The notes below the pieces were generated by a model. The model did no database searches. It had not been told where the DNA came from and saw only the letters and a list, made by a program, of their open reading frames with translations. Of a DNA stretch of 64,000 nucleotides, positions 1 to 64,000 are shown piece by piece (position 1 is the first letter of the stretch; every line of letters begins with the position of its first letter). A program made the translations under genes and the position numbers. Source of the DNA: Natrinema salifodinae (GTDB taxonomy: Archaea > Halobacteriota > Halobacteria > Halobacteriales > Natrialbaceae); contig NZ_FOIS01000001.1 in assembly GCF_900110455.1 (NCBI RefSeq), positions 124,001 through 188,000 on the forward strand, written 5' to 3'.

Positions 1-770
1 TGACAACCAGCGACACAGGGCCGGAAACGCCCGTGAAAACGGCTCAGACGACGTTCAGGATCGTCGAGGCGCTAAAAACGCTCGACGGTGCGACGGTGAC
101 GGCGATCGCCGAGCGGCTGGATCTCCCGAAGAGCAGCGCGTACAACTACCTCAAGACCCTCGAGCACGAGGGGTACGTCGTCAGCGACGGCGGGGAGTAC
201 GAACTCGGGCTGCGATTCCTCGATCTGGGCGCGTACGCCCGCCAGAAGAAGAAATTGTACACCGTAGCGAAGCCGGAACTCAGGTCCGTCGCCGAGGAGA
301 CCGGCGAACTGGCCAACCTCCTCGTCGAGGAGAACGGACACGGGGTGTTCATCGTCCGGGAGCGCGGCCCGGACGCGGTCAACATCGATTCTTACACCGG
401 CCAGTGCGTGCACTTACACACGACCGCGCTCGGCAAGACGATCCTCGCCCACCTCCCATCGGACCGACGGGACGAGATTATCGATCGGTACGGGCTGCCG
501 GCGAAGACGGACCGGACGATCACCGATCGGGAGACCCTGCTCAATGAACTCGACGAGATTCGCCAAAACGAGGTCGCGTACGATCGGGAGGAGCGGATCA
601 AAGGGCTCCACTGCGTCGCGGTACCGGTCTTCGAGGACGATCGGATCTCCGGCGCGATCAGCGTGTCCGGACCGAACAGCCGAATGGACGACGAGCGGAT
701 TCGAGAGACTATCCTCCCACAGCTCCGGCACGCGGCGAACATCGTCGAACTCAACCAGACGTATTCGTGA
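1..770 (+). CDS. IclR family transcriptional regulator (start codon cut by window edge)
   Basis: An IclR-type regulator: an N-terminal winged helix (about residues 18-75 in the extended frame, with SSAYNYLKTLEHEGYV as recognition-helix region) and a C-terminal ligand-binding domain (HTTALGKTILAHLP and RIKGLHCVAVPVF blocks). A GTG at 33 is available, but the frame stays open upstream to base 3 and the window begins with 'tg', so the likely start is an ATG whose first base lies just outside, giving MTTSDTGPETP and about 256 aa. It precedes the thiolase-ligase cluster in the same direction, nearly 800 bp away, and probably controls acyl-CoA or aromatic-acid genes; the effector is unknown. Family assignment is firm, target inferred. 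Confidence 0.9.
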   Translation, partial: TTSDTGPETPVKTAQTTFRIVEALKTLDGATVTAIAERLDLPKSSAYNYLKTLEHEGYVVSDGGEYELGLRFLDLGAYARQKKKLYTVAKPELRSVAEETGELANLLVEENGHGVFIVRERGPDAVNIDSYTGQCVHLHTTALGKTILAHLPSDRRDEIIDRYGLPAKTDRTITDRETLLNELDEIRQNEVAYDREERIKGLHCVAVPVFEDDRISGAISVSGPNSRMDDERIRETILPQLRHAANIVELNQTYS

Positions 771-1525
771 CCCGCGATTCGGCGGTCGTCTCCCCATTGT
801 TCGTGAGATCCGAATCGCCGTTCGGATACTGACCGATAGAGCCGTCCGAAGCGGACGGCAGTTCGGTCGAACCCGGACGACGGCCGCGTCTCGTCACGAT
901 CAGCGACCGGTAGTGCGATATTATTACAGGTATACGGATGTAAACCAGATCGCACGCAGAGCGGGGTGCGGCCGACGAGTCGACAATGAGTGGTTACGTT
1001 CCTTGATAACATCCCACATAAAAATTGTCCGGCCAGAGAGAGCGGGCCGTCGAACGCGCCGTGACGGATACCAGTGCCGTCTCCTGTGCGGATCGGCCTG
1101 GTCCGCGAACGGGGCCGTCACGCGTGTAACCCGACGGGCGAACGCAACGATCTGCCCCCGTGAATCGATCGCGCGGTCCGATTCGTAGCGTCGGAAAGGC
1201 GGTTCGGTTGTTACGAACAACGGGGCGGTAGCCGGCGATCCTTGCCCGACATATTCGGGCGTGATACGGCCTGTGTCTGGTATCTACGGCGGAGATACCG
1301 AGACCCCGAAACCCCGAAAAATCCGTCCACCGACGGCGGACGGAACCGGAGTACTAATCGCTACGACGTGGCGACCGCGCCGGAGGCGTCCGATCATCTC
1401 GGACACGCCTGAACGGCTATCCGTTCGAACGACACCGAACGACCATTCTACTCGACCGGTGTATCGCGTCCATCGTGCCCGATCACTGCGATGTCGTCGC
1501 CGTTCGAACGCCACTCGTTCTCTCA
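771..1525. other. Long gap without a convincing gene
   Basis: About 750 bp between the IclR gene and the thiolase promoter. Short open frames here have arginine-rich shadow composition and no family resemblance. The only clear structure is the inverted repeat at 924-943. The stretch from 911 to 1025 is noticeably AT-richer than its surroundings, which fits a promoter or the remains of a lost gene. Confidence 0.5.
924..943. promoter_or_regulatory. Inverted repeat TTACA-N10-TGTAA (candidate operator, copy 1)
   Basis: TTACA at 924-928 and TGTAA at 939-943 are separated by ten bases. The same arm sequence and spacing recur at 5231-5250 and 15447-15466, all outside the larger genes and all near IclR regulators. 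This is read directly from sequence; binding by an IclR protein is inference. Confidence 0.5.
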
Positions 1526-1563
1526 AAAGATATATGTACTATACTATCACACAGGTCTGTGAT
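1526..1563 (+). promoter_or_regulatory. TATA box and overlapping palindrome of the thiolase operon
   Basis: An AT-rich TATA-like element (1526-1538) is followed by the inverted repeat ATCACA-N6-TGTGAT at 1546-1563. The spacing puts transcription start near 1560, so the ATG at 1562 would be leaderless and the palindrome would sit on the start site, a repressor-like position. The core CACAGGTCTGT is identical to the core of the site at 5238-5248. Confidence 0.5.
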
Positions 1564-1678
1564 GACAAATGATACCATAGAGCAAATCTCGATCCTCGGT
1601 GCCGGCGGTATGGGCCACGGGATCGCCGCAGTCACCGCGTTCCGGCAGGATCGCGACCCGCAGTTCGAGGGGGACTGA
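1562..1678 (+). pseudogene. Stub of a 3-hydroxyacyl-CoA dehydrogenase gene (38 codons)
   Basis: The 38-residue frame begins MTNDTIEQISILGAGGMGHG, which matches the N-terminal NAD-binding beta-alpha-beta motif (GAGxMGxGIA) of 3-hydroxyacyl-CoA dehydrogenases. After about 30 residues the similarity stops and the frame ends FRQDRDPQFEGD. A functional enzyme is near 280 residues or longer, so this is the 5' end of a gene whose body was deleted. Its ATG sits at the predicted leaderless transcription start and its TGA lies two bases before the thiolase GTG, so it may still be translated as the first cistron. The motif is seen; the deletion history is inferred. Confidence 0.55.
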
Positions 1679-1680
1679 CC

Positions 1681-2871
1681 GTGACGCGAAACGTAGCGAT
1701 CGTCGGCGGCGGCCACACGCGCTGGGGCGAGCGTGACGCGACCTGGAAGGACCTCGCCCAGGAGGGCGGGAAAGCGACGTTCGACGCCGTCCCCGACGTC
1801 GGCCCCGAGGACATCGAGGGGCTGTTCGTCGGCACGGTCCAGCCCGAACGGTTCTCCTACCAGACTCACGTCGCACCGATGGTGGCGGAACTGCTCGGCA
1901 TCGAGGTGACCGAGATGATCGCTCGAACGGAACTGGCCTGCGCGAGCGGCCAGGCGGCGCTGCGGTACGCCTGGCTCGCGATCGCGGCCGGCCAGCTTGA
2001 CGTCGCGCTCGTGCTCGGTGTCGAGAAGATGAACCTCGGGCGCGAGCACATGCCCGAGATGCAGGCCTCGATGTCGAACGTGCTCGATCGGGAGTTCGAC
2101 GGCGTGAACGGACTGGCCGCGCCGCCGTTTTTCGCCTGGTACGCCCAGCGACACATGCACGAGTACGGGACGACCCGCGAGCAGCTCTCGGAAGTGGCCG
2201 CGAAGAACAAGAGCAACGCCGCAAAGACGGCGTTCGCGCAGTTCCAAAGCGAGATCGATCCGGAAGACGTCCTCGACTCGCCGGAGATCGCGCCCCCGCT
2301 GCACCTCTACGACTGCAGCGGTATCACGGACGGGGCCGCGGGCCTCGTCCTGATGAGCGAGGAGAAGGCCCGCGAGGTCACCGACACCGCGGCCTGGATC
2401 GCCGGCAGCGGACAGTCCTCGATGGCGGGTAACTCGATCAACAACCTGCCCTCGTTCGACGGCTGGCCCCAGGCCCGGAAAGCCTCGCAGTCGGCGTACG
2501 ACCAGGCGGGCATCGAGGACCCGCTCGCGGAGATCGACGTCGCCGAGGTCCACGACTGCTTCTCGATCAGCGAGATCATCGAGTACGAAGAACTGGGCTT
2601 TGCCGAGCGCGGCGAAGGCGGCCAGTTCGTCGAAGACGGGCGGAGCCGCATCGACGGCGACGTGGCGGTCAACCCCCGCGGCGGGCTGCTCGGCTGCGGG
2701 CACCCGCTGGGCGCGACGGGGATCTCGCAGGCGCTGGAGGTGACCCGACAGTTCCAGGGAACAGTCGCGAGCGACCGCCAGGTAGACGGCCCGACGACCG
2801 GCCTGCTCCACAACTTGAGCGGGAGCGGGTCGGTCCACAGCGTGATGGTCTTAGACCGTGATCCGCAATGA
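1681..2871 (+). CDS. Thiolase-family protein (SCP-2 type acetyl-CoA acetyltransferase)
   Basis: A 396-residue thiolase-fold enzyme, expected to cleave a 3-ketoacyl-CoA with CoA or run the reverse condensation. The nucleophile is Cys87 in ELACASGQ; VHDCFS (His291) and CGHPLGATG (His341) are the other active-site blocks. The sequence is of the archaeal/SCP-x type that is usually paired with a DUF35 protein, which is exactly the next gene, overlapping by four bases (ATGA). It starts at a GTG two bases after the dehydrogenase stub. With the downstream ligase it suggests side-chain degradation of a fatty or aryl acid; the substrate cannot be read from sequence. Confidence 0.88.
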   Translation: MTRNVAIVGGGHTRWGERDATWKDLAQEGGKATFDAVPDVGPEDIEGLFVGTVQPERFSYQTHVAPMVAELLGIEVTEMIARTELACASGQAALRYAWLAIAAGQLDVALVLGVEKMNLGREHMPEMQASMSNVLDREFDGVNGLAAPPFFAWYAQRHMHEYGTTREQLSEVAAKNKSNAAKTAFAQFQSEIDPEDVLDSPEIAPPLHLYDCSGITDGAAGLVLMSEEKAREVTDTAAWIAGSGQSSMAGNSINNLPSFDGWPQARKASQSAYDQAGIEDPLAEIDVAEVHDCFSISEIIEYEELGFAERGEGGQFVEDGRSRIDGDVAVNPRGGLLGCGHPLGATGISQALEVTRQFQGTVASDRQVDGPTTGLLHNLSGSGSVHSVMVLDRDPQ

Positions 2872-3383
2872 CTGACCCATCCGATTCGATCGACGGCGAC
2901 CCGACCCCGAAGCGAGAGCGCGTCTCGGTCCCCGACGAAGTCGACCTCCCCAGGCTGCTCGACTTCTACGAGCTGCAGACCGAGGCTCAGACGGAGATCC
3001 ACGAGTTCTACGACAACCTCCGGGACGGCCGGCTGACGACGACGCGGTGTACCGACTGTGAGGAGATCCACTACCCGCCCCGGATCGTCTGCCCCGAGTG
3101 TACAGGCGACGACCTCGAGTACGTCGATCTGCCCCACGAGGGCGAGCTGTTTGCCTTCTCGGAAGTGCGCGGCGGACTGCCGCTCGGCCTGGCGGAGCAC
3201 GACGTGCCGTACGTCGTCGGGGTCGTCGACCTCGGTCCCGTGCGGCTATCGGCCCGGATCGACGACGCATCGTACGCGGACCTCGAGATCGGCGATCCGG
3301 TCGCGCTGAAGGTCGTCGAGATCGACGGGCCGACGGACGAGGACCGCGTGTTCTACCGCTTCGAACCGAGTAAGGGCCTATGA
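2868..3383 (+). CDS. DUF35 zinc-ribbon/OB-fold acyl-CoA-binding partner protein
   Basis: A 171-residue member of the DUF35 family: a helical N-terminus, a rubredoxin-like zinc ribbon with Cys61, Cys64, Cys75 and Cys78 (RCTDC...VCPEC), then an OB-fold. Archaeal DUF35 proteins bridge or support SCP-2-type thiolases, and this gene overlaps the thiolase (ATGA) and the ligase after it (ATGA again), so the three are translationally coupled. It is unlikely to have its own catalytic activity. The N-terminal 40 residues are longer and more acidic than the minimal family member. Confidence 0.85.
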   Translation: MTDPSDSIDGDPTPKRERVSVPDEVDLPRLLDFYELQTEAQTEIHEFYDNLRDGRLTTTRCTDCEEIHYPPRIVCPECTGDDLEYVDLPHEGELFAFSEVRGGLPLGLAEHDVPYVVGVVDLGPVRLSARIDDASYADLEIGDPVALKVVEIDGPTDEDRVFYRFEPSKGL

Positions 3384-5002
3384 ACGACTACGAACTCACC
3401 CTGCAGGTCATGCTCGAACGGGCCACTGACCTGTTCGACCACAAGGAGATCGTCTCCGAGGAACCGGACGGCACGACCCACCGGTACACGTACGCCGACG
3501 CGTACGACCGGATGGGGAAACTCGCGAACGCGCTCGACGACCTCGGCGTCGATCCGGGCTCGCGACTGTCGGTGATGGCGATCAACCACCACCGCCACTA
3601 CGAACTCTACTTCGCGCTCCCCTGTAGCGGCCGGAGCATCCACATGACGAACCACATGCTCCCGGACGAGCACATCGTCGAAATCATCACCGAGGCCGAG
3701 GACGAGATCGTCTTCGTCGATCCCGATCTGATCGACACCGTGGAGGCCGTCGCCGACCAGCTCGAGACCGTCGAGCGGTACGTGATTCTCGACGACCACG
3801 TGCCAGAGACCAGCCTGGAACCGGTCCACGCCTACGAGGACTTGCTCGAGGGTCGGGACGCCGACTACGCCTGGCCCGACATCGACGAGGACCGGGAGGC
3901 GGGGATCTGCTACACCTCCGGCACGACCGGGCTCCCGAAGGGCGCGGCCTACTCACACCGGGACCTCTACCTCCACACGGTGACCCACAGCCACGTCGAC
4001 GTCTTCGGGATCAGCGAGAACGACGTCGTGATGCCGGTCGTTCCGATGTACCACGTCAACGGCTGGGGACTGCCGTACACGGCGACGATGTGCGGCTCGA
4101 AGCTCGTGCTCCCGGGCCCGAAGACCGACTCCGAGCGGATCGCCGAACTCATCGACCGGGAGGACGTGACCGTCACCGCCGCGGTCACGACGGTGTGGCT
4201 GGAGATGGCCGACTTCTACGACGAGCGCGACGACGTCAGCCTCGAGAGCCTTGACCGCGTGCTCATCGGCGGTACGTCCCCGCCCGAGTGGCTCATGGAG
4301 AAGTTCGACACGGAGATCGACGCGCCGATCCACCAGGGCTACGGGATGACCGAAGCCGCGCCCCACCTCGTCAATACGATGACGACGACCGAGGTGCGGG
4401 ACCTCCCCGAGAGCGAGCGATACCAGCAACAGATGAAACCGGGCGTCCCCGCGCCAGGCGTCCGCATCCGCCTCCGCGACGCGAACGGCGAGCCGGTGCC
4501 CCACGACGGGGAGTCCACGGGCGAGATCCAGGCTCGGGCGCCCTGGCTCATCGACGAGTACTACGACCGCCCGGAGGAGACCGCCGCGTCGTTTACCGAC
4601 GACGGCTGGTTCGAGACCGGCGACGTCGGTGTCATCGACGAGTACGGCTACCTCGAGGTCGTCGACCGACTCGACGACGTCATCAAGAGCGGCGGGGAGT
4701 GGATCTCCTCGCTCGAACTCGAGAACGAACTGACGGCCCACGACGCCGTCGAGGAGGCGACGGTGATCGGCGTCGAACACGAGAAATGGGACGAGCGGCC
4801 GGTCGCCTACGTCGTCGCCGAGTCCGGCGTGGCCGAGGACGAACTCGACGACCACCTCCTTGACCGCTTCCCGAAGTGGTGGCTGCCGGACCGGGTCTTC
4901 TTTCGCGAGTCGATCCCGAAGACGTCGACCGGGAAACGCAACAAGAAGGAGCTCCGCGAGGCGTTCACCGACGAATACGGGTCGCTGCCGCTCGACGAGT
5001 AA
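3380..5002 (+). CDS. Acyl-CoA ligase (AMP-forming, fatty-acid type)
   Basis: A 540-residue ANL-superfamily ligase that would activate a carboxylic acid to its CoA thioester through an acyl-AMP. The P-loop-like motif YTSGTTGLPKGAAYSH is near residues 175-190, the A5 motif QGYGMTEAAP near 320, the hinge DRLDDVIKSGGEW near 430 and the catalytic lysine region KTSTGKRNK near 520. It resembles the medium/long-chain fatty acyl-CoA synthetases common in haloarchaea. It is the last gene of the stub-thiolase-DUF35-ligase unit, overlapping the preceding gene by four bases. The chain length or aromatic nature of the substrate is not evident. Confidence 0.87.
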   Translation: MNDYELTLQVMLERATDLFDHKEIVSEEPDGTTHRYTYADAYDRMGKLANALDDLGVDPGSRLSVMAINHHRHYELYFALPCSGRSIHMTNHMLPDEHIVEIITEAEDEIVFVDPDLIDTVEAVADQLETVERYVILDDHVPETSLEPVHAYEDLLEGRDADYAWPDIDEDREAGICYTSGTTGLPKGAAYSHRDLYLHTVTHSHVDVFGISENDVVMPVVPMYHVNGWGLPYTATMCGSKLVLPGPKTDSERIAELIDREDVTVTAAVTTVWLEMADFYDERDDVSLESLDRVLIGGTSPPEWLMEKFDTEIDAPIHQGYGMTEAAPHLVNTMTTTEVRDLPESERYQQQMKPGVPAPGVRIRLRDANGEPVPHDGESTGEIQARAPWLIDEYYDRPEETAASFTDDGWFETGDVGVIDEYGYLEVVDRLDDVIKSGGEWISSLELENELTAHDAVEEATVIGVEHEKWDERPVAYVVAESGVAEDELDDHLLDRFPKWWLPDRVFFRESIPKTSTGKRNKKELREAFTDEYGSLPLDE

Positions 5003-5230
5003 GACCGCGGCTCGCGAACGCTACGCGTTCTCCGTTTCGCGTTCGGACCGACCGCGAAAGCGATCCCGAGATCCCGACGCCGACGGGCCAGGCCTATCGC
5101 CTATCGACGGGAGTGGTCGGCGTCGGTCCGGATCAACCGTCCGTGCTGACGGAATCGGAGCAATCCAATATCTTCGGACGGGATGAACTCGGCGTTCGAC
5201 TGAGAAAGACTCGGAGAGCGCCGCGAATAG

Positions 5231-5250
5231 TTACAAACACAGGTCTGTAA
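5231..5250. promoter_or_regulatory. Inverted repeat TTACA-N10-TGTAA (candidate operator, copy 2)
   Basis: TTACA (5231-5235) and TGTAA (5246-5250) match the copies at 924 and 15447 in arms and spacing. The inner CACAGGTCTGT (5238-5248) is identical to the core at 1550-1560 before the thiolase stub, and both are followed at once by an ATG, so the two regions look like related promoter copies. Confidence 0.5.
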
Positions 5251-5327
5251 TGGAATTGAAGATGTCGTTCGAACCGGTCCCGTCCTACGTGTACCAGTCG
5301 GTTCAGTCGGTGTCGATCGGTCGGTAA
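5250..5327 (+). pseudogene. 25-codon open frame fused to the operator; possible gene remnant
   Basis: The ATG at 5250 begins on the last base of the operator arm and opens a 25-residue frame (MELKMSFEPVPSYVYQ...) ending at TAA. Its position relative to the CACAGGTCTGT core mirrors that of the stub at 1562. I recognise no family. It could be the 5' scar of a deleted gene or a chance frame; support is positional only. The remaining gap from 5003 to 5386 holds nothing else clear. Confidence 0.25.
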
Positions 5328-5354
5328 CCGCATCCACGTCCAAGATAATCGAAC

Positions 5355-5363
5355 GATTTAACA
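5355..5363 (+). promoter_or_regulatory. TATA box of the second IclR gene
   Basis: The element GATTTAACA lies about 27 bp before the ATG at 5387, which suggests a leaderless transcript and decides between the ATG at 5372 and the one at 5387 in favour of the latter. Confidence 0.5.
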
Positions 5364-5386
5364 CGTCCGGGATGGGTCGTGATACC

Positions 5387-6151
5387 ATGACAGACGGCGA
5401 GACGGCCGCGATGACGTCGATCCTCCGGGCGTTCGAGGTCATCAACGCGCTCTGGGAGACGAAGGGCGCGGGCCCGTCCGAGCTCGCAGCTCGAATGGAC
5501 GTTCCGAAGAGCACGGCTCACGTGTACCTCCGAACGTTAGAGGAGACTGGCTACGTCATCAACGAGGGCGGCGAGTACTCGCTCGGCTATCGGTTCCTCA
5601 CTACCGGCTCGCGGATCAAACACCGGAACGGCCTGTTCCAGGCGTCCGAGCGGCTGCTAAAAGATCTCGCGGCGCAGACGGATGAACTGGTGACGCTCGT
5701 CGTCGAACAGGACGGAAAGGCGGTGATATTACACAAGGAATTCGGCAATCGGTCGCTGGAACTCGGGATCTATTCGGGCATGACGACGCCGTTGCACACG
5801 AACGCGACGGGAAAGGCGATCCTCGCGTTCCTTCCGGACGAGCGGACCGACGAGATCCTCGACGCGCACGGACTGCCGCAGGTAACCGAGCAGACGATCA
5901 CGGACGAAGCCGTTCTCCGCGCGGAGTTAGCGACGATTCGGGAGGATGGGTGCGCCGTCGACTGGGAGCAACAGGTCACGGGGATGGGCCTCATTGGGGC
6001 GCCGATCGTCGTCGACGAGCGGGTCGCGGGCGCCGTCGGCATCGTCTGTCCGACGGGACGGCTACAAAACGAGGCATACCAACAACGGCTCGTGCGGAAA
6101 CTCCGGGAGACGATCGATGCGATCACGATCAAGTACCGGTACGGGAACTGA
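5387..6151 (+). CDS. IclR family transcriptional regulator
   Basis: A 254-residue regulator with an N-terminal winged helix (helix-turn-helix near residues 25-60, PSELAARMDVPKSTAHVYLR) and the IclR effector domain (HTNATGKAILAFLP; GMGLIGAPIVVDERVAG). The ATG at 5387 is preferred because of the TATA spacing. It lies between the thiolase-ligase cluster and an MFS transporter on the opposite strand that ends 33 bp after it, so it may regulate either or itself. It is clearly a different paralogue from the regulators at 1-770 and 14588-15352. Confidence 0.9.
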   Translation: MTDGETAAMTSILRAFEVINALWETKGAGPSELAARMDVPKSTAHVYLRTLEETGYVINEGGEYSLGYRFLTTGSRIKHRNGLFQASERLLKDLAAQTDELVTLVVEQDGKAVILHKEFGNRSLELGIYSGMTTPLHTNATGKAILAFLPDERTDEILDAHGLPQVTEQTITDEAVLRAELATIREDGCAVDWEQQVTGMGLIGAPIVVDERVAGAVGIVCPTGRLQNEAYQQRLVRKLRETIDAITIKYRYGN

Positions 6152-6184
6152 GCGAGGGCGGCCGGGAAGAATCGCGTCGCTCCC

Positions 6185-7378
6185 CTACCGCCACCGACGG
6201 AGCACGAGGACGACGAGCGCGGCGGCGAGGAACAGCGCCGCGATCACCTCGAACGCCGCGGCCTGGCCGCTGACATCGATGACCTGGCCCAGAAGCACGG
6301 GCGCGAGCGCGCCGCCGATCGGGAGGCCGGTGTAGACGATGCCGAAGCTCTTCCCGGTGTCGGCGCTGTCGGAGAGCGCGTTCGTGATGCGGTCGCGGGC
6401 GGGGAGCGTGAGCCCGAAGCCGGCGCCGGCCGCGCTCCAGACGAGCACGAGCGCGACCGGCGTGAGATCGACTGCGAGACCGGCCCAGAGGACGACGGCC
6501 GACCAGCAGACGCTCGCGACGATGATCGCGAAGCCGTCGTAGCGATCGGCGAGCCAGCCGCCGACGAGGACGAAAACCGCCGCTGCGGCGAGAAACGCCG
6601 TGAGCGCAGTGTTTCCGACGGCCGTCGAGTGTCCCAGGTCCACGGCCAGGGTCGTGGTGTACGTCTGGAACCCGGTGTCGGCGAGCGTCACGAGGAGGAA
6701 GAAAGCGAACATGCCGGCGACGAGCGGCCGACGGAGCAGGCGAACGCTCTCGAACTGGCCGCCGTCGGTCGCGAGCGCAGGCGCATCGGGCGCGTCGGCG
6801 ATCGTTCGTCTGTGAATCGGTGCGAGGGAGGCGGCGAATACCGCAGCGTAGAGGAGGCCGCCGGCGCCGACGGTGAGGAACGCGGTCCGCCAGTCAGCGA
6901 CCGCCGTCAGCCCGGTCATGAGAGCGGGCGCCGCGGCGAAGCCGACGAATCCGCTGAACGTGTGGACGCTGAACTGGCGCCCCTCGGTGGCCGCGTCGCC
7001 GGCGACGTCGAGGAGAGCGTAGTTCCCCGGATGGAACGCCGCCTGGCCGACCCCGGAGAGGAAAGCGAGCGCGAGGACGTGCCGGTACGAGGTCGCGAAC
7101 CCGAGGAGGCCGACGCTGACGGCCGTGAGGGCTAACCCGCCGCCGACGACGCGCTTGCCGCCGACGCGGTCGACGAGTTCGCCGGCCGGGATCTGACAGA
7201 GGAACTGAGCGGCGTAGATCAGGGTGACGGCGACCGCCAGGCGGGTGACGGTGGTCTCGACGACGGACGCGAGGATCGGGAACAGCGGCGGGAGCGCGAG
7301 GAGGTAGACGTGGGAGAGGAAGTGGTCGACGCTCACGAGCGCCGTCACACCGACGGGATCGGACGCGCGTCGCGTCAC
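6185..7378 (-). CDS. MFS transporter
   Basis: A 397-residue major facilitator with about 12 hydrophobic segments, the MFS motif A-like GELVDRVGGKRVV in the loop after TM2 and an equivalent WLADRYDG loop in the second half. Substrate is unknown; the neighbouring IclR and acyl-CoA genes make an organic acid plausible. The frame is open far upstream, but the composition becomes non-membrane there; I place the start at the GTG at 7378, which overlaps the stop of a 17-codon leader frame (7375-7428). It is convergent with the IclR gene. Confidence 0.85.
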   Translation of the reverse strand: MTRRASDPVGVTALVSVDHFLSHVYLLALPPLFPILASVVETTVTRLAVAVTLIYAAQFLCQIPAGELVDRVGGKRVVGGGLALTAVSVGLLGFATSYRHVLALAFLSGVGQAAFHPGNYALLDVAGDAATEGRQFSVHTFSGFVGFAAAPALMTGLTAVADWRTAFLTVGAGGLLYAAVFAASLAPIHRRTIADAPDAPALATDGGQFESVRLLRRPLVAGMFAFFLLVTLADTGFQTYTTTLAVDLGHSTAVGNTALTAFLAAAAVFVLVGGWLADRYDGFAIIVASVCWSAVVLWAGLAVDLTPVALVLVWSAAGAGFGLTLPARDRITNALSDSADTGKSFGIVYTGLPIGGALAPVLLGQVIDVSGQAAAFEVIAALFLAAALVVLVLRRWR

Positions 7379-7428
7379 GGTTTCACCCGACGTCTCGATG
7401 TCGGTGTGATCGCCTCGGATACTGTCAT
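7375..7428 (-). CDS. 17-residue leader open frame coupled to the MFS gene
   Basis: ATG at 7428 opens MTVSEAITPTSRRRVKP, whose TGA overlaps the GTG of the transporter (GTGA). A weak AT-rich element at about 7452-7462 lies 25-30 bp upstream, so the ATG is at the expected position of a leaderless start. This suggests the transporter is reached by translational coupling. No homologue is recognised and it may be chance. Confidence 0.3.
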   Translation of the reverse strand: MTVSEAITPTSRRRVKP

Positions 7429-8304
7429 GGCCACACGTATCAGTGGGGGCCTCGTAAAAATTGCGAAAGCTGTCGGTCGACTGGCGGCTGATCTCCGGCG
7501 TTCGGGATCGCGGGCACGGAGTCGGAGGCGGCGTCGTGGCCACAGGTCGGTCCAACGGCCGGAGCGCTGACTCGAGTTAGCGGGGAGCGAGAGCGGCGCC
7601 CGAGAGACGGTTGGCACTCGGTATTCGCACTTTTCCCCTCTCCTGTCTTCTCTCCCTCTCCCAGAAATGCCAAATTCAGATACTACATCTGAAGTAGTGA
7701 CTCCGGTAGTCTCCAATCGCGGAAAGCCGTCGGTGCCGGGATCCCGAGGGGATATACGATCAGTCAGGTACGTGCGTCTAGTTTCCATCGAGACGACGGG
7801 GCGGCGAGCCGAATCAGCGGACAGCCGTTCCGTCTGCACGCCGTTTGATTCCGACCGAACGGCGTTCCGCGTCAAACGCGAGCCGTCGCTACGAGAGGGG
7901 ACGTGAGAACGGTGATCGTCGCCGTAGTCGATCACCGCGCCTCGTGGCTACACCGCACCGAGTCAGGGCGGTGGTTTCACAATCGTGCGACGCAGAGAGT
8001 GAACCTAATTAATAGAATCAATATGATTACATTCGATTTTCACTATTCACTTGATATAACGGGCGTGTGATCCAGAAACCACGACGAGAGCCTGGCCGTC
8101 AAGTAAATCTCGCGTGACCGAACGCGATGGCTCCGCACTGCGTCACTGAAAACGCGTAGAAAACCGCTCCGCTACGAATGCGGGGCGAGGGCAATATCCG
8201 AGGTATTCGTCGCCCGGCGCGGCGGCCGCGAAAACGAAGTGAGGGAGGCGAGTCGCGGGGAATTGAAAGTAATCCGCTAGACCCACCTGATCAAGCACGC
8301 GTCG
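7429..8304. other. Gene-poor gap
   Basis: No frame here has haloarchaeal coding character. It contains the interleaved inverted repeats at 7675-7698 and an AT-rich patch around 8000-8060. I see no transposase fragment or tRNA. Confidence 0.5.
7675..7698. repeat. Two interleaved inverted repeats
   Basis: TTCAGAT (7675-7681), ACTAC (7682-7686), ATCTGAA (7687-7693) and GTAGT (7694-7698) follow each other without spacers. The first pairs with the third and the second with the fourth, so two hairpins compete, or two operator half-site pairs are nested. There is no adjacent recognised gene. Confidence 0.45.
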
Positions 8305-10404
8305 TTAGCCGTCGCGAAACGGCGTTCCCTGAACCGCACAGAGGTCCGCACGTCCGGTCGCGACGAGCGTGTTTACTTTATCCGCGGACGCGGCGGGGGC
8401 AGTCGCCAACGTGGAAACTTCGACCTCGTTTCTGATATCGTCGCTGAAGTCGCTCGGTCCTTTCTCGGCCAGGCCGCGCTCACCGGTCGACGCCGCAACC
8501 GGCGCCACGACGTCACAGCCCGCCTCCGAAAGTTCGCGAACGGCCCCGAACGCCTCCTTGAGCGACAACCCACGTCCGTCGCCGTCCGAGACGGGGACCG
8601 TCACGCCTAGCGGCGTTCGAGCCGGTAACGCGTCGGCTACGTCGGCGACGACGGTCCGTACGAACTCGACGCGGTCCTCGAACGGGACGCCCGACGCCGT
8701 CAGGAACCGGGACAGAAGGGAGGGAGCGGCCGCCTGCAACTGAACGTACTCGAAGCCGGCGTCGTCGGCGCGCCGGGCCGCCGCGACGAAGTCCTCGACG
8801 ACGGCGTTCCGGTCGTCCGCGTCCATCGCAGTACGCTCGAACGAGCGGGGATGAACCGGGTACTCGTCGCTGAGACGCGGCGACCACGTCGGCTCCCGCT
8901 CGGTGAGGCCGCCGTGACCGAACACGCGGGGCTCTCGCCCGCCGCTCGCACCGGCGTGGGTAAGGTGGGCACCGGCGGTGACTTCGTCCAGAACGGTGTC
9001 GATGGCGTCGGCCCACGTATCGACGTGGTCCTCTGTGTAGAGTCCCGGACTTCCGATCGTCGGCCGTCCCGCTTGTGCAACGGCGAGCGGTTCCGTCAGC
9101 AACACTCCCGGCTCTTCGTCCGCCGCCGCGGTGAACGCCGACAGCTGTGCGGTTGACGGTGTCCCTTCGTCGGCGGACGACGTGGGTTCGAGGACGCGGA
9201 CGTACCGGTTCGCGATGACGGTATCGGCGAGTCGAACGGGCTGGCGGGCCGGCGGTCGCCGCTTCGTATCGACCGGCGTCCGCTCGGCGAACCACTCGTC
9301 GAACGCGTCTGTGAACGTCGGATCGCGTCGCTGCAGGCTCCCGTACGTGAGCCGACCGCTTCGGGTGAGATGGTGGATCGCGAACTGTCGAGACGGCAGA
9401 TCGTAATACCGCTCGATGTCCTCGAAGTGAATCCGACTCCGTTCGGCTGCCGACAACAGGGTTTCGACGAACGGTTTCCGAGCCGATTCGTAGGCCGCGA
9501 GTGCGGCGTCGAGTTCGTCGTTGGTCTCGAAGGCCTCCATCAACCCGATCGCGTCTTCCATCGCGAGGGTCGTTCCGGAGCCGATCGAGTAGTGGGCGGT
9601 GTGAGCGGCGTCGCCCACGAGGACGACGTTGTCGTGGTGCCAGATATCGTTCGTGACCGTCTGGAACCGTCGCCACTGGTCCTGCTGGGACTGGATCGAG
9701 TGCCCGTTCAGATGGTCGGCGAAGACGTCCTCGAGGTAGGGGAGGTACTCGGTTTCGGTCATGTCCGCGACCCCGGACCGCTCCCACGTCTCGACGTCGC
9801 AGTCGATGATGAACGTACTCGTCGGGCCGGGGTAGGTGTGAGCGCACCAGAGCCCATCCTCGTTCTCGACGAAGATATGCGTCAGCGCCTCGAACTCCGC
9901 GTCGGTACCGAACCAGGAGAACCGTGCGCGCCCCTGTTCGATCTCCGTGCCGAACTCGTCGGCGAAGACCTCACGCGTGTGGCTGTGGATCCCGTCGGCC
10001 GCGATACAGAGGTCGGCCTCGGCGGCGACGGCGGCGGGGTCCGCGATCTCCGTCTCGTACTCCAGTTCGACGCCCACGTCGCGACAGCGCTCTTCGAGGA
10101 CCGCGAGGAGATCGGTCCGCATCATGCTCGCGAACGTATTTCCGCCACAGCGGAAGTGGTCGTCGTCGGTGACGATGTCAAACGGATCCCAGCGCTCGAA
10201 CGTCTCGGTTATCGCCTCGTGGGACGGCGGATCCGCGTCGGCGAGGTTCGAGAGCGTTCGGTTCGGGAACACGATCCCCCAGCCGTACGTGACGCCCCGG
10301 GGATTCCGTTCGTACACGGTCACGTCCCAGTCGGGGTGGCTCCGTTTGAGGAGGAGGCTCGCGTATAGTCCACCGGGACCGCCGCCGATAGTCGTGACGT
10401 TCAT
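8305..10404 (-). CDS. Salicylyl-CoA 5-hydroxylase-like bifunctional flavoprotein (monooxygenase + OYE-like half)
   Basis: About 699 residues. The N-terminal 390 form an FAD-dependent aromatic monooxygenase: Rossmann GGGPGG at residues 7-12 and the FAD-contacting motif VLVGDAAHTAHYSIGSG near residue 280. From about residue 400 there is an old-yellow-enzyme-like TIM barrel (HLTHAGASGG, DIRNEVEVSTLAT, GRADLCAV). This is the layout of salicylyl-CoA 5-hydroxylase/oxidoreductase and anthraniloyl-CoA monooxygenase/reductase. The OYE half is short and diverged and ends soon after GRADLCAV. Start ATG 10404 is chosen because the FAD motif follows directly. It lies 170 bp after the symporter gene on the same strand; the divergent ligase at 12539 would supply its CoA-thioester substrate. 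Confidence 0.8.
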   Translation of the reverse strand: MNVTTIGGGPGGLYASLLLKRSHPDWDVTVYERNPRGVTYGWGIVFPNRTLSNLADADPPSHEAITETFERWDPFDIVTDDDHFRCGGNTFASMMRTDLLAVLEERCRDVGVELEYETEIADPAAVAAEADLCIAADGIHSHTREVFADEFGTEIEQGRARFSWFGTDAEFEALTHIFVENEDGLWCAHTYPGPTSTFIIDCDVETWERSGVADMTETEYLPYLEDVFADHLNGHSIQSQQDQWRRFQTVTNDIWHHDNVVLVGDAAHTAHYSIGSGTTLAMEDAIGLMEAFETNDELDAALAAYESARKPFVETLLSAAERSRIHFEDIERYYDLPSRQFAIHHLTRSGRLTYGSLQRRDPTFTDAFDEWFAERTPVDTKRRPPARQPVRLADTVIANRYVRVLEPTSSADEGTPSTAQLSAFTAAADEEPGVLLTEPLAVAQAGRPTIGSPGLYTEDHVDTWADAIDTVLDEVTAGAHLTHAGASGGREPRVFGHGGLTEREPTWSPRLSDEYPVHPRSFERTAMDADDRNAVVEDFVAAARRADDAGFEYVQLQAAAPSLLSRFLTASGVPFEDRVEFVRTVVADVADALPARTPLGVTVPVSDGDGRGLSLKEAFGAVRELSEAGCDVVAPVAASTGERGLAEKGPSDFSDDIRNEVEVSTLATAPAASADKVNTLVATGRADLCAVQGTPFRDG

Positions 10405-10574
10405 CGATCGGCCCTCCCCTCCCCAGCGATCGATGACGCGATCGTCTTCCGACTCTCCGACGTGGTCTCTTCGGTGCCGGCACATCCTCTCCGCTCGCAG
10501 TACTGGACGGTTCCTCGCATTCGTGAGTTCTCGTTTTCCACGATTACCCGTATTCCCTTCATTGTTGTGACTTC

Positions 10575-12056
10575 TCACCAGACATTTTCGAAGAGTCGCT
10601 CGTACTCCGATACCCTTTCAGCGGGCGGTTCCGGTGTCAGATATGCGACGACGATCATCAGGACGAGCTGGCTCGCGGCCAACGGCAGGAACGGGAGGAA
10701 CCCGAACGTGAAGCTCCCCGGGAGCAGTCCCAGTTCGAACGCCCAGAGGCCGACGAATCCCCAGATGAGGCCCGCATAAGCGGCGTACTTGTTGGATCGG
10801 CGCCAGTAGAAGGCCGAACAGATCGGGAAGAACATCAGCGCAAAGCCGGAGAACGCGAACGTCGCGGTGTCGACGATCGTATCACGGGTGAGCATGGCGC
10901 CAGCGAACGCTGCGAGGAAGATCGCAATCAGGAACAGCCGCGTGTAATGGATCTCCTTGGATTCGTCGACGTCGAAGAACGGCCGGAGCACGTCCTCGGT
11001 GAAGAAGGTGCTGAGGGTGAGCACCTGCCCGTCGAGGCTCGACATGAGCGCGGCGAGGATGCCGGCCAAAGCGAAGCCGATGACCCAGACGGGGAGGAAC
11101 TCGCCGACCAACGCCGGCAAAATGAAATCGGGGTTCGCCAGATCGGGGATCTGTGCGATCCCCCAGAACCCGAGCATCACGGCGGGCACCCAGACGACGA
11201 TAACCGCGACGGGGTAGAGGACGGCGGTTTGCTGGAGGTTCTTCACGGATTTGGCGGTCATGTAGCGGATGATCAGGTGCGGGAACATGAAGGCGCCAAA
11301 CGCGACAACTAGCCCCTGCGAGAACCAGATCCGCGGCTGAAACGGGGGAATCCCGGCACGGTTCAGGAGCGCACCGTTGTTGATCCGTGCGACGGCATTC
11401 GTTGCCTCGGTGAACCCGCCGACCCGTAACGGGATCCACGCGAACATCGCCAGCAGGAACGCGATGAAGACGATACCCTGGAACGCGTTCGTCCAGCCGG
11501 TCCCACGCATTCCGCCCTGATAGACGTAGCCGCCGACCACGAGGAGGACGATCGCGGCCCCCGCCCAGTAGGGGACCAGGCCATCCGTCAACGCCTCGAA
11601 GACGATTCCCCCTCCCTGCACGCCGACGAGGAGATACGGGACGGTCCAGACGGTGAACATTCCCATGGCGAGCACACCGAGGTACTCGGCGTCCCATCGG
11701 TGGTTGATGATTTGTGCCGGCGTGATGTGACCGAACTCCTTTCCGACCATCCAGATTCGGTAGCCGACCGTCATCAGGAAGACCGGGAAGAGGAACGCGA
11801 ACAGAACGACGAAGAATCCGAACGCGCCTGCTCCGGCGTTGTACGCCAGCCCCGGTGCACCGATCATCACCACCGCAGTCATATTCGTGGCGAACAGCGC
11901 CGCCAAGAGGATGATCGTACTGAACGACCGGTCCGCCATCAGGTAGTCCTCGCGGGAAGTGCCGGTCGTCCGCGCTGCGAGCTGACCAACGCCGAGGACG
12001 ATCAGGAGGTAGACCGCAGTGATACCGACGATAAGGAGGTTCGATTCGGCCAGCAT
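10575..12056 (-). CDS. Sodium:solute symporter (SSS family)
   Basis: A 493-residue SSS-family permease with about 13 membrane segments, including the family's N-terminal YLMADRSF region and ALMSSLDGQVLTLST in the sodium-site region. It would bring an organic acid into the cell with Na+. Its ATG overlaps the TGA of the small membrane protein gene upstream (TGATG), a common pairing for this family. Being sandwiched between a salicylate-type CoA ligase and a salicylyl-CoA hydroxylase, its substrate is probably an aromatic or related monocarboxylate; that is inference from context. Confidence 0.88.
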   Translation of the reverse strand: MLAESNLLIVGITAVYLLIVLGVGQLAARTTGTSREDYLMADRSFSTIILLAALFATNMTAVVMIGAPGLAYNAGAGAFGFFVVLFAFLFPVFLMTVGYRIWMVGKEFGHITPAQIINHRWDAEYLGVLAMGMFTVWTVPYLLVGVQGGGIVFEALTDGLVPYWAGAAIVLLVVGGYVYQGGMRGTGWTNAFQGIVFIAFLLAMFAWIPLRVGGFTEATNAVARINNGALLNRAGIPPFQPRIWFSQGLVVAFGAFMFPHLIIRYMTAKSVKNLQQTAVLYPVAVIVVWVPAVMLGFWGIAQIPDLANPDFILPALVGEFLPVWVIGFALAGILAALMSSLDGQVLTLSTFFTEDVLRPFFDVDESKEIHYTRLFLIAIFLAAFAGAMLTRDTIVDTATFAFSGFALMFFPICSAFYWRRSNKYAAYAGLIWGFVGLWAFELGLLPGSFTFGFLPFLPLAASQLVLMIVVAYLTPEPPAERVSEYERLFENVW

Positions 12057-12355
12057 CAGTCATCGCCCTCCGCGGGAGCGACGGGGTCAGTTGGTTCGTC
12101 CTCTCGCTCGAGTTTCGCATCGTAATCCGCGGGCGGTTCGGGCGCGACGACGTACATCACCGATAGGATAACGACGCCGACGAGGAGGAACGCAATGTCG
12201 TACGCGATCTGGATCGGCAGCCATCCGAACAGCAACGTCTGCGCGTCCATCAATCCGAACAGTTCGCTCTGATGCAGTACGACCATCGTCAGTACGGAGA
12301 CGAGTAGCGCCGCTCGTACCGGTGACTTCGGAGTCCAAAAGCTATCGCCCATCAT
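12056..12355 (-). CDS. Small membrane protein paired with the symporter (DUF3311-like)
   Basis: A 99-residue protein with two hydrophobic segments (about residues 15-33 and 45-70) and an acidic tail. Small two-helix proteins of the DUF3311 type precede SSS symporters in many prokaryotes and are thought to be accessory subunits; the match here is by size, topology and position rather than a strong motif. The start could be the ATG at 12355 or the next codon. A TATA-like element on this strand lies near 12400-12412. Confidence 0.7.
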   Translation of the reverse strand: MMGDSFWTPKSPVRAALLVSVLTMVVLHQSELFGLMDAQTLLFGWLPIQIAYDIAFLLVGVVILSVMYVVAPEPPADYDAKLEREDEPTDPVAPAEGDD

Positions 12356-12509
12356 GTTCTCAGTTCACACACCACGTTATATGCCAGGGGTACTTGAAGA
12401 TAATTATAAATAATCATACATATTCCGCGGGGAACAACGGGCGGTGCGCTCTGTCGCTATAGGCGTCGAAGCGCAAAGACAGAGGCCGAGCCCGGACATA
12501 GATTTAATA

Positions 12510-12524
12510 ATACCGGTCCGGTAT
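12510..12524. promoter_or_regulatory. Perfect palindrome before the CoA ligase gene
   Basis: ATACCGG-T-CCGGTAT, seven-base arms around a single base, ends 14 bp before the ligase ATG at 12539, directly after an AT-rich TATA-like stretch (12503-12512). It is well placed to be an operator in the divergent promoter region between the ligase and the symporter operon; the IclR protein at 14588 is the obvious candidate to bind it. Confidence 0.5.
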
Positions 12525-12538
12525 GTGGATCCGCACCT

Positions 12539-14233
12539 ATGGTCGAAGGCGAGACTATCGATACGGCGTCTTTAGACGGTTATGTTCCGTTCGACTCCGA
12601 ACGACAACAGGCGTACATCGACGCCGGGTACTGGCGAAATATCACGTTTCACGACGTAGTCGACCGACACGCAGAGGAAATCCCCGACTATACCGCTCTC
12701 GTCGGGCCGCATCGCGAACTCACGTACGCGGAGCTCGCGGCGAATTCCAGGCGGATCGCGGCGTACTTCGTCGGTGAACTCGGCCTGCGCCCGAACGAGC
12801 GAGTCGTCCTCCAGCTACCGAACTGCACCGAATTCCTCGAGGCGTTCGTCGCCTGTTCTCGCGTCGGCGTCATCCCGGTAATGGTGCTTCCTCGTCACCG
12901 GAGCGCCGAGGCGAACCACGTCGTCGATCTCACCGACGCGCGGGCCTACGTCGTCGATTACGGCCGCTATTCGTCCGGATTCGACTTCGTTGGACTCGCG
13001 GATGACGTCCGCAGTTCTCACGAATCTTTGGAGCATCTCATCGCCGTTACCGACGGTGAGACGTCCTCCGTCGACGGCTGCGACGCGTTCGCCGAAATGC
13101 GCGACGAGCGCTGGGTCGACAAGTACGGGGACGAGGTCTCGAAGACCGACGTCGATCCGTCGAAACCAGGCGTCATGCTCCTTTCCGGTGGGACGACCGG
13201 GTTGCCGAAAGCGATTCCGCGCACCCACAACGAGTACGTCTTCCAGTGGGAACGGATGGCCGACGCGGCCGACGTTCGAGACGACTGGGTCGCCTTCCCG
13301 GGCGTGCCTATCGGTCACAATGCCTCGCTCAACTGCATCGTTGGCGCCGCCCTGTGGGCGGGAGCGACAGTTGCCGTCGAACCGGAACTCAAGCCGGACG
13401 CGCTCATGGCGTTTATCGAGCGCGTCGGCGGCAACTACACGCTTCCCATGCCGACACAGATCCTCGACATCCTCGAACACCCGGATCTCGACCAGTACGA
13501 CCTGAGTTCGCTCGAGGTGCTCGTCAGCGGCGGCCAGAAGGTTCCGCCGAGGGTCGTCGAGGAGGCAGTCGATCGCTGGAACGTCGGGTTCTGTAACATC
13601 TTCGGCATGGCCGAGGGGCCGCTCATCTGCACTCGTCCAGGAGACGACGTCAAAGTCCAAGCCAACACCGTCGGTCGTCCGATCGCCCCCGAGGCCGACG
13701 AGATCCGTATCGTGGAAACCGACCGCGAAACGGAGGTCCCTCCCGGAGAAGCGGGCGAACTCGCCGTCCGCGGTCCCGGCTACTTCACCGGCTACTTCCG
13801 GAACGAAAAGGAGAATACTGAGAACTTCTCCGACGACGGCTGGTTCTTCACTGAGGACGTACTCGCCCGGCGCGACGACGGTAACCTAGAGGTCTACGGC
13901 CGAATCAAGGATACCATCATCCGCGGCGGGGAAAACATCTACGCGCCCGGCATAGAGGACGAACTCGTCGAGCATTCGAAGATCGCGAACGCCGCCTTGA
14001 TCGGAATGCCGGACGACCGACTCGGGGAACGACCAGCCGCGTTTGTCGAACTGACGGACGATGCGACCGAACTCCCGCTCAAGGACGTCTCGTCGTTCCT
14101 GGAGGAGCGCGGTATCGCCGTCTTCAAGCGGCCGGAGTATCTCGAGATCCTCGAGTCGCTTCCGCGAACGGAAGTCGGCAAGATCGAGAAACAGGCCCTC
14201 AAGGACCGAATCGTCGATGCAGAGTCGAAGTAA
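12539..14233 (+). CDS. Salicylate/2,3-dihydroxybenzoate-type AMP ligase (aryl-CoA ligase)
   Basis: A 564-residue ANL ligase of the EntE/salicylate-AMP ligase type: the N-terminal YVPFDSERQQAYIDAGYW block is typical of aryl-acid adenylating enzymes, followed by LSGGTTGLPKAIPRTHNEY (near 215-235), GMAEGPL (near 360), GRIKDTIIRGGENIYA (near 460) and the catalytic lysine in RTEVGKIEKQALK near the end. It would form salicylyl-AMP or salicylyl-CoA (or another 2-hydroxy or 2-amino benzoate thioester). It is divergent from the symporter operon and 355 bp before an IclR gene. Substrate is inferred from family plus the nearby hydroxylase. Confidence 0.82.
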   Translation: MVEGETIDTASLDGYVPFDSERQQAYIDAGYWRNITFHDVVDRHAEEIPDYTALVGPHRELTYAELAANSRRIAAYFVGELGLRPNERVVLQLPNCTEFLEAFVACSRVGVIPVMVLPRHRSAEANHVVDLTDARAYVVDYGRYSSGFDFVGLADDVRSSHESLEHLIAVTDGETSSVDGCDAFAEMRDERWVDKYGDEVSKTDVDPSKPGVMLLSGGTTGLPKAIPRTHNEYVFQWERMADAADVRDDWVAFPGVPIGHNASLNCIVGAALWAGATVAVEPELKPDALMAFIERVGGNYTLPMPTQILDILEHPDLDQYDLSSLEVLVSGGQKVPPRVVEEAVDRWNVGFCNIFGMAEGPLICTRPGDDVKVQANTVGRPIAPEADEIRIVETDRETEVPPGEAGELAVRGPGYFTGYFRNEKENTENFSDDGWFFTEDVLARRDDGNLEVYGRIKDTIIRGGENIYAPGIEDELVEHSKIANAALIGMPDDRLGERPAAFVELTDDATELPLKDVSSFLEERGIAVFKRPEYLEILESLPRTEVGKIEKQALKDRIVDAESK

Positions 14234-14587
14234 ATAGTCCGGCCTCTTCTCGTCCGTCCCGTCCGTGTTCCATTCTCGAAGCGTAACTACCAAGTCTGGT
14301 TTTGCTCCGGGATCCGTTTCCTGCCATTTGTTACCGTGCAATAAGCGGCCATCGGATGGGCCAATTTTTCCTTAGCAATTATGGACCAATATATCGTTCA
14401 TGCGATTGAATCCACCATATAGTGGATGTACGGGGTCAAGAGAAGCCCATACAGCGAACTAACGACCTGATCACCGTTCGTTCCGCCTCGTGCAATAGAT
14501 TGATGATCGCTATCGGCTCTCCAAGAGAGAGTCCTAATGATTGCATGAGACGGAACAAATATGGTACCTCACACCACGGGTTATGGT
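14234..14587. other. Intergenic region before the third IclR gene
   Basis: AT-richer than the neighbouring genes, with a perfect inverted repeat ATCCAC-N6-GTGGAT at 14410-14427 and several TATA-like stretches. No gene is supported. Confidence 0.5.
14410..14427. promoter_or_regulatory. Inverted repeat ATCCAC-CATATA-GTGGAT
   Basis: Six-base arms around CATATA, about 160 bp upstream of the IclR start. An autoregulatory operator is possible; no second copy was noticed. Confidence 0.4.
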
Positions 14588-15352
14588 ATGGGAAAGCGGA
14601 CGGAAGGCACGATCAAATCGGACGAAACGCTACTTGAGATACTCGAGACGCTTCATTCATACGAGAGAGTCTCGCTAACGACGATCGCTGACGAAGTGGG
14701 TGTGTCGAAGAGCACCGTGCACCGACACCTGAGGACGCTTCAAAATCGGCGGTTCGTCACGAAGATAGACGATGAGTACGTCCTCGGACTGGAGTTCCTC
14801 CGATTCGGCGGAGCTGCACGGGAGCGGTATTCGTTCCACCGGCAGTCGAAAGCGATCGTCCAACAGGTCGCGGATCAGACCGGTGAATTCGTTGGCTTTC
14901 TCGTTGAGGACCAGGGAATCGGGACGTTTCTCTACTGCGAAATGGGGACCGAAGGCGTCCCGTCCGAGGCCCGGGTCGGACAGAATCTCTACCTCCACCA
15001 ATCTGCGTCGGGTAAAGCGGTTCTCGCGCATCTCCCGGCGGATCGACGCGAGGAGATACTGGACGAATACGACTTACCGGCGCGGACGGAAAACACGATA
15101 ACGGATAGGGAAGAACTCCGATCGGAACTCGCGGAGATCCGTGACCGCGGGTACGCGACCGTTCATGGGGAGTACGTCGATGGGCTGAAAGCCGTCGCCG
15201 CACCGGCGTTCGATCCCGACGACGCCCTTCTCGGGAGCCTGGTGGTCGCGGGTCCGTCCCACCGCTTGCGAGGGGACCGCTTCGAGTCGGAACTACCCGA
15301 TCTGATTCAGGGTGCCGTCAAGGAGTTCGAGCTCACGATCTCGTACACGTAG
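14588..15352 (+). CDS. IclR family transcriptional regulator
   Basis: A 254-residue IclR protein: winged helix at about residues 10-75 (TIADEVGVSKSTVHRHLRTL) and effector domain with HQSASGKAVLAHLP and GLKAVAAPAF. The ATG at 14588 is chosen because it gives the usual short tail before the helix-turn-helix; ATG 14561 would add nine unrelated residues. It follows the aryl-CoA ligase on the same strand and probably controls the ligase/symporter/hydroxylase genes. The effector is likely the aromatic acid or its CoA ester, by inference. Confidence 0.9.
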   Translation: MGKRTEGTIKSDETLLEILETLHSYERVSLTTIADEVGVSKSTVHRHLRTLQNRRFVTKIDDEYVLGLEFLRFGGAARERYSFHRQSKAIVQQVADQTGEFVGFLVEDQGIGTFLYCEMGTEGVPSEARVGQNLYLHQSASGKAVLAHLPADRREEILDEYDLPARTENTITDREELRSELAEIRDRGYATVHGEYVDGLKAVAAPAFDPDDALLGSLVVAGPSHRLRGDRFESELPDLIQGAVKEFELTISYT

Positions 15353-16048
15353 GGCCGACCGATCTCACCCTCTGTTCGGACGTCGCTATCCTGCGATCAA
15401 CGCCGTTTTGCGGAATGCCCGTAACCCGACAATCGTCTGTAGTTGTTTACAGTCATATGTCTGTAATTCATAGGAAGACAATCTGAAGACGCCGTATCCG
15501 ACCAAATTAACATTCTAATTCTGGTACTTATGGATAATAATATGGTATCTTACTATTCAGGGATCGTATAAGATAGATCGAATATGGATTTGCAGAGTGG
15601 TTCCGTAATATAGTCGTGGCGAGAGCTAGGGAGATAATCGGCCCAGTACGCCCGGTTCGGGCGGCTTCGAAGCGAACGGGTACTGCCCATCGATCAAATC
15701 ACCAACGAGGGCGCGTCCAGCGGTATGGATACCTCGACGGCAACTCCAAAATCTCGGTGGCGCCGCCAGATCCGCCGAACCGTCGTACGAGTATCCTTCA
15801 GGGGGTAACATTGCGGCCGGCTAATTGGGTACAGTCATTGGTATGACATCCAATTCATGTCGAGTTAGAATCGTAATATCAAATCTGACATATAACGGGG
15901 GTATCTACCCCATTGGTCGATAGACAAGATGTGACAGAACTCGGTAATTAGGAACGGTCCGACTAGATCGACTCGCGGTACCGCAGCAGGAATCGTGGGC
16001 GGCGATCCGGCGCGATCACGACCGGGACTGGCGGGACCGCCCTGCCCG
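15353..16048. other. Gene-free, AT-richer gap with an orphan operator-like site
   Basis: No supported gene. It contains the third TTACA-N10-TGTAA site and AT-rich DNA (15500-15600) unlike the surrounding 65-70% GC genes. It may be the remains of a deleted promoter and gene, as at 1562 and 5250. Confidence 0.45.
15447..15466. promoter_or_regulatory. Inverted repeat TTACA-N10-TGTAA (candidate operator, copy 3)
   Basis: TTACA at 15447-15451 and TGTAA at 15462-15466; the arms extend to TTACAG...CTGTAA. It begins 94 bp after the IclR stop and is followed by no recognisable gene. Confidence 0.5.
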
Positions 16049-17299
16049 TCACCCTTCGACATGTTCGATGCGAGCGTAGCGGCCGGCGCGCCAGCCGGAA
16101 ACGAGCGCGACGATCGTTCCCACGAGGATCGCGAGCGCGAAGCCACCGAGGTAGATCTCGGGCGTCGTCTGCAGGAGTCGTTCGAACCCCAACATCGACG
16201 CCGAGAACCGGTTCAGCCCGAGCACGGCCAGCGGCGTCGCCGCGACGCCGATCAGACCGCCGACCAGACCGATGACCAGGCCCTGGGCGCCGATCGTGCC
16301 GGCGAGGACGCGCCGAGAGAGGCCGACCGCCCGCAGCGCCGCGAGTTCGTCGCGCTGCTGGTGGGCGACGAGCGCGAACAGGTTGGCCGTCAGGACGACA
16401 CCGCCGAGGACGGCCAGGCCGACCAGCGTCGCGCCGCTGGCGAGGACGATCGTGCGCTCCTCGAGCATCGACTGGACCTGTTGGTCGCTGGTCCGGACGT
16501 CGTATTCGGGGTAGTCCGCGTTGAGATCGGCCGCGACGGCGTCGCGGTCGGCGTCCGATTCGACGTCGGCGGTGATGAAGGTCGCCCGGTCGGTCCCCGA
16601 CGTTCCGGCGACGGCCTGCAGATCGCCGAGCGGCACCGTCATCGCGGGCGAGCCCAGGTACTGCGAGTAGTAGCCGGAGATGCCGATGACGGTAAACTCG
16701 TGAGTCGCCGCCGTGTGCCGGCTGGTCCCGACGTGGATCGTGTCGCCGACCGAGACGCCAAGTTCCTCGGCGACCCGCGGGTCGATCACGATTTCGTTCC
16801 GCTCGGGCTCATCGGGCGGGGGGCTGGCGGCGGTCTCCTCGTCGACCTCGAAGCCGTGGCCCGCCTCGAAGTCGAACCCGTCGTGGGTCTCCTGGACGCC
16901 GACCGCGGGGCGGCGCTGGAGCTCCGACGGGTCCGTGCCGACGTAAATGTCGTACATCGCGATCGGCGAGGCGGAGCTGATGTCATCCCGCGCGGTGAGC
17001 TCCGCCGACACACCGTGGGCGCCCGCGATCGGGTTCTCCGTGCCGCTGGCAGTCGGATCGACCGGTTCCCGCGAGACCCAGATATCCCGATCGGCGTTGT
17101 CCAGGCCCCGCTCGCCCTTCTCGAGGACGCCGACGCCGAGGCTCGCGAGCACCGTCACCGAGAGCACGGCCAGCGTGACCGCGACCACGGTGAGGGCGGT
17201 CCGGCCCGGCGAGCGCCGGAGCTGGGCGAGCGCGAGGCCGAGGACCGCTTTCGCACGGATCACCGCGCCGCTCAGTCCCGATCCCGATCCCGGGCTCAT
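16049..17299 (-). CDS. ABC transporter permease (FtsX/MacB type)
   Basis: A 416-residue permease with one N-terminal membrane helix (about 35-60), a large extracytoplasmic domain (about 60-280) and three C-terminal helices (about 285-405, including GLSRRVLAGTIGAQ), the FtsX/MacB/LolC topology. Its start overlaps the stop of the second permease gene by four bases. With the other permease and ATPase it forms a complete exporter or lipoprotein/antimicrobial-type transporter; substrate unknown. Confidence 0.85.
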   Translation of the reverse strand: MSPGSGSGLSGAVIRAKAVLGLALAQLRRSPGRTALTVVAVTLAVLSVTVLASLGVGVLEKGERGLDNADRDIWVSREPVDPTASGTENPIAGAHGVSAELTARDDISSASPIAMYDIYVGTDPSELQRRPAVGVQETHDGFDFEAGHGFEVDEETAASPPPDEPERNEIVIDPRVAEELGVSVGDTIHVGTSRHTAATHEFTVIGISGYYSQYLGSPAMTVPLGDLQAVAGTSGTDRATFITADVESDADRDAVAADLNADYPEYDVRTSDQQVQSMLEERTIVLASGATLVGLAVLGGVVLTANLFALVAHQQRDELAALRAVGLSRRVLAGTIGAQGLVIGLVGGLIGVAATPLAVLGLNRFSASMLGFERLLQTTPEIYLGGFALAILVGTIVALVSGWRAGRYARIEHVEG

Positions 17300-18597
17300 C
17301 GTCCCACCTCCGCCAGGACCGAGGTCCGCGCGGCCACCGCCAGGGGATAGGGCACGGCGACCAGGCCGGCGACGAAGGCGACGACGATCGCGTAGGGAAC
17401 GAAGATCGGGTGGAAGTGCGCGACCGTCCCCGGGGCGACGGTCGCGCCGGCGATGGCGTTGACGCCGAGGATGCCGAGCATTCCGAGGGGAATGCCCGCG
17501 AGTGCGCCCGCAAGCGTCGTGACTTCCGTCGAGATTGCGACGACGGCGAGCCGGCTGTGGGTCGGGTATCCGACCGACTCGAGGACGGCCAGGTCCCGCC
17601 GGTCCTCGTCGACGGTCATCCCCATCGTCGTCGCGACGAACGACGCGCAGATGGTGACGCCGACGAGCAACGCGATTACGCTCGTCGCGAACGCCAGGCC
17701 GTCGTCGAACAGCGCCGAAGGGTCGGTGCTTCCGGCGACGTCGACCGACGCGGCGGGATAGGCGTCGGCGGCGGCCGCCTCGGCCGCGTCCTCCTCGCCC
17801 CAGATCAGGATTCGGTCGGCGAGCTGCCCGTCGTCGGCGCCGGCGACGGTCTGGAGTTCGCTCAGGTGGACGAGCGCGAACGGAGCGCCGGCCTCGCTCT
17901 CGCCGTCGTCGACCGCTGCGACCGTGACCGTGGGCGCGTTCTCGGCCTCCGGTCCCATCCAGAGGGTCAACTCGTCACCAGCGGACGCATCGAGGCTGTC
18001 CGCCGCGGTGCGAGAGAGCACGATTGTGCCCTCCCGCGGACCGTCGTACGAGCCGTTTGCGTAGTGGGGATCGCCCGGCTCGAGGCTGCTCGTCGACATC
18101 CCCGCGACGGTCCGCGACTCGTCGTCGGGATCGATCCCGACGAGTCGGACGGTCCGCGGCTCGCCGTCGGCCCCCTCGAGTCGCGCCGTCTCGATTAGCA
18201 TCGGCGACGCGTGCTCGACGCCGTCCTGGGAGCGGATCGTCGCGGCCCGCTCGTTGGTCTCGCCGAGGTTCGGTCCCTCGACCCCGTCGACCGAGGAGAG
18301 CGTGCTCCCGTCTTCCGGCGCGACGCGGACGTCGGCGTCGTCCTCGGTCACCACGCCGCCGTCGGCCAGCGCCAGCGCGACGCCCGTCACGGTCAGCAGG
18401 AACGCGATCGTCAGCGCGACGGCGGCGACCGTCGACGCGACCCTGGCCGCCGTCGTCCGCGTTGCGCGTTTCCACCACCTGATGACCGTCAGACCGACCA
18501 AGCCGCGCCAGCGCGTGCGTCGCGGCCCCGCACTGGGACCGGAACCGGGGCCCGAGCTAGGGCCGGGTGTCCCGTCGGTCCCGCCGTCACCGGCCAT
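17296..18597 (-). CDS. ABC transporter permease (FtsX/MacB type)
   Basis: A 433-residue permease, paralogous to its neighbour: N-terminal helix near residues 45-70, an extracytoplasmic domain (about 70-300) and three C-terminal helices with VLESVGYPTHSR between them. The ATG at 18597 is preferred to 18630; it overlaps the ATPase gene end by 11 bases. The first 30 residues are rich in Gly, Pro and Ser, unusual for a membrane protein N-terminus. The two different permeases probably form a heterodimer. Confidence 0.85.
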   Translation of the reverse strand: MAGDGGTDGTPGPSSGPGSGPSAGPRRTRWRGLVGLTVIRWWKRATRTTAARVASTVAAVALTIAFLLTVTGVALALADGGVVTEDDADVRVAPEDGSTLSSVDGVEGPNLGETNERAATIRSQDGVEHASPMLIETARLEGADGEPRTVRLVGIDPDDESRTVAGMSTSSLEPGDPHYANGSYDGPREGTIVLSRTAADSLDASAGDELTLWMGPEAENAPTVTVAAVDDGESEAGAPFALVHLSELQTVAGADDGQLADRILIWGEEDAAEAAAADAYPAASVDVAGSTDPSALFDDGLAFATSVIALLVGVTICASFVATTMGMTVDEDRRDLAVLESVGYPTHSRLAVVAISTEVTTLAGALAGIPLGMLGILGVNAIAGATVAPGTVAHFHPIFVPYAIVVAFVAGLVAVPYPLAVAARTSVLAEVGR

Positions 18598-19381
18598 CGT
18601 CGACCACCCGTCCGTCGCACAGTGTGACAACCCGGTCCGCGACGGACAGCGTGGCCTCGTCGTGGGACGCGACCACGACGGCCCGGTCGCGACCGATATC
18701 GGTCAGGAGCTCGAGGACGTCCGCGCCGGTCGCCGTGTCGAGTTCGCCCGTCGGCTCGTCGGCGACGATCACGTCCGGATCCGTCGCCAGCGCCCGCGCG
18801 ATCGCTACGCGCTGGCGCTCGCCGCCGCTCAGTTCGCCGGGCAGGTGCGTCGTCCGATCGCCGAGCCCGACCGCCTCTAGCAGCGCCGTCGCCCGCTCTC
18901 GCCGACCGGCCCTGGGGACGCCCGCCTGAACCAGGGGCAACGCGACGTTCGCGCGGGCGGAGAGCGAGGGCATGAGGTGAAACCGCTGGAAGACGATCCC
19001 GACGTGACGCCGGCGCAGCTCGGTCCGTTCGGTCTCGGACAGCGTCGTGAGGTCGGTCCCGCGCAGTTCGACGCGGCCGCTCGTCGGCACCAACAATCCG
19101 GCGACGGTGTGGAGGATCGTCGACTTGCCGCTCCCGCTTGGTCCCTCGAGACCGACGATGGTCCCCGTCGGTACCTCGATGGAGACGTCGCGGAGCGCGG
19201 TCACCGCCCGCTCCCGACCCGACCGGAGCCGACCGCCGGTAGAGCCGTACTGGTGTGTAACGCCCTCGAGACGAACGGCCGTCGTCGGTTCGCCCCCGTC
19301 GTCCTCGCGGCTTCGATCCCGCTGGGCGGGTCCCCGGGCCGACGAGCGCGAATCGTAAACTGTGTGATCGGACATCCTCAC
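18587..19381 (-). CDS. ABC transporter ATP-binding protein (LolD/MacB type)
   Basis: About 264 residues with Walker A GPSGSGKST (near 80), Q-loop region FQRFHLMPSL, signature LSGGERQR (near 187), Walker B VIVADEPTGELD and switch His in VASHDE. This is the MacB/LolD class that pairs with FtsX-type permeases, which follow directly. ATG 19375 is an alternative start. The first 30 residues before the ABC domain are an acidic linker. Confidence 0.88.
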   Translation of the reverse strand: MRMSDHTVYDSRSSARGPAQRDRSREDDGGEPTTAVRLEGVTHQYGSTGGRLRSGRERAVTALRDVSIEVPTGTIVGLEGPSGSGKSTILHTVAGLLVPTSGRVELRGTDLTTLSETERTELRRRHVGIVFQRFHLMPSLSARANVALPLVQAGVPRAGRRERATALLEAVGLGDRTTHLPGELSGGERQRVAIARALATDPDVIVADEPTGELDTATGADVLELLTDIGRDRAVVVASHDEATLSVADRVVTLCDGRVVDDGR

Positions 19382-19728
19382 GCGATCTCGTTGCTACCCG
19401 ACGGCGGACCGACCCATTGTTTCGACCCGGTTACCCCTGCAAGACGTCTCTTAACGGTTATCCCGGTCGATACAACCGTTCGGAGACGGCAACGCGATGT
19501 CGCCAGCGATCGACTAGTCAGTCGCGAGACGGTCGTATGCTTGCCGTGACGGCAACTGTCCCGCTTGGGAAAAGTATGCAGTAGGGAACGCGTTTTCCGG
19601 CGATTCGGTATCGAAACGGCGCCGTACAGATTGGCGGTCGATCACGTTCTACGGCGGCGCGTTCTACGGCGGATTCGGTCGCGCACGCCTGGCGGGACGG
19701 CCGGCGTCGCCGCCTCGCGATCGGCCGC
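19382..19728. other. Intergenic region with a small direct repeat
   Basis: Between divergent and convergent units. The only structure noticed is a 13-base sequence CGTTCTACGGCGG present twice with 15-base spacing at 19645 and 19660. No gene is supported. Confidence 0.4.
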
Positions 19729-21039
19729 TCAGGCGACCGTCTCGAGGGCCGCCCGGAGCTCGTCGACGGCGGTGGCGAGCTGGTCGCGCGAGATCGTCAG
19801 CGGCGGCTGGAACCGCATGACGTTCTTGTAGTAGCCGCCGACGCCCATCACGACCTGCGACTCCTCGCGGAGGTAGTCGCTGACCGCCGACGCGAGTTCG
19901 GCGTCCGGCTTCGGGGCGACGTTCTGCGGGCCCGTCGTCCCCGGCTCGACGAGTTCGACGCCCCACATCAGGCCGAGTCCCCGGGTCTGGCCGACGACGT
20001 CGAAGTCCTCCTCGAGCGCCGCGAGTTCGTCGGCGAGCCAGGCGCCCTGCTCGCGGGCGTGGTCGACCACGCCGTCTTCCAGTTCGTCGATGGTCGCCAG
20101 CGCGGCGGCGCAGGCGACGGGGTTGCCGCCGAACGTCGAGAGGTGGTCGCCGGACTCGAAGGCGTCGGCGATCTCCGCCGAGGCGGTGAACGCGCCGAGC
20201 GGGAGCCCGTTGGCGATCCCCTTAGCCTGGGTCAGGATATCGGGTTCGACGTCGAAGTGCTCGGTCGCGAACAGCTCGCCGGTCCGGCCGTAGCCGGTCT
20301 GGACCTCGTCCAAGATGAGCAAGGCGCCGTGGTCGTGGGCGATCTCGCGGACCCGTTCGAGCCAGCCCTCGGGCGGGACGATGATCCCGGCTTCGCCCAT
20401 GACGGGCTCGACGACGACCGCCGCCAGGTCGCCGCTGGTGTGCGAGCCGATGACCCGCTCGAGTTCGTCGGCGCACTCCGGACCGCACTGCGCGCCGTCA
20501 CAGCGCGGACAGCGGTAGCCATAGGGCGGCGCGGTGTGGGCGACGTCGTTGATCGTCGGCGCCATCCCCTGCTTGTAGGCCTTGTTCCCTGTCAGCGCCA
20601 GGCTGCCGAGGGTGCGCCCGTGAAAGCCCATCTCGAGGGCGATGACCTCCTTCGAACCGGTGTACTTCCGGGCGAGTTTGATCGCGCCCTCGACGGCCTC
20701 CGTCCCGGAGTTACAGAAGAAACTCTTCTGCAGGTCGCCTGGCGTCACGTCGGCGATCCGTTCGGCCAGGTCGGCGACCGGTTCGTTCGGATGGACGTAC
20801 GAACAGCCGTGGACGAATTCGTCGAGTTGGTCCTTCGCGGCGTCGACGACGGCTTCGTTCCCGTGGCCGACGTTCGTTACGGAGATGCCGGAGAACACGT
20901 CGAGGTACTCGTTCCCGTCGAAGTCCTCGAGCGTGCACCCCTCGGCCCGTCTGACCGGCACGTCAAGGGACTTCCAGATGGACATCACGTGCTCGTCGTA
21001 CGCCGCCTCGACGGCAGCATTTGACTCGTGTTTAGACAT
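19729..21039 (-). CDS. Class III aminotransferase (PLP-dependent; GABA/AGXT2-like)
   Basis: A 436-residue class III aminotransferase. Asp244 in LILDEVQTG binds the PLP ring and Lys273 in AKGIANGLPLGAF forms the Schiff base; FFCNSGTEAVEGA binds the phosphate. The YRCPRCDGAQCGPEC insert near 175-190 is typical of 4-aminobutyrate/alanine-glyoxylate-2-type enzymes. The substrate could be GABA, ornithine, beta-alanine or another omega-amino acid. An Lrp-type regulator is divergent and an APC permease lies beyond it, so this looks like an amino-acid uptake and transamination set. TATA TTTTATTAGG lies about 30 bp upstream (21062-21074). Confidence 0.87.
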   Translation of the reverse strand: MSKHESNAAVEAAYDEHVMSIWKSLDVPVRRAEGCTLEDFDGNEYLDVFSGISVTNVGHGNEAVVDAAKDQLDEFVHGCSYVHPNEPVADLAERIADVTPGDLQKSFFCNSGTEAVEGAIKLARKYTGSKEVIALEMGFHGRTLGSLALTGNKAYKQGMAPTINDVAHTAPPYGYRCPRCDGAQCGPECADELERVIGSHTSGDLAAVVVEPVMGEAGIIVPPEGWLERVREIAHDHGALLILDEVQTGYGRTGELFATEHFDVEPDILTQAKGIANGLPLGAFTASAEIADAFESGDHLSTFGGNPVACAAALATIDELEDGVVDHAREQGAWLADELAALEEDFDVVGQTRGLGLMWGVELVEPGTTGPQNVAPKPDAELASAVSDYLREESQVVMGVGGYYKNVMRFQPPLTISRDQLATAVDELRAALETVA

Positions 21040-21058
21040 AGTAGCAATAACGGTACTA
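21039..21058. promoter_or_regulatory. Inverted repeat TAGTA-N10-TACTA at the aminotransferase start
   Basis: The repeat begins on the first base of the aminotransferase ATG and lies between it and its TATA box. A regulator bound here would block initiation; the divergent Lrp-family gene is the natural candidate. Inference from position. Confidence 0.4.
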
Positions 21059-21259
21059 CCTCCTAATAAAACATACTATGCTGAACTCAGTACGACACGC
21101 ATCGTTGCTCGGGTAACCGGAGCTACGCGGGCGGAAATCGGACGAACGGTCCACCGTCAATCAATCCGGCGTTCGATCCGTCGAACTGTATCCGACTAGC
21201 GGCCGAATTTGTGGCGATTGTTCGAATAGTGTTTAATCCCGCGGCGCCTCTCCGCGGAT

Positions 21260-21751
21260 ATGGACGAGCGGAACATCCGCATTCTCCAAGCCGTGGCGGA
21301 ACTGGGTACGGGAAGCCCGGACGAGATCGCCGAGCACACCGGCATTCCGAAGTCGACGGTCCACTACCGGCTCACGAAACTCAAAGAGCAAGGCGTCGTG
21401 ACGAACGACTTGCTGGACGTCGACCTCGAGCAACTCGGCCTCGATATCACGGTCATCACGGAGGTCATCGCGGAGTACGACGACCAGTATCACGAGCAGG
21501 TCGGCGAGCAGTTAGCCGCCATCGAAGGGGTCAACCAGGCGTACTTCACGATGGGGGACACCGACTTCGTCGTCATCGCTCACCTCTCGGACCGCGAGAT
21601 GGTCCACCGACTCATCAGCGACTACGAGGCGATCGACGAGGTCGTCCGCACGAGTTCGCAGTTCGTCGTCGAAACCGTCAAGGACGAATCCCGGCCGCTG
21701 AACGACTTCTCGCTGGAAACGCTGCTAGAACACACCGCGGATATGGACTGA
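21260..21751 (+). CDS. Lrp/AsnC family transcriptional regulator
   Basis: A 163-residue Lrp-family protein: helix-turn-helix at about residues 18-42 (DEIAEHTGIPKSTVHYRLTKL) and an AsnC/RAM ligand-binding domain after it (VNQAYFTMGDTDFVVIAHL). Divergent from the aminotransferase and convergent with the APC permease, so it probably senses an amino acid and controls both. A TATA-like GTGTTTAATCC (21228-21238) is correctly spaced for a nearly leaderless start at 21260. Confidence 0.88.
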   Translation: MDERNIRILQAVAELGTGSPDEIAEHTGIPKSTVHYRLTKLKEQGVVTNDLLDVDLEQLGLDITVITEVIAEYDDQYHEQVGEQLAAIEGVNQAYFTMGDTDFVVIAHLSDREMVHRLISDYEAIDEVVRTSSQFVVETVKDESRPLNDFSLETLLEHTADMD

Positions 21752-21772
21752 CCGGCGGCGCCGGTTGCGCGG

Positions 21773-23170
21773 TTATTCGAGTTCGTCCAGTTCGAGGTCC
21801 GCGAGTTCGAGGTCCGACTCGGTCGACGAAATCCCGTAGAGTCCGACGCCGAGCAGCGCCCAGAAGAGGACGATCGCCCACTCGTAGGGCCAGACGAGCG
21901 CCGACGGGCCGCCCGGCAAGTAGAGTCCGATGAAGCCAAGCGTCAGGACGAGCGCGACGGCACCGAACGCGTAGCCGAACGGCAGTTCGAGCGGCCGCTC
22001 GAGGTCGGGTTCGCGCCGCCGGAGCACGAAGAAGGAGACGACCACGAGGAACCAGGCGACGACCAGGCCGAGGCCGCTGGCGTTGACGATCCAGACCAGC
22101 ATCTGTTCGCCGAACAGCGGTGCGAAGACCGAGAGGCCACCGAGGAGGGCGACGGCCGTCGACGGCGTGTTGTACTCGGGGTGAAGCGTGTTGATCCGCT
22201 TCGGGATCATCCCCGAGTCGGCGAGCGCGAAGACGGCGCGGCTCGCTCCGAGCAGGAAGGAGTTCCAGCTCGTGAGGATACCCGCGATACCGGCCAGCGC
22301 CATGATCCGGCCGATCACTCGGCTGTCGAAGATCGCCTCCATCGCCGCGGCGGCCGGAAGCGGGCTCTCGACGAGTTCGGCGCCGGGCATCGCTTGTCCG
22401 GACGCCCAGATCACGGCGATGTAGAACAGCGCGGCCAGCGTGACCGAGGCCGGGATGAGCAGTCCGATGAGACGCGGCGAGACGTCCGCCTCCTCCGCGG
22501 ACTGCGGGATGACGTCGAACCCGACGAACATGAACGGGGTCATGATCGCGACCGTTGCCACGCCCGTCGCCCCGACGTCCGACAGCGGTGGGTTCGGCTG
22601 CGACTGCCCGTTGAAGACAGATCCGATGACGAGCATGACGCCGGCCAGGCCGATGACCAGCGCCAGGAGCGTCTGGAACTGCGCCGCGGGTTTCACACCG
22701 CGGTAGTTCAGCGCCGTCATCGCGACGGCGCCGAGTCCGCCGACGAGGATCCAGGAGGCGTAGACCGGCTCACCGGCCACGGTCCAGAGTTCGAACACGT
22801 TGAAGCCGGGCACGATGTACGCCATCGCGGACGGCAACGCGACGACCTCGAAGACGACGACGCCCACGTAGCCGAGGACGAGCGACCACGTACAGATGAA
22901 CGATCCGAGCGGACCGAGCGCCCGGAAGCTGTAGACGTGCTCGCCGCCGACGAACGGCAGCGCGGAGGCCAGTTCACCGTAAATCAGGCCGACGATACAC
23001 ACCATAACCGCGCCGACGACGAATCCGAGTACGGAGCCGCCGACGCCGGCTTCGTCGAGCCAAAACCCCGTCTGGATGATCCATCCCCACCCGATCATTG
23101 CACCGAACGCGAGCACGAAGAGATCCTTCTTCGTCAGGATGCGCTCGAACTGTCTGCCATCTTCACTCAT
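21773..23170 (-). CDS. APC family amino-acid permease
   Basis: A 465-residue amino acid-polyamine-organocation permease with about 12 membrane segments; the first (FGAMIGWGWIIQTGFWL) carries the broken-helix glycine-rich motif of the family, and GASRAVFALADSGMIPK is the typical cytoplasmic-loop block. ATG 23170 (MSEDGRQ) is preferred over 23185. The last 20 residues are a charged cytoplasmic tail (DLELADLELDELE). It ends 21 bp from the convergent Lrp gene. Confidence 0.87.
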   Translation of the reverse strand: MSEDGRQFERILTKKDLFVLAFGAMIGWGWIIQTGFWLDEAGVGGSVLGFVVGAVMVCIVGLIYGELASALPFVGGEHVYSFRALGPLGSFICTWSLVLGYVGVVVFEVVALPSAMAYIVPGFNVFELWTVAGEPVYASWILVGGLGAVAMTALNYRGVKPAAQFQTLLALVIGLAGVMLVIGSVFNGQSQPNPPLSDVGATGVATVAIMTPFMFVGFDVIPQSAEEADVSPRLIGLLIPASVTLAALFYIAVIWASGQAMPGAELVESPLPAAAAMEAIFDSRVIGRIMALAGIAGILTSWNSFLLGASRAVFALADSGMIPKRINTLHPEYNTPSTAVALLGGLSVFAPLFGEQMLVWIVNASGLGLVVAWFLVVVSFFVLRRREPDLERPLELPFGYAFGAVALVLTLGFIGLYLPGGPSALVWPYEWAIVLFWALLGVGLYGISSTESDLELADLELDELE

Positions 23171-23591
23171 ACCACGCAGTGGCAAACAGTACGTCTTAAG
23201 TTTAACTATTCCGCTCGCTATGAGACTGCGTTCTTCATCTAGTCAATCAATCGAACTACGTTCAACGAGTGTCGAACGGGAGGCGACAGACGCGACGCTC
23301 GTCAAATTTCGATCGGTAAGGGCCAAATATAATCGCCGAAACGGCTGCCTACCGTCCTTACTCTGCCCCTATTCCGCGGTACGCTGCTCATAGTATAGAC
23401 CGTCGCATCCGGTACGTCAATTCGATGACCCGTACCAGATCGAGACAGTCGTCATCGTGGAACGATAGTCCAATCGACACTCCCTCCGGTGTCGCACGGC
23501 CGTCGCGACGTCCCGGTCGCCCCCCGACGCGACTCGACGCGTCCCCGACGATCGAATCCGAACCCGCCGATTCGAGGGCCGAGGCGTAACC
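23171..23591. other. Divergent intergenic region
   Basis: Contains the permease promoter and the upstream region of the surface-protein gene. No further gene or clear repeat is visible. Confidence 0.4.
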
Positions 23592-24557
23592 ATGGCGGGA
23601 CTCCGACCGCTCCTCGCGGGCAAGCGCCAGGCGCTGCTCGCGCTCGGACTCGGCCTGGTCGTGATCGCCAGCCTCGTCGTCGCGGGCGCCAGCGCGGGAG
23701 CGACCGCGAACGCAAGTGCCGTCGATCCGGACGTTTCGAGTTCGGACGGCAACGTCTCCGAAGCAGCCTACGTGGAAGCCGCGCCGGAACCGGGCGACCC
23801 CTACTTCGAGGCGGCGGCCGACGACGGTAGTTGGATCAGCTACGACAACCCGCGCGACGAGTATCGGAGCCCCTACCTCGGCGACGGCTCCGGGAAGATC
23901 TGCGTGACCCTGGTCAACGAAAACGGCGAGCCGGTCGTCGGCGAGTCGGTCCCGGACACGTCGGTGACGATTCCGACCGGCGGTGCGACGACCTGGCACC
24001 CCGACGCGGATCCGATCACGGTCCAATTCCCCATGACCGAGCACTACGACCGGCCGCTCGACGGCGACCAGTTCGGGACCAGCGAGGACATCTCGCAGGG
24101 CGACGGCTACATGGACTCCCACTGCTACGAGTTCCACGGAAACCCCGAAGACGCGACCCTCGAGTACGGCGAAGCGCAGATAAACGGCGAACACGCCGAT
24201 CGGATCGACGTCGTCGGGTACATCCAGCAAGAGCCCGAAGGGGACGGCTGGGACACGGACATCGACCCGATCGACGCCGCCGAGTCCTACGAGGAAGCCG
24301 GCGGGAGCTGGACCTACGAACCCGGTTCCACCCACGGCCAGGTCGACGTCATTTTGCAGCTCGACGCGCCGGCCGACGAACGGTTCGATCCCGACGACCC
24401 GAGAGAGACGTCCGATTCCAACGGGACCGAGTCGGGCGAGGACTCGGACGAGACGAGCGACGGGACCGGTTCCGACGGCGATGAGATGCCCGGCTTCGGC
24501 GCGCTCGCGGCCGTCGTCGCCCTCTCGGTCGCCGTCCTCGCCCGCTACCGCGGCTAA
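23592..24557 (+). CDS. Secreted PGF-CTERM surface protein
   Basis: A 321-residue secreted protein. Residues 12-40 form a signal peptide (LLALGLGLVVIASLVVAGASA), and the C-terminus has a Ser/Thr/Glu/Gly-rich stalk followed by MPGFGALAAVVALSVAVLA and RYRG, the PGF-CTERM tripartite signal recognised by archaeosortase A for lipid anchoring. The mature domain (about 50-275) is acidic with two cysteines (KICVTL, SHCYEF) and I recognise no enzymatic motif. Probably a cell-surface protein of unknown role. Confidence 0.8.
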   Translation: MAGLRPLLAGKRQALLALGLGLVVIASLVVAGASAGATANASAVDPDVSSSDGNVSEAAYVEAAPEPGDPYFEAAADDGSWISYDNPRDEYRSPYLGDGSGKICVTLVNENGEPVVGESVPDTSVTIPTGGATTWHPDADPITVQFPMTEHYDRPLDGDQFGTSEDISQGDGYMDSHCYEFHGNPEDATLEYGEAQINGEHADRIDVVGYIQQEPEGDGWDTDIDPIDAAESYEEAGGSWTYEPGSTHGQVDVILQLDAPADERFDPDDPRETSDSNGTESGEDSDETSDGTGSDGDEMPGFGALAAVVALSVAVLARYRG

Positions 24558-25125
24558 CCGTTGTCGACTCGCAAGTCGCCGTCCGTAGCCGATTTCGATC
24601 TCGAGTCGCATCCGCGGTCCGCGTCCGTCGCGAGCCGCCGCGACCGACGCAGTCGATACGATCTACCGACGGGAGCCAGGCGCGACCGCGGTCGGGTACG
24701 ACGACGGATCGGCGTACCTGACGGCTGTTGCTGGTCCGTCGATAGTCAGTCCGTCCGCGGACCGAACAAAAAATTGGACAGGGAACGGCTACGGGTGTAG
24801 CCGGGAACCATGGAGCTCCTCGCACGTCGTGACGGGGCGAACGGAACTGATGGGGAAATCCATCGACAGACTGTCGTACCCCCGTCTATCCGACGATTCG
24901 TTCGAACTGCAATAAGACTGCTGGCCAACCGGTCCGATAGGTGATACGAATTACCGACGGCAGCGGAAGGAAGCTGTGTTTCCGGACCGCATCACGTCGC
25001 GACCGGCGAGCGGTCAGTAGCTGCGGCGGGGCCACTGTTCCGGCAACCGATGTGACCAGCGCGGCCGACCGCGTCGGTCGCCGGAACCAATTAGGTTTTG
25101 TCGGTCGCCGCGAGACACCCGAAAA
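24558..25125. other. Gene-free gap
   Basis: About 570 bp in which no frame shows haloarchaeal codon use or a family motif. Nothing is annotated. Confidence 0.4.
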
Positions 25126-25353
25126 ATGACGACCACGAGCGACTCCGACGATCAGCCCGCGCGCGTCCCCATCGTCTGTTCCGCCTGCGAGACGACCAGC
25201 CGCATCCCGCTCTCCGACGTCGCCGACGCCATCGAACGACACAACGACCAGCTCCACGACGGGGACGACGTTGCCGAAGTCGATCCCGACGTCGCCGACC
25301 GCATCGCGGACCTGGTCGCCACGGAACTCGGCCTGCTTGACGACGCGGAGTGA
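25126..25353 (+). CDS. Small acidic protein with one CxxC motif
   Basis: 75 residues, about a quarter Asp/Glu, with VPIVCSACETTSRIP at 14-28 followed by an acidic helical region. A lone Cys pair suggests a half zinc site (dimer-bridging) or a redox role; no named family is recognised. Strong haloarchaeal composition supports coding. Confidence 0.65.
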   Translation: MTTTSDSDDQPARVPIVCSACETTSRIPLSDVADAIERHNDQLHDGDDVAEVDPDVADRIADLVATELGLLDDAE

Positions 25354-25388
25354 GCGGACGGCCCCGACTCACCGGTGTCGGGCTGCGA

Positions 25389-25517
25389 TCACCGACGGAA
25401 GAACTCGCGGAGTTTCTCGACGAGCGACCGAGACGAACCGCCTTGCTCCCGCTTGGTGACGATTCCTTCTTCATCGGGCGAGTCGTCGAGTTGGACGTCG
25501 GGACGTTTCGAATCCAT
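25389..25517 (-). CDS. 42-residue small protein, missed by a length cut-off
   Basis: ATG at 25517 opens a 42-residue frame (MDSKRPDVQLDDSPDEEG... to SLVEKLREFFRR) ending in TGA. The third codon positions are strongly G/C and the composition is acidic with a basic amphipathic C-terminal helix, typical of a real haloarchaeal small protein rather than a shadow frame. It is convergent with the 75-residue gene, leaving 35 bp between them. Function unknown; the C-terminal helix might be a membrane-surface or partner-binding element. Confidence 0.5.
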   Translation of the reverse strand: MDSKRPDVQLDDSPDEEGIVTKREQGGSSRSLVEKLREFFRR

Positions 25518-25713
25518 ACCCTCGAATTACGGAGATACCGAGGACAAGTATTGGCCTTGAAAGTGTAACCCGCCGACCCTCGCGGCTCGAATGACGGTTC
25601 GGAACACTGTTCCACATTCCGTCTTATTCCCACTCGAGAGGTTATATTTCGCCTGTTCCGACCGTTAGTTCAGTGAGAAGGCTTATACTGTTATACCCGA
25701 CTGTGTCCACCAT

Positions 25714-26145
25714 ATGGCACCCGACAAAGTGACAGTCGATAACGACACCGGACGCTCAGCCGCCGATTCGACGGTCCCTGCATCCCCGATCGGTACCGAG
25801 ACGGCGGCGACGGCGACGATCGCGGCAACGCGAACGGCATCCGACGCCGATGCGGACGGCGACCTCCCGAACACGCTGACGATCATCGGTCAGGGCGTCC
25901 CCACGAGTTTCGAACTCACCGTCGACGGTGCGATCGAACTCGCCGACGAGGACCAGGCGACGGACGTGACCGTCCTCTCGGGAACCGCCGTCGAGGGCGC
26001 AATCGAGACCGACACGATCACGTTCCGGTTTAGCGGCGAACTGACCGACGTCACGTTCGTCGATCGCGGGATCACCGGCCTGGCGCCGGCGACGACCCCG
26101 AACGTCCACGTAGACTACGGCGCGCCCGACGCGTCCCAGTCCTAA
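25714..26145 (+). CDS. Haloarchaeal hypothetical protein with a beta-rich domain
   Basis: 143 residues; an Ala/Thr-rich N-terminus then LTIIGQGVPTSFELTVDG and a beta-strand-rich half ending near FRFSGELTDVTF. Similar beta-rich modules occur in haloarchaeal secreted and polysaccharide-related proteins, but no signal peptide is evident here. Function unknown. The gene stands alone with its own upstream region (TATA-like TTATACTG near 25682). Confidence 0.6.
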   Translation: MAPDKVTVDNDTGRSAADSTVPASPIGTETAATATIAATRTASDADADGDLPNTLTIIGQGVPTSFELTVDGAIELADEDQATDVTVLSGTAVEGAIETDTITFRFSGELTDVTFVDRGITGLAPATTPNVHVDYGAPDASQS

Positions 26146-26326
26146 CGCGACGATTCGACGCGGCGACGGGCCGGGTCGAGGGACGGAGCGCGATTCGTTT
26201 CGCGGATCTCGCGGCACGATTCGATTTTTCGCTGTCGACGCTGTCTCGGCGACCAACACAGTCATGTGGCGCGCACGCCATCGATCCGATACGTAACGCG
26301 GCTCCCGACAGGGAGCAGTGATATCA

Positions 26327-26662
26327 ATGGACGATGAACCTGCCGACAGTGATCGTGACGCCGGGGCGGAGGCCAACGCCGACTCCGAACCCGAGACTGA
26401 TGCTGAGTGGATGCAACCCGCGGACAGGCCGATCCTCGAACTGATGCAAGACGACGACGTCTTCGAACCCAGCCACATCGACGAGGAGCGCATCTGCCGG
26501 GGCCCCCACGCGGCCTATCGATGTCGGGAGCTAACCAAGTACGGCCTTTTAGAGCGACTCATGCCCGGCATGTACGACATCACGGAGCTCGGCGAGCAGT
26601 ACCTCGCGGGCGAACTCGACCCGAGCGAGCTCGAGCCCGACGAGAGCATCAACTTCCGCTGA
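26327..26662 (+). CDS. Small winged-helix protein (PhiH1-repressor-like)
   Basis: 111 residues: an acidic tail (1-30), then a compact winged helix with ADRPILELMQ, IDEERICRGPHAAYRCRELTK as recognition region, and LLERLMPGMYDITELGEQYLAGEL as wing. This is the haloarchaeal PhiH1-like MarR/PadR-type fold. ATG 26327 is preferred to 26318. It probably binds DNA, target unknown; it is convergent with the helicase gene 32 bp away. Confidence 0.75.
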   Translation: MDDEPADSDRDAGAEANADSEPETDAEWMQPADRPILELMQDDDVFEPSHIDEERICRGPHAAYRCRELTKYGLLERLMPGMYDITELGEQYLAGELDPSELEPDESINFR

Positions 26663-26694
26663 CCTGTCTGTCGCCGTTCGGCGGCTAGCGGTTG

Positions 26695-29274
26695 CTACGA
26701 GATCGAAGCCGGCGGCCTGCGGTCGTCGCCGTCGTCGGCCAGTTCGGTTTCGAGCGCCGGTCGGACGGCCGCTGCGTCCGTCTCGCCGAGCAGCGCGTCG
26801 ATCACGTCCGTCGCCGCTGGCGCGTACAGCGGCCGGTTATCGTTCCCGCACCGATCGTCCATGAGACAGGCGGGACAGCCCTCGTCGCGCCCGCACTCGC
26901 AACCGGTCATCAGCTCCCGCGCCCGCTTGGCGACCGCCTCGTACTCCTCGTAGATGCGGCGAGAGAAGCCCAGCCCGCCGTCGACGCCGTCGTAGATGAA
27001 CCAGCCGCTGGTGTCCGGGGCGTCCGGCAATCGATTGGTCGCCAGGCCGCCCAGATCGGACGCGTCCACGGTCAGTTCCAGCGGCGCGACGGCGATCATC
27101 GCGTGTTCGATGGCGTGAATGCCCCCGAGGTACCCGTGAAGCCGCGGGGGGAGCTCCTCGCATTCGTCGTTGTGGTACTCGCTGTGAGCGGCCGTGACCG
27201 CGCGTTCGACGTCGTCGGGGACCTCGGCCCAGCAGAGCTGCGTCCGCATTTCCAGCGGCGGGACGCCGGTTTCGAGGCCGGTCTCGCGGACGTCGCCCGA
27301 GCCGAGTTCCCGCTTCATGAAGGTGTCGTAGCGAACGGTGACGGTGCCGTATCCCCAGTTGAGGCGGAACGGGCCGACCTCGCGCGACTCCCGGATTTCG
27401 GTGTCGTAGATCGTCGTCTGGCGTTGGGACTGAGTGTAGTAGTCGACGTCGGCCGGTTCCAGTTTCACGAAGGGCTGCGGGCGGTCCTCCCGCAGTTCGA
27501 CGACCTGGTACCGGTCGCCGCGGTAGAGCACTGTCGCGCCCTCGTGGTAGTCTCGGTACGCGCGTGCGCGGCCGATCGGCTGGTGATCGAACGAGTCGTC
27601 GCCCGCCAGGCGGACCTCGAAGGCGTTCCCGCCGGAGGCGTAGAGGCTGATCTCGTCTTGGGGGCGGTCGCGGTGGGCGTAGGTGACGCCGCCCGCGAGC
27701 GAGCCCTCGAGGTCGCCGGTCCGCCGGCCGTACTCGACGGCCCGCTCGAGGCGGTCGCGCCCGCCGAAGCGGTCGGCGTCCGCGCGGGTCAGCGGCAGTT
27801 CCTGGGCGGCACAGCGCAGGTGCTGGAGGTAGACCGGGTTGTTCTCGAGGTCGACGACCGCGCTCTCGGGTGCTTCCTCCAGGAGGTACTCGGGATGGCG
27901 GAGGATGTACTGATCGAGCGTCGCGTGACTGGGAACGAACACCGAGAGGGCGTTGCGCTCGTCGCGGCCCGAGCGGCCGATGCGCTGCCAGAACGACTGC
28001 CTGGAGCCGGGGTAGCCCAGGAGGACGGTGCCGTCGATCCCGCCGACGTCGATCCCGACTTCGAGCGCGCTGGTCGTCGCGACGCCGTCCAGATCGCCGG
28101 TCTTGAGTCGGTGCTCGGTGCCTCGCCGCGCTTTCTTGCCGTGGCCCGCGTTGTACGCGGCCAGGTCGGCGCGTCCCCGATAGGGAAACTTCGGGGTCTC
28201 GAGGAACTCCCGCGCCCGTCCGACGGCCAGTTCGGTCTGCTTCCGCGAGTCACAGAACAGCAACGAGGGGACGCCGTGATAGCAGCAGTGGGCCCAGACC
28301 TCGGGCGCCTCGACGGTCGCGGGTCGTTTGCTCGGGGTCCAGTCGGACCCGTCGCCCGCCGCGTCGCCTCCGCTCCCGTCCCCGCTTTCGGTTCCGTCTC
28401 CGTCGCCGCCGCTGCCCTCCTCGTCAGCCGGCGGATCCCAGAAGACCAGGTGGCGGCGACCGCTAGGCGAGCCGTCCGCGTCGATCACCATCGCGGGCTC
28501 GCCGGTCAGCGTGCGGGCGTGTTCGGCCGGATTCCCGATCGTCGCAGTCGTCAGCACGTACTGGGGATCGCCGCCGTACCAGCCGATTACGCGGCGAGCG
28601 CGCCGGAGGATCCAGGCGGCGTGCATCCCGCTGACGCCGGTCCAGGCGTGGGCCTCGTCGATCACGAGCAGCGAGCAGTTCGCGTGGAACTCGGCCCAGC
28701 GGTGGTGGCCCTCGAGGTACTGATTGAGTCCCGCGAAGTTCGTGATGACGACGGTAGCCTCCTCGCGGATTCGGACCTTCTCCTCGCGGTTCGTGTCGCC
28801 GTCGTAGACGCCGACGGTGACGTCGACGCCGAGGGCGTCGAAGAGGTCGTTGAGCTCTCGCTCCTGGTCGCGGCTGAGCGCCTTCGTCGGGTAGACCAGC
28901 AGCGCGCGCACGTCGGGATTCTCGCGAAATCGCCGCGCGATATCGAGTCCGTAGACGTAGGTCTTCCCGGAGGACGTCGACGTCGCGACGCAGACGTTCT
29001 CGCCGTCGGCCAACGCGTCGAGCGCCGCGGCCTGGTGGCTCCAGAGATCGACCCCCAGGTTCGCCGCGAGTCCGGCCGGAAGCGCCTCGCGGGCCGGGAC
29101 GTGCTCGGCCGGTTCGGCCGGCAGGACGAACTGCTCGCGGGCCTGGTGGGCGTAGCGAGCCGCGGGATAGGTCTCGCGGAGCCGGTCGGCGGTCAGGGCG
29201 AGGCCGTCCGGGCCGGTGCTGTGGCGGCGGTTCGTCGGTCGTTCGGCGTCGATATCGGTGTCGTCGGATGGCAT
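26695..29274 (-). CDS. DEAD/DEAH-box helicase with C-terminal four-cysteine DUF1998 domain (MrfA/YprA-like)
   Basis: An 859-residue superfamily 2 helicase. Walker A is ATSTSSGKT (near 97-105), motif II VIDEAHAW (near 205), motif VI region GRSGRDERNALS (near 435), and the C-terminal domain ends with cysteines in CECGRDEGCPACLMDDRCG near residue 800-820, the metal-binding set of the MrfA (YprA)/Hrq1 group. These act in DNA repair; in Bacillus MrfA works with exonuclease MrfB on mitomycin damage. The next gene upstream on this strand (29285-30859) encodes an RNase H-like nuclease, ten bases away. ATG 29274 is chosen over an open upstream extension. A glycine/serine-rich insert lies near residues 290-320. 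Confidence 0.87.
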   Translation of the reverse strand: MPSDDTDIDAERPTNRRHSTGPDGLALTADRLRETYPAARYAHQAREQFVLPAEPAEHVPAREALPAGLAANLGVDLWSHQAAALDALADGENVCVATSTSSGKTYVYGLDIARRFRENPDVRALLVYPTKALSRDQERELNDLFDALGVDVTVGVYDGDTNREEKVRIREEATVVITNFAGLNQYLEGHHRWAEFHANCSLLVIDEAHAWTGVSGMHAAWILRRARRVIGWYGGDPQYVLTTATIGNPAEHARTLTGEPAMVIDADGSPSGRRHLVFWDPPADEEGSGGDGDGTESGDGSGGDAAGDGSDWTPSKRPATVEAPEVWAHCCYHGVPSLLFCDSRKQTELAVGRAREFLETPKFPYRGRADLAAYNAGHGKKARRGTEHRLKTGDLDGVATTSALEVGIDVGGIDGTVLLGYPGSRQSFWQRIGRSGRDERNALSVFVPSHATLDQYILRHPEYLLEEAPESAVVDLENNPVYLQHLRCAAQELPLTRADADRFGGRDRLERAVEYGRRTGDLEGSLAGGVTYAHRDRPQDEISLYASGGNAFEVRLAGDDSFDHQPIGRARAYRDYHEGATVLYRGDRYQVVELREDRPQPFVKLEPADVDYYTQSQRQTTIYDTEIRESREVGPFRLNWGYGTVTVRYDTFMKRELGSGDVRETGLETGVPPLEMRTQLCWAEVPDDVERAVTAAHSEYHNDECEELPPRLHGYLGGIHAIEHAMIAVAPLELTVDASDLGGLATNRLPDAPDTSGWFIYDGVDGGLGFSRRIYEEYEAVAKRARELMTGCECGRDEGCPACLMDDRCGNDNRPLYAPAATDVIDALLGETDAAAVRPALETELADDGDDRRPPASIS

Positions 29275-29284
29275 CGGTAGCGAG

Positions 29285-30859
29285 TCAGAAGTCGGCGAGC
29301 CCGGTCTGGGTCGTCGAGTCGGCGGTCGATCCGTTCGTCGCTTCTTCCGCTCCGTCGTCCTCGTTCGGCTCGGGTTCGGCCGCCGCGATCGCGTCGAAAA
29401 CGGCGGCCAGTTCGCGGACGTCCGCCTCGCAGTACCGTCGGGCGGCGTCCCAGTCGATTCCCGCGTCCGCGTCGGATTCGGCGGCTCCGGCGGTCCCCGT
29501 GGGCTCGACGGCTCCAGCATCGTCGGCGGAGCCGACGGAAGAATCCTCGAGCAGCCGTCGGATCCGCTTCGCGAGGGACCTTCCGTCGAGCGCCGCCGCA
29601 GGGCCCGAACGGGCACAACCCAGGGCGGCGGCGACGGTTTCGAGGCGATTCGTTCGGCCCGGCAGGACGGCGTTGTCCCGCCGCACCGCCCAGTCGTAGG
29701 GGTCGTACGTCTGGACCCGATCGCGCCAGTACTCGCGGTACTCGGGCGCGTAGCGGACGACGAATCGATCGAGATGTTCGTAGTCGAACCCGTAACCGTT
29801 CCAGGCGATCAGCGACGGCCGCTCGTACTCGGCGGCCAGCCACGAGACGAATTCGCGGGTCGCGGCGCCTGGCTCGTCGCGGGACGGATCGGCATCGACG
29901 AAATCGACGTACGCGTCCCGTTCCGGGTCGTAGACGCCGATCAACCAGATGATCGTCGGCCGAAGTCCGTCGGTCTCGATATCGACGAACAGCGGTGTCG
30001 CCGTCTCGGCGGTCGGCGGGACCGGCTCGTCCGTCCGGCGGACGACGCGAGATTCGGCGAGCGCACGCGCGCTGTGGAGCAGCTCCCGGGCCGTGGCCGC
30101 GCCGATGCCCGCGATCTCGCGCAGGTCCGTTTCGGCCGCGTCGGCGACGGCCGCGCGCGTCTCGTACCCGTGTGTTCGGAGCCGATCCGCCGTCGTCGGA
30201 CCGACGCCGTCTAGCGCCTGCAGTCCGAACCGATCGGCCGGCGCCGACGAGACGGCCACGCCGCCGCCTCGATCGCAAGTGAGGCGGGCGAGTTCGACCG
30301 CGCCGGAACGTCGCAGCGGGGCGACACCACGCACCGGCAGCCGGACCCGGTCGCCGTCGACGGTCGCGTCCCAGACGTGATCGTAACTCGCCGGGAGCGC
30401 GCCGGAGAGGAACGTCGTCGAGCCGCCCGTCCGGCGCTGGTAGCGAGCGATCTCCCTGCGCCCCTCGAGCGTGGCCTCGAGCGCGACGGCGTCGGTCGTC
30501 GGCTCGAGATCGTCGCAGACGACGTAGTCGGCCCGGGCCGCGGGTTCGGGCGGCTCCTCGAGCAGTGACGCTGCGCTCGCGAAGGCGACGGTGACGTCCG
30601 CCACCGTCTCCGTCCGGACGTCGGCGGGGCCGCCGGCGAAGACGACCGGGCCGTCGAACGCACGCCGGAGGCGACTCACGATCCGGACGTCCGAGGCCTC
30701 GCGAACGACGTAGACGAGGTCCGGGTCGAAGTACTCGAGGGCGTCGCGCAGCGCCGCGTCCGCCAGATCGGCGACGGCGTCACAGCGTAACGCCAGCAGG
30801 TCTCCCCCCGTTTCGGTTTCGGACCCGGCTCCGGGTTCGGTTCCAGTCCCGGCGGTCAT
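29285..30859 (-). CDS. HhH plus RNase H-like exonuclease (MrfB/YprB-like)
   Basis: 524 residues in three parts: an N-terminal region of unknown fold (1-220), two helix-hairpin-helix motifs (DGVGPTTADRLRTHG and AGIGAATARELLHSA, near 235-285), and a C-terminal DEDD exonuclease (about 300-500) with FVDIETDGL, LIAWNGYGFDYEHLDR and a Tyr/Asp block RYCEADVRELAAVF. The nuclease is the YprB/MrfB type, and the adjacent helicase is MrfA-like, so they should act together on damaged DNA. The HhH insertion would add structure-specific DNA binding. It is transcribed before the helicase. ATG 30859 is preferred; upstream residues are not conserved in character. Confidence 0.82.
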   Translation of the reverse strand: MTAGTGTEPGAGSETETGGDLLALRCDAVADLADAALRDALEYFDPDLVYVVREASDVRIVSRLRRAFDGPVVFAGGPADVRTETVADVTVAFASAASLLEEPPEPAARADYVVCDDLEPTTDAVALEATLEGRREIARYQRRTGGSTTFLSGALPASYDHVWDATVDGDRVRLPVRGVAPLRRSGAVELARLTCDRGGGVAVSSAPADRFGLQALDGVGPTTADRLRTHGYETRAAVADAAETDLREIAGIGAATARELLHSARALAESRVVRRTDEPVPPTAETATPLFVDIETDGLRPTIIWLIGVYDPERDAYVDFVDADPSRDEPGAATREFVSWLAAEYERPSLIAWNGYGFDYEHLDRFVVRYAPEYREYWRDRVQTYDPYDWAVRRDNAVLPGRTNRLETVAAALGCARSGPAAALDGRSLAKRIRRLLEDSSVGSADDAGAVEPTGTAGAAESDADAGIDWDAARRYCEADVRELAAVFDAIAAAEPEPNEDDGAEEATNGSTADSTTQTGLADF

Positions 30860-30970
30860 AGCGAGAAAATACCAGCGGCCGGCAATAAGGGTTCGTGAAC
30901 GGACGATCGGCGGCGTCGGACTCGCGCCGGACGATCGTGAGACGTCACGGCGAGACGGCACACGACGGCG

Positions 30971-31321
30971 TCAGGCCGTCTCGGCCGCGTTCGGCACGTG
31001 CTCTTCGAGGAAATCCGTGACCGCGTCTCCGCCCTGGAACCCCTCGGCTAGGCGCGCCGTCTCGGTGCCGTCCTCGAACAGGATCAGCGTCGGCACCGAC
31101 CGGATGTCGAACCGGTCGACCAGATCGATGTCGTTGCCGGGGTTGATCATCCCGATCGCGACGTCGGTCGCGCGGGCGACGTTGCCGAGCACCGGCTCCA
31201 TCGCCTGGCACAGCGCACAGCCGCTGGTGTAGAACTCCACGAGCGCCACGTCGTTGGTTTCGACGAAGTCGTCGAGCTCGTTGCCGGTGTCGAATCGGCT
31301 CGGTTTGCTGGCGGTGGCCAT
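30971..31321 (-). CDS. Thioredoxin-family protein
   Basis: 116 residues with a thioredoxin fold: VALVEFYTSGCALCQAMEP places the redox Cys pair at 35 and 38 as CALC instead of CGPC, and the cis-proline is in SVPTLILFEDG. The first 15 residues are a flexible extension. It is cytoplasmic by prediction. It lies 111 bp upstream of the nuclease-helicase pair on the same strand and may be co-transcribed, though a functional link is not evident. Confidence 0.85.
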   Translation of the reverse strand: MATASKPSRFDTGNELDDFVETNDVALVEFYTSGCALCQAMEPVLGNVARATDVAIGMINPGNDIDLVDRFDIRSVPTLILFEDGTETARLAEGFQGGDAVTDFLEEHVPNAAETA

Positions 31322-31509
31322 GTCCGGTGCTACGAGCCGTCCGCTGAAACGTGTGACGGACGCCGAACCGGCCGTCGCCGATCGGTTCGATATCGCGATC
31401 GACTACCCGATTCGGCGGACGTTGTGGCGACGAACATTCACAAGAAAACCGTATTATGTGAACCGGAGTCGGAGTGTGATTTTATACGTGGCGATCGTAG
31501 CCTCGCTCG

Positions 31510-31932
31510 ATGACCGGTCCCGCACCAGACCGCAGCGACGGTGGCCCGACCCGGCGGAAAGCGACGCTGTTCTGCTGGGAGTGTGACCACTCGAGTCCGA
31601 TCGACGGTGACTGGCACCGCCGATCGGCCGACCGGCACGTCGCCTACGTCTGCCCCGACTGCGAGACGACGCTCGCGACGCGTCCCCGGTCCGGCGAGTC
31701 GGTCGCCGAGCCCGAGTCCGAGATGGACCAGGCGACGCCGAATCCGTTGACGGCCTGGCGGAGAGCGTTTCGTACCACGGCGACCGTCTGGCGGGCGAGC
31801 GTCGACATCGGGTTCGTCGGGCTGCCCGCACTGTGTGGCATTCCACCGGTCTGGTCACGTCGCTCCGGGCTCGGTCGACCGGCCGTCCGAACGGTGACTC
31901 GGCCGCACGCCCGCGGCGATCACTGTCGATAG
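31510..31932 (+). CDS. Small zinc-ribbon protein (DUF8106-like)
   Basis: 140 residues. The first 60 form a zinc ribbon with FCWECDHSSPIDGDW and YVCPDCETTLATRP (two CxxC pairs), a haloarchaeal family I recall as DUF8106. Then follows a helical segment (PLTAWRRAFRTTATVWRASVDIG) and a poorly composed tail from about residue 103 that is arginine-rich and looks out of frame; the original gene may end earlier or carry a frameshift. Function unknown. Confidence 0.6.
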   Translation: MTGPAPDRSDGGPTRRKATLFCWECDHSSPIDGDWHRRSADRHVAYVCPDCETTLATRPRSGESVAEPESEMDQATPNPLTAWRRAFRTTATVWRASVDIGFVGLPALCGIPPVWSRRSGLGRPAVRTVTRPHARGDHCR

Positions 31933-32080
31933 CGTCGACAGATCGACCGCCACCCTATACGACCATTCAATTTTAGCGGCTGTTTTTCTGTCAGTGTAAT
32001 CCGCACTCCGAATATCTCATATTATAACGGACAATCGGCCAATTTCTGGGAGATTTGCGCATATTCGCCCACAACAGTAG

Positions 32081-32090
32081 AATTTTAATA
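32081..32090 (+). promoter_or_regulatory. TATA box of glnA
   Basis: AATTTTAATA lies about 35 bp before the ATG at 32121. The region 31960-32080 is AT-rich and holds the inverted pieces CGAATATC and GCATATTCG, possible regulator half-sites. Confidence 0.45.
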
Positions 32091-32120
32091 GTGGGATCCG
32101 TCGTCATACTCGAGCAGAAG

Positions 32121-33476
32121 ATGACAGACGGGTACCTGACCGCTGCGGAAGAAGACGTACTGGAAACGATCGAAGCGGAAAATATCGACTTCCTTCGGCT
32201 GCAGTTCACTGACATCCTGGGCACGGTCAAGAATGTCTCCGTTCCGGCCCGCCAGGCCGAGAAGGCCTTCACCGAAGGCATCTACTTCGACGGCTCCTCG
32301 ATCGAAGGCTTCGTTCGCATCCAGGAATCGGACATGCGGCTCAAGCCCGATCCGGACACATTCGCGGTGCTTCCGTGGAAACAGCGCGAGGACGGGGCGT
32401 CCGCCCGGATGATCTGTGACGTCATCAACACCTCGACGGGCGAGCCCTTCGAGGGCGACCCGCGCCGCGTCCTCAAGAACGCCCTCGAGCGCGCCAACGA
32501 TCTGGGCTACACGGTCAACGCCGCGCCCGAGCCGGAGTTCTTCATGTTCGAGGAGGACGAGGCCGGCCGCGCGACGACCGACACTGCCGACCACGGCGGC
32601 TACTTCGACCTCGCGCCGAAGGACCTCGCCTCCGACGTCCGCCGCGACATCATCTACGGCCTCGAAGACATGGGCTTCGAGATCGAGGCCAGCCACCACG
32701 AGGTCGCTCGCGGCCAGTACGAGATCAACTTCGAGTACGACGACGCGCTGTCGACGGCCGACAACGTCGCCACGTTCCGGACGGTCGTCCGCGCGATCGC
32801 CGCCGAACACGACCTCCACGCGACGTTCATGCCCAAGCCGATTCCGAAGATCAACGGCTCGGGGATGCACACCCACCTCTCGCTGTTCACCGAGGACGGG
32901 GAGAACGCCTTCCACGACGAGGACGACGAGTTCGACTTGAGCGAGGAGGCTCACGCCTTCACCGCCGGGATCCTCGAGCACGCCCCTGCGATCACCGCCA
33001 TCGCCAACCCCACCGTCAACAGCTACAAGCGCCTGGTGCCCGGCTATGAGGCACCAGTCTACGTCGCCTGGTCGGACCGGAACCGCTCGGCGCTGGTCCG
33101 CAAACCGGCCGCGCGCGTCCCGGCAGCCTCCCGGATCGAACTCCGCTCGCCGGACCCGTCCTGTAACCCCTACCTCGCGCTCGCCGTCATGATCCACGCC
33201 GGCCTGGACGGCATCGAGCGTGACCTCGAGTGCCCTGCTCCGGTTCGAGAGAACATCTACGAGTTCGACGAGCAGAAACGCGAGGAGTACGGCATCGACA
33301 CCCTCCCGTCGAACCTCGGCGAGGCCGTCGAGGCTCTCGAGGCGGACGAGGTCATCTACAGCGCCCTGGGCGAACACGTCGGGCCGAAGTTCGTCGAGGC
33401 CAAAGAACAGGAGTTCGAGGACTACCTGGTCGACGTCTCCGAGTGGGAGCTCGACCGCTACCTCGAGACGTTCTGA
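32121..33476 (+). CDS. glnA: Glutamine synthetase, type I
   Basis: A 451-residue GSI that makes glutamine from glutamate, ammonia and ATP. Visible motifs: the FDGSSIEGF latch region (near 53), APEPEFFMF and [11 protein letters not shown] metal ligands, [20 protein letters not shown] site, and [24 protein letters not shown] glutamate site. In the adenylylation region it has [14 protein letters not shown] rather than the tyrosine motif of enteric GSI-beta, so it is probably regulated by feedback or effector proteins (GSI-alpha type). ATG 32121 is supported by TATA spacing. It stands alone. Confidence 0.96.
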
Positions 33477-33813
33477 CGTCTGCGGCGACGGGAACGACAC
33501 TCGACGGCAGCGCCGAAACGCCCCACCGTTCGTCGGGCACTCTCATCCGATTTTGACACACCACCGAGCGCGGCGTCTCGGTCGCCGTCCCGACGACGCG
33601 GTGTGGCACCCGTTCGCGACGACGTCCGCCGGTCTGATCGACGTCGCCGGCGCTCACCAACGAGTGCAGTGCGCGCAGGATGGTCCCCGTCGTCATCGCG
33701 AGCGCTTCTGAGGGCACCGATCGTGTCGCACCGCCGCCCACCTCGAGAGTCACCGTCCGAAGTGATCGAACGGAACGACGACGTTTTACGGGCCCTCGAG
33801 ACTATCGAGAGGT
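33477..33813. other. Gene-free gap after glnA
   Basis: No frame with coding character; nothing notable. Confidence 0.4.
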
Positions 33814-34176
33814 ATGCCCACGGACGAGCGACCGAGCCCGCCGACGGACGTCGACCGCGTCGGCCGCGAGGCTCTCCGGGAGCTCGCGGACCGAGATCCC
33901 GAAACGCTTCGCGCAGCGAGTACGTACCTCGCGGACTTAGCGGACTGGAAGGACCGAACGGACGCCGCTGCGGACGAGCGAGACGAGAGCGAGAGCGGCG
34001 ACGATGGCGACGGGGACACGTGTGACGGCGCGCCCTCGTCGACCGATACGGCCGACTACCCGGACGGCGTCCCCGAACGAGCGAGCGTCTCGGTGGACGA
34101 GATCGGCGGGACCGAGTACCGCTACTACCAGTGGCGCGAGGGCGACGAGATCAGGTCGAAGACGGTCCGCCGATAG
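33814..34176 (+). CDS. Acidic haloarchaeal hypothetical protein
   Basis: 120 residues: an N-terminal helical region (REALRELADRDPETLRAAS), an acidic low-complexity linker (about 50-80) and a short conserved-looking C-terminus TEYRYYQWREGDEIRSKTVRR that resembles a beta-hairpin. I do not recognise a family with a known function. A TATA-like TTTTACG lies at 33784-33790. Confidence 0.65.
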   Translation: MPTDERPSPPTDVDRVGREALRELADRDPETLRAASTYLADLADWKDRTDAAADERDESESGDDGDGDTCDGAPSSTDTADYPDGVPERASVSVDEIGGTEYRYYQWREGDEIRSKTVRR

Positions 34177-34472
34177 CCGACGTCCGACGGTGATCGCCGG
34201 CGGCGGCGTCGGTGTCAGTGCCGCGGGCCTGGCGTGGCTCCGCGACGTCGGTAATGCGCCGACGGCCGACGGTCTCATCGTCGCGCCGCCCTCGTGCGCG
34301 GTCCAGTCTCCGTTTCACCGGAAACCGGGTGTCCGGCGGGGACCGCTCGCCGATCGACTCGGTTGCAAACTCGCGCGTCGGTTCGACGTTCCGCGCCGGT
34401 GAGCCTGGCGGCTCGACGGCCGCTTCCGGTGCTCATCCCCCGCCGAGTACCGGCCGACCACCGCCTGCGCGG

Positions 34473-34775
34473 TCAGGCCAGGCCCCACTCTTCGTCGTCG
34501 ATCCGGATCGACGTCAGTTCGTCGCGGTCGCCCAACAGGCGAAACGCGAAGCCGGCGTCGTCGCGTTCGTACTGCAGGTCGAGCGTCGTCACGTCGGCCG
34601 TCACCTCCGTCGTCGCGTTCGGTTCGTCGTCCCGGGAGCCCGGCGGATCGAGGTCGAAGTCGTCGTAGGCGACCCGCGTCGACGCTTCGACGGTTCCGTC
34701 CTCGTTGTAGACGTCGGCGTCGATTCCGTTGGCCTCCGCTTCCCGGATCTCCAGCCGGTACGTCTGCATCGTCAT
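34473..34775 (-). CDS. Haloarchaeal hypothetical protein
   Basis: About 100 residues, acidic, beta-strand-rich (YRLEIREAEANGIDADVYNEDG, LDLQYERDDAGFAFRLLG), no cysteines and no membrane segment. ATG 34775 and 34769 are both possible starts. Function unknown. The 296 bp before its 3' end (34177-34472) hold nothing supported. Confidence 0.6.
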   Translation of the reverse strand: MTMQTYRLEIREAEANGIDADVYNEDGTVEASTRVAYDDFDLDPPGSRDDEPNATTEVTADVTTLDLQYERDDAGFAFRLLGDRDELTSIRIDDEEWGLA

Positions 34776-34843
34776 ACCGCGAGTTCACCGGGCCAGGGGA
34801 TGGCGATTCGGCTTTCGTGCGCTGGCGTCGCGGACCGCGGTCG

Positions 34844-35074
34844 TTACGCGTCCGCGGCTAGTTCGTCCTCGGTCGTATCGATGCCGAAGACCGCGTTACA
34901 GCCGCAGAACTGCGTCCGCCAGTTGAACAACAGGCCGATCCCCGCGAGCGCGGCCGTGGCGGCGGTGACGCGCCGCTCGTCGAGCGCCGCCGCGACGGCG
35001 ACGACGACCAGCCAGATCCCGGCGACACCTCTCATAACGCGGTCGAGACCGCCCACGTTTCGCTCGAGTGCCAT
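34844..35074 (-). CDS. DUF2892 (YgaP-type) small membrane protein
   Basis: 76 residues starting MALERNVGGLDRVMRGVAGIW, the characteristic N-terminus of DUF2892/YgaP membrane domains, with two membrane helices and a CGCNAVFGIDT tail where family members have a Cys-Pro motif. ATG 35074 matches the family start better than 35092. In other proteins this domain is attached to rhodanese; here it stands alone. Role unknown. Confidence 0.75.
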   Translation of the reverse strand: MALERNVGGLDRVMRGVAGIWLVVVAVAAALDERRVTAATAALAGIGLLFNWRTQFCGCNAVFGIDTTEDELAADA

Positions 35075-35183
35075 GTGAGTAGCTACTGTCAATCACCCTA
35101 AATACGTTCGGGGTCCGAGAAACTCGATTGATCTCCGAACCCCGACCCGCGATGCGTCCCAACGACGCGCCGTCGACCGTCGA

Positions 35184-36059
35184 TCAGACCGACTCGTACG
35201 GCCCGAGCCGCGTCCCGTCGAGCAGGTACGCCTCGCCGTCGGCCAGGCCGGCCGGCAGGAACGGCGAGAGAAACGACTGGCCGGGGACGTTGATCCACGT
35301 CCCGCCGACGAGATCGTTGAACGCGGGCAAGACGACCGCTCGCGGCGGCGGTTCGTCGCCGTCGACCCACGAAACGCCGTCGTACTCCGGCCGCTCGCGG
35401 AACGGTTCGGGAGCGAGCCGTCCGCGCAGCCAGGCGCGCTCGACGCGGCTGCCGCCGACCTCGTCTTCGAGCCGGACGCAGGGGTGTTCGTGACCCAGAC
35501 AGACCACGTCGGACTCGAGGACGGCCGGCGCGGGCCAGGTGTGGCCGTGACAGACGCCGACGGCGCCGAGCGCGACGCCGTCGCCGGGGACGACGTCGAC
35601 GGCGGGGGTCTCCTCGTCCGCGGCGAGCCAGGTCCCGATCTGCCCGTCGTGGTTGCCCTTGACGACGGTCACGTCGAAATCGGCCGGAAAAGACTCGAAC
35701 AACACTTCGAGTTCGCCGCGTTCGGCCCCGCCGGGGTCGCCGATCGAGTGCATGAGGTCGCCGAGGACGACCAGGCGATCCGGACGAGTGCGATCGAGCA
35801 GCGCCTGGAGTCGCTCGCGGCGGTCGGGCGCCCGGCTGGGGACGTCGACGCCGCGCTCGTATCGCAGTCCCGCCTCGTAGCCGGCGTGGTAGTCGGCGAC
35901 GAGCAGCGCGCGTTGGGTCCCGTCCCCGTCACCGGTCCCGTCCCCGATCGTCGCGGTCGCGGCGGGCGCGCCCGGAACGGGCTCGACGAGCGGGGCGGTC
36001 GAGGAGGCGGGTGCGGACGCGGATCCTGGCTCGGCCGGACCGTCGTCGGGGGTATCCAT
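35184..36059 (-). CDS. rpe: RPA-operon metallophosphoesterase
   Basis: A 291-residue calcineurin-like phosphoesterase: VADYHAGYEAG (metal ligands D, H), VVLGDLMHSIGD, VVKGNHDGQIG, and VCHGHTWPAP/CLGHEHPCVR carry the metal-binding Asp, His and Asn residues. In Haloferax an uncharacterised phosphoesterase is co-transcribed with rpa1 and rpap1, and this gene follows rpap1 by eight bases, so it is its counterpart. It may act on DNA ends or nucleotides; biochemical role not known. The first 40 residues are a low-complexity extension. ATG 36059 chosen. Confidence 0.85.
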   Translation of the reverse strand: MDTPDDGPAEPGSASAPASSTAPLVEPVPGAPAATATIGDGTGDGDGTQRALLVADYHAGYEAGLRYERGVDVPSRAPDRRERLQALLDRTRPDRLVVLGDLMHSIGDPGGAERGELEVLFESFPADFDVTVVKGNHDGQIGTWLAADEETPAVDVVPGDGVALGAVGVCHGHTWPAPAVLESDVVCLGHEHPCVRLEDEVGGSRVERAWLRGRLAPEPFRERPEYDGVSWVDGDEPPPRAVVLPAFNDLVGGTWINVPGQSFLSPFLPAGLADGEAYLLDGTRLGPYESV

Positions 36060-36067
36060 GGGCCGGT

Positions 36068-37930
36068 TCAGATCGCCTTCAGCGTCTCGTCGTCGGGCTC
36101 GTAACACTGCCCGCCCATCAGCGCGTCCTGGATAGCGTCTTCGACCGCGGCCTCGGCGGCCCCCGTATCCGCGGCGACCGTCTCGACGAGTTCCGTCCGG
36201 TCGGCGCCGTCGCCGTCGTCGAGTTCCTCCATAGTTTCGACGACGTACGCTTCGAGGTCGACGTCGTCGGCCGGTTCGTCCTCGACAGCGGAGTCGTCGG
36301 CGTCGTCGGTCGCTGGCTCGGACTCGTCGTCGGTCGGCTCCGGTTCAGCGGCGTCCGCAGTTTCGGCCGCCGCTTCGCTCTCGTCGACCGGTTCGGATTC
36401 GAGTCCGGACGCGGGCGGTTCACCAGGGTCGTCGTCCGCCGGCTCCGCCGACTCCGCCGACTCGTCCGGTTCGGGCACGTCGATGTCGGCCTCGCCTGGT
36501 TCGTCGACTTCGGATCCGGTGGTGAACTCGGCACCGAACTCCGCTTCGATCTGCTCGCGCTCCTCCTCGTCCATCTCGTACATACCGTCGTCGACGCTGC
36601 CGGCGTCGAAGTCGCCGAGTTCGCCGTCCTTGTCGGCGGCAGGTTCAGGCTCGTCGGATTCGTCGACGGCAGCGGGTTCGGGCTCAGCGGATTCCGCTTC
36701 GTCGGCAGCCGGTGCATCGTTCTCGGCCGCGAGCGGTTCGTCGTCGGTATCGGTCGCTGCCGATTCGGGTTCGGGCTCGGACTCGGGCTCAGGCCCGGAT
36801 TCGACATCGTCGCCCGCCGTCTCATCGACGGCGGTCTCCGTGTCGGTGTCGGTATCGGATTCGGCCTGGTCGGTCGATGCCGCTGCCGCCGTGGCGTCCG
36901 CCTCGGCGTCGGCGGCCCCGGAATCGGACTCGGTGCCCGTCCCCGCGCCCGCGGTCGCGGCGGCCGGTTCGGCGTCGACCTCGGCGGCGTCGGGTTCGTC
37001 GCTCGTCGCCGACGTCGCCGTGCCGGCCGCGGAGCCGGAGTGCGCTTCCGGCTCGTCGGCGTCGGTTGCCGCGCCGCCGGTCGTCGCCGCTATCGGCTCC
37101 GCCGGTTCAGTCTCTGTGTCGGCCGCGGCGTCGGGGTCGGTCGCGACGCCGCCCTCGAGCGCATCGGGATCGATCCCGTCGAGCTCGGCCAGCGCGTCGA
37201 ACGTCGTCTCGTACTCGGGGCTGGTGTCGTCGGGCGCGAGATCGAGACCGCTCACCTGGTCGCGCTCGCCGGCGACGACCTCGACAGCCTCGAGCGCGCA
37301 GTCCCGCAGCGCCGCCAGGTACGACGGCGTCGTGCCGTAGTGGTCCTGAGCGAGCGGGAGTCCCGCCGCCAGGCCGGATTCGACGTCGGCCTCGAGCAAG
37401 GCGTCGGTCAGGGCCTCGCCGCCGGCGTCCAGATCGGCCGCCGCGGAGTACGCGGCGATCCGTTCGATCGTTTGTTCGGCCGCGCTGACGACCCAGCGGT
37501 CACGGGTGTCGGCGTCGACCGTCGCGAGGCTCTCGGGTCGGAGCGAGGTGTAGACCCGATCGCCGTCCTCGGGCTGGAAGGTGCGGGCCTTGCCGGTCAC
37601 CGCGACGAACGCCGGCGGGTCGATCTGCTCTAAGAAGGCCAGCTCGTCGGGCTGGTACTGGCCGGCGTAGACGACGAACGCGCCGGTCGGATCGACGACG
37701 CGTGCGCGAACCATCTCGTCGTTGACCGGCGAGACCTCGGTCAGCGTGCCGACGGCGAAGACGCGGTTGAGCCGCGCGCCGGTCGGCGAGATCACGTAGT
37801 TCGGGGCCCGCTCCTCGTCGCTCTCGGCGTAGGAGAGCGAGGCGTCGTCGTACTCGGCGGCGAACAGGCGGTAGGCGATCTCCCGTCCGGGAATCTCGTC
37901 GTCGCCGTCGCCGTTTCCGTTCGCGCTCAT
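36068..37930 (-). CDS. rpap1: RPA-associated protein with a long acidic linker
   Basis: 620 residues. The N-terminal 1-240 contain an OB-fold (VFAVGTLTEVSPVNDEMVRARVVDPTG) and a helical region; residues about 245-555 are almost pure Asp/Glu/Ala/Ser/Pro; the C-terminal 60 (DLEAYVVETMEELDD... AVEDAIQDALMGG) form a small winged helix like that of RPA32. This is the COG3390-type partner of archaeal RPA. It overlaps rpa1 by four bases (ATGA) and precedes the phosphoesterase. The linker is the longest disordered stretch in the window and contains local direct repeats. Confidence 0.87.
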   Translation of the reverse strand: MSANGNGDGDDEIPGREIAYRLFAAEYDDASLSYAESDEERAPNYVISPTGARLNRVFAVGTLTEVSPVNDEMVRARVVDPTGAFVVYAGQYQPDELAFLEQIDPPAFVAVTGKARTFQPEDGDRVYTSLRPESLATVDADTRDRWVVSAAEQTIERIAAYSAAADLDAGGEALTDALLEADVESGLAAGLPLAQDHYGTTPSYLAALRDCALEAVEVVAGERDQVSGLDLAPDDTSPEYETTFDALAELDGIDPDALEGGVATDPDAAADTETEPAEPIAATTGGAATDADEPEAHSGSAAGTATSATSDEPDAAEVDAEPAAATAGAGTGTESDSGAADAEADATAAAASTDQAESDTDTDTETAVDETAGDDVESGPEPESEPEPESAATDTDDEPLAAENDAPAADEAESAEPEPAAVDESDEPEPAADKDGELGDFDAGSVDDGMYEMDEEEREQIEAEFGAEFTTGSEVDEPGEADIDVPEPDESAESAEPADDDPGEPPASGLESEPVDESEAAAETADAAEPEPTDDESEPATDDADDSAVEDEPADDVDLEAYVVETMEELDDGDGADRTELVETVAADTGAAEAAVEDAIQDALMGGQCYEPDDETLKAI

Positions 37931-39201
37931 GCGTCCACCTCCGCGAGGAAGTCGGTCGCACGCGCGGCCGGATCGTCGGCGCTCTCCTCGAAGATCTCGG
38001 CGTCGAGGTTCGCACCGTACTCGTCGACCGAGAGGTGGCCGCGCACGCGGTACTCACGGCCGACGATGCGCTCGCGGATCGCGTCCGCGACGACCGCCTG
38101 GTCCATCGCCTCGCGGGCCTGTTCGAGCGCGTCTTCCAAGGTCCCGCCGTAGACCTGCTCGGTGAGTTCGTCGTCGAGGACGGCGGTGACGGTCCCGGTG
38201 CCGTCGTCGAGGATCGCCTTCACGCGCAGGTCGTCGATTCCGTCGACGTCACCGTGGGTCCGGCACTGCCCCTTCTGGATGACCCGGTAACACTCCGGAC
38301 AGCGCTGGATGAGCCCGGAGCCGTCACGGACCGCGATCACGTTACCCACGAGTTCGACGTCGTAGATGCCGCCGGTGCGGACGGCGTCGCCGACCCCCAT
38401 CGTCGAGGCGGCGCTGCCGACGTCGATCGCGCGGTCGAGGTCTGAAACCGTCGAGAATTCGGAGACGTTGACCTCGGGGACGCCGCGGAACTCCTGGACG
38501 TAGGCGTTCTCGATGCGGATCGAATTGCCCTCCTCGATCTCGGGGGCCGGCTCCCAGTTCGTGAAGGGCAGGCGACCGCTCTCGTCGCCGAAGACGCCGC
38601 TTTTGATCTCGGTCTCGCCGTCGCGACCGTCGATCGTCCGGCGCTCGCACTCGACGACGGTGACCTCGACGGTGACGGCGCGGTCGCCCGTCTGTAAATC
38701 GGCCAACTGCGCGTCGCCGCCGATCTCGTAGGGGACGTCGAGCGACTCCTCCTCGAACGACAGCGAGGTGCTCTCGCCGAGGTTGAGTTCCGGCTCGCCG
38801 TCCCACTCGCGGACGCCGGCGTTGCCCGCGGTGATCGTATCGCCAGGCGAGAGGCCGAAGTCCTCCCAGGCCGTGTAGTCGATGACGCCGGTCTCGTCGG
38901 CCAGGCGGCCTTCGACGATAACGTGATCGGAGCCCTGATAGCGGATCGATCGCTTGCCGGCGGTCAGGACGGTGCTCGTGACGGTGACGTTGCTATCGTC
39001 GGGCGTAATCTCGGCGACGTCCTTCGCCGACGGCGTCGCACCGCCGCCGCTGGAGCCGTCGCCGTACTTCCGGCGGAGGCTCTGTTTGGCCTCGTCGACC
39101 GGGACGCTGTACTCCACTAAGTTCTGCAAGTCGGATTTGACCTCCTCTTTGTCGACACCGAGGTCGGAGGCGAGATCCTCGGCATGATCGTCGAGTTCCA
39201 T
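37927..39201 (-). CDS. rpa1: Replication protein A, large-type subunit
   Basis: A 424-residue single-stranded-DNA-binding protein with three OB-folds in series (about 70-165, 175-275 and 325-400) and a zinc finger CPECYRVIQKGQCRTHG near 310-325, the layout of haloarchaeal Rpa1. The N-terminal 40 residues (LASDLGVDKEEVKSDLQNLVEY) form a helical bundle. It protects ssDNA during replication and repair and is first in the rpa1-rpap1-rpe operon. ATG 39201 is preferred to the GTG one codon upstream. Confidence 0.92.
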   Translation of the reverse strand: MELDDHAEDLASDLGVDKEEVKSDLQNLVEYSVPVDEAKQSLRRKYGDGSSGGGATPSAKDVAEITPDDSNVTVTSTVLTAGKRSIRYQGSDHVIVEGRLADETGVIDYTAWEDFGLSPGDTITAGNAGVREWDGEPELNLGESTSLSFEEESLDVPYEIGGDAQLADLQTGDRAVTVEVTVVECERRTIDGRDGETEIKSGVFGDESGRLPFTNWEPAPEIEEGNSIRIENAYVQEFRGVPEVNVSEFSTVSDLDRAIDVGSAASTMGVGDAVRTGGIYDVELVGNVIAVRDGSGLIQRCPECYRVIQKGQCRTHGDVDGIDDLRVKAILDDGTGTVTAVLDDELTEQVYGGTLEDALEQAREAMDQAVVADAIRERIVGREYRVRGHLSVDEYGANLDAEIFEESADDPAARATDFLAEVDA

Positions 39202-39322
39202 CACTTGCCTTTCGTAGCGGGGCTTGAAAAGCGTTCCCGCAGGAGGGCGAAAGTGAAAACCGGCTCGCGGCTGCGGTATCGGTCCGAACGCGGGGGAAAC
39301 CGTATCGCTGTCGGCGGCGTGA

Positions 39323-40318
39323 CTACGGGCGCGGCGCCGCCTTCTGCAGCGCCGTCTCGGCGATGTTGCCGCCGTAGTCGGCGCTTCTCGACAGCGAGTC
39401 GACGATCAGTCCCAGCGACTGGGCCTGAACCGGCTCCATGTCACGCAGCATGTCGTCGATCGTCCGGGTGTGTTCGTCGATCTCGAGGACCGTCTCGCGG
39501 GCGTCGTGGCCGAGGCGGTTGGCCTCGTCGGGCTCGTCGGCGAACAGCGCGTCCATCGCCTTCTCGAGGACGGTGGAGGCGTCCGCGTGGAGTTCCTCCA
39601 GTGCGTCGGCGACCGGCCCCGGAATCTCGTCGAGTTTCAGCGCGATGTTGCTGATCTTGGCCGCGTGGTCGGCCACGCGTTCGAGTTGGCGGGCGCTGGA
39701 GTGGAAGTCGAAGCAGTCCTCGCGGGGGACGCCCAGTTCCTCGGCTGCGCGCGGAGAGCGAAGCGTCGCGCGGAAGATCCGCGAGACGACGAGCCAGAGC
39801 CGATCGACGTCGTCGTCGCGCTCGATTACGTCGTGGGCGATGTCGTCGTCGTTCTCGACTAACGCCCGCACGGCGTCTTCGAGCATCGATTGGGCGATCA
39901 GTCGCATCCGCGTGACCGCGTTGACGATCGACAGCTCCGAGGAGTCCAGTAAGTCCTGAATGACCACGCTGTCGGTCGTCTCCTCGAGCACCTCGACGCC
40001 GACGAGACCCTGGGTCGCGTCGCGGATCGCCCGGCGCTGGTCGGTCGTGATCCGGCCCGCTTCGAGCCGGATGATGTCGAAACCGCTGACGTACATCGTC
40101 ATCACGGCCCGGGTCAACCGTTCGCCCTCGAGGTTCGAGATGTCGAGGGTTCCCTCCTGGCGCTCCGTGTCGTTCTGGGGCGTCAGTAGGAGGGCGTCGT
40201 CCTCGGGGTAGAATTCGACGGTCGTCCCGGCGCTGACGTCGTTGTCCGTCGCCCACGTCTTGGGCAGCGAGACGGTGTAGGTCGACCCGCCCGTCACCTG
40301 GACCTTGCGCGTCTCCAT
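39323..40318 (-). CDS. AbrB-domain/PhoU-domain phosphate regulator
   Basis: 331 residues: an N-terminal SpoVT/AbrB-like DNA-binding fold (METRKVQVTGGSTYTVSLPKTWA, 1-45) joined to a PhoU-like helical domain with two repeats (ARQLERVADHAAKISN near 215-230). Such archaeal fusions are thought to link phosphate status to transcription of pst genes. It is divergent from pstS1 across a 381-bp region with TATA elements for both directions (here 40344-40357), so direct control of the adjacent operons is likely. ATG 40318 is chosen because the AbrB domain starts exactly there. Confidence 0.88.
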   Translation of the reverse strand: METRKVQVTGGSTYTVSLPKTWATDNDVSAGTTVEFYPEDDALLLTPQNDTERQEGTLDISNLEGERLTRAVMTMYVSGFDIIRLEAGRITTDQRRAIRDATQGLVGVEVLEETTDSVVIQDLLDSSELSIVNAVTRMRLIAQSMLEDAVRALVENDDDIAHDVIERDDDVDRLWLVVSRIFRATLRSPRAAEELGVPREDCFDFHSSARQLERVADHAAKISNIALKLDEIPGPVADALEELHADASTVLEKAMDALFADEPDEANRLGHDARETVLEIDEHTRTIDDMLRDMEPVQAQSLGLIVDSLSRSADYGGNIAETALQKAAPRP

Positions 40319-40699
40319 GTTGCGAGGGCTTTTCGACTGAGGGAATATAAATATATGTGGATCTATAGAGGTCCGTTCGAAACCGACCGCTATCGCACGT
40401 ATCCGACGAGATTTTATCGGGTATCGAACGAAGAGTTCCGTATCAGTACCACTGACAACGGACCTGAACGGACCCATATATAGTGATACGTTACGCTCAG
40501 TTCACGACATCACTCTCTCGACGGACCCGTCGCCGCATCGCGTCCGTTCGCTCGGTTTGTGCGTCTCGAGACGCAACGGTTCCTATCACCGACAGTTTGC
40601 TCCGGTATCGGGATTTGACTATATAGGAATATGTCCCTACTGACCGGTATATATGGCTCATAGCATCGTATTTTTATATCCTCTCGAATTCCCAACGTG
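40319..40699. promoter_or_regulatory. Divergent promoter region of the AbrB-PhoU gene and pst operon 1
   Basis: TATA for pstS1 is TTTTTATATC (40671-40680), about 25 bp before its ATG (leaderless). The element CCTACTGA (40636-40643) also occurs before pst operon 2 (46350-46357), and its inverse AGTAGGG is at 46459-46465. Several TATATA tracts (40619-40626, 40648-40656) flank it. Candidate phosphate-responsive element. Confidence 0.5.
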
Positions 40700-41677
40700 A
40701 TGGCAGACAGCCAGTTCGGACGCTCTGTCGACGCGGTATCGCGGCGAAAGTTCATTGCGGCCACCGGTGCGCTAAGCGCGACCGCGCTCGCCGGCTGCAG
40801 CGAGACGACCGACAGCGACGACCTCTCCGGGGAGGTCGTGGTCACGGGCTCGAGTACGGTGTTCCCGATTTCCGACGCGATGGCGGAACGGTTCATGGAG
40901 GAGAACCCGGCCGTCAACGTCACGGTCGACCCGACCGGCAGCGGCGGTGGGTTCGAGAACTACTTCTGTCCCGGCGACGCGGACGTCAACGGCGCATCGC
41001 GGCCGATCAAGTCCGAAGAGGAGGATCACTGCGGTGAAAACGACGTCACGCCGGTCGAGATGGAGATCGGCGGCGACGCGCTCACGATGGCCGTCAGTCC
41101 CGAGAACGACTGGGTCGACTGCATGTCCTTCGACGAGATGGCCCAGATCTGGGAGGACGGTGGCGCCGACACGTGGTCCGACGTCAACTCGGAGTGGCCC
41201 GACGAGGAGATCGTCCGCTACGGTCCCGACACGACCTCGGGGACCTACGACTGGTTCACCGAGAACGTCGTCGGCGAAGCCGGCAATCACACCACCGACT
41301 ACGAGGGGACCGAGGACGACAACACGATCGTTCAGGCGCTCGAGAACGACCCGTACGCGATGGGGTACTTCGGCTACGCTTATTACTCCGAGAACGAGGA
41401 TCGCGTCAAGGCCCTCGAGGTCAAGGAAAGCGAGGGCGACGAGTGCGCCGAACCGAGCCTGCAGGCGGCCAGCGACGGTACCTATCCGATGGCTCGTCCG
41501 CTGTACATCTACCCCTCCGAGGAGGCCCTCGAGAGCGAGGAGGTCTACGAGTTCGTGAACTACTACCTCGAGAACTCGACCGAAGATTGGATCGCGGACG
41601 ACGTGGGCTACGTACCCTCCAGCGACGACCAGGCGGACGAGAATTTGAGCACGCTCGAAGAGATCGCCGGGGAGTAA
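40700..41677 (+). CDS. pstS: Phosphate-binding lipoprotein, operon 1
   Basis: 325 residues. A Tat signal (SRRKFIAATGALSATALAGC) with lipobox Cys33 targets it for export folded and anchoring. Phosphate-binding blocks GSSTVFPISDAMAERF, PTGSGGGFENYFCPG and TTSGTYDWF are present. It captures phosphate for the PstCAB permease whose genes follow. The ATG at 40700 follows a GTG by one codon and fits the TATA. It pairs with a paralogue at 46497-47474. Confidence 0.93.
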   Translation: MADSQFGRSVDAVSRRKFIAATGALSATALAGCSETTDSDDLSGEVVVTGSSTVFPISDAMAERFMEENPAVNVTVDPTGSGGGFENYFCPGDADVNGASRPIKSEEEDHCGENDVTPVEMEIGGDALTMAVSPENDWVDCMSFDEMAQIWEDGGADTWSDVNSEWPDEEIVRYGPDTTSGTYDWFTENVVGEAGNHTTDYEGTEDDNTIVQALENDPYAMGYFGYAYYSENEDRVKALEVKESEGDECAEPSLQAASDGTYPMARPLYIYPSEEALESEEVYEFVNYYLENSTEDWIADDVGYVPSSDDQADENLSTLEEIAGE

Positions 41678-41722
41678 CGCGGACCGTCTCTCAGGTTTTC
41701 GTCGAACGGAAAACGAAACGAC

Positions 41723-42664
41723 ATGAGTAATACACCAATGGACGCCGATCTCACGCGATCGGCAAACGGACGGATTGCAAAGGAACGGTTGTACCACGGC
41801 CTGTTGTTCTGCTGTGCGGCACTGACCGTCGTCGTCACGGTCAGCATCGTCGTCACGCTGGCGAGAGACGCCGTCGAGTTCTTCGGACGAGTCGACCCCG
41901 TCTCGTTTTTTACCGGTACGGAATGGGTGCTACGCAACAATGATCCGATCCTCGGCATCCTGCCGCTGGTCAGCGCCACGCTCGTCGTGACCGTCGTCTC
42001 GGCGCTGGTCGCGATCCCGATCGGCACCGCGGCGGCGGTCTACCTGAGCGAGTACGCCAGCGACCGGATGCGCTCGGTGCTGAAACCGGCACTCGAGATC
42101 CTCGCGGGGATTCCGACCGTCGTCTACGGCTTCTTCGCGCTCGTGTACCTGACGCCCTGGCTCCAGGCTCTCGGGCTGGACGTGAGCCTGTTCAACCTGC
42201 TGTCGGCGTCGATCATGGTCGGGATCATGATCATCCCGATGGTCTCCTCGATCAGCGAGGACGCCATGAGCGCGGTGCCCGACTCGCTTCGCCAGGCGGG
42301 CTACGGACTGGGCGCGACGAAGTTCGAGGTCTCGACGCGGATCGTCATCCCCGCCTCGATCTCGGGGATCTTCTCGTCGTACATCCTCGCGCTCTCGCGG
42401 GCGATCGGCGAGACGATGATCGTGGTGACGGCCGCCGGCATGCAGTCGCGGATGTTCGACCCGACGAACCCGCTCTCGAATCTCTTCAACTCGGGCCAGA
42501 CCATGACCAGCGCCATGGTCCAGGCGGTCACCACGGATCTGGTCGGCGGGACCGCCGGCTACTACTCGATGTTTGCGATCGGGTTGACGCTGTTCTGTAT
42601 CACCTTCATGATGAACCTGCTCAGCAACCGCATCGCCGCACGCTACCGGGAGGAGTACCAATGA
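41723..42664 (+). CDS. pstC: Phosphate ABC transporter permease PstC, operon 1
   Basis: A 313-residue permease with six membrane segments and the inner-membrane-component signature GATKFEVSTRIVIPASISG after YLSEYASD and PALEILAGIPTVVYG blocks. Two stretches, 42203-42288 and 42372-42423, are identical at DNA level to pstC of operon 2. Its stop overlaps a 23-codon mini-frame leading to pstA. Confidence 0.93.
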   Translation: MSNTPMDADLTRSANGRIAKERLYHGLLFCCAALTVVVTVSIVVTLARDAVEFFGRVDPVSFFTGTEWVLRNNDPILGILPLVSATLVVTVVSALVAIPIGTAAAVYLSEYASDRMRSVLKPALEILAGIPTVVYGFFALVYLTPWLQALGLDVSLFNLLSASIMVGIMIIPMVSSISEDAMSAVPDSLRQAGYGLGATKFEVSTRIVIPASISGIFSSYILALSRAIGETMIVVTAAGMQSRMFDPTNPLSNLFNSGQTMTSAMVQAVTTDLVGGTAGYYSMFAIGLTLFCITFMMNLLSNRIAARYREEYQ

Positions 42665-42732
42665 CGCCAGCGCAGACGCGACCGATCCGAACCGCGAGAC
42701 CGATCGCGCGGCCGACGGAGGTGGACCGCTGA
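42661..42732 (+). CDS. 23-residue mini-frame bridging pstC and pstA
   Basis: ATG at 42661 overlaps the pstC stop (ATGA), and its own TGA overlaps the pstA ATG (TGATG), so it exactly fills the 67-bp spacer. The peptide (MTPAQTRPIRTARPIARPTE...) is Pro/Arg-rich with no family. It may keep ribosomes moving between the two genes. Operon 2 has no such spacer: its pstC and pstA overlap directly. Confidence 0.35.
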   Translation: MTPAQTRPIRTARPIARPTEVDR

Positions 42733-44429
42733 TGGCGACGATCGACGACCAAACCGAGGCCTGGTACGGCGCGGAGGGACAGATCAGTCAGCTCCGAGGG
42801 CTGCTGTTCAAGCTCGGCTGTCTCGGCGCGACGCTGCTCGCCCTCCTGCTCGTGTTCGTGTTCCTGCTGTACGTCGCCAACGACGCGATCGAACCCATGT
42901 CGGTCGAACCGATCTGGACGGTCACCCTGACGGCGCCGATCTGGGCGGTCAGCGTGACCGTCCCGCTCCCGGCCTGGTGGCTCGCGGTCGCCGCGACCGT
43001 CGGCGCCCCGGCGCTCGCGCTCACCGGCTACTACTACCGGTTCGATCCGCGAGCGGGCGAAGTGGCCTACGCGGCGCTCGGGCTCCCGATCGCCGCGACC
43101 TTACTCGCCGGCGGCGTGGTGATCGCGTTCAGACACATCGTCTCGCCGCGCGAGTGGCTCGCGCTCGTCGTTGCCGCCGCCGTCGCGGTCGGATTGCTCG
43201 CGCTCCACGTCCGTACTCGCGACGCCGCCGCCGTCGAACGCGGACTCGTCGCGACCCTCGTCCCGCTGCTCGTCGTCGTCGGCGTGCCGGGCGTCGTCCC
43301 GAGTCTACGGGGACTGATCCTCTCGCTGCCGGTCCTCCCGTTACCGTCGCTGTCGCTGCTTGGGACGTTCGCAGCGCCAGTCGGGCTCGGCGTGGCCTGG
43401 TACGTGAGCCGCGTTCGCGAGAGCCCCCGCGCCGGATGGCTCGCCGGCGGGGCGACGGTCGTCGCCTCGGCGCTCGGCCTGGTTGCCGCGCCGCTGGTCG
43501 GTATCGCGGCGACGACGTGGATCGTGCTCGTGACGGTCGTCGGCGTTCCCGTCGGCTTGTACGTCGAGCGGGTGGTGCGACGCGGAGAGGGGATCGCCGG
43601 ACTCGCCATGCCGGTCGTGATCGGTGCCGGCGTCGTCGCCTGTGCCCTCGTCGTCGAGGCGCTCGGATTCTCCGGCCCCAACGTCTGGTTCGATTGGGAC
43701 TTTCTGACCACCGCTCACAGCCGGGACCCGTACGATGCCGGGATCTATCCCGCGCTCGTCGGCTCGGTGATGCTGATCATCGTCGTCGCCGTCTCGGCGT
43801 TTCCCGTCGGGGTCGGCGCGGCGATCTATCTGGAGGAGTACGCGCCGAGCGAAGGGCCCCTCGGTAGGTTCGTCGAACTCATCGAGATCAACATCGCGAA
43901 CCTCGCGGGCGTCCCCTCGGTCGTCTACGGGCTGCTCGGGGTCGCGCTGTTCGTCAATACCGCCGGTCTGGGCCGCGGGATCGTCGTCGTCGGCGGGCTC
44001 ACGGTCGGTCTGCTCGTCCTGCCGATCGTCATCGTCTCCGCTCAGGAGGCGATCCAGGCTGTCCCCGACTCGCAGCGACGGGCCGCCTACGGGATGGGCG
44101 CCACCAGATGGCAGATGGTCAGAACGACCGTCCTGCCGCGGGCGATGCCCGGCATCCTGACCGGGACGATCCTCGCGCTCGGCCGGGCGATCGGCGAGAC
44201 GGCGCCGCTGCTGATGGTCGGCGTCGCGGCGGTCGTGCGCATCCCGCCGAACTCGTTTTTCAGCCGGTTCAGCGCGATGCCGCGACAGATATTCTCGTGG
44301 GCGAGACTGGCCCAGCCGGAGTTTTATCACGGCGTCCTCGCCGCCGGCGTGCTCGTGTTGCTCACCGTCCTGTTGATGATGAACGGCACCGCGATCCTCC
44401 TGCGGAACAAGTACCAGCGTCGAGAGTGA
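42732..44429 (+). CDS. pstA: Phosphate ABC transporter permease PstA with large extra membrane region, operon 1
   Basis: 565 residues, against 311 in operon 2. TM1 (about 25-50) is followed by an insert of roughly 230 residues with some seven or eight extra hydrophobic segments, before the normal PstA body resumes at [26 protein letters not shown] (near 318). The body has [24 protein letters not shown] and [19 protein letters not shown]. Some halophilic and other archaeal PstA proteins are long; whether the insert makes a separate domain is unknown. Confidence 0.9.
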
Positions 44430-44430
44430 G

Positions 44431-45390
44431 ATGACCCGAAACGACACACCACGGACCGACGACAGCGATGCACAGCGAACGGACGAGGGCGCGGCCGTCT
44501 CGGAGACGACCATCGGCTCCGGATCCGCCGGGCCCGATTCCGGATTCGGATCCGAATCCGACGCCGAAAGCGCCCCCTTGCTCGACGAGTCGTTCGACGT
44601 CGGCGAGCGATCCGCAGCCGGGACGACCCAGGCGGAGACGGAAGCGGTGATCGAAGCACGCACCCTCGACGTCTACTACGACGACCACCAGGCGCTGCGA
44701 AGCGTCGACATCGAGATTCCCGAGAACCGCGTCACCGCGTTGATCGGCCCCTCCGGTTGCGGGAAGTCGACGTTCCTGCGCTCGATCAACCGGATGAACG
44801 ACCTTATCGACGCCGCCCGGATGGAGGGAGAACTGCTGTTCGACGGCAAGAACGTCTACGACGAGGACGTCGACCCCGTCGCCTTACGCCGGAAGATCGG
44901 AATGGTCTTTCAGTCGCCCAACCCCTTCCCGAAAAGCATCTACGACAACGTCGCCTTCGGCTTGGAGGTGCAGAACAGGGACGTCGACGTCGACGAGACG
45001 GTCCACAGCGCGCTCGAGCGCGCAGCGTTGCTCGACGAGGTCGAGGACCAGCTCGATGGGAGCGGACTGGACCTCTCCGGCGGGCAGCAACAGCGGCTGT
45101 GTATCGCCCGCGCGATCGCGCCCGATCCGGAAGTCATTCTGATGGATGAGCCGGCATCGGCGCTGGACCCAGTCGCCACCTCGAAGATCGAAGATCTGAT
45201 CGAGGACCTCTCCGAGGAGTACACGGTCGTCATCGTCACGCACAACATGCAACAGGCGGCCCGCATCTCTGATAAGACGGCCGTCTTCCTTACCGGCGGC
45301 GAACTCGTCGAGTTCGACGACACGAACAAAATCTTCGAAAATCCCGATAACGACCGCGTCGAGGACTACATCACCGGCAAGTTCGGGTGA
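44431..45390 (+). CDS. pstB: Phosphate ABC transporter ATP-binding protein, operon 1
   Basis: 319 residues: an acidic Ser/Glu-rich extension of about 70 residues, then a standard PstB with Walker [10 protein letters not shown], signature LSGGQQQR, Walker [13 protein letters not shown] and HNMQQAARI switch. From about residue 105 to the end it is almost identical in protein and DNA to PstB of operon 2 (45061-45388 against 49879-50206), while the N-terminal extensions differ. Confidence 0.94.
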
Positions 45391-45394
45391 CGGA

Positions 45395-46108
45395 ATGACC
45401 CGCGAAAAGTACCGACACCGGCTCGAACGGCTTCGCGAAGCGGTCGTCGCGATGGGCGATCTGGTCCGCGATCGGCTGGCTGACGCCTGCACCGCACTGT
45501 ATACCGGCGATCGATCCCTCGCACGCGACGTCGTCGCGGGCGACGACGAGATCGACGACCGGTATCTCGAGATCGAAGGGGAGTGTCTCGATTTGCTCGC
45601 GCTGCACCAACCCGTCGCCGGTGATCTCCGGTTCGTCGCGGCCGCGTTCAAGGTCGTTACCGATCTGGAGCGGGTGGGCGATCTCGCGACCAACCTGGCC
45701 GAGTACGCAATGGACGCGACCGGCTCCGCGTCGCCGCTGCCCGACGTGGATTTCGAACGGCTCACCGCGCTCGCGCTCGAACTGCTCGATCGGGCGATCG
45801 AGGCGTTCGCCACCGAGGACGCGGCGGCCTGTTTCACGGTCGCCGATCGCGACGACGAACTGGACGCGCGCTGTGCCGACGTGACCGATCGAGTCGTCCG
45901 GACGCTCGTCGAGTTACGGTGCGAGGCGACCGGCGAGAACGCCGGTCGGCCTCGGTACGGACGGGACGCCCCCGTTCGGAACGTCCTCGCTGACGTTTCA
46001 CGGACGCTCGTCGTCGTTCGCGATGTAGAGCGCGTCGGTGATCACGCGGTCAACGTCGCCGCCCGGACGCTGTACGCCCTCGAGAGCGACGACGAGTTAC
46101 TCGCCTGA
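45395..46108 (+). CDS. phoU: PhoU phosphate-uptake regulator, operon 1
   Basis: 237 residues with two PhoU three-helix repeats, each carrying the metal-binding E/D pattern (TDLERVGDLATNLAEY near 85-105, RDVERVGDHAVNVAART near 210-225). It follows pstB by four bases. It would restrain PstSCAB activity at high phosphate. It is more diverged from PhoU2 than the transporter subunits are from theirs. Confidence 0.92.
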   Translation: MTREKYRHRLERLREAVVAMGDLVRDRLADACTALYTGDRSLARDVVAGDDEIDDRYLEIEGECLDLLALHQPVAGDLRFVAAAFKVVTDLERVGDLATNLAEYAMDATGSASPLPDVDFERLTALALELLDRAIEAFATEDAAACFTVADRDDELDARCADVTDRVVRTLVELRCEATGENAGRPRYGRDAPVRNVLADVSRTLVVVRDVERVGDHAVNVAARTLYALESDDELLA

Positions 46109-46496
46109 CCGCCGTCGGCGGGACCGAATTCGAGTCGAACGGACGGGAGCCGTCGACCGAGTAGCGATCGATGTTCTCAGCAGCGAGTCCCCTTTTCTGC
46201 CGTCTCTCTCCGGAGTAGCGCCGACCGTCGGTCTCGCTATCCCCTACCCCTATTTCGGTCGATTACGTTCGAACGCGGTCTTCTATATACTACGCAGCTG
46301 ACACAGGTATCTTCGACTGATTGTAACGCGCATCAACTGGATCGATAGTCCTACTGAGCAATCAAGCGGCGAAATACGTGCCGCTTGTCGCATATTCCCA
46401 CAGATCACGGCAACCGATGCCCGACCCGAATATCTACATACGTCTATATAGCGATCATAGTAGGGTACTTATTCGGTAGCTGGTCATCCTCACGTG
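46109..46496. promoter_or_regulatory. Promoter region of pst operon 2
   Basis: TATA-like GTACTTATTC (46466-46475) lies about 27 bp before the pstS2 ATG. AGTAGGG (46459-46465) abuts it and CCTACTGA (46350-46357) lies 110 bp further up; both relate to CCTACTGA before operon 1. No gene is supported. Confidence 0.5.
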
Positions 46497-47474
46497 ATGT
46501 CGAAAGACACCACTGGACCACCGTCGTCCGGGCTCGGGCGGCGGCATTTTTTGGCCGGGACGGGCGTTGCCGCCGCAACCGGCCTGGCCGGCTGTGTCGG
46601 GACGCTCTCGGGCGAGTCCAGGGAGGTCAACATCGCGGGAAGCTCGACGGTGTTTCCCGTGACCTCCGTGGTCGCGTCCGAGTTCAGGGAGGAACGAGAC
46701 GACGTCACCATTTCGATCAGCCGGACGGGGACCGGGGGCGGTTTCTCGAACTTCTTCTGTCCGGGGATGACGGACATCAACAACGCCAGCCGGGAAATCG
46801 CCGACGTCGAGGTCGAACAGTGCGGCGGGAACGACATCACGCCGATCGAGTTCACCGTCGCGACGGACGCGCTGACCGTCGTCGTCAATCCCGAAGCCGA
46901 TTGGATCGACTGCGTGACCGTCGAGGAGCTCAGCCAGATCTGGCAGGCTGACGGCGCCGAGCGGTGGAGCGAGGTCCGCGACGAGTGGCCAGACGAGGAG
47001 ATCCAGCGCTTCGGCGCGGACACGACTTCCGGCACGTTCGACTACTTCGACGAAGCCATTCTCGGCGAGGACGGCACTCACACGACCGACTATCACGCCA
47101 CCGAGCGCGACCGGACGATCGTTCAGGGCGTACAGGGCAACGAGTTCGCGATCGGGTACTTCGGGTTCGCGTACTACGACGAGAACCCGGACGAGATCAA
47201 GGCCCTCGGGATCGACGACGGTAACGGCTGCGTCAAACCATCGCTCGAGACCGCAAAGAAGGGCGAGTACACGCCGCTGTCCCGCTCGCTGTATATCTAC
47301 GTCGCCCAGGAGTCGCTGGAACGGTCCGCGGTGCGTGACTTCGTCGAGTTCTACCTCGAACAGACGTCAACGGACCTGGTCAACGAGGTCGGCTACGTCC
47401 CGATGACCGAGGACGAACGCGACGAGAACCTCGCGGAACTCGACGACGCGATCGAGGAGGTGACCGCCGAGTGA
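46497..47474 (+). CDS. pstS: Phosphate-binding lipoprotein, operon 2
   Basis: 325 residues with Tat signal [20 protein letters not shown] (lipobox), [30 protein letters not shown] and TTSGTFDYF phosphate-binding blocks. It differs widely from PstS1 in the mature domain, so the two receptors may have different affinities. ATG 46497 chosen over the GTG one codon upstream. Its TGA overlaps the GTG of pstC2. Confidence 0.93.
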
Positions 47475-48388
47475 GCGCACCCGATCTCACCGGCGACGGC
47501 GCCCGCACGACCCGCGGTGCCGCGTTCAAGGCGCTGTTCGCGCTGTGTGCCGCCCTGTCGATCCTCACGACGATCGCGATCGTCGCCACGTTACTGTACG
47601 ACGCCGTGGACTTCTTCGCGGCTGTTTCGCCCCTCGAGTTCTTCACCGGCACCGAGTGGACGCCGGCCAACGAGGTCTACGGCGTCTGGCCACTGATCTC
47701 CGGGACGCTGATCATCACGTTCGGCTCGGCGGTCATCGCCCTGCCGATCGGTCTCCTGACGGCGATCTACCTCAGCGAGTACGCCTCCGAGCGCCGGCGG
47801 GCCTTCCTCAAACCCGCCCTTGAGGTGCTCGCGGGCGTGCCGACGGTCGTCTACGGCTACTTCGCGCTGGTGTACGTCACGCCGGCGCTCGACGCGATCG
47901 TCCCGATCGGTACGTTCAACGCACTCTCGGCGTCGATCATGGTCGGGATCATGATCATCCCGATGGTCTCCTCGATCAGCGAGGACGCCATGAGCGCGGT
48001 GCCCGACTCGCTGCGCCGGGCCAGCTACGGCCTGGGCGCGACGAAGTTCACCGTCTCGACGTCCGTCGTCGTGCCGGCGGCGCTGTCGGGGATCCTCTCG
48101 TCGTACATCCTCGCGCTCTCGCGGGCGATCGGCGAGACGATGATCGTCGCGATCGCCGCGGGCCAGACCCCGCGGCTGATCGATCTGACCGATCCCGCCG
48201 GAATGTTCCTCGGATCGATCCAGACGATGACAGCCGCCATGGTCCAGATCGGGGCCAGCGACGTCATCGGCCAGTCGACGGAGTACAAGAGCCTCTTCGC
48301 GGTCGGGTTGACCCTATTCGTCATCACGTTCGCGATGAATCTCTTCAGCGAATGGGTGGCCTCGCGCTACCGGGAGGTGTACCGCTAA
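47471..48388 (+). CDS. pstC: Phosphate ABC transporter permease PstC, operon 2
   Basis: 305 residues, six membrane segments, GTG start overlapping the pstS2 stop (GTGA). Contains [20 protein letters not shown] and [19 protein letters not shown]. The DNA at 47927-48012 and 48096-48147 is identical to that of pstC1. Its TAA overlaps the pstA2 ATG (TAATG). Confidence 0.93.
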
Positions 48389-49323
48389 TGTCCTCGGATA
48401 CGGAGCAATCGCAACCGGACCTGACCGACGCGTCGGAACCGGCCTTCGGCCGCGTGAGCCGAACGAAAGACGTCGCCTTCCGCTGGCTGACCTTCGCGGC
48501 GGCCCTGCTCGGCATCGTCGCGCTCGCCGCGTTGCTGGCGAACGTCCTTGTCGACGCGCTGGCGGTGACCGACCCCGAGTACGGCTCGTGGCTCGATTGG
48601 CAGTTCCTCACGAGCCCGCCGAGCTTCAGCGATCCCTTCGCGGCCGGGTTCTTCCCGGCGATCGTCGGCTCGATCGCGCTCATGATCGTGATCGCCGTGA
48701 TCACCTTCCCGCTTGGCGTCGGCGCGGCGATCTACCTCGAAGAGTACGCCAACGACGGCTACCTCACGCGATTCATCCAGCTCAACATCGCGAACCTCGC
48801 CGGCGTCCCGTCGGTCGTCTACGGCCTGCTCGGGCTCGGCCTGTTCGTGAGCCTGCTCAATCTCGGCTTCGGGACGCTGTTGGTAGCCGGCTTCACGATC
48901 TCCCTGCTCATCCTGCCGATCGTCATCATCTCCGCCCAGGAGGCGATCCGATCGGTGCCCGACTCCCAACGCCAGGCGAGCTACGGGATGGGCGCGACGA
49001 AGTGGCAGACGATTCGCAACGTCGTCCTGCCGCGGTCGATGCCCGGCATCCTGACCGGGACGATCCTCGCGCTCGGTCGGGCGATCGGCGAGACGGCGCC
49101 GCTGATCATGATCGGCGCGCCGACTGCGGTCTTCGGAACCCCGAACAGCCTGTTCAGCAAGATCACGGCCATGCCCATGCAGATCTTCACGTGGGCGGAC
49201 CGTCCGGAGATGGAGTTCCAGTACGGCGTCGTCGCCGCCGGCGCGGTGACGCTGCTGGTCGTCCTCCTGACGATCAACTCCATCGCGATTCTCATCCGGA
49301 ACAGATATCAGCAGCGGACCTGA
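48388..49323 (+). CDS. pstA: Phosphate ABC transporter permease PstA, operon 2
   Basis: 311 residues, the normal PstA size, with six membrane segments, [30 protein letters not shown] and GATKWQTIRNVVLPRSMPG. ATG 48388 is preferred to the upstream 48352 because it overlaps the pstC2 stop. It lacks the insert found in PstA1. Confidence 0.94.
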   Translation: MSSDTEQSQPDLTDASEPAFGRVSRTKDVAFRWLTFAAALLGIVALAALLANVLVDALAVTDPEYGSWLDWQFLTSPPSFSDPFAAGFFPAIVGSIALMIVIAVITFPLGVGAAIYLEEYANDGYLTRFIQLNIANLAGVPSVVYGLLGLGLFVSLLNLGFGTLLVAGFTISLLILPIVIISAQEAIRSVPDSQRQASYGMGATKWQTIRNVVLPRSMPGILTGTILALGRAIGETAPLIMIGAPTAVFGTPNSLFSKITAMPMQIFTWADRPEMEFQYGVVAAGAVTLLVVLLTINSIAILIRNRYQQRT

Positions 49324-49326
49324 CAC

Positions 49327-50208
49327 ATGACACAAGACGCAATGACTTCCCCAGAGGCGGAACAGACCGACGAGCAGCGAACCGGTACCGGCCCCACGCC
49401 CGGAACCGACGGCCTCGCCGACCGGACCGCCGAGTCAGAAGCGGAGACGGTCGTCGACCGGACGATCATCGAGGCGCGCGACCTCGACGTCTACTACGGC
49501 GACGACCAGGCGCTGCAGGGGATCGACATGGAGATCCCCGAGAAGCAGGTGACGGCGCTCATCGGGCCGTCGGGCTGCGGGAAGTCGACATTCCTGCGCT
49601 CGATCAACCGGATGAACGACCTCATCGACATCGCTCGCGTCGAGGGCGACCTCTACTTCCGCGGGAAGAACGTCTACGACGAGGACGTCGATCCCGTCGC
49701 CCTGCGCCGGAAGATCGGGATGGTCTTCCAGTCGCCCAACCCCTTCCCCAAGAGCATCCGCGAGAACGTCGCCTACGGGCTGAAAGTCCAGGGGAAAGAC
49801 GAGAACGTCGACGAGAAGGTCCGCACGGCCCTCGAACGGGCAGCGCTGCTCGACGAGGTCGAGGACCAACTCGACGAGAGCGGACTGGATCTCTCCGGCG
49901 GGCAGCAACAGCGGCTGTGTATCGCCCGCGCGATCGCGCCCGACCCGGAGGTTATCCTGATGGACGAACCGGCGTCGGCGCTGGACCCGGTCGCCACCTC
50001 GAAGATCGAGGACCTCATCGAGGACCTCTCCGAGGAGTACACGGTCGTCATCGTCACGCACAACATGCAGCAGGCGGCCCGCATCTCCGATAAGACGGCC
50101 GTCTTCCTCACCGGCGGCGAACTCGTCGAGTTCGACGATACGAACAAAATCTTCGAGAACCCCGAAAACGACCGCGTCGAGGACTACATCACCGGCAAGT
50201 TCGGATAG
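49327..50208 (+). CDS. pstB: Phosphate ABC transporter ATP-binding protein, operon 2
   Basis: 293 residues: an acidic N-terminal tail of about 45 residues and a PstB core ([29 protein letters not shown]). The last 110 residues differ from PstB1 at only one or two positions, and the DNA is nearly as similar, pointing to recent duplication or gene conversion. Confidence 0.94.
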
Positions 50209-50426
50209 TCCCTCGGTCGAGGGGGGTTTGCGGTCCCGGTACTGACCTATTGCCGAACGATCCGTCGCTCGAATCGCGTCTCGTTCCTCGTTTCTGTCCC
50301 GCGTTCACGTTCGACGTCGCCGTCATCAGCGGCGGCACCAGAGCGGCCGTCCGCAGCGGTGTCGCAGAATCTGCCCGCGATCGCTCGCACGCAGTCTTTA
50401 TCAGTGCTCGACGAGGTGTCAAACGT

Positions 50427-51098
50427 ATGGCCAGGCAATCGTATCAGGAGCAGCTCGCGGAACTCCGCGAGGACGTGCTCTACATGAGCGAAGTCGTCAT
50501 GGAGCGCCTTCGCATGGGACTGGACGCCCTCGAGCAGAAAGACGACGAACTCGCCCACGAAGTGATCGAGGGCGACGGTGAGATCAATCGGATGTACCTC
50601 GACTTAGAGCAGGACTGCATCGACCTGCTGGCGCTCCAGCAGCCGGTGGCAAGCGACCTTCGCTTTATCGCCGCGTCGTTCAAAATTATCACCGACCTCG
50701 AACGGATCGCCGACCTGGCGGTCAATCTCGGCGAGTACACGATCGACGCCGAACAGGACCTGTTCCCCGACGTCGACGTCCAGGAGATGGGCGAACTGAC
50801 GCTCGACATGCTCGAGGACGCGATGATGGCCTACGACACTGAAAACACCGAGCGCTGCCGGGAGCTGGCCGCTCGCGACGACGAACTCGATACGTTCGCC
50901 GAACGTGCCAGTGAGATCGTCGTCCGCGACCTCATCGAGCGTGAACTCAACTCGCCGGACGAGGTCGAACTGCTGTTACAGGACGTTTCGCGGCTTCTGT
51001 TGACGATCCGCGACCTCGAACGCGTCGGCGATCACACGGTCAATATCGCTGCGCGGACGCTGTACATGGTCGAAAACGACGAAGAATTGATCTACTAA
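50427..51098 (+). CDS. phoU: PhoU phosphate-uptake regulator, operon 2
   Basis: 223 residues, two PhoU repeats (TDLERIADLAVNLGEY and RDLERVGDHTVNIAART). ATG 50427 is chosen; the upstream open frame is arginine-rich and not PhoU-like. It lies 218 bp after pstB2, so it may have its own promoter, unlike phoU1; a TTTATCAG element is at 50397-50404. Confidence 0.92.
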   Translation: MARQSYQEQLAELREDVLYMSEVVMERLRMGLDALEQKDDELAHEVIEGDGEINRMYLDLEQDCIDLLALQQPVASDLRFIAASFKIITDLERIADLAVNLGEYTIDAEQDLFPDVDVQEMGELTLDMLEDAMMAYDTENTERCRELAARDDELDTFAERASEIVVRDLIERELNSPDEVELLLQDVSRLLLTIRDLERVGDHTVNIAARTLYMVENDEELIY

Positions 51099-51150
51099 AT
51101 CACGCGTCTCGTCTCACGGTCGGAATCGATTCCCGACCGATCGACGGGAA

Positions 51151-51783
51151 TTACTCGCTGCTTTCGTTACCGCCTTCGCTCTCGTTACCGCCTCCGCTCT
51201 CGTTGCTTTCGTTGTCGCCTTCGCTTTCGTTGCCGCCTTCACTTTCGTTGCCACCTTCGCTCTCGTTGCCACCCTCTTCTCCGCCACCGCCGCCGCCGCC
51301 TTCGACCTGAATCTCGCCCTCCATGTTCGGGTGCGGCTCACAACGGTAGGTCGCCATCTCGCTGCTGGCCGTGAAGTCGAAGGGGTTGTTCTCGGCCTCG
51401 TCGGGGTTCGAGACGGGATCGCCGGTCGTGAGGTCGTCGATGACCTGGTCGCTGTCGTCGCGGATTTCCAGGTTGTGGTCGGAGTCGTCGCCTTCCGACC
51501 AACCGATCGTGTAGTCCTCACCCTCTTGGAGGATGAGCGTCGGATTCTGCTCGCCCTCGATCTCGGAGGGGGCGAGGCCTTCCCAGTGGCTGGTCTGGCC
51601 GCTGAAGTCGATCTCCGTTCCGGGCTCGATCTCGACGCCGTCACCGCCACCGCCACCGCCGTCGCCACCGTCGCCGCCGTCACCGCCGCCACCGCCACCA
51701 CAGCCGGCGACGAACGCCGTCGACGCTGCGACGCCTGTCAACTGGACCATCCGCCGTCGGGATAACCGATCGTCTCGTGCCAT
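51151..51783 (-). CDS. Halocyanin-like blue-copper lipoprotein with NES-repeat tail
   Basis: 210 residues. A Tat signal (SRRRMVQLTGVAASTAFVAGC, lipobox Cys28) is followed by a glycine/aspartate linker, then a plastocyanin-like domain whose copper ligands are visible: His103 in DSDHNLEI, and Cys148, His151 and Met154 in RCEPHPNM. From about residue 165 the tail repeats GGNESE, giving seven Asn-Glu-Ser sequons. It should carry electrons at the outer membrane face. The start ATG 51783 gives a proper Tat N-terminus. Confidence 0.88.
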   Translation of the reverse strand: MARDDRLSRRRMVQLTGVAASTAFVAGCGGGGGGDGGDGGDGGGGGGDGVEIEPGTEIDFSGQTSHWEGLAPSEIEGEQNPTLILQEGEDYTIGWSEGDDSDHNLEIRDDSDQVIDDLTTGDPVSNPDEAENNPFDFTASSEMATYRCEPHPNMEGEIQVEGGGGGGGEEGGNESEGGNESEGGNESEGDNESNESGGGNESEGGNESSE

Positions 51784-51971
51784 CGGGCTGACTTTGCCCT
51801 CAACGGGAATAGTCGAATACCCGTCTACTGCGTGTGAATCAAGTACGGGCGGGTTTGAGCGGGGACAGCGCGTCGATTTCTGTCCCCGCGCCGTCCCTCA
51901 TGATGCGATCCGAACTGGTTGCGATCCGCGCTCGGCTCACACGGGAGAACCGACTGCGTCCACCGACCGCG

Positions 51972-52838
51972 TCACTCCAGATCGCGTTCGGTCGTCCCCA
52001 TCGTGATCTCGCCGGCGGCGCGGATCGTCCCGTCGATCTCGGCGTCGGGACCGAGTTCGAGGTCCTCGCAGGAGACGTCACCGAGGATTCGGGCGTCGCT
52101 TGCGATCTCGACATCGCCGTCGCGCGTCGTCAGATCGCCGTGGATGCGGGCCCCCTCGCCGACGGTGACGTCGTCGCGCGCCCGGAGGCTACCGAAAATA
52201 TTGCAGTTCGCACCGACGTCGATCGTCTCCGCGCGGACGTTGCCGTGGAGCCGGCAGTTGTCCCCGATCGTCGCGGGCGTCGAGACGCGCCAGGCGTCGT
52301 CGCCGACGGTCGCGTTTCGGGGGATCACGAGCGGCTCCGCCTCGGGCTCGCCGTCCTCGTCGTCCTCGACGAGTTCGGAGACGAGCCGCTGGGCGGCGTC
52401 GTCCTCGCCGATCAGGAGGAGGTGCTTGAGGTAGACGAACAGGAAGACGATCGTCGGCATCGGGTTCCGGATGACGATCCAGCCGTTGGCTTCGAACCCC
52501 TCCTCGATCTCGACGTCGTCGCCGATATCGAGGTCGCCCGCGACTTTCAGCTTGCCGCCGACATGGACGCGCTCGCCGATGTAGGCGTCCTGGCCGACCA
52601 AGACGTTCTCCGCGACGTCACACCACATGTCGAGCCGGCAGTCGCCGTCGGCCTCGATGTCGCCGCCGAACGCGGCCGACTCGCCGGCTAACACGTTTCG
52701 GCCGCGGACGCCGAACTCGACGGTCGCGCGGCCGCCCACGAGGACATCCCCGTCGGTCACGAGGGCACGTTCCTGGGCTTCCGTTCCGTCGGGAACGACG
52801 AGTTCGTCGAGCGGATCCCTACTGAAGGCCACACTCAC
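51972..52838 (-). CDS. Bactofilin/halofilin-like beta-helix protein
   Basis: About 288 residues in hexapeptide-like beta-helical turns (for example VGQDAYIGERVHVGGKLKVA, and later TIGDNCRLHGNVRAETIDVG), interrupted near residues 130-150 by a hydrophobic segment PTIVFLFVYLKHLLLIG and an acidic loop. It belongs to the polymer-forming (bactofilin-like) proteins, of which haloarchaeal halofilins affect cell shape. A left-handed beta-helix acyltransferase is the alternative, but catalytic motifs are not seen. TTG 52844, GTG 52838 and GTG 52832 are possible starts; the TATA at 52857-52866 favours 52838 or 52832. Confidence 0.7.
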   Translation of the reverse strand: MSVAFSRDPLDELVVPDGTEAQERALVTDGDVLVGGRATVEFGVRGRNVLAGESAAFGGDIEADGDCRLDMWCDVAENVLVGQDAYIGERVHVGGKLKVAGDLDIGDDVEIEEGFEANGWIVIRNPMPTIVFLFVYLKHLLLIGEDDAAQRLVSELVEDDEDGEPEAEPLVIPRNATVGDDAWRVSTPATIGDNCRLHGNVRAETIDVGANCNIFGSLRARDDVTVGEGARIHGDLTTRDGDVEIASDARILGDVSCEDLELGPDAEIDGTIRAAGEITMGTTERDLE

Positions 52839-52980
52839 ATGCAAAGGAAGTACCGCCTAATAAAGCTCGCGCGTCGTCAGTCGTCCGTCTGACGCCCGGC
52901 CGTCGCCGCGACGGCACTCGGTCTCGCAGCCGCCGAACACAGTCGCCTCCCTTTTACACCAGCACTACATACGGTCGCTT

Positions 52981-53178
52981 ATGACTACGCTCGCGTTCGA
53001 CGACGACGGCGTCGACGTCGTCTACGAAGGCACCGAGTTCCGCCTCGAACGGGATCTCGTCGAGGAAGCCGTCGAGAAATCTTACTACGACGTAACCGAC
53101 CACGAAGTGCTGAAGATGGTCGCCGAACAGCCGAACCTGCAGGGCGAGCCCCGTCGGATCGGCGACATTCTGGACTGA
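52981..53178 (+). CDS. DUF5800 family small protein
   Basis: 65 residues (MTTLAFDDDGVDVVYEGTEF... MVAEQPNLQGEPRRIGDILD), acidic, matching the haloarchaeal DUF5800 family by pattern; function unknown. Stands alone with a TATA-like TTTTACACC at 52953-52961. Confidence 0.8.
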   Translation: MTTLAFDDDGVDVVYEGTEFRLERDLVEEAVEKSYYDVTDHEVLKMVAEQPNLQGEPRRIGDILD

Positions 53179-53254
53179 ACTACACGGACCGTCTCGACCG
53201 ACTCGAGACGCGGTCGTCACCGCCCGATCGCCGCTGAGAACCGACGGTTCGAAC

Positions 53255-53818
53255 TCAGTAGGCGACGTGGAGCAACGCGTAAACCACGATCCCCAGCGTG
53301 AACGAGACGAGCCACAGCGTCGCCGCGACCCGACCCACGCGGGCGTGGTTCGTCCGGGCCAGGTCCCCGACCGGATGCGCGAACGCCACCAGGAGCGCGT
53401 AGTAGACCAGCGGGATACAGATGATCGCGAGAAGAATGTGGACCGCTAACAGCGGCAGGTAGACGAACTGATAGACCGCCTCGGGACCCGGAAACGGCTG
53501 CGGCCCGCCGGTCGCGACCAGGCGATAGAGATAGAGCGCGAGGAAGCTCGCGAACAGTCCGAACGACGTGAGCATCGCGGCCCGGTGGCGGGCGATCGCG
53601 CCACGACGAATCGCGCGCCAGCCGAGCGTGATCGTTCCGATCGCGGCCGCGCTGAGCACGACGTTGACGTGCGGAATCGCGTCGAGGAGCCATTCCGGCG
53701 CCGTCGGGACGCTCGAGGAGGGGATCCGACCGCCCGCGGCTGCGAAGACCACCGCCAGCGACACGACGCTCAACACGCCGGTGAGCAGGCGCACGCGCTC
53801 TCGCGGAACGTATTCCAT
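53255..53818 (-). CDS. DUF420 membrane protein
   Basis: 187 residues with five membrane helices and histidines in or near the membrane (IPHVNVVLSA, HRAAMLTSF, AVHILLAIICIPLVYYALLVAFAHP), the pattern of DUF420/CtaG-like proteins linked to cytochrome oxidase or heme biology. ATG 53818 begins MEYVPRERVR; the open frame further upstream is not membrane-like. Convergent with the DUF5800 gene. Confidence 0.82.
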   Translation of the reverse strand: MEYVPRERVRLLTGVLSVVSLAVVFAAAGGRIPSSSVPTAPEWLLDAIPHVNVVLSAAAIGTITLGWRAIRRGAIARHRAAMLTSFGLFASFLALYLYRLVATGGPQPFPGPEAVYQFVYLPLLAVHILLAIICIPLVYYALLVAFAHPVGDLARTNHARVGRVAATLWLVSFTLGIVVYALLHVAY

Positions 53819-54025
53819 ACGCGAGGATTCGAGCGGAACGGGAAAGTGGTTACCGTCTCCGCCGGTCGCGACGCTAACCGGATCTGGTGCGGTAGCGGTA
53901 GCCCGACGGAGCGATGGACGACGCCATCGCTCGTCGGTGTAGCGTCGGAAGGAATTATGCGTGGGTGATGTCCACGAAGGGAGATCACCTGCATCGATCT
54001 GTGGCGGCTGAACCGCCGTATGCGA

Positions 54026-54110
<85 letters not shown>

Positions 54111-54148
54111 ACGCTGTCTCTGTCTGCACTCAATCGTATCCAGTGTGA

Positions 54149-54156
54149 TTATAAAA
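54149..54156 (-). promoter_or_regulatory. TATA box of tRNA-Leu
   Basis: TTTTATAA on the minus strand, about 40 bp before the tRNA 5' end, which would give a short leader of some 15 nt. Confidence 0.5.
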
Positions 54157-54369
54157 GCCCTTTCCTTTTGGTCGGCGACTGCGGCCGGCTCACACGGGGA
54201 GCCAGTCCACGAGTGACACGTGACCGACTCACTACCGTCGTCGACTCGCCGCATCCCGACCGCGACGCCGTCTCTCGCCCGAAACGCGTCGGTTCCGCCC
54301 CAGACGCCGCCGACACGTCGACCCGCGGGAGACACAAAGGTTTCAACGCTCGCGCGAGAGTCTCGATCG

Positions 54370-55131
54370 ATGTCGTTGTCGTCGGTCCGAACGCGCGCAC
54401 TCGCAGGGGCGATCGTCGCGAGCGGGATGGTCGCCGCGGGTGCGCTCGTTTCCCCGACGACGATGCTCGGAACCGTCGACGCCCTCGCCGCGGACCCGTT
54501 CCTGTTCGGCCTCGTCGTTACCGGGCTGTACCTCGTGCGACCGCTGCTCGCCTGGCCGACCACGCCGCTTGCGGTCGTCATCGGCTACGGCTTCGGCGTG
54601 GCGATCGGGGTTCCGATCGCGCTCGCCGGCGTCGTCGTCACCGTGCTGCCCGTCTTTTTCGCGGCTCGTTGGCTCGCTGGCGGCGACGCGGCCGGCGCTA
54701 CCGACTCGACGCCCTCGACCGAAGAATCGACTGTGGGGCGGCTGAGCGGGCGCAGCGAACCGCTCGCGCGGGCCGGCGACGCCGTCGCGCGCTACTACGA
54801 CGCGGCGGGGCCGCTCCGCGGCGTCACCGCCTCCCGACTCGCGCCGATCCCGTCGGACGTCGCGACGTGTGCCGCCGCGGTCAGCGGCGTCGGTCTCCGG
54901 CACCTGGTCCTCGGAACCGCGATCGGCGAACTCCCGTGGACGGTCGCCGCGGTCGTCGTCGGCGCCTCCGCCGCGACGGTCACGTCGGGCGGCGTCGGCG
55001 ACCTCGGCATCGTACTTTCGCTCGCCGGCGTCGTCGCCGCCGGTCTGCTACTGGCCGGGCCCGCGTACCGCGCGCTCCGAGCGCGGGGTCTCTCACGAAC
55101 GGACGGATCCGGTCGATCGACCGACGGGTGA
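54370..55131 (+). CDS. VTT-domain (TVP38/DedA-like) membrane protein
   Basis: 253 residues with about five hydrophobic segments; VVIGYGFGVAIGVPIALAGVVVTVLPVFFAARW and RLAPIPSDVATCAAAVSGV correspond to the conserved VTT-domain blocks of TVP38/TMEM64 proteins, proposed lipid scramblases or carriers. A 40-residue acidic/Ser-Thr loop separates the halves. ATG 54370 is chosen over 54220 since the hydrophobic N-terminus follows at once. Confidence 0.75.
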   Translation: MSLSSVRTRALAGAIVASGMVAAGALVSPTTMLGTVDALAADPFLFGLVVTGLYLVRPLLAWPTTPLAVVIGYGFGVAIGVPIALAGVVVTVLPVFFAARWLAGGDAAGATDSTPSTEESTVGRLSGRSEPLARAGDAVARYYDAAGPLRGVTASRLAPIPSDVATCAAAVSGVGLRHLVLGTAIGELPWTVAAVVVGASAATVTSGGVGDLGIVLSLAGVVAAGLLLAGPAYRALRARGLSRTDGSGRSTDG

Positions 55132-55298
55132 CGACGGGTGACGACGGGCGGTCGACGACCAGAATCGTCGGTTGCGTCGACGTACAACTCGATGTCGGCA
55201 CCGTCAGTTCCCATCTCGTCGCAGTATCAGGCGACTCGCGGCTCGAGTCGGGCGCTGAAGCGGATCAGCGCGGGCCCCGCCCGCGTCCCCACCGTCGC

Positions 55299-55442
55299 TT
55301 ACTGCCAGAACGTGTCCGAACAGTCGTAGACGACGCCGTGTTGTGGACAGACGTACTTACAGTGGCGTTTGGACATCGGCCGCTCGCAGACGGGACACGG
55401 GCGACCGCCGTCGGCAACCTCGTCCGGCTCGGTCTCGACCAT
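55299..55442 (-). CDS. 47-residue zinc-finger protein (HVO_2523-type)
   Basis: ATG 55442 opens a 47-residue frame: an acidic start, then CPVCERPMSKRHCKYVCPQH, ending in GVVYDCSDTFWQ. The Cys/His spacing is that of a family of tiny haloarchaeal zinc fingers that I recall as HVO_2523-like. It is too short for ordinary length cut-offs. Likely a real gene with two Cys/His knuckles; role unknown, perhaps nucleic-acid or protein binding. Confidence 0.75.
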   Translation of the reverse strand: MVETEPDEVADGGRPCPVCERPMSKRHCKYVCPQHGVVYDCSDTFWQ

Positions 55443-55658
55443 TATCCGAGTCCTCTTCGCGGACCGTGCTAAAGGCTTCGCGACCGAGCGCGGACTCCCG
55501 CCGTGATGACTCCGGTTGAATCGCGGGCGACCAGGCGAGGCGCGCGAACTGCGACGGCGAAAAACAGCGACAACGGAAAACGGAAGACGAGAGACGAAAT
55601 CGGGACGCGAACGATCCGCGTCAGTCGATGCGGCGGCGAGTGTGCCGACTACGGCGGC

Positions 55659-58600
55659 TTAGCACTCGCTCCAGCCACAGGACTCGCAGGTCTTGCAGCC
55701 TTCGGAGAAGTACAGCGACAGCGAGCCGCAGTCGGGACACTCCGGCGATTCGCCGGCGTCGATGAGGTCCTGGGTCGCGTCGCTGTCGGCGTCGGACCCG
55801 CTCTGGGCGGCCGCACCGCCGTCGGTCTTAGGCCCGTCGTAGGTGGCCTCCGTGTCGGCCGACTCCTCTAAGGTCTGCTGGCGCGGGTACGGCTTGTCGA
55901 TCTCGTCTTCGAGGTAGCGTCGCATCGCCGTGCCGATGGCGTCCGGGATGGACTGAATCTGTTCGCCCTTGTCCCAGGCCACCTTCGGACTCCGGGTGCC
56001 ACAGAGTTCGTCGACGATCTCCTCGGGATCGACGCCCGAACGCAACGATGTCGAGATAACCTTCGCCAGCGCCTCGGTGAAGGAGTTCGTGAAGCCGCCG
56101 GAGTGGCCGATGTTGGCGAACAGCTCGAACGGCTGGCCGGTCTCGGGGTCCTCGTTGATCGTCACGTAGACCTTCCCGTAGCCGGTGTCGATGCGCTGGC
56201 TGACGCCCTGAAGAGCGTCGGGTCGTTCGCGCTTTTCGGTGAAGTCGATCTCGATCGGCTCGTGGTCGGCGTCGTCGCCGGCCAGCGGGTCGACGTCCGA
56301 CGCGAGGACGTCCTGGACGTCCTCGCTCTCGAGGAACGCCTCGAGCCCGCCGAAGATGTCGTCGATCTGCTCGACGAGCGCCTCGGCGGCTTCGGTTTCG
56401 TCGGCGAAGTCGGTGTTCTTCGCGCGGGTCGTCAGCACCTGCTTGCTACGGGTGCCGTCGCGGTAGTAGGTGACGCCCTTGCCGCCGTGCTCGTAGATGT
56501 ACTCGAACACGTCCTTGGCGTCCTCGAGCGTGGAGTCGTTGGGCGCGTTGACGGTCTTCGAGATGGCGGAGTCGACGCCCGCCTGGCAGGCGACCTGCAC
56601 GCCGGCGTGCTCTTTCGCCGAGAGATCGCCGGTCGTGACGAACAGTTCGCCGATCGCGTCGGGAACCGTCGAGAGACCCTCGACGCCGTTGAACTGGTTG
56701 GTTGCCATCTGCTCCTGGGCCTCCTCCTTGACCGCGTCGACGTCGATGTCGTTGGCCTCGAGGGTGCGCAGGAAGTAGTCGTCGAACTCGACGAGCATTT
56801 CGTCGCCCTGAACGTCGTCGGAGACGTTCTTGTAGTAGGCGACGTTGTAGATCGGTTCGCAGCCGCCGGTGGTGTTGCCGACCATCGAGGTCGTGCCGGT
56901 CGGCGCGATGGTCGTCGTGTTGTGGTTCCGGATCGGGAATCCATCTTCCCAGTCGTCGGCGTCGAGGCCGGTCTGGTGTTCGAACCACTCGCGGTACTCG
57001 GTCGGGTTCGCGTACTTGGACTTGTCCCACTCGTCGAAGCTTCCGCGCTCCTCGGCGAGTTCGTGGGACGTCCACTTCGAGGTGTGGTTGATGTGGGTCA
57101 TCAGCTGGCGCGCGACCTCGTTGGAGGCCTCGCTGCCGTACTCCATGCCGAGCTGGATGTACAGCTGCGCCAGGCCCATGATGCCGAGCCCGATCTTGCG
57201 CATCTCCCGGACCTTCTGCTCGATCTTTTCGACCGGAAAGTCCGACATCGTGACGACGTTCTCGAGGAACCGCGTGCCCATCTCGATGCGGCGGTCGAAC
57301 TCCTCGAAGTCGACGGCGTCCTCGATGAAGGCGTCGACGGCGTCCTCGAGCGAGTCGTACTCGTCGCCGTGCTCGTCGTACCAGACGCGCCAGTCGGGCG
57401 CCTCGAGGTCCGCGAGCGTCGAGAGGTTGATGTGCCCGAGGTTACAGGCCTCGTACTCCTCTAGGGGCTGCTCGCCGCAGGGGTTCGTCGCGAGGATGCG
57501 GTGGTCGGGATGTTTCTCGACGTCGAAGGAGTGTTGCTTGTTGACGCGCTCGAGGTAGATAACGCCGGGTTCGCCGTTCTCGTGGGCGCCCTCGACGATG
57601 TCGTCCCAGAGCTCCTCGGCCGGAATCGACAGCTCCTCGCCGACCTCGACGTGCTCGCCGAGGCCGAACATCTCGTAGAGTTCCTTCGTCTCTTCGGTCG
57701 CGATGTGGGGCTCACCGGTTCGGGGGTTGGTGAACGTGAACTCCTCGTCGTTCTGCAGCGCCTCCATGAAGCCGTCGGTGATGCCGACGGAGATGTTGAA
57801 ATTCGAGAGGTGGCCCTCGACGGCGTTTCGGAGGTGCTTGGGGACCCGCCCTTCGTCGTCGATGAGTTCGCGGGCCTCCGCTAAGGCGTCCTGGAAGGAG
57901 GTGTGCGTGTAGTCGTCGGGGTCGTTCAGGCGCAGCGTTTCGGCCAGCGAGACGTCCTTGTTCTTGGCGTGGATGAACTGGATGACGTCCGGGTGGGAGA
58001 CGCGCATGACGCCCATCTGCGCGCCGCGGCGGGCGCCGCCCTGGGCGATCGTCTCGCACATCTGGTCGTACGTGCGCATGAACGTGATCGGCCCCGACGC
58101 GATGCCGCCGGTCGAGCCGACCGCGTCCCCGTAGGGGCGCAGACGCCAGAAGGCGTAGCCCATGCCGCCGCCGCTCTGGAAGACCTGCGCGGCCTCCTTG
58201 GCGGTCTGGTGGATGTCGTCGATGTCGTCCTCGGGGGAGTCGACGAAACACGCCGAGAGCTGCTGGAGCTCGTCACCGGCGTTCATCAGGGTCGGCGAGT
58301 TCGGCATGAAGTCGAGGTTCTCCATCATGCCCTGGAACTCGTCGGCGACGTCCTCGACGTGGTCGCGGATCTCGTCGGGGAGTTCGGGGACGACAGTCTC
58401 GTAGGCAAACTTGTTGACGTTGTAGATAGACAGCGTAGTCTCGTCGTCGTCGTCCGCGGTCGTGCCGGCGCCGAACACTTCCTCGGCGAGCTCGTCGCGC
58501 CGCGGGTGGTCGGGCTTGAGCTGGTCGGGCGTGACCGTGATCTCGACGTCCCGCTTTCGCGCCTCGAAGACGGCTTCGGCCAGCGCGATGTTCTCGCCGA

Positions 58601-58778
58601 CGCGCTCGAAGAGGTCCTCCTGCTCCTCGACGAGTTCGCCGTCGGCGTCCTTGCGGAGGTAGCGGGCGGGGAGGATGTTCTGGTAGGCGTTACCGGTCAG
58701 GCGCTCCTCGAGGGTGTCGCCCTCGGTACGCTTGATCGGGAGGGTCAACTCCTCGGCCGAGAGGTCGGCGTCGCTCAT
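55659..58778 (-). CDS. nrdJ: Adenosylcobalamin-dependent ribonucleotide reductase (class II)
   Basis: A 1039-residue NrdJ that reduces ribonucleotides using a B12-derived radical. Class II features: the (alpha/beta)10 barrel with SPTLMNAGDELQQLSACFV (first redox Cys), NPCGEQPLEEYEACNLGHINL (radical Cys and partners), GTTSMVGNTTGGCEPIYN, and a C-terminal zinc-binding tail CPDCGSLSLYFSEGCKTCESCGW. A Ser/Asp-rich linker precedes the tail. The ATG overlaps the stop of a short upstream frame (ATGA). Confidence 0.96.
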   Translation of the reverse strand: MSDADLSAEELTLPIKRTEGDTLEERLTGNAYQNILPARYLRKDADGELVEEQEDLFERVGENIALAEAVFEARKRDVEITVTPDQLKPDHPRRDELAEEVFGAGTTADDDDETTLSIYNVNKFAYETVVPELPDEIRDHVEDVADEFQGMMENLDFMPNSPTLMNAGDELQQLSACFVDSPEDDIDDIHQTAKEAAQVFQSGGGMGYAFWRLRPYGDAVGSTGGIASGPITFMRTYDQMCETIAQGGARRGAQMGVMRVSHPDVIQFIHAKNKDVSLAETLRLNDPDDYTHTSFQDALAEARELIDDEGRVPKHLRNAVEGHLSNFNISVGITDGFMEALQNDEEFTFTNPRTGEPHIATEETKELYEMFGLGEHVEVGEELSIPAEELWDDIVEGAHENGEPGVIYLERVNKQHSFDVEKHPDHRILATNPCGEQPLEEYEACNLGHINLSTLADLEAPDWRVWYDEHGDEYDSLEDAVDAFIEDAVDFEEFDRRIEMGTRFLENVVTMSDFPVEKIEQKVREMRKIGLGIMGLAQLYIQLGMEYGSEASNEVARQLMTHINHTSKWTSHELAEERGSFDEWDKSKYANPTEYREWFEHQTGLDADDWEDGFPIRNHNTTTIAPTGTTSMVGNTTGGCEPIYNVAYYKNVSDDVQGDEMLVEFDDYFLRTLEANDIDVDAVKEEAQEQMATNQFNGVEGLSTVPDAIGELFVTTGDLSAKEHAGVQVACQAGVDSAISKTVNAPNDSTLEDAKDVFEYIYEHGGKGVTYYRDGTRSKQVLTTRAKNTDFADETEAAEALVEQIDDIFGGLEAFLESEDVQDVLASDVDPLAGDDADHEPIEIDFTEKRERPDALQGVSQRIDTGYGKVYVTINEDPETGQPFELFANIGHSGGFTNSFTEALAKVISTSLRSGVDPEEIVDELCGTRSPKVAWDKGEQIQSIPDAIGTAMRRYLEDEIDKPYPRQQTLEESADTEATYDGPKTDGGAAAQSGSDADSDATQDLIDAGESPECPDCGSLSLYFSEGCKTCESCGWSEC

Positions 58779-58876
58779 GCGCGGGTCACCTCGTCGCTAT
58801 CCCACTGCCGTGTACCGATTTCGGCGCGGGTCGGATTCCAGGTTCTCATCATTCGTGACGAAGGTTCAGTATTCAT
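58775..58876 (-). CDS. Upstream open frame coupled to nrdJ
   Basis: A frame of 33 residues from ATG 58876 (or 25 from 58852) ends in a TGA that overlaps the nrdJ ATG. A TATA-like CGTTTAAG (58884-58891) puts transcription start near 58860, so the inner ATG at 58852 is more likely. It contains two Trp and several Arg codons but no family match. It may control nrdJ translation. Confidence 0.35.
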   Translation of the reverse strand: MNTEPSSRMMRTWNPTRAEIGTRQWDSDEVTRA

Positions 58877-58914
58877 GCCTCCATCTTAAACGTGGTGTTG
58901 TAGTTCTGTTTTTC

Positions 58915-58928
58915 TTGTAGTAATACAA
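58915..58928. promoter_or_regulatory. Inverted repeat TTGTA-N4-TACAA upstream of nrdJ
   Basis: Perfect five-base arms, about 25-40 bp upstream of the nrdJ TATA element. An NrdR-type site is possible by function, but the fit to the bacterial NrdR box is loose. Confidence 0.45.
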
Positions 58929-58936
58929 ATCTAGTT

Positions 58937-58952
58937 GTAGAGACGTCTCTAC
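58937..58952. promoter_or_regulatory. 16-bp perfect palindrome upstream of nrdJ
   Basis: GTAGAGAC-GTCTCTAC without spacer, nine bases beyond the previous repeat. Two adjacent palindromes before a ribonucleotide reductase suggest regulator binding. The rest of the gap 58779-59239 holds no gene other than the upstream frame. Confidence 0.5.
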
Positions 58953-59239
58953 TATCTATCGTTCCTGTGCGTCCGGCGGCCGTCGAGACGGTCGCCTGCG
59001 TGGTCGTTACAGTCTACGCGGCCAACCGTCTTAACGATTTTCAGACCGGGCTGAAAGTGACTGTGAGCGACGGAACTCTATCGTCTCTCAGCGATTTTCT
59101 CCTACGTCGACCGGTTCATTCGCCTGATTCAGCGACCGGTTCGCCCGCCGGTCGGACAGCCCTCGCCGCGGTTAGGTCTCGTCGCTGATCAGTCACGATA
59201 TCCAGAAAGATTACGTCCCTGCAGCGCGGGCTTTCACGT

Positions 59240-59425
59240 ATGATCGATGCACTGACGTCGGCGCCCCCGCTCCTGTTGGGCCTGGTCGCGCTCGCCGTCT
59301 TCGCGGTCGCGGTCATCGCGATTCGAATCGCGATCAAACTGGCCGTTCGAGTGGGTATCGTCGCCGCGGTCGTCCTCGCGGCCCTGTACGCGGTCGGACA
59401 GCTCGAACTGCTCCCCGGCGTCTGA
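59240..59425 (+). CDS. Small membrane protein
   Basis: 61 residues, two membrane helices (LLLGLVALAVFAVAVIAIRIA and VGIVAAVVLAALYAVGQL) joined by a short basic loop. Small hydrophobic proteins of this type are frequent in haloarchaea; function unknown. Confidence 0.7.
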   Translation: MIDALTSAPPLLLGLVALAVFAVAVIAIRIAIKLAVRVGIVAAVVLAALYAVGQLELLPGV

Positions 59426-59568
59426 GAGCGCGGCCAACAGCCGCTCTGCCCGCATCGCCTGGCGGCCGGCGAAAACGAACGCAGTCTCGGAAAAGTGCGC
59501 ACCGAACGGCCGCGTCCCATCCTGTCCCGTCTCGTATCGCCGACCGTTTTCGAGTCCGATCGTCCCGA

Positions 59569-60204
59569 TTAGACGCCAGAGAGGAAGTTCTCGATCACGT
59601 CGTGACCCGCGGCCGTGAGCACGCTTTCGGGATGGAACTGGACGCACTCGAGGGGGTATTCGCGGTGACGGACGCCCATCACGAGCGTCTCGTCGTCGTG
59701 GTCGGCCGTCGCCGAGACCTCGAGACAGTCGGGGACCTCGGTTGCGACGAGGGAGTGGTACCGACCCGCCCGGAATCCCTGATCGAGGCCGGCGAAGACG
59801 CCCTCGCCGTCGTGGTCGACAGCGGACGCCTTCCCGTGGATCGGGTCGGGCGCACGGCCGACGGTCCCGCCGTACTCGTAGACGGCGGCCTCGAGGCCGA
59901 GGCAGACGCCCAGCGTCGGGACCGCGGGCGTGACTTCTTGGAGGACGTCCGTCGTGACCCCGACGTCCCGGTCGTTCTTCGGATGACCGGGGCCGGGGCT
60001 GATGATGATCGCGTCGGGGTCGACCGCCCGGACCGCTTCGAGCGAGGCGGTATTCTTCAGGATCTCGGTCTCGGTGCCGTCTAACTGACTCACGTACTCT
60101 ACGAGGTTGTACGTAAAGGAGTCGTAGTTGTCGACGAACAGGACGGTCAGCGGCTCCGCGTCGCCGTCCGTCCGCTGCTCGTCGTCCGTCGCAGTCGCGC
60201 TCAT
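59569..60204 (-). CDS. trpG: Anthranilate synthase component II (glutamine amidotransferase)
   Basis: 211 residues, class I glutamine amidotransferase: oxyanion/nucleophile block GVCLGLEAAVYEYGG (catalytic Cys) and the His/Glu pair in QFHPESVL; DNYDSFTYNLVEYV is the N-terminal TrpG signature. It supplies ammonia to TrpE for anthranilate. ATG overlaps the trpE stop (ATGA). Last gene of trpDFEG. Confidence 0.95.
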   Translation of the reverse strand: MSATATDDEQRTDGDAEPLTVLFVDNYDSFTYNLVEYVSQLDGTETEILKNTASLEAVRAVDPDAIIISPGPGHPKNDRDVGVTTDVLQEVTPAVPTLGVCLGLEAAVYEYGGTVGRAPDPIHGKASAVDHDGEGVFAGLDQGFRAGRYHSLVATEVPDCLEVSATADHDDETLVMGVRHREYPLECVQFHPESVLTAAGHDVIENFLSGV

Positions 60205-61886
60205 CGGCTCACCTCCGGGGTCGGTTCGGTTTCGCCGTCCGCGGTCGATTCACCGGCCGTCGTCTCGATTTCCTCGAGCGCCGCCAGGACGCCGCCCATC
60301 TTCTTCTCGGTCTCCTCGTACTCGGCGGTCGGATCGCTGTCGGCGACCAGGCCGGCGCCGGCCTGGACGGTGATCCGATCCCAATCGCCCTCGTTCTCCA
60401 CGGTCGCCGTCCGAATCACGATCGCGAAGTCCGCGTCCCCGGTCCAGGAGTAGTAGCCGACACCGCCGCCGTAGAGGCCGCGGGGCTCGGCCTCGAGTTC
60501 GTCGATGATCTCCATCGCGCGGATCTTCGGCGCACCCGAAAGCGTCCCGGCGGGGAACGACGCGCGGGTCGCGTCGAACGCGTCCGCGTCGTCGGCCAGG
60601 CGGCCGGTCACGGTCGACTCGATGTGCTGGACGTGGCTGTACTTGAGGACGTTCATGAACTCGTCGACGCGGACCGACCCGGGTTCGGAGACGCGGCGCA
60701 CGTCGTTGCGCGCGAGGTCGACCAGCATCGTGTGCTCGGCGCGTTCCTTCCCGTCGGCGAGCATCTCGCCGGCGAGCCGGCGGTCCTCGACGGGGCTCGA
60801 TCCCCGGTCGCAGGTGCCGGCGATGGGGTTGGACATGACCTCGCGGCCGCGGACGGAGATGAGCGTCTCCGGGCTGGCCCCGACGACGGTCAGGTCGCCG
60901 TGGTCGAGCAGGTACATGTACGGCGACGGGTTCACGTCCCGCATCGCCTCGTAGAAGCCGAGCGGATCGACGTCGCCGTACAGCTCTCGCGTCCGGGAGA
61001 TGACGCCCTGATAGATGTCCCCGTCCAGAACGTGTTCTTTGGCCCGACGGACGCTCTCCTCGTACTCGTCTTTCGGCCCCGCGACCTCGTCCTCGCGGAC
61101 GAAGCTGCCGGTCTCGGGCGTCTCAGCCCCGCGCAGCGTCGCCGCGACCGCGGCGGCCTCCTCACAGAGCGCGTCGTAGGCCGCGTCGGGGTCGTCGCCG
61201 GCCTCGAGCACCGGCGTGAAGACCAACGACACCGTCCCGTCGCGCTCGTCGAACGTGAGCGTCTTCGTCGTCAGGACGAACTGCGCGTCCGGGAGCCGGG
61301 AGTCGGGCCGCTCGAGCCCGACCTCCTCGAGCCAGAGGTCGTAGACCGCGTCGTACGCGAGGAAGCCGACCAGGCCGCCCTCGAGGTGTTGGCGGTCGTG
61401 GTCGGGAACGTTCGCCAGGCGCACGTCGGGCATCGCGTCCCGGAGGGCGTCGACGGTGTCCCCGTCCCCGTCGCCGTCGGTCTCGGCCGCCGCGAGCGGC
61501 GCGTCGTCGGACAGCGCCTCGACGGTGGCGTCGCCGGACTCGACGGTCACGACGGCCTCGGGGTCGTAGCCCACGTAGGAGTACCGCGCGTGGCGCTCGG
61601 CGTCCGCGGCGCTGGGTCGGAAGGCGCCGTCCGGATCGCTCGAGGCGGTCTTCTCCGCGCTCTCGAGCAGGAAGGCGTACGGTGCGCGCTCGCGGTCGCT
61701 CGCGTCCGCGCGGCCGGTGAGCGCGGCGTAGGCGGACAGCGGCGTCGTCTCGACGTCGAGGGTCGCGACGGTGCGGACGACGACCGGTTCGTCTTCTCGG
61801 TCCGCGCTCGCGCCCGCGTAGTCGCGGAACGTCTCGCGATCGATGTCGAACGACGGTGACTCGGTTGCCGTGGCTGATTCGCGCAT
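60201..61886 (-). CDS. trpE: Anthranilate synthase component I
   Basis: 561 residues, chorismate-binding enzyme: NPSPYMYLLDHGDLTVVGASPE, NPIAGTCDRGSSP, EHTMLVDLARNDVRRV and GTLSGAPKIRAMEII are the chorismate/Mg2+ site blocks. Acts with TrpG. An N-terminal LLES element for tryptophan feedback inhibition is present (YAFLLESAEK, near 73). Preceded by trpF with a three-base gap. Confidence 0.95.
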   Translation of the reverse strand: MRESATATESPSFDIDRETFRDYAGASADREDEPVVVRTVATLDVETTPLSAYAALTGRADASDRERAPYAFLLESAEKTASSDPDGAFRPSAADAERHARYSYVGYDPEAVVTVESGDATVEALSDDAPLAAAETDGDGDGDTVDALRDAMPDVRLANVPDHDRQHLEGGLVGFLAYDAVYDLWLEEVGLERPDSRLPDAQFVLTTKTLTFDERDGTVSLVFTPVLEAGDDPDAAYDALCEEAAAVAATLRGAETPETGSFVREDEVAGPKDEYEESVRRAKEHVLDGDIYQGVISRTRELYGDVDPLGFYEAMRDVNPSPYMYLLDHGDLTVVGASPETLISVRGREVMSNPIAGTCDRGSSPVEDRRLAGEMLADGKERAEHTMLVDLARNDVRRVSEPGSVRVDEFMNVLKYSHVQHIESTVTGRLADDADAFDATRASFPAGTLSGAPKIRAMEIIDELEAEPRGLYGGGVGYYSWTGDADFAIVIRTATVENEGDWDRITVQAGAGLVADSDPTAEYEETEKKMGGVLAALEEIETTAGESTADGETEPTPEVSR

Positions 61887-61889
61887 GGA

Positions 61890-62558
61890 TTACGGCTCCG
61901 GCTCCGTTTCCAACTCCGCCTGGCGGCGGGTTCTTGTGGCTCGCTCGACGAACGATCGGACGGCCTCGGCGTCCTTGACGCCGCCGTCGGCCTCGACGCC
62001 GCTTGCGACGTCGACGGCGAACGGCTCGACGGTCCGGACGGCCTCGGCGACGTTGTCGGGCGTGAGTCCGCCCGCTAAGATCAGCGGCGAGTCGAGGTCA
62101 GCGGCGGCCGTCCGGGTCCGGTCCCAATCGTGGGTCCGACCGGTCCCGCCGCCGCCGTCCTCGGCCGGCGTGTCGACGACGAAGCCGTCGACGATATCGT
62201 CGTAGGTCTCGGCGGTCGGCGCGTCGTCGGCGTCGACCGCGAGCAAGAGTTCGACGTCGAGTCGCCCGCGCAGATAGGAGAGGTCGCCGGCCCGGCGCTC
62301 GCCGTGGATCTGGATCGCGTCGGGTTCGATCTCGTCGACCAGGTCGATCGCGTTCGCGGGGTCGTCGGGCATCGTCACGAGGACGCTCGTCACGAACGGC
62401 GGGGCTGCGGCCGCGAGCGACGCGGCCCGCTCGACCGAGACCTCTCGAGGCGTATCGACCGGGACGTCGCAGATGATGCCGACCGCGTCCGCGCCCGCGT
62501 CGACGGCCGTTTCGAGATCCGCCTCGTTCGTGAGTCCGCAGATCTTCACGTGCGTCAT
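61890..62558 (-). CDS. trpF: Phosphoribosylanthranilate isomerase
   Basis: 222 residues, TIM barrel with MTHVKICGLTNEADL (general-base Cys7), IQIHGE, and LAGGLTPDNV and VDVASGVEADGGVKD near the C-terminus (catalytic Asp in the GFVVDT region). Start ATG 62558 overlaps the trpD stop (ATGA). The open frame continues far upstream only as a shadow of trpD. Confidence 0.95.
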   Translation of the reverse strand: MTHVKICGLTNEADLETAVDAGADAVGIICDVPVDTPREVSVERAASLAAAAPPFVTSVLVTMPDDPANAIDLVDEIEPDAIQIHGERRAGDLSYLRGRLDVELLLAVDADDAPTAETYDDIVDGFVVDTPAEDGGGGTGRTHDWDRTRTAAADLDSPLILAGGLTPDNVAEAVRTVEPFAVDVASGVEADGGVKDAEAVRSFVERATRTRRQAELETEPEP

Positions 62559-63652
62559 CGGCGCTCCGCCTCTACCCCTCCGTCCGCCTCGACCGCCTCC
62601 GCCGTTGCATCCGAACCGCGGAGTTGGTCGAGCTTCGTCGCCGCCGAGCCGGAGTCGATGGCCTCCCGCGCCGCGTCGGCGCCCGCTTCGAGCGAGTCCG
62701 CCTCGCCGGCGACGTAGATCGCCGCGCCGGCGTTCGCGAGGATGACGTCGCGTTTCGCGCCGGTCACGTCGCCCTCGACGATCCCGCGCATGTCGGCCGC
62801 GTTCTCCGCGGGCGAGCCGCCGGCGATGTCCTCGATGTCGTGCTCCGCGAGCCCGAGGTCGGCGGGCTCGACGGTGTACTCCTCGACGGCGTCGCCGTCG
62901 TCTCGCGGCTCCGCCGCTCGAGAGTTCGCGGAACTTCGTTCCGCGCAGACCTCGGCGACGACCGTCTCGCCGTGGATGGCGATCTCGTCGGTGCCCGCGC
63001 CGTGGACGACCAGCGCGCGCTCGATATCCATTCGGGATAGGGCTGCCGCGAGTACGGGAACGAGATCGGGATCGTAGACGCCGACGACCTGTGCGTCGGC
63101 ACCAGCGGGGTTGGTCAGCGGCCCGAGGACGTTGAAGATCGTCCGCATGCCGAGTTCCTTGCGCGGGCCGATGACGGCCTTCATCGCCGGGTGGAACACC
63201 GGCGCGAGCATGAAGCCGATGCCATCCGTTTCGATGGCCTCCTCGACGGCCGGCGGCTCGGCCTCGACGTTTACGCCGACTTCCTCGAGTACGTCCGCGC
63301 TGCCCGACGAGGAGGAAACCGAGTAGTTGCCGTGCTTGGCGACCGGCACGCCCGCGCCGGCGGTGACGATCGCGCTCGTCGTCGAGACGTTGATCGTATT
63401 GTAGTCGTCCCCGCCGGTCCCGCAGGTGTCGACCAGCGGCTCCCGGTCGGGCGAGATGGTCCGCGCGGCCCCGCGCATCCCCTCGGCGAAGCCGGCGATC
63501 TCGGCTTCGGTCTCGCCTTTCGCGCGCAGCGCCGCCAGCAGCGCGCCGATCTGTGCCTCCGTCGCGTCCTCGAAAACGGCCGTGGAAGCCGCTCGAGCGC
63601 CCGCTTGCGTGAGGTCGTCCCCCTCCGTGACTCGTTCGACGTACTCCTGCAT
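62555..63652 (-). CDS. trpD: Anthranilate phosphoribosyltransferase
   Basis: 365 residues; PRPP-binding DTCGTGGDDYNTINVSTTSA, KHGNYSVSSSSGSADVLEEVG and FNVLGPLTNPA are the family signature. It joins anthranilate to PRPP. First gene of the operon. ATG 63652 (MQEYVERV) is the normal start; 63691 would add 13 residues. An acidic insert after VVAEVCAERS (about residue 235-250) is longer than usual. Confidence 0.95.
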   Translation of the reverse strand: MQEYVERVTEGDDLTQAGARAASTAVFEDATEAQIGALLAALRAKGETEAEIAGFAEGMRGAARTISPDREPLVDTCGTGGDDYNTINVSTTSAIVTAGAGVPVAKHGNYSVSSSSGSADVLEEVGVNVEAEPPAVEEAIETDGIGFMLAPVFHPAMKAVIGPRKELGMRTIFNVLGPLTNPAGADAQVVGVYDPDLVPVLAAALSRMDIERALVVHGAGTDEIAIHGETVVAEVCAERSSANSRAAEPRDDGDAVEEYTVEPADLGLAEHDIEDIAGGSPAENAADMRGIVEGDVTGAKRDVILANAGAAIYVAGEADSLEAGADAAREAIDSGSAATKLDQLRGSDATAEAVEADGGVEAERR

Positions 63653-63780
63653 AGTGAACACCAATGTACGTAGTTGTCTTGTGATGTCCAAATGAGTACA
63701 TCAACTTAAGCGTATCGACGGTGGTGCGTGGGTTCGACTCGCGTACGGCGTCCGATTCGAAACCTTCAATTAGGGTCGGC
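63653..63780 (-). promoter_or_regulatory. Promoter and leader of trpDFEG
   Basis: A TATA-like GCTTAAGTT lies around 63703-63711. Between it and trpD is an inverted repeat ATGTAC (63664-63669) / GTACAT (63696-63701). No Trp-rich leader peptide is seen, so control is more likely by a DNA-binding protein. Confidence 0.45.
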
Positions 63781-63803
63781 AGCAACGATTGAGTGCAGGC
63801 GAG

Positions 63804-63820
63804 GTGGCGACGGACGCCAC
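63804..63820. repeat. Hairpin-forming inverted repeat GTGGCG-N5-CGCCAC
   Basis: Perfect six-base arms between the trp promoter and tRNA-Val. Role unclear. Confidence 0.4.
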
Positions 63821-63840
63821 GAACGAAAGCGAAACCAGGC

Positions 63841-63915
63841 GGGTTGGTGGTCTAGTCTGGTTATGACACCTCCTTGACATGGAGGAGGTCGGCAGTTCAA
63901 ATCTGCCCCAACCCA
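63841..63915 (+). tRNA. tRNA-Val (anticodon GAC)
   Basis: Acceptor GGGTTGG pairs with CCAACCC; the anticodon stem CCTCC/GGAGG encloses TTGACAT, so the anticodon is GAC; T-arm GGCAG-TTCAAAT-CTGCC. 75 nt, discriminator A, CCA not encoded. Confidence 0.95.
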
Positions 63916-63962
63916 TTACTTCTGTCGCGAGCAAACCCGCGAGCGACGGCGTCGTGACGTTT

Positions 63963-63974
63963 GGCAGATTTGAA
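63963..63974 (-). repeat. Inverted 12-base copy of the tRNA-Val T-arm
   Basis: GGCAGATTTGAA is the exact reverse complement of tRNA-Val bases 63896-63907 and lies 48 bp after the tRNA 3' end. tRNA 3' ends are favoured integration sites in haloarchaea, so this may mark an element boundary, although its orientation is opposite to a normal attachment duplicate. Confidence 0.4.
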
Positions 63975-64000
63975 TCAGGGAGTGAAGCGAAGCGGAACGA

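Follow-up and report, generated by a model that had tools for sequence, protein, structure and literature searches.

A conserved haloarchaeal helicase–nuclease gene pair of the MrfAB kind with a putative PCNA-binding tail

Introduction

In Bacillus, mitomycin adducts are processed jointly by the MrfAB helicase and exonuclease (PMC11194089). The 64,000-nucleotide stretch of Natrinema salifodinae DNA analyzed here (the window) carries an SF2 helicase gene beside a DEDD exonuclease gene. The locus raises the question of whether these genes form a repair module of the same kind, and what the additional parts of the nuclease contribute to it.

Results

Gene layout

Both genes lie on the minus strand, with the nuclease gene upstream of the helicase gene.

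29285-30859, minus: nuclease gene, 524 aa; MPE (metallophosphoesterase)-like N-terminal domain, HhH, predicted DEDDy exonuclease and PIP tail
30230-30811, minus: nuclease N-terminal domain, residues 17-210, from the AF2 model and Foldseek/VIA matches
30056-30244, minus: nuclease HhH domain, residues 206-268, Pfam HHH_5 E 9e-11, RadA/Rad51-N-terminal-like
29390-29992, minus: DEDDy 3'-5' exonuclease domain, residues 290-490, from Pfam RNase_H_2 and residue conservation
29288-29308, minus: nuclease C-terminal PIP motif QTGLADF, residues 518-524, from homologue conservation and background scans
29275-29284, minus: intergenic spacer, 10 nt, from nuclease stop to helicase ATG
26695-29274, minus: helicase gene, MrfA/YprA-type SF2, 859 aa
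27961-29040, minus: SF2 helicase core, residues 79-438, GKT at 103 and DEAH at 206
26848-27111, minus: helicase MZB Zn-binding domain and cysteine tail, residues 722-809, PF09369 E 1.6e-18

The ten-base spacing given in the initial annotation was confirmed. The start codon of the nuclease is uncertain, as most homologues start near residue 13-17 of the 524-aa reading. The genome encodes one MZB protein and two RNase_H_2 proteins. Upstream of the nuclease, 111 bp away and on its strand, lies a thioredoxin-like gene (30971-31321, minus); genes of its cluster occur at 16 of 109 loci, so it probably reflects local synteny and is not part of the module.

Pairing and distribution

A lack of co-occurrence across archaea would have refuted the initial annotation; in the genomes sampled, the two genes do occur together. 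In a survey of 292 Halobacteria genomes, with the tally taken from hand-copied coordinates, 118 full nuclease matches were obtained from 110 genomes, eight of which carried two copies. At each of the 118 matches a helicase similar to that of the window adjoined the nuclease. The pair is thus present in about 38% of the sampled haloarchaeal genomes and absent from about 62%. Outside haloarchaea, in other classes of the same phylum, a nuclease lies directly before a YprA-type helicase in 19 of the 20 loci examined.

The neighborhood survey proposed earlier was run on 109 loci (100 fetched from the genome survey, the window and eight loci from named genomes). This set repeats some species, and 105 of its 108 complete nuclease sequences are distinct. 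In all 109 loci the nuclease comes first and the helicase follows on the same strand, with a gap above 200 nt in five. The nuclease and helicase distance matrices correlate with r = 0.967, compared with 0.09 for the best of 500 permutations. Pairing and co-divergence are computed results, and the two proteins very probably act jointly. No further gene is widely conserved beside the pair, the best genuine neighbor family reaching 21 of 109 loci. The pair is genuine and conserved, and represents a haloarchaeal variant of the MrfAB type.

The nuclease also occurs on 36 plasmid records. In Halobacterium salinarum R1 the pair is located on pHS3, with OE_RS12870 as the nuclease and OE_RS12865 as the helicase. 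On a Natronobeatus plasmid (L122:3947-5613, plus) it is split into two ORFs and apparently broken, with the helicase intact. In an IMG/VR scan for viral relatives, all matches either were short and centred on the DxE motif or covered part of the exonuclease domain.

The helicase

Pfam detected DEAD, Helicase_C, HRQ1 winged helix and MZB (MrfA Zn-binding) domains. The closest solved structure is B. subtilis YprA/MrfA (6znp, E 2e-105), so the earlier MrfA/YprA-type assignment stands. The "four-cysteine tail" attached to it has to be amended: C792, C794, C800, C803 and C809 make five, all invariant in 109 sequences. Loss of this tail in one helicase subgroup had been suspected from alignments ending at about residue 749 and was rejected on the same invariance.

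In a FastTree tree all 109 paired helicases group together, in a clade whose local support is modest (0.61); a "YprA-only" clade that is widespread in haloarchaea stands separate from it. The helicase has no PIP-type terminal motif. Many helicases of the paired clade end in a short conserved tail, RRPPLFY or RRPPAS(I/V)S. One helicase of the YprA-only type (L210:1547-4609, plus; 1020 aa) carries a C-terminal HhH (HHH_5 E 1e-9), here fused to the helicase and not to a nuclease.

The exonuclease site and the HhH domain

Pfam matched HHH_5, HHH and RNase_H_2 in the nuclease. The catalytic set is complete, in agreement with the DEDD assignment made earlier: D293, E295, D359 and D480 are retained in 99-100% of homologues, as are L299 (corresponding to the MrfB wedge L113) and F358 (MrfB F171). 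The spacing of D293, E295, L299 and F358-D359 matches that of MrfB D107, E109, L113, F171 and D172. The fifth catalytic residue is Tyr476 in all 108 homologues with a residue at that position. With the DEDD residues retained and a tyrosine at 476, the protein is predicted from sequence to be an active DEDDy 3'-5' exonuclease.

By model comparison, the HhH domain is of the RadA/Rad51 N-terminal type (VIA Z 12.5 to RadA 3ntu, 60 residues at 1.5 Å). The initial annotation regarded the HhH motifs as newly gained by the nuclease, which does not hold. In the paired nucleases of other classes, an HhH-like stretch with weak matches to Pfam HHH_5 and to the polymerase-lambda HhH precedes the exonuclease domain. 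An HhH-like start is also seen, by eye, in a stand-alone 250-aa paralogue of the window genome (C2; L001:1249-2001, plus), which has a DEDD exonuclease domain reading YNRAD and no PIP tail. Every haloarchaeal genome in the sample of the phylum encoded strong RNase_H_2 proteins, mostly of 250-290 aa.

The paired nucleases of other classes are 314-420 aa long, have a short N-terminus, carry HNxxD (DEDDh) and have no PIP motif at the end. One of them, searched against solved structures, matched MrfB (8un9) at E 2e-22, whereas the window nuclease did not match MrfB at E up to 1. The link between the window nuclease and MrfB therefore runs via these shorter nucleases. Since they already contain the HhH-like segment, both the operon and this element appear older than the haloarchaeal form. 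Specific to haloarchaea are the long N-terminal domain, the tyrosine in place of histidine and the PIP tail.

The N-terminal domain

The initial annotation described an unidentified N-terminal domain of about 220 residues. Such a domain is indeed present (about 210 residues) and absent from MrfB, and the structure prediction suggested for it has now been run and points to a fold class. The full-length AF2 model, built on a 9-sequence alignment, has a mean pLDDT of 69.8 and is confident over most of residues 21-270, with N-terminal blocks mostly at pLDDT 70-92. Among PDB entries, Foldseek ranks the COG0622 phosphoesterase 3ck2 first (E 1.9e-4, prob 0.99); TT1561 and the archaeal phosphodiesterase 1s3l also rank high, and weaker matches include B-subunit entries of DNA polymerase alpha and delta. 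VIA gave Z 10.4 to Rv0805 (173 residues at 4.0 Å), 9.4 to TT1561 and aq_1956, and 8.8 to SbcD. Modelled alone, the domain was less confident (pLDDT 63); its matches were almost all phosphoesterases, with a best Z of 8.7. At the sequence level, profile searches and hhalign gave nothing above controls for this fold; the hhalign comparison is a weak one, as it used a small set of haloarchaeal MPE-type sequences (7 of 30 loci and one window gene). On the strength of the model, an MPE-like fold is likely.

Among 109 sequences, none of the metal-ligand motifs DxH, GD, GNH(D/E) and GHxH is conserved in this domain. The most conserved residues are D39, L127, L131, Y159, W163, G178 and G199. Because the metal ligands are absent, the model suggests a probable catalytically dead phosphoesterase-like domain. 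The matches to SbcD (Z 8.8) and Mre11 would allow an active phosphoesterase or nuclease of that type, giving the protein a second catalytic activity. Yet where ligands would be expected, the 109 sequences conserve neither Asp nor His nor Asn, and the well conserved acidic residues D39 and D47 lie away from these positions in the model, so an active domain is very improbable. A separate metallophosphoesterase of the window (35184-36107, minus) is ordinary; its metal motifs look intact by eye, and it has no obvious sequence kinship to the nuclease N-terminus.

The PIP tail

The main new element of this locus is a conserved, putative PCNA-binding tail, which the initial annotation missed. The nuclease ends in TTQTGLADF, which fits the H. 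volcanii PIP consensus QxxLxxFx (PMC7776575). A terminal Q..[ILMV]..[FWY] was found in 105 of 109 nuclease homologues; three more end in Q..L.D.Y, and the last is the broken gene. With a slightly stricter pattern, a similar end was found in one of 2268 other ORFs of at least 150 aa from the same loci; this background is a composition control and not a census, since many of these ORFs are not genes. A codon scan of the whole genome (4.27 Mb) for Q..L.DF followed by a stop gave two sites, the nuclease and a Hel308-type helicase, and the reversed-pattern control gave none. FEN1 of this genome ends in VTQTGLDRWT and shares the QTGL core with the nuclease. Residues 497-524 have pLDDT below 50 and are probably flexible. 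The motif and its conservation are computed results; binding of the nuclease to the sliding clamp PCNA is, judged from this motif, very likely. The literature searched, which omits most subscription journals, contained no description of an archaeal MrfAB with a PIP motif, of this tail or of the N-terminal domain.

The same motif bears on another function, in which a PCNA-bound helicase–exonuclease would trim flaps or 3' ends where forks have stalled, comparable to Hef-HAN or Hel308, and would not excise lesions. The tail is of the kind found in FEN1 and the Hel308-type helicase of the same genome, and the PCNA partners in Thermococcus include Hef and the RecJ-like nuclease HAN (PMC7776575). 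However, about 62% of the sampled haloarchaeal genomes lack the pair, and in Bacillus the MrfA relative has a part in mitomycin repair (PMC11194089). We consider this function unlikely.

Plasmid cassettes and a possible defence role

On several plasmids (Halorussus, Haloprofundus and others) the pair is preceded by a cassette of a PLD-domain protein, two small ORFs, a JAB-ThiF (E1) protein and a second YprA helicase. It was seen at loci L037, L038, L035 and L219, with shorter forms at L040, L041 and L222. The cassette proteins are mostly more than 92% identical between plasmids of different haloarchaeal families, and the second YprA falls in the YprA-only clade. The cassette is a candidate defence island. 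In Natronosalvus the genes for a PLD protein and a YprA flank the pair on one side, and those for a DNA repair exonuclease and an SMC ATPase on the other. At L222:14786-19557, genes for a DNA repair exonuclease and an SMC-family ATPase are found just downstream of the plasmid-borne pair.

Such cassettes directly upstream, the 36 plasmid records and the patchy occurrence (110 of 292 genomes, eight with two copies) fit a module for defence or plasmid competition, in which the helicase would load on invading or aberrant DNA, the nuclease would degrade it and PCNA would find replicating mobile DNA. The YprA family is also central to DISARM, Dpd, Druantia, ARMADA and BRIGADE (PMC12458937). Several results argue against this function. 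The window and most loci conserve only the two genes, PADLOC gave no match for the nuclease, and in the Pfam scan the helicase lacked a C-terminal nuclease fusion of the kind reported for ARMADA, TALON and Druantia. Moreover, Bell et al. assign the YprA helicases that accompany MrfB to the repair branch, and the haloarchaeal defence systems that they list differ in composition from the pair (PMC12458937). PADLOC matches of the helicase were generic SF2 matches and were set aside. Overall, we regard a defence role as rather unlikely. A dual role, in which a clamp-directed MrfAB-like pair would serve chromosomal repair and would attack foreign replicons where it sits in a plasmid-borne defence cassette, appears quite unlikely.

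Discussion

Our preferred reading is a PCNA-coupled, MrfAB-like DNA excision-repair module of two proteins, to which we give a probability of roughly 0.55. Strict pairing, co-divergence, the lack of any other widely conserved neighbor, intact helicase motifs closest to MrfA, the DEDD set and the conservation of the PIP motif count in its favor, as does NreA, an example of PIP-dependent mitomycin repair in haloarchaea (PMC4929162). Against it count the patchy presence (about 38% of sampled genomes) and the many plasmid copies, both unusual for core repair, as well as the PLD, JAB/E1 and YprA genes adjoining some of these copies and the failure of the direct structure search with the nuclease to reach MrfB. 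By analogy with Bacillus, lesion excision is somewhat favored as the main job of the pair.

Because the proteins are homologous to MrfAB, we infer opening of DNA by the helicase and strand removal by the exonuclease; the lesion type is likewise a matter of interpretation. In such a module the MrfA-type helicase would translocate 3'-5' and open the DNA around the lesion. The PIP motif would hold the nuclease on PCNA and the HhH would hold it on DNA, and the nuclease would digest the opened strand 3'-5' with its two-metal DEDDy site. PCNA may pass the gap on to polymerase and ligase. The phosphoesterase-like N-terminal domain would most likely be a structural or protein-docking platform, comparable with the B-subunits, also inactive, of the replicative polymerases of eukaryotes.

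The route by which Bacillus MrfA and MrfB reach lesions is unsettled, and a clamp-tethered haloarchaeal pair, if true, would offer a direct recruitment mechanism. It would also add an excision module to the PCNA network alongside FEN1, Hel308 and NreA. The nuclease core itself is shown here with a tyrosine instead of the histidine base and with a dead-looking phosphoesterase domain, as in the polymerase B-subunits.

Comparison with known systems

Like B. subtilis MrfA/MrfB, the pair consists of an adjacent SF2 helicase with an MZB cysteine domain and a DEDD 3'-5' exonuclease, and the nuclease shares the wedge Leu and the Phe-Asp motif with MrfB. The gene order is reversed compared with Bacillus mrfAB, the haloarchaeal nuclease gene coming first. 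MrfB is DEDDh, with H258 as the base and an HNxxD motif, whereas the haloarchaeal enzyme is DEDDy with Tyr476. The C-terminal TPR of MrfB is absent (no Pfam match, and only about 30 low-confidence residues after the exonuclease domain). In contrast to MrfB, the haloarchaeal nuclease has the MPE-like N-terminal domain, the HhH and the C-terminal PIP motif. As the His base and the TPR are missing, we do not file it as MrfB, although the MrfA/MrfB-like operon of the initial annotation is supported. The best reading is a pair that resembles MrfAB in anatomy and forms a distinct haloarchaeal variant.

The short paired genes of other classes share the nuclease-then-helicase order, the HhH-like segment and the YprA-type helicase, and differ in nuclease length, DEDDh base, short N-terminus and missing PIP tail, as described above.

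In the TM0106 family (TIGR03491), RNase_H_2 likewise comes after an HhH and the register agrees (213-418 compared with 214-416 of the family model), but the nuclease scores 38 bits against a curated cut-off of 97.45. The N-terminus of that family is RecB/Cas4-like, whereas that of the nuclease is phosphoesterase-like in the model. A RecB/Cas4-like N-terminus, suggested by the TIGR03491 register, was dropped for the nuclease because its model matches phosphoesterases.

ARMADA, BRIGADE, DISARM and Dpd likewise contain a YprA-family helicase, but their methyltransferase, BrxHII-like helicase and deazaguanine genes are not conserved around the pair (109 loci).

NreA of Haloferax volcanii is an unrelated protein that works with UvrABC. 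Like the nuclease it carries a C-terminal PIP motif, and its role in mitomycin C repair requires that motif (PMC4929162).
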